Shown here: positions 1-38,551 of the stretch, piece by piece
Position numbering within the stretch: the stretch's first letter is position 1
Layout of the letters: each line of letters opens with the position of its first letter
Source of the DNA: a virus
IMG/VR virus record: IMGVR_UViG_3300020000_000041
Span: 1 to 38,551 of that record
Length of the DNA stretch: 38,551 bases
Reading direction: 5' to 3' (one strand)
The notes under the pieces: generated by a model
Seen by the model: only the letters and a program-made list of their open reading frames with translations
The model's database searches: none
Told to the model about the DNA's origin: nothing
Translations under genes and position numbers: made by a program

Positions 1-1096
1 TATAACGATGGAAGTGGAAAGAATATGTATCGGTTGCGAATGATTTGAAACCATAAGAAACGGCTGCTTCCTGACCAAAACCTACTGAACCGTAAGTTAC
101 CATTCCGTTAGGGTACTTACCAAATAACAAGTTGTTGATGTCTTGTCTTTGCTGAATATCTTGCAAGAAGTGGTACTCCGCAGGCCCACCATTGTAATCA
201 ATTACTTTGGTAAGATTTTGGAAATCTCCGATTGTGAAATTGTACTGTGTATAAACTACATCAGAACCTCTTGATACAACTTCAGGGATACATCCGATAG
301 TACCGATGTCAGTTGTGTTAGAGTATGGCACACCTTCCATTACTGCATCTTCGATAGATACCATCATCTGCTCGTTCATTGTTTTTACAGCAAGTCTTGG
401 CAGATAAAATTCATCTTCACCAAAATCAATCTGTGTTTTATTCATTGAAGCAAGGTCACTTGCTTTTACTGAAGCACGAAGAACAGTTGCGGTATTATCA
501 TAACGATACAACTTTGGTTGTTGCGTACCTTGTGAATCAGAAGACTCACCCGCAAGTTGATTACCGAAAGTTTCCAAACCTTCGCCTGCAAGCAAGAAAC
601 CTGAAGCTGCTGAACCACTATTCAAAGCATAAGAACCAAGTGGAACAAGGTCTGCTGTGAATGCGCCTGCTGTTCTGACAATGTTTTGAATCCTTGCTTT
701 ACGACCATTAGAACGAAGTTTAACGGTCTGTAAGTTAAGGAACGGTGATTGTGTGCCTGCTGCGTTGTTATAAGAATCAGGAGATTTGAATGTGATAGAA
801 ACGGTTGCGCCTGCTGTTGCATTTACGTTAGCATTATTAATACCAACTCCAAAAGGACGACCTTTCTCAAAGTGTGAATATGTATTTGTAGTGGTTGTTT
901 GTTCTTCTACGGTTGATGCTCCGAGCATTTCGGAAGCAAGCATATAAGAACTATTACCATACTTGGCTATCAATTTTGGTTTCCATTCAGGGATTACGAA
1001 ATTGAGTTCATTGAAGATGCCTGTTGTTAGCCCCGAAGGGTAGGCTATCGTTCCGGGTGCGCCAGTTGCACCCCTATAAATTGCCGGTACTGCCAT
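1..1096 (-). CDS. major capsid protein (partial, C-terminus beyond the left edge)
   Basis: The reading frame is open from an ATG (complement of 1094-1096) to the window edge, giving about 365 residues without a stop. The N-terminus is MAVPAIYRGATGAPG, followed by an arm-like helix region (residues 27-60) containing NELNFVIP and KYGNSSYMLASEMLG. The rest is a Gly/Ala/Thr-rich, beta-rich protein with phrases such as KTMNEQMMVSIEDAVMEGVP, typical of HK97-fold capsid subunits of Bacteroidetes phages. It is the last gene seen of the terminase-scaffold series, which is the normal place for the major capsid gene. The capsid identity is inferred from position, size and composition, not from a catalytic motif. 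The first part of the arm is mirrored by a 74-aa protein at 10576-10800. There is no Shine-Dalgarno; the start is preceded by an A-rich stretch. A different major virion protein is the main alternative. Confidence 0.75.
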   Translation of the reverse strand, partial: MAVPAIYRGATGAPGTIAYPSGLTTGIFNELNFVIPEWKPKLIAKYGNSSYMLASEMLGASTVEEQTTTTNTYSHFEKGRPFGVGINNANVNATAGATVSITFKSPDSYNNAAGTQSPFLNLQTVKLRSNGRKARIQNIVRTAGAFTADLVPLGSYALNSGSAASGFLLAGEGLETFGNQLAGESSDSQGTQQPKLYRYDNTATVLRASVKASDLASMNKTQIDFGEDEFYLPRLAVKTMNEQMMVSIEDAVMEGVPYSNTTDIGTIGCIPEVVSRGSDVVYTQYNFTIGDFQNLTKVIDYNGGPAEYHFLQDIQQRQDINNLLFGKYPNGMVTYGSVGFGQEAAVSYGFKSFATDTYSFHFHRY

Positions 1097-1133
1097 TTTA
1101 AATAAGTTTTTTTAATTTTAAATAATGAACCAA

Positions 1134-2285
1134 TTACCCAAAGGCCATCTTCTCAAACTTTTGTAGTTCTGTTTGCACTACGGGGTCTGTGTTGAAGTCC
1201 CTTTGAATACCACCATTTGTTCTTGTGTCAGTAGCAATCACTCTTTTTCTTTCTGCGTTTACTGCTTGTCTTGCGATACTCTGAGCATACTTATCAAAGT
1301 TGTCGTTAAGCAATACCATCCTTGCAAGTCTATCAGGTAAAAACTTTCCTGATTGGTCATAGCACGTTTTGGTCAGATAATCAAAAACGGACAATGAATT
1401 TTGTTTCGCTTTCTCAAAATCTTCCCTTTCTGGCACTACGGATACATCAAATTGCATTTGGTTATTTGCATCATTGATGTTTGCTTTTAATTGGATGTCT
1501 GTTTCTTTGAGTGAATTTACTGCGGGAACTGTTATGTTGTTGTAATCTTCCAAAGACTTTGCGGTACTGGCTTTATAGTCTTCGTAATCTTTATCAACAG
1601 CATTTGTTTGTGGGTGTATATCGGGTAATTCTATTTTTGTTTTATATTGGGAGAAATAATCTTGGGCTTTCTGCACATCATTTTCTATTCTTTGCTCACG
1701 CCTTAATTTCTCCTTTCTTAATTTCATTGGGTCATCCAAGTAATCATCTTCATTGATGCTATACAAAGAATTAAATTCATCATCTACTAATTCCTTGTCG
1801 AATCTTGGGTTCTGCATCTTGATATACAATTTCAATTTTTGTTCATCTGCCATTGTATCAAGACCCGTCATTAGTTCTTGGGCTTCCAAGTAATTTCTTA
1901 CTTCCTTTGTTTTACCTTCTTTTAATAGTTGATGAAGTTTTTTGCTTTCTTCATTTGCGAAAGCGATTTCTGCTGCGGTTGCCGTTGGCGTAGTTCTTAA
2001 TTTTTCAAGTTCCGCTTTTGCGGCTTCTATACTTTCCCACCCAAAATTAGTTTTGAGAAAATCACTTGCGTCTAATACTTGTTCTGCGGGAGTAGCGGGA
2101 ATTTCAGTAGCAGCAACGGGGGGAGTTTCTATCGAAGGTGCGCTAATCGGTTCTTGAGAAATTATTTTCTCTCCCCCAAAAGCCATACGCTCAAATTCAT
2201 TCATCTGTATCTGGTCGGGAGTTGGCTGTGCTGCTACGGTTTCAGGTGTGGACACACCATTAGATGCTTCAATAGCTTCTGTCAT
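1134..2285 (-). CDS. probable capsid scaffolding protein
   Basis: This 383-aa protein is acidic, rich in Glu/Lys/Gln/Ala, has no hydrophobic segment and is predicted by eye to be mostly helical with coiled-coil stretches. It sits directly upstream (in transcription) of the capsid gene, 37 bases away, the usual place for a scaffold. A short peptide occurs twice: FERMAFGG near the N-terminus (residues 31-38) and FEKMAFG as the last seven residues. Scaffolds commonly bind the capsid protein through a terminal helix, so the repeat may be a binding motif; this is inference. No protease signature (Ser/His/Asp arrangement) is visible. The ATG at 2285 is preceded by the box AAATCCAATATT three bases upstream. 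The alternative is an internal core protein without scaffolding function. Confidence 0.65.
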   Translation of the reverse strand: MTEAIEASNGVSTPETVAAQPTPDQIQMNEFERMAFGGEKIISQEPISAPSIETPPVAATEIPATPAEQVLDASDFLKTNFGWESIEAAKAELEKLRTTPTATAAEIAFANEESKKLHQLLKEGKTKEVRNYLEAQELMTGLDTMADEQKLKLYIKMQNPRFDKELVDDEFNSLYSINEDDYLDDPMKLRKEKLRREQRIENDVQKAQDYFSQYKTKIELPDIHPQTNAVDKDYEDYKASTAKSLEDYNNITVPAVNSLKETDIQLKANINDANNQMQFDVSVVPEREDFEKAKQNSLSVFDYLTKTCYDQSGKFLPDRLARMVLLNDNFDKYAQSIARQAVNAERKRVIATDTRTNGGIQRDFNTDPVVQTELQKFEKMAFG

Positions 2286-2320
2286 ACAAATATTGGATTT
2301 TAACTACGTTTACAAAATTA
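2286..2320 (-). promoter_or_regulatory. promoter and start-site box before the scaffold gene
   Basis: On the minus strand TAATTTTG (2313-2320) fits the Bacteroidetes -7 element TAnnTTTG, predicting an mRNA start about 23 bases before the ATG. The short leader contains AAATCCAATATT, ending exactly three bases before the start codon. The same 12 bases at the same spacing precede the portal gene and the 92-aa gene at 17257. The -33 element is not obvious. Confidence 0.5.
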
Positions 2321-2347
2321 TACTAAAATTACAAATAAAAAAATATT

Positions 2348-4441
2348 TTAATTAGGGTACGCTTTTATTTGGTATGTCGGTAAAATGAACTTCGGTTTCA
2401 TGGCGGGTTCAGGTAGCATTTCGATAGAGCCAAAGCAAGGTAGTAATGCCATCATTAAGGATATAATCACATCCGACTTTGTTCTGTCAGAATGGTTATA
2501 CTCAAGTGCTTGCTGAAGCATGATTGGGAAAACGATACGATGGCAATTACCATTATATCCGTCCACTACCGTACCATCAAAATATTTCTTAGCTACTTCA
2601 AGCTGCATGGCAAATTGGAAAGGGTTGGCACTCTCTGACCCCGGCTTTATCATCTGATGTTTCTTTGTAATATCAAGTGTTATTCTTGGTGTCCATTCAA
2701 GGAAACTTTGGCAATCTTTTGCCAAGAAATAATCGTAGTGATGCGTTCCTGCGTCTATCTCAAAATTTACTTTCGCTCCGTACCACATACAAGCTAACCT
2801 TGCTTGCTCGTAAAGATGTTGCATTAGTCTTGGCTTACCCATATACAACGCAACAGGATAAAGCCCCGTCTCTACCCCATCAATAATGTGAGATTTTTTA
2901 AACACGCATATTGTAGCGGTAGAACCATTTATTGTAAATCCACTCTTGATTGTATCTACGCCTATTGAATATCTTGTACTATTAAGTGGCAACATACTGC
3001 CTCTATGGTCGTAAAAGTTTTCCCGTACAGGCTTTTCAAATAACAACCATTCACCCGCATCATCATCCATGAATCTCGTTTCTTCCCATACTGCTTCTTT
3101 ATTTGTAAAAATGGAAGTCTTCTTTACTTTATCCCCGTACAATCTACATTTTCTTAAATACCGTGGGTTCATTTCAAGTTCCCGCAGTTGATTCATTATT
3201 CTTTCTTCATTGAACTCACATTGGCCTGTGGCAAACGAAAACATATCGTAAACGTCCAATGGGAAGTCACGACGATGTTCCATTAACTGCTCGCCTTTTT
3301 TAAGTTCCCTTTCTTTCATGATAACCGTCCTTGCACCTTCGGTTATCATCTTACCGTCATTACCCATTATTGGTTCTGCGGGGTCATCAACTACGCTTTG
3401 CCCAAACTTATCAATACATCCCGCATAACCTTCTGTTGCAGGAACAAAATATCTTACTACTTTATGTGGTGTTTTTAATCCGAATGGCTCTTTCGTATTT
3501 GGGTTGAGTGCATTCTGGTCGGCTTCATTCCAAAATTGCTGATAATGTTCGCCGCCTTTTTCTTTCGGGTTTACCGTAGTTGGCATATAAGCAAAACCAA
3601 CTTTGTTTCTACCAACTCTTAATGTTGGAGAAACTTTAGACCAGTAAGTATTTATATTTATACGGTGATACTTACCGCCCTCATCAGGTAACAGAAACGA
3701 AACCCTGCCAGAATCGTAGCTATTAATTGAATTGGAAAGATAATCGCAATAAGAATTTAATCCTTCTCTTTTTTGGATAACACCTTTCGCTGCTTTTTCA
3801 ACAGGCTTAACAAACCTTACAAAGTTTTCTGCTTTACTATCGAAGTCTCTTACAAAACATGGCAGCATTGCTTTGAAACCACGCATGAACATTGCCTGAA
3901 AATTCTTCTTGGCAGCATCATCATCAAATGACATTGAACCGCCTCTTTTTTCTTCCGTCCTTCCGCATATCCACCACATCCAATAAAATCCAAGTGATGT
4001 TGCTCCCTGTCTTCTACCTTTTCCACGGGTCACACCAAGTACATCCGTTTCAAAACAAATATACTCCATGAATAAAAAGAATATTCTATCTGCTTCACGG
4101 TATTCAGGTTTTTCACCATGCTCCAATTCCCAATGATTAACATAACCCCAATAAGATGCAGGGATATAAGTAAGGACGTTGTTTATTGAAGCATACACAC
4201 CTTCGCCGTATGTCATTCTTTTTTCTTCTCTCTCTACCCATGCGGCTTGAAGTTTATTATACTTGCCCCTTCTTTCATCAAATGGTACGGATGCAATATC
4301 TATTAGTTCATCATCGTTTGTAAATGGATGGTCTATCCTGCGAAAGTATTGTTCCTCTTGCGGAAGTTTAGAATAAAGAACTTCTTCGTCTTCACGCAAG
4401 TCACGATAAGTACATTTTATTCCTTGTATCTCTACAATCAT
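2348..4441 (-). CDS. terL: terminase large subunit
   Basis: This 697-aa protein is the DNA-packaging motor, which pumps DNA into the prohead and cuts the concatemer. The N-terminal ATPase has a variant Walker A at residues 140-149 (GKGRRQGATS), a Walker B at about 247-254 (VSFLLPDE, with the catalytic Glu after Asp) and a coupling-motif candidate AYMPTTVN (284-291). The C-terminal RNase H-like nuclease shows acidic residues in YSIGVDTIKSG (D496), NFEIDAGTHHYD (about 559-570) and near KSDVIISLMMALL. The length is somewhat above the usual 450-600 residues, because of an N-terminal extension of about 100 residues. The start lies immediately next to the stop of the 191-aa gene. No small terminase is recognisable in the window. 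Confidence 0.93.
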   Translation of the reverse strand: MIVEIQGIKCTYRDLREDEEVLYSKLPQEEQYFRRIDHPFTNDDELIDIASVPFDERRGKYNKLQAAWVEREEKRMTYGEGVYASINNVLTYIPASYWGYVNHWELEHGEKPEYREADRIFFLFMEYICFETDVLGVTRGKGRRQGATSLGFYWMWWICGRTEEKRGGSMSFDDDAAKKNFQAMFMRGFKAMLPCFVRDFDSKAENFVRFVKPVEKAAKGVIQKREGLNSYCDYLSNSINSYDSGRVSFLLPDEGGKYHRININTYWSKVSPTLRVGRNKVGFAYMPTTVNPKEKGGEHYQQFWNEADQNALNPNTKEPFGLKTPHKVVRYFVPATEGYAGCIDKFGQSVVDDPAEPIMGNDGKMITEGARTVIMKERELKKGEQLMEHRRDFPLDVYDMFSFATGQCEFNEERIMNQLRELEMNPRYLRKCRLYGDKVKKTSIFTNKEAVWEETRFMDDDAGEWLLFEKPVRENFYDHRGSMLPLNSTRYSIGVDTIKSGFTINGSTATICVFKKSHIIDGVETGLYPVALYMGKPRLMQHLYEQARLACMWYGAKVNFEIDAGTHHYDYFLAKDCQSFLEWTPRITLDITKKHQMIKPGSESANPFQFAMQLEVAKKYFDGTVVDGYNGNCHRIVFPIMLQQALEYNHSDRTKSDVIISLMMALLPCFGSIEMLPEPAMKPKFILPTYQIKAYPN

Positions 4442-5017
4442 TTATTTATTATATTGTACATAATCCCCGTCTTTATTCTGGTAGTAATATTTACCATCAG
4501 CCATCTTTTCTAATTTTAAACTACCTGTTGTTGGTGTGGTTGGCTGCAAGGCTCTTGCTGATGCGGAATCGGTTGGCTTTAATTGAGGATTAAGCAACCC
4601 TAAGTTTTGATGTGATGTTAGTACACTATTATTATAAGTTGTTTTTTCCATGTCAGGGAACTTGAAGGATGTTGTTTTACTCCCCGGCCATCCATCAACT
4701 TTTGATGTCCCTGCCATTATATTCGTGGCATTTGGATTCCCCCTTCTTGCTTCAAAATTTCTTGCTGAATTAGCGAGTGTTTCCATTTCTGACTGAACGG
4801 CTTTCACATGGTCTAATGACAATGTTGTATTTGGATTTTCTTTTTTGAATTGGTTAAATAAACTCGTTGCAAGTCCTGTATCTTTTTTATCAAGTAGCGG
4901 TGAACCTTTGTACCCTTTTTTATCGAGATAGTCCACATACGCATTCCACTCTTTTCTTTGTTGCGGTGTTAGGTTTTGTGGTTCTTCGCCGCCGCCTGTT
5001 GGTACTCTTACTTTCAT
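4442..5017 (-). CDS. conserved-looking phage protein between portal and terminase
   Basis: This 191-aa hydrophilic protein starts MKVRVPTGGGEEPQNLTPQQ and contains the phrase YVDYLDKKGYKGSPLLDKKD, which looks like a structured helical segment, followed by a low-complexity Asn/Ser/Thr/Pro-rich half and a Tyr-rich tail (KYYYQNKDGDYVQYNK). It has no membrane segment and no catalytic motif that I can see. It overlaps the portal stop by four bases (ATGA) and abuts the terminase start, so it is translated in one unit with both. A packaging or head-assembly accessory role is likely from position alone; a small terminase subunit is possible, but no HTH is evident. Confidence 0.7.
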   Translation of the reverse strand: MKVRVPTGGGEEPQNLTPQQRKEWNAYVDYLDKKGYKGSPLLDKKDTGLATSLFNQFKKENPNTTLSLDHVKAVQSEMETLANSARNFEARRGNPNATNIMAGTSKVDGWPGSKTTSFKFPDMEKTTYNNSVLTSHQNLGLLNPQLKPTDSASARALQPTTPTTGSLKLEKMADGKYYYQNKDGDYVQYNK

Positions 5018-7422
5018 GCCATTTGCATTTGAGGTTCTTGTTGTGGTTGTTGTTCTTGCTGCATTGCTTGTTGTTGCTCTGCCATTGCCTGCATTTGTAT
5101 GCCCTCTACCATATTCTTATTCTCTTGCTGCAATGGTAATGATATGTTAGGGACTAATAACTGAATAGCAGGCATTAAAGTTTTTACCAATGTGCCTGTC
5201 TCATCTTTCGCACATATAGCCATGAAGCCTTTTAGTAATTCTAATTCCTTTTGTTTTGTTGTTTCAAATTCTTTTAAATCTTTGGTTGCTTGAATTTGTT
5301 CATCCTGTAATTTCTTGGCTTCATCTGCTGCAAGTTTAGCTGATTGTTGCTGCACCTGTGCATTTTGTTCTTGAAGTTTTTCGCTATCTTCTCTTGCTCT
5401 TTGTTTGTTTTCTTCAATCTTATTGGCAAGATATAGTTCTGCTAACTTAAAGTTCTTAATGTTTCTTATAGTGAAAGCATCCTTAAATGATATAAGGGGA
5501 TTACCATTGCCATCCACCGTTTGCATAGCGACTTGTATGTTCTGCTCCAATAATTGTCTTTCATACGCTGTTTGTTTCATTTTTACAAATACCTTGAACT
5601 TGGTATTTATTAAATCATCGGATGTTTCTTTTTTATCAGTAACAATATCCTGCCATGCACACATACATACTTTCTGCAAAGTATCTTCCATTATTTGATT
5701 GTGGGCATTTGGAATAAAGTTGGTTGCGTTATAGGAACTTGTGTTTTGCCCTTCTGCTAATTTTGCAGGAGTGCGTTCAGGCAAATCGCTTCCATCTCTG
5801 TATGCAGGAACTCCAAGTAATGCTCTAATCTCCATACCGATTGAAGTAAGAAGATTGGAAAGTTCCATGATATTATTTATGGTTGGGTCGGCTGTTGGTG
5901 CGCTGAATGGTGGTGCTTCTCTTTCAAGTGGGTTTAATCCTTTGCTACTCCATAATTCAACACCCGTTTGGTCTTTGATTCTAACGATTTCTTCCCACGG
6001 CAATACATCTCCTGTGCCATTGGTAATATTTCTTGCGCTTTCAACATCTATTCGATATGTACCGGGAGAAAGTTTTGCGATGAGCTGTTTTCGTTTCAAC
6101 TTAGTAAGTGCATATTCTCTCAATGGCTCAATGGCTCTTTCAAATAGTGATGGGACATATTCGCCTGTGTTACTTGAAATATTTACGCTGTAAGAAAATA
6201 GTGCGTCTTGCAAAACAATTTCAGGTAATCCCCAATAAAGCATCTGTCTGCCATAGGGCGCATAAACTCCTTTATAAACTTTATCTTTTGCTTTTTTAAT
6301 TACGGTTGCTTTCTCTGAAGTTGGTTTTGGGATTCCTTTCTTTGGTGTAATATTTTCCTTACCGTAACTATCTGTTTTGCTTACATAGTAATCGGTAAGT
6401 GTTACCTTGATTTCAAATTCGATAACGTATATGGAGCATTCATCCCACGGTGTATTATTATTAAAAGTTGTGTATTGCTGCCCCCAAAGGTGTGCGAAGT
6501 TCACAAGTGGAGTTTGTTGTGATGAACTTTTTGCAAGATTATAAATTTCTTGTTCAGTTAAGCCATCTGGATTGGTTGGGCTTGTACCGTATTTTTTTCT
6601 TAGTTCTCTTACTTTTAAATTGTAGCATTCCCCAATGTATCCAAGTTCTTCTTTACCCGTATCGCTCATAAAGAAACTATAAAAAACATTTCTTGGGATA
6701 CATTTTCTGATTACATAATCATATTGACTGTCGCCTCTTTCTACTTTTGTACATTCAAGATTGAAAACGATTTGGTCACGAATCATTTTTCTTTTCTTCA
6801 CCCTTTCATATTGATTCTCTAAAAGAGTATTCTCTAATTTCTTTTCAAACTTTATTTCTTTTGGAAGTCGGTCTTCTAATTCAAAATATACTTGTGCGGA
6901 AAGTTCGTTATCGGGGACGTAAGCATTGGTTGGTTCAAGTTGAACACCCGTCTGCTGTTGCATATCATCAATAGTTTCTACTTCTTTCATGCGGAACAAA
7001 GCATCTAATTGCCTTTGTTCTTTCTCTGCCATGCTTTCATCATCTACTGCTGATACGCAAACATATTCTTCATTCTGTGCTATGGATTCAACAAGTGTAT
7101 CTACGAATTGTGCGCCTATCATTACGGGGGTTAAATCAATTTGAACATAGGCTTTGTTGGCATCGGCAACATTCATGTAGGGAAGGAATTGCTGCATATC
7201 CTGTTTCCCAAGCGACCACTTCTCAAGTTCATTCCATCTTAATGCTCTTGCTGCAAAGAAGTTTAAGTTGTTGGTTTGTCCTGTTTGGTCAAGATATATT
7301 TTTTCGGCAATCTTTTTGCCTGTCTCTTTCTTTGCAATTTCCTGCGGGTCTTCAAAAACTATCTGCTTTAGGATGTCATGAAATGGGGGATTGTCAGAAG
7401 AACGTGAGGTGGTTTCTGCCAT
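5014..7422 (-). CDS. portal protein
   Basis: This 802-aa protein is in the position and size class of large portal proteins, which form the dodecameric ring at the capsid vertex through which DNA passes. The body contains a wing/stem-type helical region and the phrase TSIGMEIRALLGVPAYRDGSDLPERTP-like, common in phage portals (a helix followed by a Pro/Arg/Gly loop near residues 545-575). The last 150 residues are a long coiled coil (EENKQRAREDSEKLQEQNAQ onward) ending in a Gln/Met-rich tail, QQQAMQQEQQPQQEPQMQMA. There is no membrane segment. The gene has its own upstream promoter-like site and the AAATCCAATATT box three bases before the ATG. Identification rests on size, architecture and gene order next to terL. 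Confidence 0.8.
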   Translation of the reverse strand: MAETTSRSSDNPPFHDILKQIVFEDPQEIAKKETGKKIAEKIYLDQTGQTNNLNFFAARALRWNELEKWSLGKQDMQQFLPYMNVADANKAYVQIDLTPVMIGAQFVDTLVESIAQNEEYVCVSAVDDESMAEKEQRQLDALFRMKEVETIDDMQQQTGVQLEPTNAYVPDNELSAQVYFELEDRLPKEIKFEKKLENTLLENQYERVKKRKMIRDQIVFNLECTKVERGDSQYDYVIRKCIPRNVFYSFFMSDTGKEELGYIGECYNLKVRELRKKYGTSPTNPDGLTEQEIYNLAKSSSQQTPLVNFAHLWGQQYTTFNNNTPWDECSIYVIEFEIKVTLTDYYVSKTDSYGKENITPKKGIPKPTSEKATVIKKAKDKVYKGVYAPYGRQMLYWGLPEIVLQDALFSYSVNISSNTGEYVPSLFERAIEPLREYALTKLKRKQLIAKLSPGTYRIDVESARNITNGTGDVLPWEEIVRIKDQTGVELWSSKGLNPLEREAPPFSAPTADPTINNIMELSNLLTSIGMEIRALLGVPAYRDGSDLPERTPAKLAEGQNTSSYNATNFIPNAHNQIMEDTLQKVCMCAWQDIVTDKKETSDDLINTKFKVFVKMKQTAYERQLLEQNIQVAMQTVDGNGNPLISFKDAFTIRNIKNFKLAELYLANKIEENKQRAREDSEKLQEQNAQVQQQSAKLAADEAKKLQDEQIQATKDLKEFETTKQKELELLKGFMAICAKDETGTLVKTLMPAIQLLVPNISLPLQQENKNMVEGIQMQAMAEQQQAMQQEQQPQQEPQMQMA

Positions 7423-7448
7423 TGGAATATTGGATTTCTACAAATTTA
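7423..7448 (-). promoter_or_regulatory. promoter and start-site box before the portal gene
   Basis: On the minus strand TAAATTTG (7441-7448) matches TAnnTTTG, and a TTTG lies 23 bases further upstream, slightly longer than the 20-base spacing seen at other sites here. The leader carries AAATCCAATATT, again ending three bases before the ATG. The site starts just past the stop of the preceding GroES-like gene, so portal, 191-aa gene and terL can be transcribed separately from the chaperonin genes. Confidence 0.5.
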
Positions 7449-7449
7449 A

Positions 7450-7995
7450 TCACTTTTTCGACAACTTGCCACAAATGTCTTCCACGAAAACTTTCACCAC
7501 CCTTCTTTCCTCTCCTTTCCAAACGTAGATAATTTCGTAATCTGAAAATTGAAAAGTAAAAACTTCGTCGCCTTTTTTGTACCCGTACCCATTGTTAAGG
7601 ATAACAACTCTATCAAAATAATTCTTTCGGTAAGTGGGGGCAAGTTCGATTGCTGCTTTTCTTTCTACTCGTTGGGCTATGATGTTCCCATTTAAGGAAT
7701 GGGCATTACCATCTTCATCTATCCTTGCAAATATTTGTCTGTCGTATGGGATGGCATAAAGTCCATCTTCAAGTTCATAGGGGGAATGTTCGGCAAATCG
7801 GTTGTGATGAACCAATAGAAATGTTCCTTTTTTTATTCTACTGTTGCTTGTTACCGCTTCGCATACCACAGGGTTTTGCTCCCTTCGGTTATTGTTGTAC
7901 TGTTTAGCTAATAGAAAGTTGATGCCGCCTAACTGTATGTTAGATTTTTGTGCAGCATCAACTCTCACTATTAGCTTATTGTTCGATGGGTTCAT
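7450..7995 (-). CDS. second GroES-like (co-chaperonin-fold) protein
   Basis: This 181-aa protein begins NKLIVRVDAAQKSNIQLGGI, then has a charged loop (KQYNNNRREQ), PVVCEAV, and IKKGTFLLVHHN. That order (beta strand, mobile-loop-like segment, strand with a following G-T/D-x-V/L strand) resembles the GroES beta-barrel: first strand, mobile loop, G-x-V-x-A-V-G strand and roof strand. The C-terminal 70 residues (from NGNIIAQRVE) contain another set of beta strands of unknown fold. It overlaps the GroES gene by four bases, which supports a chaperonin link. It could form a specialised cap, as T4 Gp31 does for capsid folding; this is inference. The sequence match is weaker than for the 86-aa GroES. 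Confidence 0.55.
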   Translation of the reverse strand: MNPSNNKLIVRVDAAQKSNIQLGGINFLLAKQYNNNRREQNPVVCEAVTSNSRIKKGTFLLVHHNRFAEHSPYELEDGLYAIPYDRQIFARIDEDGNAHSLNGNIIAQRVERKAAIELAPTYRKNYFDRVVILNNGYGYKKGDEVFTFQFSDYEIIYVWKGEERRVVKVFVEDICGKLSKK

Positions 7996-8252
7996 AAAGT
8001 ACCTACAATATCTGAATCACGCAATACAACATACACCTGACCATCAAGGTCAATTTCAAAACCACTTGTTTGATTGAAGATAGCTGTACCGTCTTTGGTA
8101 ATTGTTTTGTCGGTTACAAGTTTACCTACGGTTATTATCTTTCCTCTGTGGGCTTTTTTCTTTGCGCTATCAGGTATGAGAAGTCCGTTCTTTTCAGATT
8201 CGGGAACTTCCCTTATTACCCATACGCAATTATTGGTGGCGGTTATTTTCAT
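7992..8252 (-). CDS. groES: co-chaperonin GroES (Cpn10)
   Basis: This 86-aa protein has the Cpn10 layout: an N-terminal strand, a mobile loop with GLLIPDSAKKKAHRG (residues 23-37) corresponding to the GroEL-binding loop, the strand KIITVGK, and a C-terminal EIDLDGQVYVVLRDSDIVG that closely follows the canonical GroES ending (EIKLDGEEYLIMRESDIL-type). It is slightly shorter than cellular GroES (about 95), with a short roof region. It would cap the GroEL ring and bind through its hydrophobic loop. It overlaps groEL by an ATGA, so the pair should be made together. It is encoded downstream of groEL, opposite to the usual bacterial groES-groEL order. Confidence 0.9.
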   Translation of the reverse strand: MKITATNNCVWVIREVPESEKNGLLIPDSAKKKAHRGKIITVGKLVTDKTITKDGTAIFNQTSGFEIDLDGQVYVVLRDSDIVGTL

Positions 8253-9826
8253 ATTACATCAGTTATTATATACTGTGAAGTAAGTATTTGACAGGCTACG
8301 GATGCTGCATTTTGCAAGGCGCAACGATTGGATTTTACCGCATCAATTACCCCCGCTTCTAACAAGTCTTCGCATTGATTGGTTTTTGCGTTATACCCAA
8401 TGTTTTCATCTTGAGATATTTGTTCGGCAATCTCTTCCATATTTCCACCCGCATTTTCACATATTTGTTCAGTCGCCTTATGTATTGAATCGTAAATAAC
8501 TGTGCCGCCCTTCGTCTTAAATACTTGATTAGATGCAATTTTCCAAAATGACAACCCAGAGCCAACTATAAAACCTTCCTCTATTCCACACTTAGTTGCC
8601 CTAACCGCATCATCGGCTCTGTCTTTTTTCTCTTTCATTTCAACTTCTGTCATTGCCCCAATGGAAAGTATAGCTACCCCTTCATTTAGTCTTGCTATTC
8701 TTTTTTCAATTTTTTCTTTTTCTTCTTGCCCTTCAGTTTCTGCAAGTAATTTTTTTAATGCGTCAACCGTTTTGTCAAACTCCTTTTCATCTTTTGCCCC
8801 ATCAACTATAATAGTGCTTTCTTTCCCGATTATTACTTTCTTTGCTTGCCCCAACATTTTCAAGGTTACGTTTTCAAGTTTCACTCCTTTGAGTTCATTG
8901 ATGAACGTACCGCCCGTTACCGATGCAATATCTTCCATCACTCTTATTTTCCCTTCTCCCATGAAAGCTAAATTAACAATACAACCTTTCATTGTTTTTT
9001 GTGCTACATTGAATGTAAGTGTTGCTAATGCTTCCCCATCTGAATCCTCGCATATAATAAGTAATGGACGTTTTGTACCGAGTACCTTTTCAAGTATTGG
9101 CATTAGCGGTGCTAATTGTGAAATAGGTCTGTCGTAAATTAAAATGTATGGTTCTTCTAATTCACATTCTTCTTTTGCAGGATTGGTTATGAAATAAGGT
9201 GATGCCCACCCACGATGAAACTTAAACCCATCTGCAATCTTAATACTTGTACCAATTCCTTTTGCTTCTTCAATCGTAACACTCCCCCCTTCGCCAATTT
9301 GCTTATACGCCTCTGCAATCAAATCACCAATTACTGAATCATTGTTGGCACTTATGGTTGCTACTTGTCTTATGCGTTCAATATCTCCATCAATGGGTAT
9401 TGCCATTTTCTTTAATTCTCCAACTACATATTCAACCGCTTTTTCAATCTCTGCTTTTAACTCATGCGGATTTGCGCCTTCTTTTATTAATTTCAACCCT
9501 TCGGTAACTATTGCTTGTGTAAATAAGCAACAAGTAGTGGTTGCATCTCCCGCATCATTCATCGTCTTTTGCGCTGCTTCCTGAATGAATAACACTCCCG
9601 CTTGCACTAATGGGTCTGTTGAGTTAATGCTTTGCGATACCCGCCACCCATCTTTGGTTACAAGGATTGGATAGTTTTTTGTTCCGTAGTCTTCAATATA
9701 GCTTTGTGCAATTATGACTGTTCTACCTCTCGCACCAAGCGTACTTTTTACAGGATTAGCTACTAAATCCACGCCTTGAAGCAACTTATCTAATGCGGAT
9801 TCACCGCTACTTACTTGTTTGTTCAT
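8249..9826 (-). CDS. groEL: chaperonin GroEL (Cpn60), phage-encoded
   Basis: This 525-aa protein is a full group I chaperonin subunit that folds proteins in an ATP-driven double ring. Visible signatures are STLGARGRTVII (residues 28-39), TKDG with the conserved Asp59, the nucleotide-binding loop GDATTT (93-98; cellular GroEL has GDGTTT), the apical segment GWASPYFITNP and ISQLAPLMPILE, EVEMKEKKDRADDAVRATK with the catalytic Asp at about 406, and GFIVGSGLS (cellular GVVAGGGVA). The C-terminus stops at YIITDVI, so the usual flexible GGM tail of about 20 residues is missing. It lies between the glycan genes and groES. A role in capsid-protein folding is likely but not shown. Because the substitutions lie around the nucleotide site, altered ATPase behaviour is possible. 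Confidence 0.96.
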   Translation of the reverse strand: MNKQVSSGESALDKLLQGVDLVANPVKSTLGARGRTVIIAQSYIEDYGTKNYPILVTKDGWRVSQSINSTDPLVQAGVLFIQEAAQKTMNDAGDATTTCCLFTQAIVTEGLKLIKEGANPHELKAEIEKAVEYVVGELKKMAIPIDGDIERIRQVATISANNDSVIGDLIAEAYKQIGEGGSVTIEEAKGIGTSIKIADGFKFHRGWASPYFITNPAKEECELEEPYILIYDRPISQLAPLMPILEKVLGTKRPLLIICEDSDGEALATLTFNVAQKTMKGCIVNLAFMGEGKIRVMEDIASVTGGTFINELKGVKLENVTLKMLGQAKKVIIGKESTIIVDGAKDEKEFDKTVDALKKLLAETEGQEEKEKIEKRIARLNEGVAILSIGAMTEVEMKEKKDRADDAVRATKCGIEEGFIVGSGLSFWKIASNQVFKTKGGTVIYDSIHKATEQICENAGGNMEEIAEQISQDENIGYNAKTNQCEDLLEAGVIDAVKSNRCALQNAASVACQILTSQYIITDVI

Positions 9827-9835
9827 ATATTTATT

Positions 9836-10579
9836 TTATGGTCTTGTTGATGCCCATTTTGTTATGAATTTAGGTAGTGGTTTATTTATGGGAGACAATT
9901 CGCTATCACTAAACCAAGCATCCCATTTGAAAACATCCATATCGTTCATCTTAGGGTCAAATTCAGGTAACCGAAAGACATTGATTTGCATATTTTTTAT
10001 CTTATTAATCATCACCTCTTTTCTTCTAACAAAACCCATGTGGAAAATTTCAATCTGTTTTAAAAAATAATCACTTGCATTTGCTTGAATTGATTCCCCA
10101 TCACCAACAGACTTATAATTTGTTTTCGCAAGCCGGATAACCTGTGTGCTACACGGTTGCCTGTTTTCGGGGACATTAATATAACTATTACAATCCCTCC
10201 ATAGGTTTATTCTGGTGCAATAAAATGCCTCCCTGTCAGTTGCAATAGCCTCACGAATATACCCAAAGCTATGTTCAGAAACTATTTCATCCCCCTGCAA
10301 TAAAAAATAATAATCCGTACCAAGAAAGGATAGTGCCAAGTTCTGAAAGTATGCCAATTTTTCACGCCCCTGTTGTTTCTCCCATTCTTCTTTATCTAAG
10401 CATATAACCGTTGTCTTTGTGTCTTCGTACTGCTGAACGGTTTTGTCAGTCGTATCATCACTTCCTGCATCAAGTATTACAACTTGGTCACACATTTCTC
10501 TTAGGCATTCAATACTCTCCCGAAAGCAATAATCGAATTGCCAGCCATTGCGAATAAATATGATGCCGCCTAATGTCAT
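9836..10579 (-). CDS. family-2-like glycosyltransferase
   Basis: This 247-aa protein has a GT-A nucleotide-sugar fold at its N-terminus: IIFIRNGWQFDYCFRESIEC, then VVILDAGSDDTTDKTV (residues 33-48), the hallmark 'D-x-x-S-x-D-x-T' of GT2 enzymes, and YYFLLQGDEIVSE (90-102) in the DxD metal-site position, with GDE in place of DxD. This type resembles lipopolysaccharide core glycosyltransferases. It should transfer a sugar from a nucleotide donor in the cytoplasm; acceptor unknown. It ends ten bases before groEL and overlaps the 74-aa gene by ATGA, so it is the last glycan gene of the operon. Confidence 0.75.
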   Translation of the reverse strand: MTLGGIIFIRNGWQFDYCFRESIECLREMCDQVVILDAGSDDTTDKTVQQYEDTKTTVICLDKEEWEKQQGREKLAYFQNLALSFLGTDYYFLLQGDEIVSEHSFGYIREAIATDREAFYCTRINLWRDCNSYINVPENRQPCSTQVIRLAKTNYKSVGDGESIQANASDYFLKQIEIFHMGFVRRKEVMINKIKNMQINVFRLPEFDPKMNDMDVFKWDAWFSDSELSPINKPLPKFITKWASTRP

Positions 10580-10800
10580 AATTTATTTCCAAGTATTTCA
10601 GAAACCAATAAAAAATTACTATCACCATATTTCTCTACCATCTTAGTGTAATAATCAGGTATAAGAAAATTCAAATCATTAATTATACTACTATTAAATG
10701 ACGTTATGTTTTTAGTGGCAAGTTTTTGCGAAATATCTAAAACGATATTAGGCGCTACTATTGCGGCTACCAATGATTTAAAAAAACTTCCTCTTGTCAT
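10576..10800 (-). CDS. 74-aa protein with a capsid N-arm-like C-terminal half
   Basis: The first 30 residues are basic then hydrophobic (MTRGSFFKSLVAAIVAPNIV), resembling a signal or membrane-associating helix without a clear cleavage site. Residues 41-71 align without gaps to residues 29-59 of the capsid protein at 1-1096: 16 of 31 positions are identical by my count and most others are conservative (NDLNFLIP/NELNFVIP, EKYGDSN/AKYGNSS, SEILG/SEMLG). The gene is joined by ATGA overlaps to glycosyltransferase genes on both sides, so it is translated as part of that operon. The function is unknown. It could be a truncated capsid duplicate, a decoy or assembly modulator, or a protein sharing a partner with the capsid arm. 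Confidence 0.7.
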   Translation of the reverse strand: MTRGSFFKSLVAAIVAPNIVLDISQKLATKNITSFNSSIINDLNFLIPDYYTKMVEKYGDSNFLLVSEILGNKL

Positions 10801-11531
10801 ATAAACTTTCCTTTTAAGTCAATATCCTGATAAAACAATAATCGTTCTTTTACATAATCCCTTCTTTGCATTACTTCCGAATATCTATCTCCGTGGTTTT
10901 TTAAATTCCATGATACCTTGCCAATATGGTCTGCTACTTCATACCTCATACTTATTAAGTCATGGTCTTGGTGTCCTGCTCCTCTTTTGAGATTAAAGTT
11001 TGTGAACCCAAGATTTTTCATTTGCTCCCATTGCCAACTACCGACATCGTAACTCCAATCTTCTACTGACGGGTCACGAAAATATCTAATGCCGCCCCTT
11101 CTCATTTCATTCAAGTCAAACATCCAAAACCACGGACTTATTCTATCTTTTACTTTGTCGTTATTTATATAATTGCCATCAATCAATTCCCCTACACTAA
11201 TACAACTTCCTTTCATCTCATCTAAGTAACCATATACATTTGCCTTGTACTCCACATCCGTATCGTTCAGTATTATTTTATTTGTTTTTATATCATTGTA
11301 AATAATATTCAAAGCGTTTTCATGCCCCACATTTGAATAGCCATCGAAGAAAGGTATTTCATTTTCATTTAACCATTGTTTACTTCCGTCTGTACTCCCA
11401 TTATCATATAACATTAATCGCAAAGGAACACCATCATAGTGATGCCTAATGTAACTGCTAAGTAAAAGTTTAACACAATCTAATTGATTCCAATTAACCG
11501 CTACAAGCGTTATATCAGTATAGTTGCCCAT
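10797..11531 (-). CDS. family-2 glycosyltransferase
   Basis: From the ATG at 11531 this is a 244-aa protein. An upstream in-frame TTG at 11555 would give 252 aa but with a larger overlap of the previous gene, so the ATG is preferred. The GT2 signatures are ITLVAVNWNQLDCVKLLLSS at the N-terminus, LMLYDNGSTDGS (the D-x-x-S-x-D-x-S motif) and ILNDTDVEY, the DxD-type metal site. The C-terminal half (RRGGIRYFRDPSVEDW, GAGHQDHD) is likely to bind acceptor. It sits inside the glycan operon, overlapping both neighbours. The acceptor is unknown. Confidence 0.8.
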   Translation of the reverse strand: MGNYTDITLVAVNWNQLDCVKLLLSSYIRHHYDGVPLRLMLYDNGSTDGSKQWLNENEIPFFDGYSNVGHENALNIIYNDIKTNKIILNDTDVEYKANVYGYLDEMKGSCISVGELIDGNYINNDKVKDRISPWFWMFDLNEMRRGGIRYFRDPSVEDWSYDVGSWQWEQMKNLGFTNFNLKRGAGHQDHDLISMRYEVADHIGKVSWNLKNHGDRYSEVMQRRDYVKERLLFYQDIDLKGKFI

Positions 11532-12300
11532 CGTTATATTTTCGTTTATTGTCAAAAGCTAAATCAAGCTGTTCTTTATACTTATAAAATACACCCTTTT
11601 CATTATCATATTGTATAACAGACCATGATGTTCTATCATCTAATGAGCCTGCCGTCAGAAAGCAATTACATGGATATATTTTTGTTTCATACTTTTTATG
11701 TATAAATATATTCCTACAATATCTCTCTGTGTTCAAGTGGTTTTTATCTAATCCCAAGTGGTCGTGTTCTGCTGACATAAATGAATACGGCTCATTAACA
11801 CAATCGCTAAATGAAAGACAATATTCAACCACTATTTGAGATGGTATAACAAGCATATTCATATTTATACCACCATGTTCGCTGCCTTCCTGAACATGAA
11901 TAGCGTTCTCCCAAAAGTCTTTTTTTATAGGGAATAATACATTCGTATCAGACCTCATAAATATAAAGTAATCATACTCTGCTGAAAACATTTTTAATAC
12001 TTGTGCCATCTTCCACATATTCACATAGAAATGCTCCCCTCCCGGATACCTCCAATTACCACCATACGGGAACTCTCTTATTTTTGGCATATATAAAAGC
12101 GGGTCTGGTCTTTCATATATTTCTTTGCACACGACCTTTCTATCAAATAACTTTAATCTTTCGGCATCATCTTCAAATGTTTTCTGAGTGCAAATGAATA
12201 TATCAGCATCAAGAACATCAACCAAGTTGCTATAAATATTGGCTACTGTTTCTTTTACCGCCCTTAATTCATTAAATATGCAGATGCCGTACCTTTTCAT
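11515..12300 (-). CDS. glycosyltransferase-like protein of unclassified family
   Basis: The ATG at 12300 overlaps the stop of the upstream methyltransferase as ATGA, giving 261 aa; the longer frame from 12342 would overlap it by 46 bases. The protein starts MKRYGICIFNELRAVKETV and continues with VLDADIFICTQKTFEDD, YDYFIFMRSDTNVLFP (a D-x-N in a DxD-like position) and a His/Asp-rich stretch AEHDHLGLDKNHLNTE. This layout, a Rossmann-like start, an aspartate pair after a hydrophobic strand and an acidic/His pocket, resembles nucleotide-sugar transferases found in viral and capsule clusters. Family membership is not certain. It is surrounded by glycan genes, which supports the call. Confidence 0.55.
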   Translation of the reverse strand: MKRYGICIFNELRAVKETVANIYSNLVDVLDADIFICTQKTFEDDAERLKLFDRKVVCKEIYERPDPLLYMPKIREFPYGGNWRYPGGEHFYVNMWKMAQVLKMFSAEYDYFIFMRSDTNVLFPIKKDFWENAIHVQEGSEHGGINMNMLVIPSQIVVEYCLSFSDCVNEPYSFMSAEHDHLGLDKNHLNTERYCRNIFIHKKYETKIYPCNCFLTAGSLDDRTSWSVIQYDNEKGVFYKYKEQLDLAFDNKRKYNDGQLY

Positions 12301-12932
12301 ACCTTTTTTATTATAAATAACCCGCATGATGAAAATACCCATTCAATATTCAAATCCCAATAGCTACCGCCGAATTTTTTAACCGCTTCTTTTTTATTAG
12401 CGCAAATTTGGTCGTTTGGTATATTGCCACTCATGTTCACATTTTCTATTAGTCGTTTAAAATAATCAATAGAACTCGCTCCTTTATTCCATCTACCATC
12501 ATAGTCGCAAAGGGCATCTTCATAGCAATAAAAGCCACCAGACTTTAAATACTTAAATAATATTTCAAATGTCAAAATTGAATCCATACTCATGTGTGAA
12601 CCATCTTCGATGATAATATCGAAATATTGAGGGTGCTGCTCTCCAAACATAATCAAGTCTGCCTTATTTGAATGGTCAACAACGTGAGTTTTAATCCCAA
12701 CTTCGTGAAGATATTCATACCCCTCTACAATGTCAATGCCATGAATTTCTGAATGGGGGAAATATTCATGCCATGTCAGCAATGACGCTCCTTTATCTAC
12801 CCCAATTTCAAGCAAGTTAATTGGCTTATATCTTATAGCATCAAAGAACATCTCATAATAACAAAGATAATTATGTCCTTTTGAAGACTTATCCGTCCCT
12901 TTATTTAATCCTATTAAATCAAGGTTTCTCAT
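12297..12932 (-). CDS. class I SAM-dependent methyltransferase (macrocin O-methyltransferase type)
   Basis: This 211-aa protein begins with NKGTDKSSKGHNYLCYYEMFF, a signature of sugar O-methyltransferases of the demethylmacrocin/rhamnosyl type and of cephalosporin-hydroxylase-like enzymes. The SAM-binding motif I is INLLEIGVDKGASLLTW, motif II HGIDIVEG, and the post-motif FDIIIEDGSHMSMDS carries an acidic D-G-S-H metal-site-like segment. It would methylate a hydroxyl, plausibly on a glycan, using SAM. It overlaps the neighbouring methyltransferase by 14 bases and the downstream transferase by ATGA. Substrate unknown. Confidence 0.75.
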   Translation of the reverse strand: MRNLDLIGLNKGTDKSSKGHNYLCYYEMFFDAIRYKPINLLEIGVDKGASLLTWHEYFPHSEIHGIDIVEGYEYLHEVGIKTHVVDHSNKADLIMFGEQHPQYFDIIIEDGSHMSMDSILTFEILFKYLKSGGFYCYEDALCDYDGRWNKGASSIDYFKRLIENVNMSGNIPNDQICANKKEAVKKFGGSYWDLNIEWVFSSCGLFIIKKV

Positions 12933-13470
12933 ATATCCATACGTTTTTATCTGTGGTAATATTATTTATTCCAAGCGTATCATTTACTGCATTGTAAACT
13001 TGGTTATCCCCGTCCATTACTGAAGCGTAATCATGCCCTGCTAATATCCCACCGCTTTTTATTTTGGGGAGAAACGCTTTTATTTCTTTTGTGACATAAG
13101 GATATGTGTGGTTGCCATCGCTAAAGCAAAACTTAATACTATTGTCTTCATAAAGTTTTGCAGCTTCTAATGAATCCATGTTAATCACATTAATAATGTG
13201 CTTAACGGGTTCTATGTTTTTTAAAAACTCTTCCCTTGTGTCACCCAATGACCAATTATCAATGCAATCAAACTTTATATCTTTCCCTGAATTTATTATT
13301 TCTACCGCCATAAAGCAAGCACTACGACCTTTCCAAGCCCCTATCTCAACAAACCTATCGCCATCTTTAGCTTCCATAACAGCCCTTAAATAAATATTCC
13401 AATAATCAAACCATTCTTCTTCCCCTATGTCAAAATAAAAGTGTTCTATCTTATGTGATTCGTCGTTCAT
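12919..13470 (-). CDS. class I SAM-dependent methyltransferase (Methyltransf_24 type)
   Basis: This 183-aa protein shows DRFVEIGAWKGRSACFMA (SAM motif I), FDCIDNWSLGD (motif II acidic end), IKFCFSDGNHTYPYVTKEI and LPKIKSGGILAGHDYAS. The D-G-x-H and H-D-Y phrases are typical of the Methyltransf_24 group, which often modifies sugars or small molecules. It overlaps the upstream GT17-like gene by four bases and the next methyltransferase by 14. Two adjacent but unlike methyltransferases suggest that the finished glycan carries at least one methyl group; that is inference. Confidence 0.75.
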   Translation of the reverse strand: MNDESHKIEHFYFDIGEEEWFDYWNIYLRAVMEAKDGDRFVEIGAWKGRSACFMAVEIINSGKDIKFDCIDNWSLGDTREEFLKNIEPVKHIINVINMDSLEAAKLYEDNSIKFCFSDGNHTYPYVTKEIKAFLPKIKSGGILAGHDYASVMDGDNQVYNAVNDTLGINNITTDKNVWIYEKP

Positions 13471-14219
13471 ATTCCCTTTATTAAATGCTTAAATTCTGAT
13501 TTGTGCGATTGCAAGTAGGACGGAAAAGTTTCATCTATCTCTACAAATCTCCAATAATCATTCCCCCAAAGGCTCTGTCCTGTTTCAACCCTCCTTTTTA
13601 AACTTTCCATTAATGGTGCGGTAACGGTTTCTGTATGGGCATAAGCATAAAATTTTTCTACTACTTTCTCATACCCTCCTAAGAAACTGATATGCCACCC
13701 TGCATCACACATTACCGTTTCAAACCCGCTATTCCTAACTATGCTTGGTGTTGTATTTTTAAGCATTTCAAATGTTAGCAATCTGCCAACTTCCCATTGC
13801 TGATAGCCTTCTATACAGTTGATATAAAAACTATGCTTGTCCATTTTCACGCCAACGATTCCCATTTCTGGTTTATACAATTTTACCGATGACGGTCTTG
13901 GTATTTCATCCAAATCAAATATTCCCACCATGTCGTCACCATTCGCATCATAAAGTCCAAGTAAACTACAATCCCTTTGATGTTTTTCATTCGACCAAGC
14001 ATCTCCGTTATTTGGCATATCGTAAACAACTATATGGCGAATATTAAAGTTTTTGAATCGTTCTTTATTCTGCTCAAAGTATAATGGCTTTGGGTCGCCC
14101 GTATGTGTATAAGTAGATTCTACCAATACATGAATAGGATTTAATTCTTTCAACTCGTTTACCCGAAGCCATAAAAGGTCAATTTCATTGAAAAAACTAA
14201 ATGTATCAAAATATCTCAT
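13467..14219 (-). CDS. GT17-like glycosyltransferase (first of two)
   Basis: This 250-aa protein resembles family GT17 (beta-1,4-N-acetylglucosaminyltransferase type): MRYFDTFSFFNEIDLLWLRVNEL, IHVLVESTYTHTGDPKPLYFEQN, then MVGIFDLDEIPRPSS, where D-L-D-E is the metal/donor site, and a conserved AGWHISFLGG near residue 173. GT17 in bacteria and large viruses adds GlcNAc or related sugars. It is a paralogue of the next upstream gene and shares the same motif order. The ATGA overlap on both sides places it inside the operon. The sugar and acceptor are unknown. Confidence 0.8.
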   Translation of the reverse strand: MRYFDTFSFFNEIDLLWLRVNELKELNPIHVLVESTYTHTGDPKPLYFEQNKERFKNFNIRHIVVYDMPNNGDAWSNEKHQRDCSLLGLYDANGDDMVGIFDLDEIPRPSSVKLYKPEMGIVGVKMDKHSFYINCIEGYQQWEVGRLLTFEMLKNTTPSIVRNSGFETVMCDAGWHISFLGGYEKVVEKFYAYAHTETVTAPLMESLKRRVETGQSLWGNDYWRFVEIDETFPSYLQSHKSEFKHLIKGI

Positions 14220-14950
14220 GGCAGTATTAACGATTTAAACTTTTCTTGGTTTTTGTAAAGGTATTCAGGGTGCGATAAATTAATTTTAATCTTCATGAAT
14301 GTCTCATCATTCCATACGTTTTCTTTTTTCTCTACCCGTTCAATATTTTCAGGAGTGTCTAACTCTGTATGGAAGAACGAATGAAGTTTTCTAATAGGGT
14401 CTTCGCACCATGACCAATGCCACCCTGCATGATGAATTGAAAAATCATAGCCACTATTTCTTACCTTATCAACTTCTTTGTTTTTTAAATAATCCCAACT
14501 CATAATCCTTGCTCTGTCCCATGATTGGTCGCTTTCAATGTTATTAAGATAGTACGCATACTTGTCTTGTATCAATGCAGCGAATTGTATATGATGCTTG
14601 AATAGCTTTACTTGTCTTGCTCTTGGAACTTCATCAACATCTGAAATTATTATTGTGTCATGCGGTTGCGGTTCTAAAAACTCCAATGCTCTTTTTAATT
14701 GATTGCGGTGAAACCCTTCTCTTTCTCTTGGCGTACCATCGGGTAAATTATCAACCACATAGTACATTATGTTGAAGTTCTTAAATTCATCTTTGTGTTG
14801 TTCAAAATATAGCGGTTTGTCTTTTCCTGTATGAGTTTTATTCGCCTCCACAATAACCGTATGAACCCAATCATCACACAGACAAGTTTCATTAAGCCTA
14901 ATGTCAAGCAAATTTTTCTCTCCATTATAAAGTATGCAATCGTAAATCAA
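14216..14950 (-). CDS. GT17-like glycosyltransferase (second of two)
   Basis: This 244-aa paralogue of the gene at 13467-14219 keeps the motif order: LLDIRLNET, TVIVEANKTHTGKDKPLYFEQ, IIISDVDEVPRARQV (D-V-D-E) and HHAGWHWSW. The start is TTG at 14950, overlapping the upstream stop as TTGA. It is chosen because the protein then aligns from its first residues with the paralogue, and no ATG lies nearby. The tandem pair probably came from duplication followed by divergence, giving two related linkages. A TTG start is unusual among its neighbours and could lower its translation. Confidence 0.78.
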   Translation of the reverse strand: MIYDCILYNGEKNLLDIRLNETCLCDDWVHTVIVEANKTHTGKDKPLYFEQHKDEFKNFNIMYYVVDNLPDGTPREREGFHRNQLKRALEFLEPQPHDTIIISDVDEVPRARQVKLFKHHIQFAALIQDKYAYYLNNIESDQSWDRARIMSWDYLKNKEVDKVRNSGYDFSIHHAGWHWSWCEDPIRKLHSFFHTELDTPENIERVEKKENVWNDETFMKIKINLSHPEYLYKNQEKFKSLILP

Positions 14951-16395
14951 AGTTCTTTTTCCTCCATGAATGTTTTTATTTTACCCATTACAATATTATG
15001 ATTGTATTGAGTGCATGGAGGGTTATCGTTATCTATGTAGCAATCCGTCCCCGTTACACTTCCTATTTTTTCTGCCCAACAAAAGGGTTTATCACACACC
15101 TTCTCATCATGCCTATGAATTAAAAGCATATTACTTGTATCTGGATAAATGTGCGATGGATTTACAGAGCCAAAGAAAACGATAGCTGGGATATTTACAC
15201 CCGCAGCCATGTTCGCTACTGAACTATCTATGCCAATCATAAATGATGCTCCCGCTACAACATATAACATTAGTTGCGTTGTTTGCGTTGTCATTTCCAA
15301 TGCACCTTCTATTGGCTCATTCTCTGTTATACCGAGTTGAATGACATCATACCCTTCGCTTTTTATGTATGCTACTATTTCTTCCCAATTTATTCCATGT
15401 ATATTTCTTTGCTCTTGGTCACGCTTTGATACATGGAGAACACAATACTTTTTAAATAGCCTGTTGTACTCGTTGATGGGGAATTTTAGTTTTGGATTTT
15501 TTATTTCACCATCTTCTATGCCCGCAGTTTTATAATATGATATTAAATGATTTTGTCTTATTGGGTCGTTCTCATAGCTGCCATTCAAATCAATTACTCT
15601 TGCTTTATCTAATACCCTTCCATCAACTTGGCTTATATGTTTTATTGGATAGAAGTGCATCCCTAAAAACATACACAAGTGAACGGGCATATCAATTATC
15701 ACATTATGTCCTGTGTTATGCAGATATTCCAATAACGGCTCTGCCGCAATTATATCCCCTAATGCACCATCTCTTTTTACGATTACTGGTTCTCTGAATG
15801 GCTTGTGGAAATTTCCGTGGAAGCCAAAAGTTGATTGCGTCGGCTCTCTAAGTTCGTAGCTGAACTTATCAGCAATTTCTTCGGGCGCAAATTTAATCCC
15901 ATATTTTTCTTCAAGATATGGCCTGTATAACCTACATATTGTTACATCTTCAGCAGAATGATTAGACTTAATAAAATCATCCGTACCAAGTATGTACTGT
16001 AACTTTTTTGAGCGCAGCGAAAACCCGCCATTGCCTACGTTGTACCCGTCTGTCTCTAACCAACTCGCCCCTATGTAATCGTAGTTTAAAAATTCATCAT
16101 CCCAACTTTCTCCTGAAAGTACGAATCCGTCGTGTTGAATCAGAAGAACAAAATCGGTATCTACATATTTGTATAGCTGTTTTATCACAAACTCACTATA
16201 CATTTTTTTATCAGAAATTTTATCAATCTTAACTATCTCAAATGGAAAATTTGGATTATACGCTTTAATATCCGTTAAGAATTTTGATGCACCAAAATCT
16301 ACTTGGTACATAGATTTTCTTATCGCAGTAAGGGCTTCTCCGTAAAAACTGCAATCCACGCAGACGAGAGATACGTTGTCTAATTTTGGTTTCAT
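14947..16395 (-). CDS. two-domain glycosyltransferase: DUF5672-like plus GT9 (heptosyltransferase-like)
   Basis: This 482-aa protein joins two domains. Residues 1-205 resemble DUF5672: SLVCVDCSFYGEALTAIRKS, FVLLIQHDGFVLSGESWDDE, YDYIGASW, VGNGGFSLRSKKL and AEDVTICRLYRPYLEEKYGI, a GT-A-like pattern with an HDG metal-site motif. Residues 210-482 resemble GT9 of the heptosyltransferase superfamily: VKRDGALGDIIAAEPLLEYL (GDxI-type donor motif), YCVLHVSKRDQEQRNI, and VVAGASFMIGIDSSVANMAAGVNIPAIVFFGSVNP, the typical GT9 C-terminal donor-binding segment. A Cys-rich tail (CDKPFCW, DCYIDNDNPPCTQ) follows, as in many GT9 homologues. One polypeptide may carry out two sugar transfers. Confidence 0.82.
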   Translation of the reverse strand: MKPKLDNVSLVCVDCSFYGEALTAIRKSMYQVDFGASKFLTDIKAYNPNFPFEIVKIDKISDKKMYSEFVIKQLYKYVDTDFVLLIQHDGFVLSGESWDDEFLNYDYIGASWLETDGYNVGNGGFSLRSKKLQYILGTDDFIKSNHSAEDVTICRLYRPYLEEKYGIKFAPEEIADKFSYELREPTQSTFGFHGNFHKPFREPVIVKRDGALGDIIAAEPLLEYLHNTGHNVIIDMPVHLCMFLGMHFYPIKHISQVDGRVLDKARVIDLNGSYENDPIRQNHLISYYKTAGIEDGEIKNPKLKFPINEYNRLFKKYCVLHVSKRDQEQRNIHGINWEEIVAYIKSEGYDVIQLGITENEPIEGALEMTTQTTQLMLYVVAGASFMIGIDSSVANMAAGVNIPAIVFFGSVNPSHIYPDTSNMLLIHRHDEKVCDKPFCWAEKIGSVTGTDCYIDNDNPPCTQYNHNIVMGKIKTFMEEKEL

Positions 16396-17192
16396 TCTGT
16401 CTTTTTTAATAAAGTTTCAAATATATATTCTAAAGAGCCTTGTGATGTAAACGAATGCCCATTTGCCCCCGTTGGAAAACAATTCGGGAATGGGGAACAA
16501 ACCTCTAACACTCTTGGCTTTTTTAATGCGTCTGAAATGTGCCAACAAAGGCTTTGATTACCCATAAAAAACCTACACGAAGAAATAGCGAATGCCAACT
16601 CCAAGAAGTTGTTAGTTTCGGCTAACGGTATATTTAACTCAAAGTCATTACAAAATTTTTCGTGTTCTTCTTTAACGCCAACAAACATCATGACATCTTG
16701 ATACTTTTTTAGAAAAAAATAATCAATGTATGGGTTATTGTATCTAAGTGTTCTGTTTATTAAAATATATGGCACATAGCTTTTGGCGGGTATATGTAGC
16801 CACGGCTGCGATAAATCGCATTGAAGCATAGGGAAAGTTAATGTTGCCCACGCATGAATATCCCCTGCGGGAAGCGGTATTTGAGAATTATGCCTTGTCA
16901 AATCAAAGTCGTATATCGTCTTTTCGCCCTTCCATACTTCAAACGATTCAATGTATTCCTGACTTTCTAAAAGTGGTTTCATCATATTGAAAACACTTTC
17001 GTTCATGCAAACATTTACTCCGCTATATTGTACAGGATGGGTTGCGTCAGTAAAATAATACGCAGGCATATTTAGCCTTTGGTAAATCTTTGCTTTCTTA
17101 CCTCTCTTTTTATAAATATCTTGAATACCCGGAAGCACCGTGATTAAGTCACCAGAATTGAAACTATGCTTGTAGCTCAAAAAATCTCCCAT
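16392..17192 (-). CDS. GT9-like glycosyltransferase
   Basis: This 266-aa protein starts MGDFLSYKHSFNSGDLITVLPGIQDIYKK, the 'GDL-x-x-x-LP-x-I' opening of GT9 heptosyltransferase-like enzymes (ADP-heptose or similar donor). The C-terminus has ELAFAISSCRFFMGNQSLCWHISDALKKPRVLEV, matching the GT9 donor-site helix, with G-N-Q-S in place of G-x-D-S. It is the first gene of the late minus-strand glycan operon; only 64 bases separate it from the divergent 92-aa gene. No clear TAnnTTTG promoter is visible for it. Donor and acceptor are unknown. Confidence 0.7.
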   Translation of the reverse strand: MGDFLSYKHSFNSGDLITVLPGIQDIYKKRGKKAKIYQRLNMPAYYFTDATHPVQYSGVNVCMNESVFNMMKPLLESQEYIESFEVWKGEKTIYDFDLTRHNSQIPLPAGDIHAWATLTFPMLQCDLSQPWLHIPAKSYVPYILINRTLRYNNPYIDYFFLKKYQDVMMFVGVKEEHEKFCNDFELNIPLAETNNFLELAFAISSCRFFMGNQSLCWHISDALKKPRVLEVCSPFPNCFPTGANGHSFTSQGSLEYIFETLLKKTE

Positions 17193-17234
17193 AATAAAAA
17201 ATATTCCTTAATTTTACACCTGACCGAATTTTTT

Positions 17235-17256
17235 AATAAATAAATCCAATATTCAA
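17235..17256 (+). promoter_or_regulatory. start-site box before the 92-aa gene
   Basis: AAATCCAATATT lies three bases before the ATG at 17257, the same sequence and spacing as at the scaffold and portal genes. TAATTTTA about 40 bases upstream is an imperfect -7 candidate. The shared leader suggests late co-regulation. Confidence 0.45.
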
Positions 17257-17535
17257 ATGGCAACAGCAACCTTGATTGCAATTCCAGTTTACCAAATCAA
17301 CAGCACACAATTTATTGACCGCAGCCTATACCCTTATGGTATGTCTGTTCAATTTGCGTCTGCTACGCTCAATGTCCAACCAAATACTTCGAGTGGTGCA
17401 ATTAAAGAATTGCAGGCCTGTGGTATTGCGGGGGCAGCATTGATTTACAGCCGTGTTCGTTCAGCAGCGACAGGAGATACTATCTTCTTTTCTAACTTGA
17501 CTGCTGCGGCGATTGCTGCATTAGCTAACGCTTAA
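17257..17535 (+). CDS. small probable late/virion protein
   Basis: This 92-aa protein begins MATATLIAIPVYQINSTQF and is rich in Ala, Ser, Thr and Ile, with no charged clusters, Cys pairs or clear membrane segment. The composition suits a compact beta-rich decoration or connector protein. Its leader is the same AAATCCAATATT box seen at the scaffold and portal genes, which is the main reason to call it a late structural gene. It stands alone on the plus strand between two minus-strand blocks and is followed at once by a strong terminator. No family is recognised. Confidence 0.65.
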   Translation: MATATLIAIPVYQINSTQFIDRSLYPYGMSVQFASATLNVQPNTSSGAIKELQACGIAGAALIYSRVRSAATGDTIFFSNLTAAAIAALANA

Positions 17536-17560
17536 AAGCAAAGAACTTTTTAAACCTACA

Positions 17561-17592
17561 CCTCCGACTAAACATCGGGGGTTTTTGTGTTT
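17561..17592 (+). terminator. rho-independent terminator after the 92-aa gene
   Basis: CCTCCGA pairs with TCGGGGG (one G-T pair) around a seven-base loop and is followed by TTTTTGTGTTT. The stop codon of the convergent minus-strand gene (17568) lies within the stem. The reverse side lacks a T-run, so it acts for the plus strand. Confidence 0.8.
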
Positions 17593-17921
17593 ATTTTTTC
17601 TTCAAAGTTTTCTTCGGTTAAAAATTCTCCATCACACAACCAGCTTGTCCCCGTGTATGTAATTACGCTCTTGCCCTTTACATAAGTATTTCTTGATAGC
17701 ATATCTTTTACCCACCCATCAGATAAAAGAAAATTAGAATCTAATCTGCTGAATGAATTTTGATTTTTTAGTCTTGAAAGTTTTTCTATTGCCGCTTTAT
17801 CGAAGAATTTACCAATATCGCCACCAACCCCCTCTTTGTCAAGGTGTTTTTTAACTTCGCCGTGAGTTAATTCAGAAACGTGAACGGTTTTATCCTTATT
17901 TGAAGTTGGCTTTTCTGACAT
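17568..17921 (-). CDS. hypothetical protein (117 aa)
   Basis: This is a charged soluble protein starting MSEKPTSNKDKTVHVSELTHGEVKKH, with a helical middle (DIGKFFDKAAIEKLSRLKNQ) and a C-terminal half with aromatic and Gly residues (YTGTSWLCDGEFLTEENFEE). No catalytic or metal motif is seen and I do not recognise the family. It has its own promoter-like element: on the minus strand TATTTTTG at 17938-17945 fits TAnnTTTG and gives a leader of about 15 bases. Its stop lies inside the terminator stem of the convergent 92-aa gene. Confidence 0.65.
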   Translation of the reverse strand: MSEKPTSNKDKTVHVSELTHGEVKKHLDKEGVGGDIGKFFDKAAIEKLSRLKNQNSFSRLDSNFLLSDGWVKDMLSRNTYVKGKSVITYTGTSWLCDGEFLTEENFEEKINTKTPDV

Positions 17922-17977
17922 TGAATTTTAAGATTGGCAAAAATATACCTTTTTATACCGTAACACCAAATTTATTT

Positions 17978-18139
17978 TCACTCCCCTTCCTTATCGGCAG
18001 ATGGGGGTGAGGGTTGGGCTTCATAATTTAATTTAGCTCTCCTGAATTTTCTAAGGGATAACTCATGGTATTCTTTTGGGTAATCTTGTGTATTAACCAA
18101 AAACTCCTCTTGTAAAATCTGTTCAAAACTATTTTTCAT
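17978..18139 (-). CDS. small hypothetical protein (53 aa)
   Basis: An ATG at 18139 opens a 53-residue frame beginning MKNSFEQILQEEFLVNTQDY and ending in QPSPPSADKEGE. The N-terminal 40 residues are helical and charged (HELSLRKFRRAKLNYE); the tail is Pro/Ser-rich, a feature it shares with other small proteins of this arm (PSPTGD, TSPTGGG). It fills the gap between two minus-strand genes. Support is position, ATG start and composition only. Confidence 0.5.
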   Translation of the reverse strand: MKNSFEQILQEEFLVNTQDYPKEYHELSLRKFRRAKLNYEAQPSPPSADKEGE

Positions 18140-18159
18140 AACTATAATAGGTTATTAGT

Positions 18160-18450
18160 TTATAATCCGTTTTCGGTTTTGAATTGTTGCCATATAGTTT
18201 GGCAAGTTTCACATTCGCAATCGTAGCCTCCATACTTCCATGCTTTCCTCATCAATCCTTTCAGTCTTTCATTTTCGGCCTTCAATTCAGATATTTCTTT
18301 TTCCTTCCCTTCAGATTGTTGTTCTGCAAAATCTGAAACGAGTTGATATAATTCATAATTACCTTTCTTGTGTTCGGTTGTTGCAAAGTTGTGTATCTCT
18401 AATAATCTATCACTATTCAACTTGCCTAATTCATTTTTATATTTACTCAC
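18160..18450 (-). CDS. hypothetical coiled-coil protein with C-terminal Cys cluster
   Basis: There is no in-frame ATG near the N-terminus. A GTG at 18450 overlaps the stop of the upstream 42-aa gene by eight bases (96 aa); a TTG at 18474 would give 104 aa. The middle is a heptad-like coiled coil (QQSEGKEKEISELKAENERL) and the C-terminus has CECETCQTIW, a possible metal or redox cluster. The same coiled-coil style appears in the 190-aa gene at 19783. The function is unknown. Confidence 0.55.
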   Translation of the reverse strand: MSKYKNELGKLNSDRLLEIHNFATTEHKKGNYELYQLVSDFAEQQSEGKEKEISELKAENERLKGLMRKAWKYGGYDCECETCQTIWQQFKTENGL

Positions 18451-18571
18451 TGTCTTGGTTTTTATATTTTTCAATCATTTGCGTTTCGTGTATGCCGCCA
18501 TTTGGTAATTGGACTATATGCCATAAGTATTTTCTTACTGGCTGAGATACACCAACAAACTCCACTTTCAT
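18443..18571 (-). CDS. small hypothetical protein (42 aa)
   Basis: An ATG at 18571 opens MKVEFVGVSQPVRKYLWHIV and the frame runs 42 residues to a TAA at 18443. The start overlaps the stop of the 24-residue frame upstream as ATGA, the coupling used throughout this genome. The aromatic and Pro pattern looks protein-like rather than random. No family is recognised. Confidence 0.45.
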   Translation of the reverse strand: MKVEFVGVSQPVRKYLWHIVQLPNGGIHETQMIEKYKNQDSE

Positions 18572-18642
18572 TTTAAATCCGTAATGCCAACCCCCCCCCC
18601 TGCTTCAAACTTCTCCATCACTTCGGTAGGTATCTGTTCCAT
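18568..18642 (-). CDS. candidate 24-aa microprotein containing a homopolymer tract
   Basis: An ATG at 18642 reads MEQIPTEVMEKFEAGGGVGI and four more residues, ending in a TGA that overlaps the next ATG. The ten-base C run at 18591-18600 (G run on the coding strand) encodes the Gly residues, so a one-base change would shift the frame and break the coupling. It also overlaps the end of the 87-aa membrane gene. The candidate is weak on its own; the ATGA link is the main support. Confidence 0.35.
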   Translation of the reverse strand: MEQIPTEVMEKFEAGGGVGITDLK

Positions 18643-18868
18643 TGTTTTTTTTTTGGTTTGAGGGGTTGTGTTTGTAAAACTTTATTATTTTAATTATCCC
18701 CCATATATTAATTATAACAGAAGGGGTTATTATCAACAATAAAGAATAGTTCCTTTCTGAAAACAACACAGGTATAATGATTAGATGGAATATTGTCCAC
18801 AAACCAACCGCTACTGAAATTATTAACCTTGCATGGTCTGGGTGTAAATCTGCTTTGCCGTCACTCAT
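18605..18868 (-). CDS. small inner-membrane protein
   Basis: This 87-aa protein has two hydrophobic segments, about residues 15-36 (IISVAVGLWTIFHLIIIPVL) and 43-65 (LLLIITPSVIINIWGIIKII), separated by a short SERNY turn, with a Lys/Asn-rich tail. This predicts a two-pass membrane hairpin. Two-pass small proteins in phages include holins, but nothing else here points to lysis: the gene is in an early-type block without an endolysin neighbour. Function unassigned. Confidence 0.6.
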   Translation of the reverse strand: MSDGKADLHPDHARLIISVAVGLWTIFHLIIIPVLFSERNYSLLLIITPSVIINIWGIIKIIKFYKHNPSNQKKNNGTDTYRSDGEV

Positions 18869-18880
18869 AATTTTTATTTT

Positions 18881-19354
18881 TTATCCCCCGAAAGGGTTTT
18901 GTTTAATTTGTTTGTCAGCTTCATTGCTACTATTGGGCATCGTTGCGACGCTCCGTTCAGGGTTCTGTTCGCTGTTCAGCTTTTCAAGTTTCTTATAGTG
19001 ATGAATTACATAAACAAGCTGTTGTTTAAAATAAACACTTCTCAAGTATCCGAACAACTCTTGATACTTTTTAAAATCATCCTTTTCTACCCTGTTAATC
19101 ATCAATGTGTAAAATTCTTCTCTTATGGATTCAATAAAATCATCTTGTGTTAAACCTTCTTCGCAATCATCATATAGTTTTAATTTACTTGCAATCCACC
19201 CACAGTTTATATGACTTCTCCAATCATATAATTCACCGTCAAATTTATGAGTTGATTTTAAATATGTTTCTCCCTTTGATATTCTTTCGTTGCAGAAACT
19301 ACACTTATGTTCTTTGTTAGCCTTTGTCTCTGTTGGTGGTAATAATGTTTCCAT
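18881..19354 (-). CDS. zinc-finger-like hypothetical protein (157 aa)
   Basis: The N-terminus carries HKCSFCNERISKGETY and later WRSHINCGW, giving a C-x2-C plus H-x2-C arrangement (about residues 18-51) typical of a single zinc site, similar to PARP-type or treble-clef fingers. The rest is helical with several aromatic residues (KKYQELFGYLRSVYFKQQLVYVIHHYKKLEKL) and a disordered tail containing ERSVATMP. DNA or RNA binding is possible. The tail codons form one arm of a 16-base inverted repeat whose other arm lies just upstream of this gene. Confidence 0.6.
   Translation of the reverse strand: METLLPPTETKANKEHKCSFCNERISKGETYLKSTHKFDGELYDWRSHINCGWIASKLKLYDDCEEGLTQDDFIESIREEFYTLMINRVEKDDFKKYQELFGYLRSVYFKQQLVYVIHHYKKLEKLNSEQNPERSVATMPNSSNEADKQIKQNPFGG
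18942..18957. repeat. left arm of a 16-bp inverted repeat
   Basis: GTTGCGACGCTCCGTT here is the exact reverse complement of 19379-19394. This arm is inside the coding region of the 157-aa gene (codons for ERSVAT); the partner is upstream of that gene's start. The distance is about 420 bases. Confidence 0.85.
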
Positions 19355-19378
19355 GATGATTAGAATTACTTTTTGTTA

Positions 19379-19394
19379 AACGGAGCGTCGCAAC
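19379..19394. repeat. right arm of a 16-bp inverted repeat
   Basis: AACGGAGCGTCGCAAC is the perfect reverse complement of 18942-18957. It lies in the non-coding gap between the 95-aa and 157-aa genes. Confidence 0.85.
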
Positions 19395-19443
19395 TTTTGT
19401 TTAATCGGAGTTACTTCCTCCTGCTCAATAATTCCCCCGTCTA

Positions 19444-19457
19444 AAGACGGAAGCGGT
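19444..19457. repeat. 14-bp direct repeat, copy 1
   Basis: AAGACGGAAGCGGT occurs here, just past the stop of the 95-aa gene, and again at 19761-19774 past the stop of the 190-aa gene. This copy is also part of a small hairpin (CCGTC-TAAA-GACGG, 19437-19450). Confidence 0.8.
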
Positions 19458-19459
19458 GA

Positions 19460-19747
19460 TTACAAAAGTGGATAGCGTTCTTTTAAATCTTTTGCCAATT
19501 CAGGAAGATGATGTTCGATTGCATCTGCATACGCATGAACGCCAATCCTGCAAGCCTTGATATGTTCAATGTCGCTTCCGCCTTCATCCAGTCGCATAAC
19601 AAAATATTCTGCATTTGGGTCTTTAGCCTGAATACATCTCTCAAGCGGCCAGTTTGGATTTAATTCGTACCCCTTTACCATTTTTGCAACAAAATATCTT
19701 TGATGCAGACCTTTTGGGTTTTCTGTTTGTGTTGGAATTTTATTCAT
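19460..19747 (-). CDS. conserved-looking phage protein (95 aa)
   Basis: The protein reads as a small alpha/beta domain: HQRYFVAKMVKGYELNPNWP, then DPNAEYFVMRLDEGG, and a C-terminal helix AYADAIEHHLPELAKDLKERY. From memory of phage genomes, the 'Y-F-V-x-R-L-D' core followed by 'A-x-x-Y-A-x-x-I' and 'E-L-A-x-D-L' recurs in small phage proteins of unknown function. No catalytic residues stand out. It is flanked by small accessory genes on the same strand, with 14-bp direct repeats on both sides. Confidence 0.65.
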   Translation of the reverse strand: MNKIPTQTENPKGLHQRYFVAKMVKGYELNPNWPLERCIQAKDPNAEYFVMRLDEGGSDIEHIKACRIGVHAYADAIEHHLPELAKDLKERYPLL

Positions 19748-19760
19748 AATTTTATTTTTT

Positions 19761-19774
19761 AAGACGGAAGCGGT
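19761..19774. repeat. 14-bp direct repeat, copy 2
   Basis: AAGACGGAAGCGGT, identical to 19444-19457, located between the 190-aa and 95-aa genes. It could mark a duplicated gene boundary or an mRNA processing/structure site. Confidence 0.8.
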
Positions 19775-19782
19775 TTAAAGAT

Positions 19783-20355
19783 TTAAAAGTTGTTTGGCTT
19801 TGAATCTCTGTCTATGTTTTTCTGCCAATCATTGTTTGTCGGTATATTAATTTTATCAAAATCTGCTTTGTAAGCGGCAACAGCTTCCGATAGGCAATTA
19901 TTTTCTTCCTCCAATTCACTTATTCTCTTTTGAAGATTCTCATTCAACTCCTCACAGTCTCGGTCACCTGTGGGGGAGGGGGTTTGGCTTGCAAAATATT
20001 CTTCGGGTAATTGAAATACTTCTTTAACGCATTCAAGTATTTTTATTGAATCTCCAACATGGTAATATCTTCCGTAATGCCATGCAAATTCATAGATATA
20101 ATCAATGACCTTTTTTATGTCTAATCTTTCTGAAGAAGTAGCACAGGGTTCTATGGATTCGGATAACCACTTTTCACGTTCTTGATGAAAAGTTTCTTCA
20201 ATAGAAACAAGGAAAGTATTATGTGATTCGTGAACAGAAGGGTGTAATCCGTGTTTCAAAATACCAGACTCCTTTAGTAAGCGTTCTATCCATGCTTTTA
20301 ATCGGACATCCATATTTTTATCCCATCTGAATCCCTGCCTATTATTATTTTCCAT
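19783..20355 (-). CDS. hypothetical protein with C-terminal coiled coil (190 aa)
   Basis: The N-terminus (RQGFRWDKNMDVRLKAWIERLLKE) and centre (VIDYIYEFAWHYGRYYHVGD) are helical with many aromatic residues. After a linker containing TPSPTGDRD there is a leucine-heptad coiled coil (LNENLQKRISELEEENNCLS). Such modular small phage proteins with a Pro-rich linker and coiled-coil tail recur in this arm. No motif suggests an enzyme. Confidence 0.6.
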   Translation of the reverse strand: MENNNRQGFRWDKNMDVRLKAWIERLLKESGILKHGLHPSVHESHNTFLVSIEETFHQEREKWLSESIEPCATSSERLDIKKVIDYIYEFAWHYGRYYHVGDSIKILECVKEVFQLPEEYFASQTPSPTGDRDCEELNENLQKRISELEEENNCLSEAVAAYKADFDKINIPTNNDWQKNIDRDSKPNNF

Positions 20356-20376
20356 GATTAAATGTTTGAGGGTTTA

Positions 20377-20583
20377 TCAATCTTCTAAAACAATGCCGTT
20401 CCCTTCTTCTACTAATTGGTCGTATTCGTCTCTTTGGTCAATATCAATTTCAGAAAAATCTATCTCACTTTCGTTTATCTTATCGTACCAATAGATAATT
20501 CTTATTTTGTTGGCGTAATTAATTGCGCTTCTAAGACCAGATAGCAAACCGGCAACTTTTGTTCTTCTTTCTTTGTTGTTCAT
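20377..20583 (-). CDS. hypothetical protein (68 aa)
   Basis: A basic helical N-terminus (MNNKERRTKVAGLLSGLRSAINYANKI) is followed by an acidic half (NESEIDFSEIDIDQRDEYDQ). The start overlaps the upstream 108-aa gene as ATGA. The charge split is reminiscent of small regulators or anti-proteins, but nothing specific can be claimed. Confidence 0.55.
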   Translation of the reverse strand: MNNKERRTKVAGLLSGLRSAINYANKIRIIYWYDKINESEIDFSEIDIDQRDEYDQLVEEGNGIVLED

Positions 20584-20906
20584 ATACTTGGTTTATTTGG
20601 TAGTGGCATTAATTGATATTTTGATTTTAATTCTCTAATGAATCCACCTTTGTGAGTATAGTCAGCTTCATAACCGCCGCCCGTTGGTGAAGTATGCTTA
20701 TCAAAAATATCTTCAACTTCATCCCAAAATTTTTCTTGTTCTCCCCTCGTCCATCCCTGCCTATTGAGGGAGGCGGCATACTCGGTCATGGCCGCTCTTA
20801 CTTGCTTGTAGGTAAATAAAGTATGATGTTTCAAATTATAAGTTCCATCGGTTTCTTTATATCCGCTATGCTTTTTCAGCACATCTTCAATAGTTATTTC
20901 CTTCAT
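20580..20906 (-). CDS. hypothetical protein (108 aa)
   Basis: MKEITIEDVLKKHSGYK is followed by YKQVRAAMTEYAASLNRQGW and a tail with TSPTGGGYEADYTHKGGF. The 'Q-V-x-A-A-M-x-E-Y-A' helix resembles one in the 92-aa gene at 35337 (IIHAAMDEYAEQ), suggesting two members of one small-protein group, one in each arm. Four-base overlap with the next gene. Function unknown. Confidence 0.6.
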   Translation of the reverse strand: MKEITIEDVLKKHSGYKETDGTYNLKHHTLFTYKQVRAAMTEYAASLNRQGWTRGEQEKFWDEVEDIFDKHTSPTGGGYEADYTHKGGFIRELKSKYQLMPLPNKPSI

Positions 20907-20909
20907 TGC

Positions 20910-21323
20910 TTAATTATTTTCATTGTAGTCTTTAATAAATTCTACTACTGCGTTATATGTAGCTTCAATTAAAGTGGCTGCATGAAATAAGACATTGGCG
21001 TTAAATCTTACCATGTATTTCCCTTCGCTATCTCTCATGCCGAAAGTTCTCAGATAAGCACAATCATCCCATTCCCCTGCATCATCGGGCTTGTTACCGC
21101 CCCAATAATCTGGATAATGAATGTTTGAAATTTTTTCTACCACAGGCATAAGCCAATCCCATGAGGTGTGATATTCCAAATCTTCTGGTTCATACTTTCG
21201 TTTTGTCGGTCGCCAAAATTCATCCGAGTAATGTTCTTCATATTCTTTCCCAAGAAAGCCATCTTCTCCCAAGAACAAGTCAATCAATTTATTTCCTTCA
21301 ATAGTAGGTTTGTCTTGTGTCAT
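20910..21323 (-). CDS. hypothetical phage protein (137 aa)
   Basis: The ATG at 21323 is preferred. The longer frame to 21401 starts with TTG and would overlap the upstream gene by 74 bases. The protein begins MTQDKPTIEGNKLIDLFLGE and has TSWDWLMPVVEKISNIHYPD, then RDSEGKYMVRFNANVLFHAATLIEATYNAVVEFI. The 'S-W-D-W-L-M-P-V-V-E-K-I' phrase is familiar from small Bacteroidetes phage proteins of unknown function. No enzyme motif is visible. Confidence 0.65.
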   Translation of the reverse strand: MTQDKPTIEGNKLIDLFLGEDGFLGKEYEEHYSDEFWRPTKRKYEPEDLEYHTSWDWLMPVVEKISNIHYPDYWGGNKPDDAGEWDDCAYLRTFGMRDSEGKYMVRFNANVLFHAATLIEATYNAVVEFIKDYNENN

Positions 21324-21327
21324 ATAT

Positions 21328-21534
21328 TTAATCTTTTTCACGTGAAACATTTTTATCATTCCATTTGGCATAAATTCCAGTAGTGGCTGCGGCTCTTGCA
21401 ATATCCTTCCCCGTAATTAACCACCCATCGCCAAGAGTTGAAATAACAGATTCCTCAATGTAAACGGTAATAGGAATCTTCTTGTCGTCTATTGGCTTTC
21501 TTCCGGGTTTGCCTCTTTCGTTTTGTTCTTCCAT
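21328..21534 (-). CDS. small ribbon-helix-helix-like DNA-binding protein
   Basis: The ATG at 21534 gives 68 aa; an upstream TTG at 21567 would lie above the promoter, so it is rejected. The sequence GKPGRKPIDDKKIPITVYIEESVISTLG has the basic start, short beta strand (IPITVYI) and following helix of a ribbon-helix-helix regulator, although the second helix is atypical (WLITGKDIARAAATTGIYAKW). It is the first gene of the leftward early arm, where a regulator is expected. Confidence 0.55.
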   Translation of the reverse strand: MEEQNERGKPGRKPIDDKKIPITVYIEESVISTLGDGWLITGKDIARAAATTGIYAKWNDKNVSREKD

Positions 21535-21569
21535 GACACAAATATAGTAACCCTTTTTATATTTCAAAA
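21535..21569 (-). promoter_or_regulatory. leftward early promoter, almost leaderless
   Basis: On the minus strand TTTTG (21565-21569) and TATATTTG (21539-21546), 18 bases apart, are a near-perfect Bacteroidetes promoter. Transcription should start within about five bases of the ATG at 21534, which fixes that start codon and implies an mRNA with almost no leader. Confidence 0.75.
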
Positions 21570-21576
21570 TATATTT

Positions 21577-21612
21577 TTTGTTTTATTCAAATACTTTTTA
21601 TAATCTTGTGCG
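21577..21612 (+). promoter_or_regulatory. rightward early promoter, almost leaderless
   Basis: TTTG (21577-21580) and TAATCTTG (21601-21608) are 20 bases apart; the second differs from TAnnTTTG at one base. The ATG at 21613 is only four bases further on. With the leftward promoter it forms a compact divergent control region of under 80 bases. Confidence 0.65.
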
Positions 21613-22119
21613 ATGGAATCATATTTTGAAAGATTTAGGAAGATAAAATTAGGGCAGTTGCCCCCAGAGGCGGTTGCGAAGAAAAAGAAACCCATCGCTA
21701 AAAAGTCAGCCAAGAAATTAGCAGAAGAAAAGATAGTTAAAGGGAGTGATTCGGAGCTTGATTTATGGTTTGTGGCTAAGAGAAAAGAATTAAAAGGACA
21801 TTGTTTATTTTGTAATGGTAAAACTGAAAAAGAAAATGATGAAACGTATCGTTGTTCAATCGCACACTTGTTGGCAAAGAATAAAAACGCTTTCCCTTCG
21901 GTGGCTACTCATCCTGACAATTATATTGAACTCTGTCACTTTGATAATTCGTGTCATACAAATTTTGACAACGGCAAAATAACTTGGGAATTTTTGAAAG
22001 ACAGCAAGGAGTGGGATGTTATCAAAGAAAAACTACTAAACATTCTCCCAATGGTAGCAGAGGCAGAGCGAAAAAATAAATTGTATGATAAACTCAATAA
22101 ATTAGTTTATGGAAGATAA
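21613..22119 (+). CDS. HNH/NinG-like nuclease-type protein
   Basis: This 168-aa protein has a Lys-rich N-terminal tail (residues 20-43), then a zinc-binding core: GHCLFCNGKTEK (C64, C67), YRCSIAHLLAKNKNAFPSVATHPDNYIELC, and DNSCHTNFD (C114, H115). The Cys pair, a central 'C-S-I-A-H' His and later Cys/His follow the treble-clef layout of HNH nucleases and of lambda NinG-type recombination proteins, which contain a related finger. It is the first gene of the rightward early operon. Nuclease activity is plausible, not certain. Confidence 0.6.
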   Translation: MESYFERFRKIKLGQLPPEAVAKKKKPIAKKSAKKLAEEKIVKGSDSELDLWFVAKRKELKGHCLFCNGKTEKENDETYRCSIAHLLAKNKNAFPSVATHPDNYIELCHFDNSCHTNFDNGKITWEFLKDSKEWDVIKEKLLNILPMVAEAERKNKLYDKLNKLVYGR

Positions 22120-22339
22120 AGAACTTGAAGAATATATGAACGCATCGTTTTCGCAAAAGATGTGCATTACCGTTGAGCAAGCGATAAGATTAAAATTTCC
22201 TACCATAGAAAATCTATTTGTCAGTATGAATGATGAAGGGCAGATTGGTATCATGTTCGACGAAGTAGAAATTACCCAAAAACAAATGGAAGATTTTTTA
22301 GAAGAATTTAAAAAACTTGGCGCACCAAAAAGAAATTAA
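22109..22339 (+). CDS. hypothetical protein (76 aa)
   Basis: A small acidic protein, MEDKELEEYMNASFSQKMCI, with alternating short strands (NLFVSMNDEGQIGIMFDEVEI) and a final helix (KQMEDFLEEFKKLG). It overlaps the upstream gene by 11 bases. It is likely a compact alpha/beta domain of unknown function. Confidence 0.6.
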   Translation: MEDKELEEYMNASFSQKMCITVEQAIRLKFPTIENLFVSMNDEGQIGIMFDEVEITQKQMEDFLEEFKKLGAPKRN

Positions 22340-22341
22340 CC

Positions 22342-22527
22342 ATGACTAAAGAACCAATGTATAAGGAAGGAGATGGCTTTTACCAATTTAATTTTACTCA
22401 TGTGAAAGGAATTATCTATGAGAAAGGGGCATACCATGAATGGATGAGAACTCAGCAACTCACTTCTGACTATTGGTTTTTTGACAGGCTTATCATTGCA
22501 TATTGGCGTATTAAAAAACTCAAATAA
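22342..22527 (+). CDS. hypothetical protein (61 aa)
   Basis: An aromatic-rich small protein (EGDGFYQFNFTHVKGIIYEK, then YWFFDRLIIAYWRIKKLK). It has an ATG start two bases after the previous stop. It is the last gene before the structured RNA region. There is no recognisable motif; the C-terminal hydrophobic-basic stretch could associate with membranes. Confidence 0.5.
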   Translation: MTKEPMYKEGDGFYQFNFTHVKGIIYEKGAYHEWMRTQQLTSDYWFFDRLIIAYWRIKKLK

Positions 22528-22592
22528 GGACTCGTTGGGCAACGATATGCACACCATGTGGATAAATGTTTACACAAATAAGTTGGAATAAA

Positions 22593-22625
22593 TTTTGTAA
22601 TGTCAGAAAACCTTTTTTATCTTAG
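22593..22625 (+). promoter_or_regulatory. promoter for the structured RNA
   Basis: TTTTG (22593-22597) and TATCTTAG (22618-22625) are spaced by 20 bases, the same as the rightward early promoter; the second differs from TAnnTTTG at one base. The predicted transcript starts near 22629. Confidence 0.5.
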
Positions 22626-22628
22626 CGT

Positions 22629-22761
22629 TTCAATTATGAATTTTTCTTAATTAAAAATAAAGTCGCCGAAAGTGTTCAGTACGAGCAGATACTTTCGGGA
22701 CGATTTAGTAGCAATACTAACCCGCCCCTTTCAACTCGTACTTGTTAGGGGTATTTTTTTT
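22629..22761 (+). ncRNA. candidate structured RNA ending in a terminator (sRNA or attenuator)
   Basis: The non-coding stretch folds by eye into three hairpins. Hairpin 1 (22661-22705): AGTCG/CGATT and CCGAAAGT/ACTTTCGG, with a two-base GA bulge. Hairpin 2 (22705-22720): TTAGTA-GCAA-TACTAA, with a GNRA tetraloop. Hairpin 3 (22725-22751): CCCCT/AGGGG followed by eight T. The loop of hairpin 1 contains AGTACGAG (22678-22685) and the loop of hairpin 3 contains its exact complement CTCGTACT (22735-22742), so an 8-bp kissing interaction or an anti-terminator pairing is possible. CGGG (22696-22699) could instead pair with CCCG (22721-22724). The end lies 20 bases before the next gene. I do not recognise an RNA family. 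Confidence 0.6.
22725..22761 (+). terminator. terminator hairpin of the structured RNA
   Basis: CCCCT pairs with AGGGG over a 17-base loop and is followed by TATTTTTTTT. It lies upstream of the HNH gene at 22781, so read-through control (attenuation) is possible. Confidence 0.65.
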
Positions 22762-22780
22762 GTCCACCAATTTTAAAATC

Positions 22781-23212
22781 ATGACTTACGCCGAAAAACT
22801 CAAAGACCCTCGTTGGCAAAAGAAGCGGTTAGAAATATTTGAACGAGATGGTTTTGCTTGCCGCCTTTGCAGAAACAAGAAGGCAACCCTTAATGTTCAT
22901 CACCATCTATACGAGAGGGGTAAAGACCCGTGGGAATACTCTAATGATGTTTTAGATACGCTTTGTAATAAGTGCCACGCTGTTGTTGAACACTCAAAAA
23001 CTGCATTCCCGTCATTAGGTGTTATTCAAATTTACTATAAAGATACTGGCGGTGAGATTGATTTGGCATTCGTTGTTTTTTCAGAAAAACAAAATATACA
23101 TTTGGCGGTCTTGAATTATTACAGCGAAAATCATATTGAGTTTGTTGTAAACATCCCATCAAATATTATAAAATTAGTTCACGCCTTAACAGCCACCGCC
23201 CAAAATGTCTAA
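22781..23212 (+). CDS. HNH endonuclease-type protein
   Basis: From the ATG at 22781 (143 aa); a longer frame starting in the terminator stem is rejected. The layout is RWQKKRLEIFERDGFACRLC (C27, C30), NVHHHLYERGKDPWEYSND (H40-42) and TLCNKCHAVVEH (C62, C65, H66, H71): the classical HNH finger with two zinc Cys pairs and the catalytic His pair. It would cut DNA with a divalent metal. The C-terminal 70 residues hold a small alpha/beta domain (IQIYYKDTGGEIDLAFVVFS) that I cannot assign. It overlaps the initiator gene by eight bases. Confidence 0.75.
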   Translation: MTYAEKLKDPRWQKKRLEIFERDGFACRLCRNKKATLNVHHHLYERGKDPWEYSNDVLDTLCNKCHAVVEHSKTAFPSLGVIQIYYKDTGGEIDLAFVVFSEKQNIHLAVLNYYSENHIEFVVNIPSNIIKLVHALTATAQNV

Positions 23213-23981
23213 ACAAAAACAACCGTACATCCCATTTTATATCGGGGATTATATAAAAGATACCAGAAAACTACCATTATCTGTTCGTGGGGCTTGGGTT
23301 GACTTACTTCTGTTTATGTGGGATGAAGAACAGCGTGGTGAGATAGTTGGCACTATGGATGAGTTTGCGGGAATACTAAGTTGTTCCACCTCAGAGGCAG
23401 AATTTGTTGTCGGTTTGTTGATTGAAAAAAAGGTCTGCAACCATGAAAAAATAAACGGCAGCAAAATAAAAATAATAAGCCGCCGTATGAAAAAAGACCA
23501 CGAAATTTCGTTAAAACGTTCAGAATCAGGTAAAAAATCGGCAGAATCAAAGCAAAATACACAACAAAACTTCAACAAAACTTCAACAAACGAGCCAACA
23601 AAAATTAAACAAAACCCTGAATATGAATATAAAGATGATAATGAAATTAAAGTTACTTCTTTGGAAGGTGCAGGAAACTTTTCTTTCGACAAGAACACAA
23701 AGCTGTCCGTAACGACTTTGGAAGCCGCAGAGATGAATCAATTCACCCACACGAAAAATAAGAACACGGATTTTGTTAAAAGCCAATGGAGAATTTTTTT
23801 AACAGAGCGAAGTAACGACCCGCCTAAAAGGTGGCAAAGTATTTCAGAATTGAATAAATATTTTTTAAACTTTTTAAGAGATAAATTCCCTAAAAATGGA
23901 ACAGCATATCAGCGAAACAATTCAGAAAATGGACTTAGCAAAGAAACCATCGAGCCTTCAGGAAGTTTTGGAAAGTTATAA
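23205..23981 (+). CDS. DUF1376-like replication initiation protein
   Basis: This 258-aa protein starts KQPYIPFYIGDYIKDTRKLP, the usual opening of DUF1376-like phage replication proteins, then a winged-helix segment (SVRGAWVDLLLFMWDEEQRG, ILSCSTSEAEFVVGLLIEKK, INGSKIKIISRRM). The middle (residues 105-150) is low-complexity Asn/Lys/Glu, and the end (WRIFLTERSNDPPKRWQSIS) may contact the helicase loader. Such proteins bind the origin and recruit a DnaC-like loader; the next gene encodes one, overlapping by 86 bases. The origin itself is not identified in this gene. Confidence 0.7.
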   Translation: MSKQKQPYIPFYIGDYIKDTRKLPLSVRGAWVDLLLFMWDEEQRGEIVGTMDEFAGILSCSTSEAEFVVGLLIEKKVCNHEKINGSKIKIISRRMKKDHEISLKRSESGKKSAESKQNTQQNFNKTSTNEPTKIKQNPEYEYKDDNEIKVTSLEGAGNFSFDKNTKLSVTTLEAAEMNQFTHTKNKNTDFVKSQWRIFLTERSNDPPKRWQSISELNKYFLNFLRDKFPKNGTAYQRNNSENGLSKETIEPSGSFGKL

Positions 23982-24744
23982 CCACATAGAACTTACTGAG
24001 GATGAGGTGTCAGAGGCTATAATTTCAAGAAAACAAAAGAAGGAACAAGAAATTAACCAAAAGAGGATTTTAGAAGTTGAGGCCGAAAACAGAAAAATGT
24101 TCACTCAATTCAGATGGACTTATGACCAAACGAAATCATTTGCGCTATGGAGAGCATCACAAATATTCGATAAGCAGTTTGTTGTTGACCAATCAAATTC
24201 GATAATATTTGAATTATTGTGCTACTACTTTTCACAGGATGATAGATTTATTTCTTTTGCTGCCGCAGCAGGGTTAGATGGGTTTTCCCTAAACAAAGGA
24301 ATTATTTTATGTGGGAATTATGGGACAGGTAAAACGTGGATGATGAAGCTGTTTCAGAAGAACCAAAGACATTGCTATATGATTAGAAACTCTAAAGAAC
24401 TTGCTGATTTGTATGAAAAAAACGGCGAAGATGCTATCGAAGAATACCTAAAGCCGGTTAAAAACTCCGTGAACGATAGTGCATTATTTTATCAGCCGTT
24501 TCTTGGGCTATGTATTGATGATATAGGGACGGATAATGTAAAGGTGAATTATGGTAACAAGAAGAATGTGATAGGAGATATAGTTGAGAAACGGTACGCA
24601 AATGGCAATATAGGAACAGGGTTTCATTGTACCACCAACCTTACCGCTAAAGGGCTACAAGATTTTTATGGTGGTAGGGTAGTAAGTAGAATGAGGGAGA
24701 TTTTTAACGTCATTGAGTTAAGCGGGGATGATAGAAGAAAGTAG
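23896..24744 (+). CDS. DnaC-like helicase loader ATPase
   Basis: This 282-aa AAA+ protein has an N-terminal helical region, Walker A GNYGTGKT (residues 140-147), Walker B LGLCIDDIG (203-211), a sensor-type TTNL (about 246-249) and an arginine-finger-like SRMREIF (263-269). This is the DnaC/IstB pattern of helicase loaders, which place the replicative helicase on single-stranded DNA. No replicative helicase is seen in this window, so the host helicase may be used. The ATG at 23896 overlaps the initiator by 86 bases; an ATG at 23929 (MDLAKKPSS) is an alternative. Confidence 0.85.
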   Translation: MEQHISETIQKMDLAKKPSSLQEVLESYNHIELTEDEVSEAIISRKQKKEQEINQKRILEVEAENRKMFTQFRWTYDQTKSFALWRASQIFDKQFVVDQSNSIIFELLCYYFSQDDRFISFAAAAGLDGFSLNKGIILCGNYGTGKTWMMKLFQKNQRHCYMIRNSKELADLYEKNGEDAIEEYLKPVKNSVNDSALFYQPFLGLCIDDIGTDNVKVNYGNKKNVIGDIVEKRYANGNIGTGFHCTTNLTAKGLQDFYGGRVVSRMREIFNVIELSGDDRRK

Positions 24745-24776
24745 TATCTATACACGAATGAATAATAATTATTGAT

Positions 24777-24953
24777 ATGGCAAAAAGAATATGTACCGAT
24801 TGTAAGAAAGAAAAGGAATTAAATAAAGATAATTTCTACAAGGCCATTAGGAATCAAGAAGGGTTTCACCTACAATGTAGGACTTGTATGATTGAAAAAC
24901 AAAAGGCAAATAACAGGAAGAAAAAAGAATGGGAAAATATGTTTGTAGGATGA
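24777..24953 (+). CDS. small two-Cys-pair zinc protein (58 aa), copy 1
   Basis: ATG at 24777 to TGA at 24953. MAKRICTDCKKEKELNKDNF carries C-x2-C and QCRTCMIEKQKANNRKKK a second C-x2-C, forming one zinc site of the treble-clef/HNH-leader type, followed by a basic tail and ENMFVG. It is a paralogue of the 60-aa protein at 25144. The stop overlaps the next ATG (ATGA). DNA or RNA binding is probable; catalytic His residues are missing. Confidence 0.65.
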   Translation: MAKRICTDCKKEKELNKDNFYKAIRNQEGFHLQCRTCMIEKQKANNRKKKEWENMFVG

Positions 24954-25147
24954 AATGGTCTGTTTGTAAATATGGTGGAGGTATGGTTGTTTTACCAACA
25001 AATTATGTAACAAATATGATGATGAGTAATCATCCAGACTTTCAAGAATTTGAAATTATAAGAATGTTTAATGATAAAGATATAGCCCTTGAATACCTGA
25101 CAGAATTAGCAATAGCAGATAATTTAATTTATAAAGCATTAGAATGA
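24950..25147 (+). CDS. hypothetical protein (65 aa)
   Basis: The ATG at 24950 (MKWSVCKYGGGMVVLPTNYV) overlaps the upstream stop as ATGA, so it is preferred to the ATG at 24929. It contains a short Met-rich part and a helical end (IALEYLTELAIADNLIYKAL). It sits between the two paralogous zinc proteins. No family is recognised. Confidence 0.6.
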   Translation: MKWSVCKYGGGMVVLPTNYVTNMMMSNHPDFQEFEIIRMFNDKDIALEYLTELAIADNLIYKALE

Positions 25148-25326
25148 AAAAGACTTGTAGTAAGTGTAAGAAACAAAAAGATGCCAACAGGGGTAATTTC
25201 AGACGAGATATTAAATACGCCGATAGTCTTACGCCAAGATGTGTTGAATGTATTAATGAATCCAATAGGGTTCATAATAGAAAAGTAAATGAAAATAATA
25301 AATGGTCAAAAATGTTTTTAGGATGA
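25144..25326 (+). CDS. small two-Cys-pair zinc protein (60 aa), copy 2
   Basis: MKKTCSKCKKQKDANRGNF and RCVECINESNRVHNRKVNEN reproduce the C-x2-C pairs, the K-K-x-K after the first pair, the N-F, the N-R-K and the closing K-M-F-L-G (M-F-V-G in copy 1) at nearly the same spacing as the protein at 24777. This points to duplication with a gene inserted between. Its role is unknown. Confidence 0.65.
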   Translation: MKKTCSKCKKQKDANRGNFRRDIKYADSLTPRCVECINESNRVHNRKVNENNKWSKMFLG

Positions 25327-25469
25327 TAACAACAGAAAACGCAATCAAATCAGCAATCATCGGTTATTGGCGCAACGGAATGACCCATGAAGAAATTAGA
25401 ATGGTTACAGACTTAACACCATTCGATATAGAAAGGATTATTTTCAATTATTCAAAAGGAATTAAATGA
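25323..25469 (+). CDS. small HTH-like protein (48 aa)
   Basis: ATG at 25323 to TGA at 25469, with ATGA overlaps at both ends. MITTENAIKSAIIGYWRNGM is followed by THEEIRMVTDLTPFDIERII. The 'G-x-T-x-E-E-I-x-x-x-T-x-L-x-x-x-x-I-E-R-I-I' pattern is a likely helix-turn-helix. It may be a small DNA-binding regulator or an interaction domain. Confidence 0.55.
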   Translation: MITTENAIKSAIIGYWRNGMTHEEIRMVTDLTPFDIERIIFNYSKGIK

Positions 25470-25666
25470 CACAAGAAGAAATAACGAAAGCGTATGAGGA
25501 ACATCCAGAGATAAAGTATCTATTGTTTGGGTATGTTGCAGAAGACGGGGCGTTCAGAATGGATTGCGCAGCTTGTATAAATCGTGATGATGCAAGATTG
25601 GAAAGTAAAAAGTTTTTAAAATTCGTTTTAATGGACGTTACTAAATCTAAAAACCAAAATTTATGA
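25466..25666 (+). CDS. hypothetical protein (66 aa)
   Basis: MTQEEITKAYEEHPEIKYLL leads into FGYVAEDGAFRMDCAACINR and a helical end. Two Cys residues form C-A-A-C, a possible half zinc site. It overlaps its neighbours by four bases on both sides, so it belongs to the same translated series of small early genes. Family unknown. Confidence 0.55.
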   Translation: MTQEEITKAYEEHPEIKYLLFGYVAEDGAFRMDCAACINRDDARLESKKFLKFVLMDVTKSKNQNL

Positions 25667-25845
25667 CAATAAGTTTGTTTGGAATCGGAAACACGGAAAA
25701 TTTTTATGGGTTCTCTATTCTTGAGTTTGAAAATACCCACAATGAAGACAGTAGAACAAGGGCATTATTTGGGTTCACTTATGATAAAGAGGATAAGATA
25801 TTGTATGTGGATTTGTTTTGGAAAATTCTTGAATTTAAAAACTAA
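25663..25845 (+). CDS. hypothetical protein (60 aa)
   Basis: A compact aromatic-rich protein (ENFYGFSILEFENTHNED, then ALFGFTYDKEDKILYVDLFW) that looks like a small beta sheet. ATGA overlap with the gene before. No motif is recognised. A second frame over the same bases (to 26044) has its true start at 25853. Confidence 0.5.
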   Translation: MTISLFGIGNTENFYGFSILEFENTHNEDSRTRALFGFTYDKEDKILYVDLFWKILEFKN

Positions 25846-25852
25846 CCCAACC

Positions 25853-26044
25853 ATGATACACGAAAAAGAAATAAGGAAGGAGTTGGCTAAATTGATTGAA
25901 GAAAAGAAAAGACTCTGCGCTACCGAAAAAGAGAAAAATAAAGCCGTAAATGATGCAAGGGGTGAGATAAATAAGAAGTACGGAACTGATTGGAGAAGTA
26001 GAGATTATTTACAGGCTTCAAATAATACACAATGTAATGGGTAG
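25853..26044 (+). CDS. hypothetical protein (63 aa)
   Basis: The ATG at 25853 (MIHEKEIRKELAKLIEEKKR) gives 63 aa; the longer frame from 25679 would cover the 60-aa gene. The protein is a charged helix with KAVNDARGEINKKYGTDWRS. It overlaps the methyltransferase start by eight bases. No family is recognised; a coiled-coil or small interaction protein is plausible. Confidence 0.5.
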   Translation: MIHEKEIRKELAKLIEEKKRLCATEKEKNKAVNDARGEINKKYGTDWRSRDYLQASNNTQCNG

Positions 26045-26690
26045 GGTAATTCAAAATAATTTATTTGGGCTTAAAGATGAAAGGTCGGATAAGACGTATA
26101 GGGCTATTAGGCATGATGTAACCAGAAATAAGCAAGCCAAAAATCTTGACCACGTTCACCATCCTGCACATAAGGCTGTCCAAATAGAATTAGCGTTGGA
26201 CTTGTTCAGAGATTTGAAAATTCTTGAACTATTTGCGGGGCAAGGAAACCTAACTAAGATATATGAAAAGTTCGGTGTAGTGGAAGCGTATGATAAAAAG
26301 TATTTAAAGACGGGGGACAGCTACATTGTATTTCATAAATTAATTGCAGAAAAGAAAAAATACGATGTTATTGATTTAGACCCGTATGGATTTCCAAACA
26401 GATTTTTTCCAGATATATTTCTTTTGATTGAAGATGGATTTTTATTCGTGACGATGCCAAAGCCGTATGTAAATATTCTAAATGGCATCACCGCAACACA
26501 CTTGATTAGCTATTATGGTGAACAAAACCCAACCGAACAACAAATTATAGAAAGAATAGCATTATGGGGTTTATGCCATTGGAGGAAAGTAGAATTGGTC
26601 AGTAAAATGGATTACAAAAGCGTATGGAGATTTGTGTTTTGGGTTAAAAAAGTAAAAGCAACAGATTATACAGGAGTTAAAAACCGATAA
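26037..26690 (+). CDS. SAM methyltransferase with a Trm1-like DPYG motif
   Basis: This 217-aa protein has SAM motif I LELFAGQGNLTKIYEKFG (from residue 63), and motif IV VIDLDPYGFP (111-120). DPYG/DPFG with a following Gly-x-Pro is characteristic of tRNA guanine N2-dimethyltransferase (Trm1) enzymes, whereas phage DNA methyltransferases usually have (D/N)PPY. The sequence after it (DGFLFVTMPKPYVNILN) fits the Trm1-style strand-and-loop. It could methylate RNA or DNA bases; it lacks the long C-terminal domain of full Trm1. It sits in the rightward early operon near the replication genes. Confidence 0.65.
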   Translation: MGRVIQNNLFGLKDERSDKTYRAIRHDVTRNKQAKNLDHVHHPAHKAVQIELALDLFRDLKILELFAGQGNLTKIYEKFGVVEAYDKKYLKTGDSYIVFHKLIAEKKKYDVIDLDPYGFPNRFFPDIFLLIEDGFLFVTMPKPYVNILNGITATHLISYYGEQNPTEQQIIERIALWGLCHWRKVELVSKMDYKSVWRFVFWVKKVKATDYTGVKNR

Positions 26691-26693
26691 TTT

Positions 26694-27083
26694 ATGATAC
26701 AAGAATTAACCGAAGACCAAAAACTTGTTTACGATTTGATTGTAAATTCAGGTAGTAGGATTACCCAATTAGAAATTGCAAGAAAAGCCCCATCATTAGG
26801 TAGTCATGAAAGACATGAAGGGTATTTGTCAATGGAATCAACGCTACGAAAAGTCAGGGCTATCATTCGTGATTTGCGAATTAAGAATGGGTTGTTTATT
26901 TTATCTGATAGGAAGGGCTACTGGATTATGCGTAATGACGACGAGAAGCGAGAATACCTAACCCGTCTTGAAAAACAAGCAAGAGCATCAGCCAAAGCCT
27001 ACCATGTAACTTATGAATGTATGAAAAGAAATTGTGGAATGAGGTCGGAGTATTTTGAAAAACAATTACAATTATTCAATTAA
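26694..27083 (+). CDS. winged-helix-like phage protein (129 aa)
   Basis: The N-terminal half shows LTEDQKLVYDLIVNSGSRIT, then a second helix (TQLEIARKAPSLGSHERHEGY), a recognition-helix-like segment (SMESTLRKVRAIIRDLRIKN) and a wing (GLFILSDRKGYWIMRNDDEK), which is the winged HTH order. The tail is basic and helical with a C-x5-C (ECMKRNCG). A DNA-binding or replication-associated role is plausible. The spacing from the methyltransferase is three bases. Confidence 0.6.
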   Translation: MIQELTEDQKLVYDLIVNSGSRITQLEIARKAPSLGSHERHEGYLSMESTLRKVRAIIRDLRIKNGLFILSDRKGYWIMRNDDEKREYLTRLEKQARASAKAYHVTYECMKRNCGMRSEYFEKQLQLFN

Positions 27084-27098
27084 TAAAACCCACCACCA

Positions 27099-27335
27099 AT
27101 GATTTACACGAACTTCACCGACTACTTTAAAGCCTTAAACAACTACTTATCAACAGGGGGAACGATAATAAACGGGAACGGTTTCGCCATAGTTAAAAAT
27201 CAACTTATCCCCGATGAAGAATATTGGGCTAATAATTCCCGACCACTTTATCAAATGCCAAATGTAGATAACCCCGATGGACAAAATATCCCCAATGAAG
27301 TTATCTTAAAAAAGAAAGGGAGGGGTAGAAAATGA
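27099..27335 (+). CDS. hypothetical protein (78 aa)
   Basis: A hydrophilic protein with an aromatic N-terminus (MIYTNFTDYFKALNNYLST), a short Asn/Gly turn region and a basic end (VILKKKGRGRK). It overlaps the next gene by four bases. The C-terminal KKKGRGRK suggests nucleic-acid contact, but no domain is recognised. Confidence 0.5.
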   Translation: MIYTNFTDYFKALNNYLSTGGTIINGNGFAIVKNQLIPDEEYWANNSRPLYQMPNVDNPDGQNIPNEVILKKKGRGRK

Positions 27336-27568
27336 AAGACCCGCAAGTTATCCTATCCCACTTGAAAGAGATAGAGTATATATTTTTAGGAAGTGAAATT
27401 TGGTCTGATTGGGGAAAGAAAGTTATTGGTTGGAATGCGAGTGCCAGTTCGATTGTGAGATGTGATTATACCATCAGTAGGCTAAAGGATGAGATTTCAG
27501 AATTACACCTCCCCTTGAAAATAGAAATAAAAGATTGCGTAAACTCATTTAGATTAATGATTGTATGA
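27332..27568 (+). CDS. hypothetical protein (78 aa)
   Basis: MKDPQVILSHLKEIEYIFLG and then a helix-rich remainder with IVRCDYTISRLKDEISELHL. ATGA overlaps at both ends place it in the early series. No catalytic motif is seen. Confidence 0.5.
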   Translation: MKDPQVILSHLKEIEYIFLGSEIWSDWGKKVIGWNASASSIVRCDYTISRLKDEISELHLPLKIEIKDCVNSFRLMIV

Positions 27569-27810
27569 GTGAAATTATTAGAGCGTATGAATTAAAGAGG
27601 TATGATTTATTTATTAAGCAAGCGGTTCTTTTCATTGTGGTAAAATTGACAGATATTCATATTTTATATTCGGTGTACGATAGAGAAGCGGGAACGTATT
27701 GTGGGATATATAGAGAAATGGGGAGAAGGTCACAAGAACGAATTGAATACTTTGGTACAAAACCAATAAAGAAAAAGACCAGACCAATTAAAGAAGATTA
27801 TTTTTTATAA
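27565..27810 (+). CDS. hypothetical protein (81 aa)
   Basis: MSEIIRAYELKRYDLFIKQA is followed by a hydrophobic stretch (VLFIVVKLTDIHILYSVYDR) that is probably core beta rather than membrane, and a basic end with GTKPIKKKTRPIKE. Coupled by ATGA to the gene before. Family unknown. Confidence 0.5.
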   Translation: MSEIIRAYELKRYDLFIKQAVLFIVVKLTDIHILYSVYDREAGTYCGIYREMGRRSQERIEYFGTKPIKKKTRPIKEDYFL

Positions 27811-27828
27811 ATTTTAAAACAAATAAAA

Positions 27829-28194
27829 ATGTCAGTTGTAATTAAAATCAATTCAGCAAGAGAGAACCGTGGGTTCTTTTACAGGGTAGTAGCCTTATCA
27901 TTTGTAACTATTATTATTGTTATGTTGGGGGCTTGGGATAGTCCAAAGGCAGAAAAGCAATACCCCGTTTCCCTTACAATAAATCAATGGATTTCTCATA
28001 GCAATGGACTTGACTTTATCAGGCAGCAAGTATTGTTATCAGACCTATCAGCAAAGGCAAAGAGTGTTATTATTGATTCTGTTTTAAGCCCATTGCAAAA
28101 TGATATTGGCAGACAAGTACAGCCATTATACCAAATGGAGCAAAAGAGATTACAAGATTCAGTTGACAAATCAAAAGTAAAACCAAAACAATGA
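27829..28194 (+). CDS. single-pass membrane protein with external coiled region (121 aa)
   Basis: After a basic N-terminus (NSARENRG) there is one hydrophobic segment, about residues 16-36 (FYRVVALSFVTIIIVMLGAW), then a soluble part predicted to lie outside, with VLLSDLSAKAKSVIIDSVLS and a Lys/Gln-rich end (LYQMEQKRLQDSVDKSKVKPKQ). An N-anchored helical protein resembles inner-membrane spanins or conjugation pilot-type proteins, but no lysis gene is nearby, so I leave it unassigned. Overlaps the next gene by four bases. Confidence 0.6.
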   Translation: MSVVIKINSARENRGFFYRVVALSFVTIIIVMLGAWDSPKAEKQYPVSLTINQWISHSNGLDFIRQQVLLSDLSAKAKSVIIDSVLSPLQNDIGRQVQPLYQMEQKRLQDSVDKSKVKPKQ

Positions 28195-28460
28195 GAAGTA
28201 TTACCGCAAAGCGTTTAAAAAACGAAGTCATGTACGCAATGTACTTAGACAAGGAAACAAGTAAAGAAGAATTAAAAAAGAACAGAAAGGATGTGTTTGC
28301 AAGTTCTGATTTCAAGCCCGTTTATCGTGCCAAGAAAAAGAACTACAATAAAACCGTCCAATATGTAAATGTTGATTATACCCAACCAAAGCAATTAGTG
28401 ACCGTTGAGAAGCACTTGGAGATTCAGAAACAACGTAGGCATAAAATCAAAATGAGATAA
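28191..28460 (+). CDS. basic hypothetical protein (89 aa)
   Basis: MRSITAKRLKNEVMYAMYLD is followed by a Lys/Asn-rich central part (EELKKNRKDVFASSDFKPVY) and a basic end (KHLEIQKQRRHKIKMR). Strong positive charge without other motifs suggests nucleic-acid binding. It is coupled to the membrane protein gene. Confidence 0.5.
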   Translation: MRSITAKRLKNEVMYAMYLDKETSKEELKKNRKDVFASSDFKPVYRAKKKNYNKTVQYVNVDYTQPKQLVTVEKHLEIQKQRRHKIKMR

Positions 28461-28461
28461 C

Positions 28462-28503
28462 ATGAAAACACTCATCATTACTCTGCTGCTTCCTCGAAAA
28501 TAA
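28462..28503 (+). pseudogene. signal-peptide remnant (13 aa)
   Basis: ATG at 28462 reads MKTLIITLLLPRK then stop. It matches the first residues of the two secreted proteins that follow (MKNIIILVLLLPVF, MKQIISLLLLLPVF) and shares the bases TGCTGCTTCCT. It looks like the leftover start of a third copy after deletion or frameshift. It could also be a translated leader peptide. Confidence 0.45.
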
Positions 28504-28515
28504 AAATTTAAAACT

Positions 28516-28776
28516 ATGTATATAACAAATGACATCAAGCAACTAAGGAAGATACTTCCGAAAGCTATGATTACGGCAGAATTGCCAACAGATAAAAAGA
28601 AGTACTTAACTTATGTGTGCGATTTGCGCCACGCCAATATTACTCCCGAAGAACACGATTCTTATTTTAAGCCAATAAAAGAATTGTTTGGCGACAGGCT
28701 GATTGAAAGATATTCGCATCATACAGGCTACTTTAATTTATACGTTAAAGAGGCGCAACCAATAAACGCAAATTAA
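28516..28776 (+). CDS. hypothetical protein (86 aa)
   Basis: MYITNDIKQLRKILPKAMIT then a mixed alpha/beta body with TYVCDLRHANITPEEHDSYF and a Tyr/His-rich end (IERYSHHTGYFNLYVKEA). No hydrophobic leader, so it is cytoplasmic, unlike its two downstream neighbours. No family is recognised. Confidence 0.55.
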   Translation: MYITNDIKQLRKILPKAMITAELPTDKKKYLTYVCDLRHANITPEEHDSYFKPIKELFGDRLIERYSHHTGYFNLYVKEAQPINAN

Positions 28777-28778
28777 AA

Positions 28779-29039
28779 ATGAAAAATATAATCATCTTAG
28801 TCCTGCTGCTTCCTGTTTTTGGAATGGCGCAAAAAATAGCTCCGTATAAGTATAAGAACGTAGACACGGTATTGCAATATGTGGATGCTCAAATAATTTC
28901 TTACAAGGACAAGAATCAAAAGCAAAAGAGAGATACTATTTGGGTTGCTACCCAGAAGAAGGAAATAGAAATTGAGTTCGCCCGTTTAGTAAGTAGTTCA
29001 GATATGTATTTAAAACCACGCATAAAATTTAATAAATGA
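28779..29039 (+). CDS. small secreted protein (86 aa)
   Basis: The N-terminus MKNIIILVLLLPVFGMAQ is a typical Bacteroidetes signal peptide (basic start, hydrophobic core, cleavage after MAQ or GMA). The mature part is about 68 residues, Lys/Asp-rich with strands (VDTVLQYVDAQIISYKDKN). It probably acts in the periplasm. It overlaps the next secreted gene by four bases and shares a near-identical signal peptide. A role in superinfection exclusion or host-envelope alteration is speculation. Confidence 0.65.
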   Translation: MKNIIILVLLLPVFGMAQKIAPYKYKNVDTVLQYVDAQIISYKDKNQKQKRDTIWVATQKKEIEIEFARLVSSSDMYLKPRIKFNK

Positions 29040-29539
29040 AACAAATAATTAGCTTGCTGTTGCTGCTTCCTGTATTTTGCTTTGGGCAAAAGAAAGATAC
29101 ATTGAAATCAAAATGGTCGGATGCAACAGGCGCAAAAGTTTATAAAGTTCATAATGGCGACACGATTGTTTACTCTAATTGGCAAACATCTGGAACGCAA
29201 GCAGCCGATGGTATCGGTAAGTCAATAGGCTTGTGGGCAACTCCCGCCAATCATACAACATCATTTACAATATCAAGACGAGATACAGTTCCCTGCATCA
29301 TGCTTGTGTGTGATACATTAAAGCGGCCAACAGGCATGGGTTCAAGTGAAAGTAGTGGCATGGCTTATTATACCGAACCTACTGTTTGGTGGAAGCCCGG
29401 ATTTATTGTAACCGAAGAAATAACAACAAAAGATAAATGGAGTGGTATGGATACAGAATTAAAAGTTACATACCTTGACCGAAGAAAGAAACCATTGGAT
29501 AGTTGGATTGTTGTCTGGATGGTCAAAGAAATAAATTAG
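29036..29539 (+). CDS. secreted protein (167 aa)
   Basis: Signal peptide MKQIISLLLLLPVFCFGQ, close to that of the gene before. The Cys is not in a proper lipobox (PVFC), so it is more likely cleaved by signal peptidase I. The mature part is beta-rich with VHNGDTIVYSNWQTSGTQ, CIMLVCDTLKRP and a Trp/Tyr-rich region (AYYTEPTVWWKPGF), like a small extracellular jelly-roll-type domain. Two Cys could form a disulphide. It is the last gene before a terminator. Confidence 0.65.
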   Translation: MKQIISLLLLLPVFCFGQKKDTLKSKWSDATGAKVYKVHNGDTIVYSNWQTSGTQAADGIGKSIGLWATPANHTTSFTISRRDTVPCIMLVCDTLKRPTGMGSSESSGMAYYTEPTVWWKPGFIVTEEITTKDKWSGMDTELKVTYLDRRKKPLDSWIVVWMVKEIN

Positions 29540-29616
29540 TATCCAAGAAGAACCCTTTCGATTCCCAGATTTTAGTTCATAACAGTTAGTTAGTTAAAGT
29601 TGATTACTAATGGTAA

Positions 29617-29645
29617 ACCCACCTCTTTCGGGGTGGGTTCTTCTT
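29617..29645 (+). terminator. rho-independent terminator of the rightward early operon
   Basis: ACCCACC (29617-29623) pairs perfectly with GGTGGGT (29632-29638) around an 8-base loop and is followed by a T-rich tail. It lies after the secreted-protein genes and before the convergent repressor gene. Confidence 0.8.
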
Positions 29646-29677
29646 TCTCATGTGTAACTGTTGGTTTTGGGTTGCGA

Positions 29678-30064
29678 CTATTTTATCTTACTTATTTCTT
29701 TTTCTAACCATTGTTTTCTTCTTTTGGTAAGGGTAGTTTCGGATAGTTTTGTAAGGGTGGATAGTTCGCTTTCTAATTCTTCCAAAGTATAAACTTTTGT
29801 GGCGGTATTTATACTTTGGTTATTTAGCGGCTTTTTATAAACGGTTGGTGATTGATTTTTCAAATTCAAATTGACGATTTTTGTTTCTGTTCTAACAAAG
29901 TATTTCTCCAAAATAGCTTCCCATTTTTTAGGTAACTTTCTTGTCCCTTTCAAAACCTTCTGCAAAGTTGTTGGCGGCATACCAAGTCTTTCCTCAATCT
30001 TGCTTATCGGTAAGTAACCATCCATTTCTTCAAGTTCTTTGATTATTTGCTCTTTTGGTAACAT
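29678..30064 (-). CDS. HTH repressor-like regulator
   Basis: From the ATG at 30064 (128 aa); a longer frame starts with TTG upstream of the promoter. The N-terminal HTH is MDGYLPISKIEERLGMPPTT followed by a recognition helix LQKVLKGTRKLPKKWEAILE, an XRE/Cro-like order. The middle is low-complexity Asn/Thr/Lys, and the C-terminus is a helix (LESELSTLTKLSETTLTKRR). It faces away from the C-rich non-coding region and its promoter carries three phased TAGACA repeats, so self-regulation is probable. It may be the lysogeny or late-switch regulator of the phage; no integrase is seen in the window. Confidence 0.7.
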   Translation of the reverse strand: MLPKEQIIKELEEMDGYLPISKIEERLGMPPTTLQKVLKGTRKLPKKWEAILEKYFVRTETKIVNLNLKNQSPTVYKKPLNNQSINTATKVYTLEELESELSTLTKLSETTLTKRRKQWLEKEISKIK

Positions 30065-30101
30065 TAGACAAAAATAGACATATTTAGACATCCAATCCAA
30101 A
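30065..30101 (-). promoter_or_regulatory. repressor promoter with three 10-bp-phased TAGACA operator repeats
   Basis: TAGACA occurs at 30065-30070, 30075-30080 and 30085-30090, exactly ten bases apart, so all three lie on the same face of the helix. On the minus strand TATTTTTG (30069-30076) matches the -7 element and TTTG (30098-30101) the -33 element, 21 bases apart. The repeats cover the promoter and the five bases before the ATG. This looks like an autoregulatory operator. Confidence 0.65.
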
Positions 30102-30160
30102 TAATCTTTCTATTTCTCTTATTCAACCCCACCAAATAATCCCCCAACCCCCTCAAAACA

Positions 30161-30175
30161 GTTATTCAGAATAAC
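30161..30175. promoter_or_regulatory. palindromic operator-like site
   Basis: GTTATTC-A-GAATAAC, two perfect 7-bp half sites around one base, inside the C-rich region upstream of the repressor gene. It could bind a dimeric regulator; it differs from the TAGACA repeats. Confidence 0.4.
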
Positions 30176-30830
30176 CCCCAATCACCCCATAACACCCCAT
30201 CCCCCCAAAGCCCATTTTAAAGCCCAACCTTGCCCTCTAAATTCCCCCCCCCCACTATTCAGCAATCACATATAACCAATGCAATGAGAGCCAAATAAAC
30301 AGCTAATCAGGCTTTAAATCAGTTATCCGACCAACCAAACCACGAAACGAACATTTAAAAGCATAACTAAAGGCGAATTAAAACGAAAAAAAACAGGCCA
30401 CCCGGTTCAATAGAAGCAAAAGCCCAAAAGCGGGGGCAGGCGATTAAACACGGGGGTACATTCCGCAGGAACGCATGGAGTACCTTTTTTTCTATTAAAG
30501 GGTGGTGGAATAATTTTTGGCTTAAATCTGGAATATTATTTTGATGTTTCGGGGAAACCAATTCGCTGATGTGGGTGAAATGGTTTCTTGAGTGTTTGGG
30601 ATTTTCTTGTTTGTCAAGGGCATGGCTTACCTATGTTTTATTGGACGAGGGCGTTATCGTATTTCTACCTATTGCAACTCCCAAATATTCGACATAACTT
30701 TACGCAACCGTCGAACTTCCACCAAATTTTCGACATCAATATTCCGAATGAAACCGAACCGTCTTATACAAAAGAAATTTCCCTTACTATTTTTTTCCAG
30801 TTCTCATAAGCAGTTTTGGTTTTAGCATCA

Positions 30831-30862
30831 ACCCGTTGTTTCTACGACGGGTTTTGTTTTTT
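30831..30862 (+). terminator. rho-independent terminator without an upstream gene
   Basis: ACCCGTTGT pairs with ACGACGGGT (one G-T pair) around TTCT and is followed by TTTGTTTTTT. No plus-strand coding gene lies within 1290 bases upstream, so it probably ends a non-coding transcript arising in 30102-30830 or read-through RNA. Confidence 0.7.
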
Positions 30863-30880
30863 ATAACGTAAAACTTATTT

Positions 30881-31927
30881 ATGCCAAGTGGTAAAGTAAA
30901 GACTGAAGTTGGGAAACTCGTAGATGAGTATTGCGAGAAATTCCCAAAGATGCAAGACCAAACTTTGGCAAAAAAGATATTTAAAGAGAATGCCAATAAA
31001 TTCAGAGACGCAGAACATTGTAGAAGTTTGGTGAGATACAGTAGGGGGCATATTGGCGACCACAATAAACAGTATGCTAAAAACAGAAAACCAGTTACTT
31101 ACAATACCGTTTATACAAAGCCATTCAAAGAAGAAATAAATACAATGGCTAAAATCCTAATTATTGATATTGAAACCGCACCAATAAGAGCAAAGGTTTG
31201 GGATATATGGAATCAAAATATTGGGCTTGAGCAAATAGATAATGATTGGTTTATACTTACATGGTCGGCTAAATGGTTGTTTGAAAAGAAAGTTTATTCA
31301 GCAAGACTTACAAGTAAAGAAGCAATAAAGCAAGAAGACAAAAGAATATTGAAAGGCGTATGGGAATTACTTAATGAAGCAGATGTGGTTATTGCTCACA
31401 ACGGGGATAAGTTTGATATACCAAGATTGAACACAAGGTTTATTATAAATTATCTCAAGCCACCGCTACCATACCAATCAATAGATACATTAAAAACAAT
31501 TAAGCGGCAATTCGCATTCACTTCAAATAAACTTGACTTTGTAAATAAAGTCTTATCACTCGAAAGAAAGCAAAAGAACGAAGGGATGCCAATGTGGAAC
31601 AAGTGTTATATAGGTGACGAGGCGGCATTGAAGGAAATGGAAAAATATAACATCAAAGATGTAAGAATTTTAGAAGATACTTATTTGAGATTGCGTCCGT
31701 GGATTAAACCACATCCGAATGTCGGTTTGTTTATTCTTGACGAAAAAGCATTTCATTGCCCGTCATGCGGGAGTGCAGATTTGAAAGACGAAGGGAAACT
31801 TTATTATACAACTGCTAATGCTTATGAGCAATTCAGATGCGATAATTGTGGTGCGGTTGGTAGAAAGCGAGTTTCAAATATTGGCATAAAACAAAGAAGA
31901 CATTTGTTATTAAGTGTACCAAAATAA
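30881..31927 (+). CDS. DEDD 3'-5' exonuclease with N-terminal adaptor and C-terminal zinc ribbon
   Basis: This 348-aa protein has three parts. Residues 1-75 are a basic helical adaptor (DQTLAKKIFKENANKFRDAE, SLVRYSRGHIGDHNK). Residues 89-285 are an RNase H-fold exonuclease: LIIDIETAPI (Exo I, D and E), VVIAHNGDKFDIPRLNTR (Exo II) and KYNIKDVRILEDTYLRL (Exo III with Tyr/Asp), resembling the polymerase-B-related exonucleases. The end is a zinc ribbon, FHCPSCGSADLKDE and FRCDNCGAVGRKR (two C-x2-C). It could proofread, trim or help recombination. An internal start at 31145 (MAKILIIDIETAP) would make the catalytic domain alone. Confidence 0.78.
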   Translation: MPSGKVKTEVGKLVDEYCEKFPKMQDQTLAKKIFKENANKFRDAEHCRSLVRYSRGHIGDHNKQYAKNRKPVTYNTVYTKPFKEEINTMAKILIIDIETAPIRAKVWDIWNQNIGLEQIDNDWFILTWSAKWLFEKKVYSARLTSKEAIKQEDKRILKGVWELLNEADVVIAHNGDKFDIPRLNTRFIINYLKPPLPYQSIDTLKTIKRQFAFTSNKLDFVNKVLSLERKQKNEGMPMWNKCYIGDEAALKEMEKYNIKDVRILEDTYLRLRPWIKPHPNVGLFILDEKAFHCPSCGSADLKDEGKLYYTTANAYEQFRCDNCGAVGRKRVSNIGIKQRRHLLLSVPK

Positions 31928-31932
31928 AAAGT

Positions 31933-32532
31933 ATGGCATACGTTTATAGGCACATACGACTTGATAAAAACACACCATTTTATATAGGGATTGGTAGCGA
32001 TGAAAGCGGCTTTAATAAAAGAGCATACAGCCCACACAATAGGGGGCAATTATGGAAACGTATCGCAGCAGTTTCTAAATACGAAGTAGATATATTATTT
32101 GATGATGTTTCTTTAGAATTTGCTAAATCAAAAGAAGTAGAGTTTATCTCATTATATAAAAGAATTAATGATGGCGGCACTCTTGCAAATATTACAGGAG
32201 GCGGGGATGGATGGTTTGACCCGCCAAAAGAATGCAGAGAGAGATTGATAAAAAGAAATATTGGGAACAAGCACCATCTTGGCAAAAAGCATTCAGATGA
32301 ATCAAAGGCGGCAATCAGCGAGAAAAGAAAAGGTTTGTATTGTGGTATAAACAATCCTTCGTATAAGGGAGTTGTTACTGCGCTTAAAGATGGAGTTCCT
32401 GTTGGGGAATTTAATGGTGTAAAAGATTGTGCTAACAAACTAAAAATAAATTTAACAAACATATCCGCTTGCCTGAATGGGAATAGAAAAACAGTTGGAG
32501 GATATACATTTAAAAGAGACAAAGTATTGTAA
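31933..32532 (+). CDS. GIY-YIG homing-type endonuclease with NUMOD motifs
   Basis: This 199-aa protein starts YVYRHIRLDKNTPFYIGIG, a GIY-YIG pair (YVY...YIG), followed by the catalytic Arg/Glu-type segments (GQLWKRIAAVSK, AKSKEVEFISLYKRIN, with E in VEFI). The C-terminal half carries modules of homing endonucleases: KHHLGKKHSDESKAAISEKR (NUMOD3-like) and FNGVKDCANKLKINLTNISACLNGNRKTVGGYTF (NUMOD1-like DNA-recognition repeat). It is probably a selfish or mobility-linked nuclease inserted after the exonuclease gene, five bases after its stop. Confidence 0.85.
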   Translation: MAYVYRHIRLDKNTPFYIGIGSDESGFNKRAYSPHNRGQLWKRIAAVSKYEVDILFDDVSLEFAKSKEVEFISLYKRINDGGTLANITGGGDGWFDPPKECRERLIKRNIGNKHHLGKKHSDESKAAISEKRKGLYCGINNPSYKGVVTALKDGVPVGEFNGVKDCANKLKINLTNISACLNGNRKTVGGYTFKRDKVL

Positions 32533-32554
32533 ACAAAATAAAAACCTATGAGAG

Positions 32555-32854
32555 ATGAAAGTTTTTACCACCATTCAATTATGCGAACAATATTTAGCAA
32601 CCGATAGCGAGACAATGGACTTTTATCATCAGTTAGGTTTACCGAGTCCAAAAACATATAAGTACAGAGAAAGAAGTTATGCAGTAGATGAGATAGAATT
32701 TGTTGACCCGATACTTGATTGTCCAGAAGAATGTATAGTTATATTTCAAGATGGGTTTAAATTAATAGTTTTAGAAAATCCAGATGAACTATGGATAAGA
32801 ATAAATGATTTAAAAAATGGTATCGCTTTTAATAATGAGGAGGACTTGCAATGA
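32555..32854 (+). CDS. hypothetical protein (99 aa)
   Basis: MKVFTTIQLCEQYLATDSET, then YRERSYAVDEIEFVDPILDC and a strand-rich middle (CIVIFQDGFKLIVLENPDEL). Two Cys and many acidic residues. ATGA overlap with the next gene. No family is recognised. Confidence 0.55.
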   Translation: MKVFTTIQLCEQYLATDSETMDFYHQLGLPSPKTYKYRERSYAVDEIEFVDPILDCPEECIVIFQDGFKLIVLENPDELWIRINDLKNGIAFNNEEDLQ

Positions 32855-33060
32855 CAGAGAAAGAATTAAAAGAGGTAATGGTAAAGGAAGAAAACAGAAT
32901 CATTAAAGACTTAGCACTTTACTTTGCCACCCATGAAGTAAAAGATTTCCGTGACTACAATAAACTAACCAGACTTGCAATGAGAAGATTTTATAAAGAA
33001 GTTGTATATCCACACCTAAGAGAACTAAATATTAATGCACCAAGAAAATATGAAGAATAG
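32851..33060 (+). CDS. hypothetical protein (69 aa)
   Basis: A charged helical protein, MTEKELKEVMVKEENRIIKD, with an aromatic middle (LALYFATHEVKDFRDYNKLT) and a basic end. Coupled by ATGA to the gene before and 24 bases before the SPFH gene. Function unknown. Confidence 0.5.
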   Translation: MTEKELKEVMVKEENRIIKDLALYFATHEVKDFRDYNKLTRLAMRRFYKEVVYPHLRELNINAPRKYEE

Positions 33061-33084
33061 ATAGTTCACAAAAAGAGAACTTTT

Positions 33085-33609
33085 ATGGCAGAGAACTTCT
33101 TAATAAAGTTATTGGATTGGGCTTGGGACTTACTCGAAAGGTACATATTGCCATTTCAGGTAATAAGACATTATGAGGCGGGGGTTATTTTATTTTTAGG
33201 CAAGTACCAAAAAAACATGAAGAAGGGTTTGAATTGGAAGTTACCATTCGTCCACGAATCATTGACTTGTTTGATAAAACCAGAAACACTTCAAACAGAC
33301 CCGCAAACCATAACCACAAAGGATAATAAGATTATATCCATCAGTTTCATTGGGAGATTTGAGGTCATTGATGAAAGAAAATTCTTACTTGAAGCCAACG
33401 ATGCAGCAACAAACATTACTCACGAACTAATAATGGCAGGATGTGATTACCTTACTGATTGTACTTATTCTGAAATCATTGATAAGCCGTCTTACACAAA
33501 AATCAAAAATAAAGTAAACAACAAGATTGAATACTTAGGGGCTAAGTTTACTGAAGTTGGATTTGGTAGTAATTGCCAAACAAGACCTATATCTCTTATC
33601 AACCATTAG
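33085..33609 (+). CDS. SPFH/band-7 domain protein
   Basis: This 174-aa protein carries the SPFH (stomatin/prohibitin) core: HYEAGVILFLGKYQKNMKKG, LNWKLPFVHESLTCLIKPET, then LQTDPQTITTKDNKIISISF and IGRFEVIDERKFLLEANDAA. The pattern of 'G-x-x-x-x-G-K-x-x-x-x-x-x-G-L-x-x-x-x-P-F', followed by 'x-x-T-K-D-x-x-x-x-x' is typical of band-7 proteins, which make membrane-linked ring or scaffold assemblies. Before it is an amphipathic N-terminus (IKLLDWAWDLLERYILPFQ) rather than a clear membrane segment. SPFH proteins are uncommon in phages; a role in membrane remodelling or defence control is possible. Confidence 0.7.
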   Translation: MAENFLIKLLDWAWDLLERYILPFQVIRHYEAGVILFLGKYQKNMKKGLNWKLPFVHESLTCLIKPETLQTDPQTITTKDNKIISISFIGRFEVIDERKFLLEANDAATNITHELIMAGCDYLTDCTYSEIIDKPSYTKIKNKVNNKIEYLGAKFTEVGFGSNCQTRPISLINH

Positions 33610-33791
33610 ATATTAACCCTACTTAAATAACTCCATACTCCAAGTGCTTTCAATAAAAATACAATCAAGACAATAACCACTACCCAATTAAGAATGGTTT
33701 TAATCTTTGCATCCATTGGAATAAATCGGTTGATAAGATAAAGCACCACGCCAACCCCCACCAATAAAATAATAATTGTAAGTAAATTCAT
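33606..33791 (-). CDS. small two-pass membrane protein
   Basis: The ATG at 33791 (MNLLTIIILLVGVGVVLYLI) gives 61 aa; the longer frame begins with TTG. Two hydrophobic segments (about residues 1-20 and 34-53) flank a loop NRFIPMDAKIKTILN. The loop plus WVVVIVLIVFLLKALGV strongly recalls a small membrane-protein family (Thivi_2564 type) common in bacteria and phages. It is the only minus-strand gene in this block and its end overlaps the SPFH gene stop. A holin-like role is conceivable but unsupported. Confidence 0.65.
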   Translation of the reverse strand: MNLLTIIILLVGVGVVLYLINRFIPMDAKIKTILNWVVVIVLIVFLLKALGVWSYLSRVNI

Positions 33792-33906
33792 GATTTTGAG
33801 TTTGTAGGAAGGTACGTCAATTAAAGTGCCGAAAACAAGATGTTGCAAATTATGTTGCAAAGATTTTATTTGGTATTAATGTCATATTAATATTAACTTG
33901 CAGCCT

Positions 33907-34086
33907 ATGAGTAAGAAATTAACAATAGACGGGGAAATTGCCGATAAGCAATATAACCTAAGAACAACGCCAAGCATCATGGAAACATTAGTTGCGAAAG
34001 CGGGGCAAAAGGATAGTGTCAATGTCCTTATCAATAAAATCCTTCTTAGTTGGAAGAAAAAATTCGATAACCGCAAAATAAAATAG
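33907..34086 (+). CDS. small RHH-type or anti-type DNA-binding protein
   Basis: From the ATG at 33907 (59 aa); nine bases upstream the frame has only a TTG. MSKKLTIDGEIADKQYNLRT is followed by TPSIMETLVAKAGQKDSVNV and LINKILLSWKKK. A short strand followed by two helices is the RHH layout of small regulators. TTTG (33880-33883) and an imperfect TAACTTG box upstream may be its promoter. It precedes a GIY-YIG gene by one base. Confidence 0.5.
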   Translation: MSKKLTIDGEIADKQYNLRTTPSIMETLVAKAGQKDSVNVLINKILLSWKKKFDNRKIK

Positions 34087-34087
34087 A

Positions 34088-34390
34088 ATGGAATTTTACG
34101 TTTATTGCATAAAAGACAAAGAAGAAGTGCTGTATGTGGGCGGCTCTTGTAATCCTAAACAAAGGTTCGGGACTCATAGGTCTGATACGTTCTTTAATTA
34201 TAAAAGGAGAAAACACATAACTATGGAAATTATTCAAACCTGTACTAAGAAAACAATTTCCAAAAGGGAAATATATTGGATTCTCCACTTCAAGGAAAAG
34301 GGGCAGGCTCTATTTAACAGGGTCATAGTAGGCTATAACGTAAAACCCAAACCACAAAAACAATCTCAATTAACAACTAAAAAACAATAA
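34088..34390 (+). CDS. GIY-YIG nuclease (compact)
   Basis: MEFYVYCIKDKEEVLYVGGS is the YVY...YVG form of the GIY-YIG pair, followed by NPKQRFGTHRSDTFF (R/H of the catalytic core), SKREIYWILHFKEKGQALFN (the conserved E before the W-I). At 100 aa it is close to the minimal GIY-YIG domain, with a basic tail. It would cut DNA with a metal ion. It could be a homing relic or a phage-specific endonuclease. Confidence 0.8.
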   Translation: MEFYVYCIKDKEEVLYVGGSCNPKQRFGTHRSDTFFNYKRRKHITMEIIQTCTKKTISKREIYWILHFKEKGQALFNRVIVGYNVKPKPQKQSQLTTKKQ

Positions 34391-34392
34391 TC

Positions 34393-34755
34393 ATGGAATA
34401 CAGAGTAAAGATTGAAAAAAGACATTGCATTGATTCGTCGTATGATTCTATTCATAGCTGTCCATTGTGTAATGCCATCAAAGAGCAATACCCTGAATTT
34501 GAACTACAATCAGTCGGTGGTTCGTATGTTAGAGATAAAAGCCTTGAGAGATATTATTTCGATTCAGACCCAATAATCGGGTGGTGTTGTTCGAGATTGT
34601 GTGAAATAAGAGATGGTGAAATAGGTTCGCATACTGTTGTCTTTACTGCGCCATCGTTTAAGCCAAAGCATATAGATATTACCAAAGAGTTAGCGGTATT
34701 ACCAATTCAAGAAACTTCTGATGTTATTACAATCAAAGAAATTATTTTATCATGA
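34393..34755 (+). CDS. Cys-rich hypothetical protein (120 aa)
   Basis: MEYRVKIEKRHCIDSSYDSI, then HSCPLCNAIKEQ (C-x2-C) and GWCCSRLCEIRD (C-C-x3-C) make four to five Cys in the first 80 residues, probably one zinc site. The C-terminus is strand-rich (VVFTAPSFKPKHIDITKELA). ATGA overlap with the next gene. The family is unknown; a treble-clef or rubredoxin-like fold is possible. Confidence 0.6.
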   Translation: MEYRVKIEKRHCIDSSYDSIHSCPLCNAIKEQYPEFELQSVGGSYVRDKSLERYYFDSDPIIGWCCSRLCEIRDGEIGSHTVVFTAPSFKPKHIDITKELAVLPIQETSDVITIKEIILS

Positions 34756-34934
34756 AAACAATAAACCTTTTTGTAGAGATAGAACCCTCAGATGAATCAG
34801 TAGATAAAGGATTGGTAGCTGATTTTATTTGTGCATCTATTAATAAGAAATTTAAAAAAGTAAAAGGAGTGGTTGTTTATGATGCTGACCTTTTACCATT
34901 TTGTGATGAGTTAGCTAAAAAAGAAAAGAAATGA
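34752..34934 (+). CDS. hypothetical protein (60 aa)
   Basis: MKTINLFVEIEPSDESVDKG with a short alpha/beta body (GLVADFICASINKKFKKVKG, VVVYDADLLPFCDELAKKEK). Overlaps both neighbours by four bases. No function assignable. Confidence 0.55.
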   Translation: MKTINLFVEIEPSDESVDKGLVADFICASINKKFKKVKGVVVYDADLLPFCDELAKKEKK

Positions 34935-35335
34935 AGTACGAAGAAATAAACTTTGGTAGTTCAGTTAATCAAGTAACGGGAGAATCATGGAATAAAATAT
35001 CTGTGAAGGTGTCCCTTGATAAAGATGATGACAAAGACAAATGCTTTAATGAAGTGAAAGAACAAGTTGGCAAATGGCATAGTTTAAACAAAGTACCCGT
35101 CCCAGATTTTAGGGGCGAATTTAACCAATCACCATACTTAAACGCATCCAATGGCGCATTGCCAATTCCATTACCAACCATAGACTATTCAGCCAAAGAG
35201 AAAGTAGAGAAGGCTATTGATAATGCAGAATCATTGGTAGAATTGGAAGGATACATGAGTGAGGCACTTCAATATAAAATAGTTCCCCAATATAACGCCA
35301 AGAGAAAAACATTTATCGAAGGAAAAATAAACTGA
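34931..35335 (+). CDS. hypothetical protein (134 aa)
   Basis: The N-terminal half is strand-rich with 'G-x-x-x-N-Q-V-T-G-E-S-W-N-K-I-S-V-K-V-S-L', typical of small phage beta-domain proteins. The middle is Pro/Gly/Asn-rich (PVPDFRGEFNQSPYLN), and the end is a helix (VEKAIDNAESLVELEGYMSE). No catalytic residues are evident. It begins at an ATGA overlap. Confidence 0.55.
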   Translation: MKYEEINFGSSVNQVTGESWNKISVKVSLDKDDDKDKCFNEVKEQVGKWHSLNKVPVPDFRGEFNQSPYLNASNGALPIPLPTIDYSAKEKVEKAIDNAESLVELEGYMSEALQYKIVPQYNAKRKTFIEGKIN

Positions 35336-35336
35336 A

Positions 35337-35615
35337 ATGACAAAGGAAGAAATACTTGATAGCCAAGTGGATAATGGTTGCCAATCACATCAAAGAACGG
35401 CAGTAGAAAGATATGGGAGGTTTGATTGTAGAATAATCCACGCAGCAATGGATGAATACGCAGAACAAGAGTGTATTGGGTTTCACAAATTCATCAACCA
35501 ACAAAGTTTCCATTATGATTATCGTGGAGAAACATTTAACCGAATATCAGAAAAGGATAAATTTTATACCCACAAAGAACTCTACCAACTATATCTAAAA
35601 TCAAAACAACCATGA
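35337..35615 (+). CDS. hypothetical protein (92 aa)
   Basis: MTKEEILDSQVDNGCQSHQR is followed by CRIIHAAMDEYAEQECIGFH, a helix like that of the 108-aa protein at 20580 (VRAAMTEYAASL). The similarity suggests related small proteins in both arms. Its stop overlaps the next ATG. Function unknown. Confidence 0.55.
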   Translation: MTKEEILDSQVDNGCQSHQRTAVERYGRFDCRIIHAAMDEYAEQECIGFHKFINQQSFHYDYRGETFNRISEKDKFYTHKELYQLYLKSKQP

Positions 35616-35713
35616 GCAGCAATAAGATTGATTGGAATTTTATAGCCTACTTAGGATTCATATTAATAATCGGAATCATCATACTTGTCGGCTACTTAGC
35701 CACTCATAAATAA
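35612..35713 (+). CDS. single-pass membrane microprotein (33 aa)
   Basis: ATG at 35612 overlaps the upstream stop (ATGA). MSSNKIDWNFIAYLGFILII is followed by GIIILVGYLATHK, one hydrophobic segment of about 22 residues flanked by polar ends. Strong for so short a frame: start coupling plus a clean membrane helix. Confidence 0.5.
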   Translation: MSSNKIDWNFIAYLGFILIIGIIILVGYLATHK

Positions 35714-35726
35714 TTGAAAATAAAAA

Positions 35727-36014
35727 ATGACAGACCCAAAACAAACAGCCAAAGAGATAGTTGATAAGTATAAGCCCCACGTTACCACATGGGATTGCTA
35801 TTGGGATACCGAGATGCCAGACGAACAAATAACCAAAGACGCAAAGAAGTGCGCAATCATCCATGTAAATGGTATAATATCGGTGCTTGAAAATTTATGC
35901 AAACCAGAATATACAAGTTTCTTTCATGGGGAAATGGGTAGCGGAACAACAATGGATGGCTATGAATTAAAAGATTTTTTCAATGATGTACTTAACGAAA
36001 TCAATAAGCTATGA
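35727..36014 (+). CDS. hypothetical protein (95 aa)
   Basis: MTDPKQTAKEIVDKYKPHVT, a middle with CYWDTEMPDEQITKDAKKCA (two Cys) and helices around IIHVNGIISVLENLC. A compact alpha-helical domain is likely. Coupled by ATGA to the HNH-type gene that follows. Family unknown. Confidence 0.55.
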   Translation: MTDPKQTAKEIVDKYKPHVTTWDCYWDTEMPDEQITKDAKKCAIIHVNGIISVLENLCKPEYTSFFHGEMGSGTTMDGYELKDFFNDVLNEINKL

Positions 36015-36463
36015 GAGGGTCTTGGACACATGGGTTGACATCCAAAGGCAATATACCAAGCGGGTACTATTCTTGGTTAATGATGAAAGATAGATGTAAT
36101 AACCCAAACAATCCCTCATACCATAATTATGGGGGCAGAGGCGTAGTTGTGTGCAGCAGATGGAACGAGTCGTTTGAATTATTTATAGAAGATGTCGGGG
36201 TTAGACCAACTAAAGCGCATACGCTTGACAGGCATCCAAATAAAAACGGCAACTATGAGCCGGGGAATGTTAGATGGGCTACCAGAAAAGAACAGATGAG
36301 CAATGTAAGGTATAACGTATGGGTTGAGTATAATGGTGAGAAAATGGTATTGGCAGAGTTTAAAAGAAGGATTGGCGAAGAAGACAACACAAATGTTAAT
36401 CTATTGCTTAAGAAAATGTCACCAGAAGAAGTTGCACAACATTATTCACATAAAAGAAAATAA
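36011..36463 (+). CDS. HNH/AP2-type homing-like protein (150 aa)
   Basis: The centre YYSWLMMKDRCNNPNNPSYH, then NYGGRGVVVCSRWNESFELF and IEDVGVRPTKAHTLDRHPNK with NGNYEPGNVRWATRKEQMSN is a pattern I recognise from phage HNH-superfamily and AP2-like homing proteins ('R-C-x-N-P', 'N-Y-G-G-R-G-I-x-V', 'L-D-R', 'N-x-G-x-Y-x-P-x-N-x-R-W'). The catalytic His set is partly present (H in TLDRH). It may bind or cut specific DNA. ATG overlaps the upstream stop. Confidence 0.75.
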   Translation: MRGSWTHGLTSKGNIPSGYYSWLMMKDRCNNPNNPSYHNYGGRGVVVCSRWNESFELFIEDVGVRPTKAHTLDRHPNKNGNYEPGNVRWATRKEQMSNVRYNVWVEYNGEKMVLAEFKRRIGEEDNTNVNLLLKKMSPEEVAQHYSHKRK

Positions 36464-36465
36464 GT

Positions 36466-37230
36466 ATGAGCATTAATTGGGATTCTATAAAATTTCGTGC
36501 CTCATCATGGGGTAATCTACTTGCAGAAAGTAAAGAAAAGGGTAATCCCATTGGCAAGACCTGTGCAGGAGAGTTAATAAAAATATATAACCAAGAAGTA
36601 TATGGAAGAAAAAAAGACATTACAACAAAGCAAATGGACAAAGGAATCATCTGCGAACCTGAAGCCATTCAACTCTTTAGTCTATTGGAAGGACGGATGT
36701 ATTACAAGAATGAAGAAGAATTGGAGAACGGATGGTTTAAAGGGCATCCAGACATTGCGGATTCCGACAATATCAGAAACGCTACGGTGGTAAACGACAT
36801 CAAATGTTCGTGGGATTTAGATAGTTTTATGGCAAAGCTGTTGGAAGATGCAGATAAGTCTTACGTTGCTCAATTAAATTGCTATTACAGCCTCACAGGA
36901 GCGCAAGGGGGCAACATCGTCTACTGCTTGGTATCAGCACCACCACAAATAATCAATCAGGAAATGGAAAGCCTGCAATACAGGATGGCAAAGAACACAG
37001 AGAAGATAGATTTCTTGGAAGATTACGAAAAAGCTGCCAAAGAATTGAGAAATTTAATGGTTTTCGACGACATAGACCCAAGAGAAAGAGTAATAAAAAT
37101 TCCAGTACCAAGAAATGATGAACTTATTGAAAAAATGCAAAAAAAAGTACCCGTCATGAGAGAATGGTTAGAGAAATTTCATAAAAAACACATGAACTTA
37201 TACCCAAAGGAGGAAGTATTGGTACGATGA
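36466..37230 (+). CDS. YqaJ/lambda-exonuclease-like recombination nuclease
   Basis: This 254-aa PD-(D/E)XK nuclease has a conserved Glu in GIICEPEA (E64), the core FKGHPDIADS (D96), VVNDIKCSW (D111, K113), and a helix Q136-Y140 (AQLNCYY), which is the order of lambda-exonuclease/YqaJ-type recombinases. It would digest double-stranded ends processively 5'-3' for single-strand annealing or replication repair. No annealing protein is seen beside it; the partner may lie outside the window. Coupled by ATGA with the PAPS-reductase-family gene. Confidence 0.8.
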   Translation: MSINWDSIKFRASSWGNLLAESKEKGNPIGKTCAGELIKIYNQEVYGRKKDITTKQMDKGIICEPEAIQLFSLLEGRMYYKNEEELENGWFKGHPDIADSDNIRNATVVNDIKCSWDLDSFMAKLLEDADKSYVAQLNCYYSLTGAQGGNIVYCLVSAPPQIINQEMESLQYRMAKNTEKIDFLEDYEKAAKELRNLMVFDDIDPRERVIKIPVPRNDELIEKMQKKVPVMREWLEKFHKKHMNLYPKEEVLVR

Positions 37231-38000
37231 AGAAATTCATTTCATTTAGTGGTGGAGTTGAAAGCACAACAATGTGTATTTTGTATGGAGGTGATGCGAA
37301 GGCAATTTGGGCAGATACGGGGTCGGAGCATAAAAAGATGTACGAAAGAATGAGTATGGTACAAGATGAGATAAAAAAGATACACCCTGAATTTGAAATT
37401 ATAAAAGTTAAAGGTGTTGGCAAGCATAAAAATAAAGAATACGATACATTGGAAAAGTTGGCCGTTGCACAAAAATTTATGCCGTCTGGTATGGCAAGAT
37501 ACTGCACAAGGATATTTAAGATTGAGCCAATAGATGATTACTTAAAAGAACAAGGCGAGTGTGAGTTAATGATTGGGCTTAATGTAGACGAAGAAAATAG
37601 CCGAGAGGGTAATTGGGGGCTTAATGAGAACGTGAAATACGTTTACCCGCTAATAAATGAGGGGCTTACAAGGAGTGATTGCGAAGAAGTGTTGAATTTT
37701 TACAACCTACACCCAAATATGAAACCATATATGCTAAGAGGTGGTTGTAGAATGTGTTTTTTCAAATCAGAGAAGGAATATAGAGCCATGTATCATTTAG
37801 AACCAGATGAATTTTGGGAAGTTGTTGCTTTTGAGGAAGAAATACAAGACAAAAGGAAGAAATTTTACAGTATAATGGGCAATGGTAAAAGTTTAAGGCA
37901 GTTAGCCAACGAATGCAAGCATGAATTATTCGATACTAAGGCTCTTTATGACGATTATAAAAAATCAGGTACATCTTGTGGTGCTTTTTGCCATCGGTAA
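37227..38000 (+). CDS. PAPS-reductase-family PP-loop protein
   Basis: This 257-aa protein starts MKKFISFSGGVESTTMCILY with the PP-loop SGGVES (residues 8-13), then WADTGSEHKKMYERM and ARYCTRIFKIEPIDDY, as in phosphoadenosine-phosphosulphate reductase-like adenylyltransferases. Further Cys residues occur in RGGCRMCFFKS and SCGAFCHR. Family members in phages and in DNA phosphorothioation (DndC) activate a substrate by adenylation before sulphur or nucleotide transfer. A role in nucleic-acid modification or sulphur metabolism is possible; the substrate is unknown. Confidence 0.75.
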   Translation: MKKFISFSGGVESTTMCILYGGDAKAIWADTGSEHKKMYERMSMVQDEIKKIHPEFEIIKVKGVGKHKNKEYDTLEKLAVAQKFMPSGMARYCTRIFKIEPIDDYLKEQGECELMIGLNVDEENSREGNWGLNENVKYVYPLINEGLTRSDCEEVLNFYNLHPNMKPYMLRGGCRMCFFKSEKEYRAMYHLEPDEFWEVVAFEEEIQDKRKKFYSIMGNGKSLRQLANECKHELFDTKALYDDYKKSGTSCGAFCHR

Positions 38001-38007
38001 CGAAATA

Positions 38008-38037
38008 TTTTAGTATTTTTGTAACAAATAATCAAAA
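38008..38037 (+). promoter_or_regulatory. promoter before the 64-aa gene
   Basis: TATTTTTG (38015-38022) fits TAnnTTTG. A TTTTTG lies roughly 23 bases upstream, longer than the usual spacing. The ATG at 38040 is 17 bases further on. Confidence 0.45.
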
Positions 38038-38039
38038 AT

Positions 38040-38234
38040 ATGGGTAGGAATAAACTATACACCGAGCAAACAGTAAGAATCTACATTCAGATAGACATTC
38101 CACTTGCTGAAACCATTCGTGAAATGGCTAAAAAGAAAAATTGGTCAGACTCTTACATGAGTTATGTACTTTTGCAACAAGCGGTCAAAGAAAAGAACCG
38201 TAAAAAATCTGCTACAAAAGAAGTACATTCTTAA
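38040..38234 (+). CDS. small RHH-like regulator (64 aa)
   Basis: MGRNKLYTEQTVRIYIQIDI is a short strand with basic flanks and PLAETIREMAKKKNWSDSYM then SYVLLQQAVKEK two helices: the ribbon-helix-helix layout of plasmid and phage regulators. It has its own promoter and is followed, with overlap, by the RusA-type gene. Confidence 0.6.
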   Translation: MGRNKLYTEQTVRIYIQIDIPLAETIREMAKKKNWSDSYMSYVLLQQAVKEKNRKKSATKEVHS

Positions 38235-38551
38235 TATCACCCCCGAAACCCATGTAAGAACAACGGTTGGAGATAGAATTTTATTTCGCATACCAAGAGC
38301 CAAGTTACGTCCTCCCGGACTAAAAAGATTGCTCCGAATAGAGAAGTATAACAACTACAAAATTTCTCTTTCTGCCGAAGCCAAGAACAAAAAGTTCGCT
38401 TTCCCCTCACACGGTATCAGTATTACATTCTTTATACCTGTTCCCCCAAGTTGGTCGAAAAAAAAGAAGAAACTCCATCATGGGATGCTGCACCAAAGCA
38501 CTCCCGATTTATCAAACCTACTCAAAGCGATGGAGGATTCTATGGTTTCAG
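38164..38551 (+). CDS. RusA-like Holliday-junction resolvase (partial, cut by the right edge)
   Basis: The frame is open to the window end. An ATG at 38164 (MYFCNKRSKKRTVKNLL) gives a 71-base overlap with the gene before; a later start is possible. The conserved part is ISITFFIPVPPSWSKKKKK, then HHGMLHQSTPDLSNLLKAME and DSM, matching the RusA pattern 'P-P-S-x-(T/S)-x-x', 'K-P-D-x-x-N-L-x-K-x-x-x-D'. The D of TPDLSN and the D of MEDSM are in the positions of the catalytic acidic residues. RusA resolves four-way junctions made during phage recombination; the frame continues beyond the window. Confidence 0.7.
   Translation, partial: MYFCNKRSKKRTVKNLLQKKYILNITPETHVRTTVGDRILFRIPRAKLRPPGLKRLLRIEKYNNYKISLSAEAKNKKFAFPSHGISITFFIPVPPSWSKKKKKLHHGMLHQSTPDLSNLLKAMEDSMVS

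Follow-up and report, generated by a model that had tools for sequence, protein, structure and literature searches.

A 74-residue protein of a crAss-like phage resembles the capsid N-terminal arm behind a conserved leader

The small protein encoded at positions 10576-10800 of the window (the whole 38,551-nucleotide stretch that was analysed), here called p74, carries a segment that resembles the N-terminal arm of the phage's own major capsid protein beyond chance, and its gene is real and conserved. We favor the reading, at a rough probability of 0.4, that p74 acts late as an accessory mimic of the N-arm, competing for capsid-arm docking and so tuning the assembly of its own phage or disturbing that of a rival. 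Should the arm be such a docking competitor, it would reveal that capsid building in crAss-like phages is subject to a further, hidden level of control or rivalry, and would supply a small natural probe for proteins that read the capsid arm. In the literature that we searched there was no phage gene that copies its own capsid arm onto a signal-like leader and exchanges the copy between phages.

The p74 gene is read from the minus strand (translation of 10576-10800: MTRGSFFKSLVAAIVAPNIVLDISQKLATKNITSFNSSIINDLNFLIPDYYTKMVEKYGDSNFLLVSEILGNKL), and in the plus direction its frame is full of stops. It shares a leftward block with the portal, terminase, scaffold and capsid genes of the window. Start/stop overlaps with both neighboring genes, claimed by the sequence-only reading that preceded this work, are indeed there: both are ATGA, and both partners are glycosyltransferase genes. 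Searches of Pfam, PHROGs and NCBIfam gave p74 no significant match to known competitors or to any named family. The gene and its surroundings are as follows.

7992-8252, minus strand: phage GroES
8249-9826, minus strand: phage GroEL (GroES and GroEL together, 7992-9826)
9836-10579, minus strand: glycosyltransferase family 2-like gene, downstream of p74
10576-10800, minus strand: p74, leader plus capsid-arm protein of 74 residues with an ATG start, from the ORF reading and nine family members
10588-10704, minus strand: capsid-arm segment of p74 (residues 33-71), from BLAST, shuffles and profile-profile comparison
10741-10800, minus strand: leader of p74 (residues 1-20, MTRGSFFKSLVAAIVAPNIV), conserved across the family, basic, hydrophobic and Tat/Sec-like
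10797-11555, minus strand: glycosyltransferase family 2-like gene, upstream of p74

The capsid protein and its arm lie at the far left of the window.

2-1096, minus strand: major capsid protein (phrog_13704, E 2e-12), its 3' end cut by the window edge
920-1036, minus strand: capsid N-terminal arm resembled by p74 (capsid residues 21-59), from BLAST and profile matches

The gapless alignment of p74 residues 41-71 with capsid residues 29-59 on which the sequence-only reading was built holds, and our recount likewise gave 16 identities in 31. A BLASTP search of the genome's own ORFs widens the match to p74 residues 33-71 against capsid residues 21-59 (43.6%, E 1.7e-10), and a six-frame tblastn search of the own record with p74 found the capsid arm at E 1.2e-9. 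The BLOSUM62 score of the p74 arm against its own capsid is 102, about 10 standard deviations above the scores of 2000 shuffles (mean -33.6, sd 13.1, maximum 13). The profile check that had been proposed earlier, run here profile against profile between the small-protein family and 16 capsid proteins, gave E 1.1e-13 and a probability of 98%, far from chance-level similarity; the arm is also present in the capsid proteins of the relatives, where its absence had been considered. What is more, in a record-by-record comparison of every ORF below 160 residues with the large proteins (record sets: 18 of clade A, 13 of clade B), the family member of each of the seven arm carriers matched the arm of its own capsid.

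p74 is nonetheless not a capsid protein. Its residues 33-71 correspond to the N-arm of a Crassvirales-type major capsid protein (the member of the phrog_13704 group that this phage encodes), but the A-domain, P-domain, E-loop and every other capsid domain are absent from its 74 residues, and it begins with an unrelated leader. The capsid protein itself has 365 residues within the window, compared with 467-481 in relatives. Its arm precedes a beta-rich region (residues 84-177, from a low-confidence model) that is the positional counterpart of the E-loop insertion of phi-crAss001 (residues 79-180). No usable match to the capsid proteins was found in the PDB, and the AlphaFold models of the capsid protein and of p74 are both of low confidence. 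The window terminase is distantly related to those of Cellulophaga, Flavobacterium and Maribacter phages, and profile comparison ties the present capsid proteins to theirs.

A homologue search in other phages, also proposed by the sequence-only reading, added nine family members, all from uncultured crAss-like phages of two capsid clades; six have leader and arm and three the leader only. Clade A was represented by 17 uncultured viral records with capsid proteins 66-81% identical to that of the window, and the search of these records gave two full-length homologues. An alignment search found a third in G018, a clade-B phage whose capsid protein is far more divergent (31% identical). Further clade-B members with leader and arm occur in L132 (G025), L133 (G020) and G019, and those of G022, G023 and G024 have the leader without the capsid arm. 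Altogether, 7 of 31 records encode leader plus arm and 3 only the leader; because several of these records are incomplete, apparent absences are uncertain. No convincing homologue was found in the isolated phages or plasmids searched. A weak match in Dinoroseobacter was rejected, as it lies antisense to an annotated resolvase gene, and a host-encoded copy was likewise discounted, the single bacterial match proving to be the capsid gene of a phage, on a contig from a Bacteroidetes MAG. The contig (L168, PSRA01000107.1) comes from a clade-A phage and was binned with a Bacteroidetes genome, which hints at the host phylum.

The leader-only or unrelated tails of the G023, G024 and G022 proteins would suit a relic or drifting by-product of recombination between a capsid gene and a small leader gene, with no capsid-related function. 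We regard this as very improbable because the arm is conserved: despite their deep divergence the seven carriers have retained it in frame, with about half of its residues identical and the P..Y...KYG core largely intact. The overlap of the upstream gene with the start of the family gene in most carriers also argues against a relic.

The first 30 residues of p74, described by the sequence-only reading as basic and hydrophobic, are so, and they belong to a conserved leader rather than to random sequence. Common to all ten members are M-[NT]-R-[RGK], a basic start and a short hydrophobic run, usually followed by [AS]P-x-I/V; in the G020 leader the hydrophobic core is lost. Most clade-B leaders resemble Tat signal peptides (PF10518, the Pfam TAT_signal family) in reading MNRR-x-L-I-K, followed by a short hydrophobic stretch and AP. 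On the other hand, the family stays below the Pfam cut-off: its best match, in the L044 relative, reaches 13 bits against 22.7 (E 0.11), and p74 gave none. The Tat motif R-R-x-[FL]-[LI]-K is absent from the n-region of p74, which reads T-R-G-S-F-F-K, while six other members (G018, G019, G020, G023, G024 and G025) have the RR form; in clade-A leaders, including that of p74, RG takes the place of the RR or RK of clade B. A typical Tat-like phage peptide used as a probe gave no match. Although p74 itself has no second arginine in this motif, its leader suggests membrane targeting.

A leader resembling a Tat/Sec signal or signal anchor, in a late operon shared with the capsid genes, could also belong to an assembly helper, its arm tethered to the inner membrane to seed procapsids, or to a minor part of the virion occupying capsid arm sites. 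However, the phages of 24 of the 31 records presumably assemble although no copy with an arm is present, the arm would end up in the periplasm, away from assembly, if the leader were an N-in signal anchor, and G020 lacks the hydrophobic core. We consider such a role distinctly unlikely.

The arm differs with the capsid clade, reading LNF-x-x-PDY in A and LQ-x-x-TPQ in B. Scored against the capsids of both clades, the arms resemble those of the phage's own clade in six of the seven carriers: the clade-A phages G000, G003 and G010 have arms whose highest scores are with A capsids, and the arms of G019, G020 and G025 score highest with B capsids. The seventh, in G018, is A-like by score although this phage has a B-type capsid and scaffold. 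In a tree of 32 arms, which rests on few columns (37), the seven arms of the small proteins do not form one group, and a single origin is rejected (p-AU 0.00028). The similarity of the G018 arm is clearly A-like, but the tree is also compatible with a position beside the B arms (AU 0.47). Recent direct copying from the own capsid gene was rejected as the source, the arm DNA being only 50-69% identical to that of the own capsid arm and 36% in G018. The sequence-only reading envisaged a duplicated capsid piece; a derived piece is supported, and its arms are of two types or more, A-like and B-like, on one conserved leader.

A comparison of G018 with G019 bears on how this came about. The DNA flanking the gene is nearly identical in the two; within it, the start of the leader is 95% identical, the arm about 57% and the tail 82%, followed by 100%, so that about 190 bases over the arm are strongly divergent and identity resumes at the gene end. 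Over 18 kb, strong divergence is confined to the arm segment, the TerS-TerL segment and a homing endonuclease-like stretch. The same leader and tail with different arms in near-identical DNA argue for exchange of an arm cassette, and the data indicate that such a cassette has been swapped between phages. At the level of sequence, the arm and the leader are shown to evolve as separate modules. The homing endonuclease-like gene of G019 (L135:12029-12745, GIY-YIG by eye) lies in DNA that has no match in G018 or other relatives.

Arm type also tracks terminase type in all seven carriers, the M-type terminase occurring with a B arm and the others with an A arm. Since there are seven cases and the genes are closely linked in clade B, this association may reflect hitchhiking, or a relevant partner other than the scaffold. 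The 31 records have TerL genes of three terminase types, shuffled across the two capsid clades.

The preferred reading, which is of the kind of the assembly modulator or scaffold decoy suggested by the sequence-only reading and is plausible, draws on what is known of capsid arms elsewhere. In P22 the capsid N-arm is bound by the C-terminal helices of the scaffold (PMC9965877). In 80-alpha the scaffold touches the helix of the N-arm, and the SaPI1 protein CpmB competes with this scaffold when capsid size is set (PMC5644958). In SPP1 the capsid N-terminal helix, which later turns into the N-arm, is held by the scaffold (PMC6813328). Since the scaffold docks at the capsid N-arm in all three, one would expect an unattached arm copy to gain access to the docking site of the scaffold. 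The p74 arm would occupy the usual dock of the capsid arm, most likely on the scaffolding protein or else on a neighboring capsid subunit, and by competing with capsid subunits would tune or block procapsid assembly, while the leader is proposed to target the membrane. Which partner the arm binds, that the leader acts at the membrane, and whether the effect falls on the own phage or on a rival are our inferences. The closest parallel is CpmB (PMC5644958), also a small accessory protein intruding on the scaffold-capsid N-arm contact, as p74 would. CpmB, however, binds the capsid protein in the scaffold's place, whereas p74 is similar to the opposite partner in that contact, the capsid arm, and there is no evidence that CpmB and p74 are homologous.

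A candidate for the docking partner is encoded next to the capsid gene.

1134-2285, minus strand: putative scaffolding protein, 383 residues, directly upstream of the capsid gene, assigned from position and sequence
1137-1163, minus strand: its end motif QKFEKMAFG
2175-2201, minus strand: its end motif NEFERMAFG

This protein matched no family. The proteins encoded directly upstream of the capsid genes in the window and its relatives have 380-413 residues and carry short related motifs near both ends. These are clade-specific, NEFERMAFG and QKFEKMAFG in the window and LWGM-like and SIWNM-like in clade B, as expected from lock-and-key docking, and are candidate docking motifs for the capsid arm.

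The patchy occurrence of the gene and the replacement of its arm independently of the leader make competition with a co-infecting relative, or fine self-control, likelier than a core structural role. Arms that match the own clade fit both self-tuning and rivalry. The A-like arm of G018, beside a B-type capsid and scaffold, fits rivalry but not self-regulation, and it is the case that points to a rival-directed weapon. In the strong form of that idea the gene would be a swappable weapon in phage-phage competition, its conserved leader bearing arms matched to rival capsids and stopping procapsid assembly by co-infecting relatives; this form we hold to be unlikely. Against the competitor reading as a whole we count the G020 leader without a hydrophobic core, the majority of relatives without the gene and the association of arm with terminase.

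The main alternative is that p74 acts as a decoy against a capsid-sensing host defence, its arm binding the sensor without triggering it or parking it at the membrane. CapRel and the Thoeris system of Staphylococcus sense major capsid proteins directly (PMC9712102, PMC11312562), so capsid proteins are read by other cell proteins and a mimic of them could matter. The family is patchy, exchangeable and fast-changing, like anti-defence genes, and the match of arm to own capsid in six of seven carriers would be in keeping with a decoy. These are host sensors, however, and p74 is a phage protein; the idea needs a sensor that reads this arm, and no known sensor does. The G018 arm is unlike its own capsid, and no defence or anti-defence gene was identified adjoining the family (no PADLOC search was made). 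We consider a decoy possible but somewhat unlikely.

The genomic setting of the gene varies. G001 and G002, the nearest relatives, lack the gene, and their two glycosyltransferase genes adjoin one another directly. The family gene follows another glycosyltransferase-like gene in G010, lies among small unknown genes near GroEL in G003, and in clade B is found near a small cysteine-rich gene upstream of the terminase. Whether the gene always lies beside capsid or glycan genes had been raised by the sequence-only reading; the late structural block is constant, but the glycan neighbors vary between phages. An exported fragment linked to glycosylation, one of its suggestions, is unsupported, since some relatives have the gene between small genes unrelated to glycans. 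Its suggestion of a GroEL decoy is weakened: there is no Cpn60 gene in ten clade-B records, six of which have family members (three with the arm). Because of these varying neighbors and the missing Cpn60, neither glycan genes nor phage GroEL are constant companions of the family.

Two further small genes were noted. A 70-residue protein of G022 (L138:787-999) is similar to the C-terminus of that phage's capsid protein (33% over 48 residues, E 7e-6 pairwise). It was rejected as a second capsid mimic, as its G023 and G024 homologues had no match to their own capsids in the all-ORF scan, and the resemblance is perhaps due to chance. A lone gene for 75-110 residues lies on the opposite strand between the chaperonin/structural and glycan genes, at 17257-17535 (plus strand) in the window; most records of both clades have such a gene, with homologues or positional counterparts, for example, at L040:11962-12225 (minus) and L044:8617-8949 (minus).

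Follow-up and report, generated by a model that had tools for sequence, protein, structure and literature searches.

The stretch of DNA analysed here, referred to as the window, is a virus record of 38.5 kb whose portal, exonuclease and DnaC-like proteins have relatives among Bacteroidota phages. The gap from the end of one ORF (22527) to the start of an HNH ORF (22781) holds a structured leader, which is followed on the plus strand by the HNH gene, a DUF1376 primosomal gene and a DnaC-like gene. The region 22662-22761 is predicted to fold into a 5' hairpin, a hairpin with a GCAA tetraloop and a terminator hairpin with U8. The features are as follows.

22662..22701, plus strand: 5' hairpin H1 with stems GUC/GAC and CCGAAAGUGU/AUACUUUCGG, bulged G22665 and a 13-nt loop (fold prediction)
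22678..22685, plus strand: kissing sequence 1, AGTACGAG, in the H1 loop (read from the sequence)
22705..22720, plus strand: middle hairpin of 6 bp with GCAA (GNRA) tetraloop (fold prediction)
22724..22752, plus strand: terminator hairpin H3 with basal stem GCCCCU/AGGGGU, UU/UU internal loop, CAA/UUG and a 7-nt loop
22735..22742, plus strand: kissing sequence 2, CTCGTACT, at the H3 apex, exact complement of kissing sequence 1
22754..22761, plus strand: U8 tract of the intrinsic terminator (T8 in the sequence)
22781..23212, plus strand: ORF for an HNH endonuclease of the KLKDPRWQKKRLE type, probably a homing gene that was inserted between leader and replication gene
23205..23981, plus strand: replication (primosomal) protein, DUF1376 N-terminal part (Pfam 30.0 bits, just below the cut-off of 30.1)
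23896..24744, plus strand: DnaC-like helicase loader, best named relatives in Tenacibaculum phage Gundel_1 and Cellulophaga phages

The HNH nuclease is a stand-alone protein of 143 aa. The three hairpins that the first-pass annotation had placed in 22629-22761 were borne out and are more stable than shuffled sequences (MFE -34.2 kcal/mol, z -3.76; 0 of 200 shuffles equally stable, 2 of 2000 in a second run), and the GNRA tetraloop it had named is the GCAA of the middle hairpin. A very weak A/T hairpin inside that range (22632-22652) is probably not part of the leader. The annotation had also claimed that the loop of the first hairpin is complementary to that of the terminator, and this pairing is indeed exact at 8 of 8 nt, with a distance of 49 nt between the two loops and CTCGTAC (22735-22741) as the apical loop of H3. 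Such an 8-nt match was reached by 4 of 2000 dinucleotide shuffles, a count that is uncorrected for the choice by eye among 38 kb; taken alone, the loop match in the window is uncommon and suggestive, not decisive. The pattern GTACGAG..CTCGTAC occurs once in the window and in none of 100 shuffles, and a relaxed scan of both window strands for a complementary-loop pair plus terminator returned this instance as the sole one.

Two other claims fared less well. The promoter-like pair said to precede the hairpins was not recovered, as a sigma-70 scan of the window gave no promoter at the leader and no TAnnTTTG box is present on the plus strand between 21312 and 23097. The competing CGGG/CCCG pairing exists in the letters, but a counterpart was seen in no relative and a switch is unsupported. 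As far as Rfam 15 goes, the RNA indeed belongs to no known class: the window matched no family at the gathering threshold and none convincingly below it.

Complementary loops in related leaders

The HNH protein of the window has many relatives in viral contigs, and their upstream regions were read for leaders. In these leaders a TATATTTG box is followed by a hairpin, then a linker and finally a terminator, which finishes just before the start codon. They carry complementary loops in other letters (GTACGAG, GTACCAG, GGACGAG, ATGCGAC and GTCGCAT, each with its exact complement). The loop complement is exact in 12 of 13 HNH-linked records, and the 13th (L070) has 6-nt loops, CCGTAC/GTACGG. RNAalifold on 12 of these leaders supported both stems. 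A kissing leader was found in 21 of the 80 loci reached via the HNH protein, identical copies still being counted. A relaxed rule was passed by 17 of 110 HNH upstream regions, three of which (L105, L047 and L078) look chance-like, and the window itself fails this rule with an apical stem of only 3 bp. Searches of viral contigs with the DnaC protein of the window returned no relative, and its primosomal protein found one (L306, 36% identity), without a leader.

Other structured RNAs are also common at these loci. Terminator-capped RNAs without kissing loops often precede HNH relatives (L146, L148, L150, L171, L181, L089) and stand likewise before the HNH start in L110, L137, L152, L034, L078, L028 and L057. 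In L075 the int-alpA RNA (RF02996) lies directly 5' of the HNH gene (3908-3976), and look-alikes were noted by eye in L009, L010, L049, L059, L080, L094 and L174. A search of Rfam 15 with 34 related loci gave two matches, int-alpA in L075 and a tRNA in L010, both outside the kissing leaders.

Viral contigs were then scanned loop-blind, using the conserved lower part of the terminator as query and leaving the loops free. With the first scaffold 52 stretches were obtained, 29 of them distinct by one rule; all 29 have a complementary H1 loop, and a new loop pair, ATTGCAG/CTGCAAT, came up. Scanning with a different, second scaffold yielded 21 stretches (9 distinct), among them GTGCGAG/CTCGCAC, which is a double change, and a third scaffold returned only two loci that were already known. 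When one stricter rule was applied to both scans, 34 distinct leaders remained (25 + 9), and an exact loop complement is found upstream in 34 of 34. In all 34 the loops are 38-41 nt apart and H1 is preceded by a TTTG box, so that the RNA would begin near H1. If the upstream hairpin with the longest stem is picked blindly, the choice falls on the complementary hairpin in 23 of the 34; in the other 11 a longer hairpin, mostly A/T-rich, is present. Of 137 further terminator-like hairpins whose loops have 7 nt, examined as a control, 3 passed a comparable rule. This control replaced one on reversed sequences (81 matches vs 137), which was dropped because paired hairpins survive reversal; counts of G-U vs A-C were dropped as well, since the detector itself requires paired letters.

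Across the family the H1 loops GTACGAG, GGACGAG, GTACCAG, ATTGCAG, CCGTAC, ATGCGAC, GTCGCAT and GTGCGAG all occur with their complement, and loop types differ even between otherwise similar leaders. Covariation was evaluated in alignment A4, which holds 14 leaders picked without a complementarity rule and is therefore the fair test, as alignment A3 (22 rows) contains rows selected for complementarity. In A4, where sequences and not independent events are counted, the kissing helix is 100% paired (210/210 cells) with changes on both sides in 6 of the 7 kissing pairs. None of 500 shuffles reached any measure and slid controls performed far worse. One kissing pair, formed by position 6 of loop 1 and its partner (columns 10 and 21), is A-U in 22/22 rows of A3 and 14/14 rows of A4, whereas the remaining six pairs vary. 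Internal loops are conserved within one scaffold (AAGGAGGCG .. CAAATCTG) but differ completely between scaffolds, and only the kiss and the terminator are common to all. Among 52 distinct hits the loop spacing is 38-41 nt in 41 and 45-53 nt in 9, the latter mostly with a middle hairpin. As judged from sequence comparison, the kissing-leader design is real and widespread among phages. Covariation of stems and loops, the check named in the first-pass annotation, is thus seen in the relatives, and their loops do not change independently, which had been named as the result that would speak against it.

The leader of the window belongs to another scaffold than that of covariance model R1 (GCCCAAGGAGGCG), which gave no match to it, and a close relative was not found. 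The kiss is less constrained in the window because the H1 loop there has 13 nt, compared with 7 in the relatives. The 7-mer GTACGAG of the window is also the most frequent H1 loop among relatives, a ranking to which one scan with this 7-mer fixed contributed, and the 13-mer CAACTCGTACTTG of H3 recurs in L234, L238, L244, L248 and L249, found by a scan in which the central 9 letters were fixed. A scan with the window's own loop pair fixed gave 46 stretches, with leaders of unrelated stems before many genes; having fixed loops in the query, it is uninformative on covariation. A GNRA middle hairpin is also present in L244, L248, L254 and L026, which together with the window form a three-hairpin class. 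The best layout match to the window is L026, which was reached via the HNH protein only. It has the H1 loop GTACAGA, a GGGG-GCAA-CCCC hairpin, the terminator loop TCTGTAC and a spacing of 48 (49 in the window), and behind its leader come an HNH ORF, then one of replication type and a third that by eye resembles a DnaB-like helicase. Since its loop pair is different, covariation extends to the class of the window, by one loop variant only. The window shares with the family the exact loop complement, the three-hairpin spacing of 45-53 nt and the position before replication genes, and lacks the TAnnTTTG box that is typical of the Bacteroidota scaffolds.

Genes behind the leader and cultured phages

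The first gene behind the leader is mostly a replication gene, or a homing endonuclease gene and then a replication gene; some are of other or unknown kind. Pfam assigned Lin1244_N and HTH_36 to genes behind leaders, and one product resembles Rep of TP901-1. In L265 the leader is followed directly by the replication gene, whereas in L243 a GIY-YIG gene stands between nearly the same leader and the same replication gene. For the HNH gene an equivalent contrast is seen between L200 and L189, and leaders before replication genes without any HNH gene were seen in L183, L186, L200, L253 and L265. The paired loci with and without a homing gene indicate that the leader belongs to the replication operon and that the homing gene is a guest. 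From gene order, the predicted homing genes, HNH or GIY-YIG, are insertions, present in some loci only, between leader and replication genes, and the leader accounts for their recurrent landing place.

Three records have two leaders with a different loop pair in each (L186/L227, L262 and L256). In L186 and L227 the second leader lies about 1.9 kb behind the first, has the loop pair GTGAGAT/ATCTCAC and is followed by an ORF whose product looks, by eye, like a NUMOD-type HNH protein. The minus strand of L256 has two such elements (reverse-strand offsets about 617-680 and 12565-12610): a kissing leader in front of an ORF that looks TnpB-like, again by eye, and a second pair of hairpins, with loops TTGCAG/CTGCAA, ahead of a different ORF.

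Four cultured phages, Gundel_1, phi13:2, phi19:3 and phi46:3, have a 9-nt version of the kiss before replication-region genes, so that the leader is experimentally accessible. The DnaC-like gene of Tenacibaculum phage Gundel_1 is the best named match of the window. The 169-nt gap before its replication protein contains a TATATTTG box and a hairpin with GTAGGATTC in its loop, then a terminator whose loop includes GAATCCTAC, and a T-tract. In the Cellulophaga phages phi13:2, phi19:3 and phi46:3, which are near-identical and were counted as one lineage, CTCTCACAA .. TTGTGAGAG is common to all with a distance of 39 nt. Here the leaders precede genes located upstream of the DnaC-like gene, and the gene that comes first after the phi46:3 leader encodes an HNH protein of another type. 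These gaps were inspected because they lie before replication genes; their hairpins are less regular and are missed by the strict detector. A leader is not present in all Bacteroidota phages: the detector gave none in phages 11b and 6H, the first 50 kb of phi38:1 and 50 kb of elemoA, although Gundel_1 and phi13:2 are missed by it too. Its one match in phi38:1 falls in a tRNA cluster. BLAST of the leaders against named phages and plasmids gave no true match. In cellular genomes the loop pattern was found in 0 of 395 and model R1 in 0 of 296 and 0 of 5, weak negatives as the sets included no positive-control genome.

Proposed function and rival readings

We consider it fairly probable (about 0.6) that the RNA is the structured 5' leader of the replication operon and a transcription attenuator, in which an intramolecular kiss sets termination before the replication genes. 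This reading is supported by the predicted folds, by an architecture that is conserved, by compensatory changes in each of the three helices, the kissing helix among them, and by the position in front of the replication genes. The first-pass annotation had offered an attenuator, a riboswitch-like element or a regulatory sRNA; the covariation in relatives agrees with this range, and the attenuator fits the position before replication genes. The nascent RNA would fold the 5' hairpin, the GNRA hairpin and then the intrinsic terminator directly before the operon, and the loop of the 5' hairpin would kiss the apical loop of the terminator over 7-8 bp. The loop-loop contact is supported by covariation, whereas termination, regulated read-through and an intramolecular kiss that favours termination are inferred. 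The kiss would influence how often the polymerase stops and thereby the dose of replication initiator and helicase loader. Most likely it promotes termination in cis; candidates for its relief are a factor from the phage or the host, competition, and RNA dilution. That loop spacing stays constant from scaffold to scaffold points to a fixed cis geometry. In the relatives the start codon follows close behind the U-tract, so that every upstream-started transcript of the replication genes must pass the terminator and the leader would set their level. The HNH gene would have been inserted later, by homing, between the leader and the replication gene.

Alternatively, although we regard this as unlikely, the leader could act in trans as a self-antisense RNA. 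The terminated leader of about 100 nt would accumulate with genome copies, pair with the loops of nascent leaders and change termination, providing control of copy number or superinfection like plasmid RNAI/RNAII with the loop pair as specificity tag. Fully complementary loops of 6-7 nt resemble those of plasmid kissing RNAs, the genes behind the leader are replication initiators, and loop types vary between otherwise similar leaders as well as within the records with two leaders. However, an intramolecular contact already explains covariation within one RNA, three two-leader records are not enough to establish that paralogues have to differ, and the constant spacing favours a cis geometry. 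It is rather improbable that Bacteroidota and other phages control their own replication in this way, with the terminated leader as antisense regulator and a 6-9-nt loop pair as diversifying specificity tag. If they did, copies of one phage could sense each other, and the tag would perhaps exclude superinfecting phages of the same tag, like plasmid incompatibility groups.

It is doubtful that the leader senses a ligand or protein, as a riboswitch or antiterminator-binding site in which the kiss is a tertiary scaffold like L2-L3 of purine riboswitches. The conserved internal loops of one scaffold and the GNRA middle hairpins could form a binding site, and the invariant A-U pair in the kissing helix would agree with this; on the other hand, the internal loops are wholly different between scaffolds, with only kiss and terminator universal, and no Rfam riboswitch matches. 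An unregulated insulator, that is a plain terminator whose apex is docked on the 5' hairpin to protect the RNA or speed folding, appears improbable to us: the sequence reveals only termination and structure, but replication-gene transcripts started upstream would have to cross the terminator. A part of the HNH homing element, for example a guide or cofactor RNA of the nuclease, is hardly credible in spite of the leaders at a quarter of HNH-found loci (21/80, with identical copies), because the same leaders precede replication genes without an HNH gene and the homing gene may be GIY-YIG instead. A guide RNA of the HNH protein was accordingly rejected on the leader-only loci; a group I intron remnant and a type III toxin-antitoxin RNA were also considered and rejected. 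Chance complementarity, which 4 of 2000 shuffles would allow for the window, has a negligible probability and is refuted for the family by the 34 of 34 blind leaders, the double compensatory changes and the control of 3/137.

Comparison with known RNAs

Plasmid replication attenuators of the pT181 and pIP501 type work with antisense RNA, and RNAI/RNAII of ColE1 use kissing loops. Like these systems, the phage leader stands before a replication gene and combines an intrinsic terminator with fully complementary hairpin loops of 6-9 nt; unlike them, it has both loops in one RNA, needs no convergent antisense gene and belongs to a phage. Purine riboswitches contain the L2-L3 kiss, in which likewise two 7-nt loops of one leader pair mutually, whereas the phage leader has no three-way junction or purine core, uses the terminator's own loop as one partner and has no Rfam match. 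The pRNA of phi29 is a phage RNA whose complementary loops pair between molecules for packaging, while here a terminator before replication genes is involved. The HEARO or omega RNA of IscB adjoins an HNH nuclease gene, as the kissing leader does in the window, but the latter is kept without the nuclease, which is itself a stand-alone protein. The int-alpA RNA is a known candidate phage RNA found upstream in an HNH locus of the same family (L075), yet it matches neither the window nor the kissing leaders.

No title or abstract opening returned by a full-text literature search of open-access journal articles describes such leaders, and within these limits the design is apparently undescribed, as well as absent from Rfam. 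To our knowledge, little has been reported on phage gene regulation in Bacteroidota. The leader would provide a concrete RNA control point for the replication of Bacteroidota phages, with a covariation-backed architecture that recurs on unrelated stems at the entry of the replication operon in many phages. The phage of the window also encodes a GroEL-like chaperonin (8249-9826, minus strand) and a PAPS-reductase-like protein (37227-38000, plus strand).
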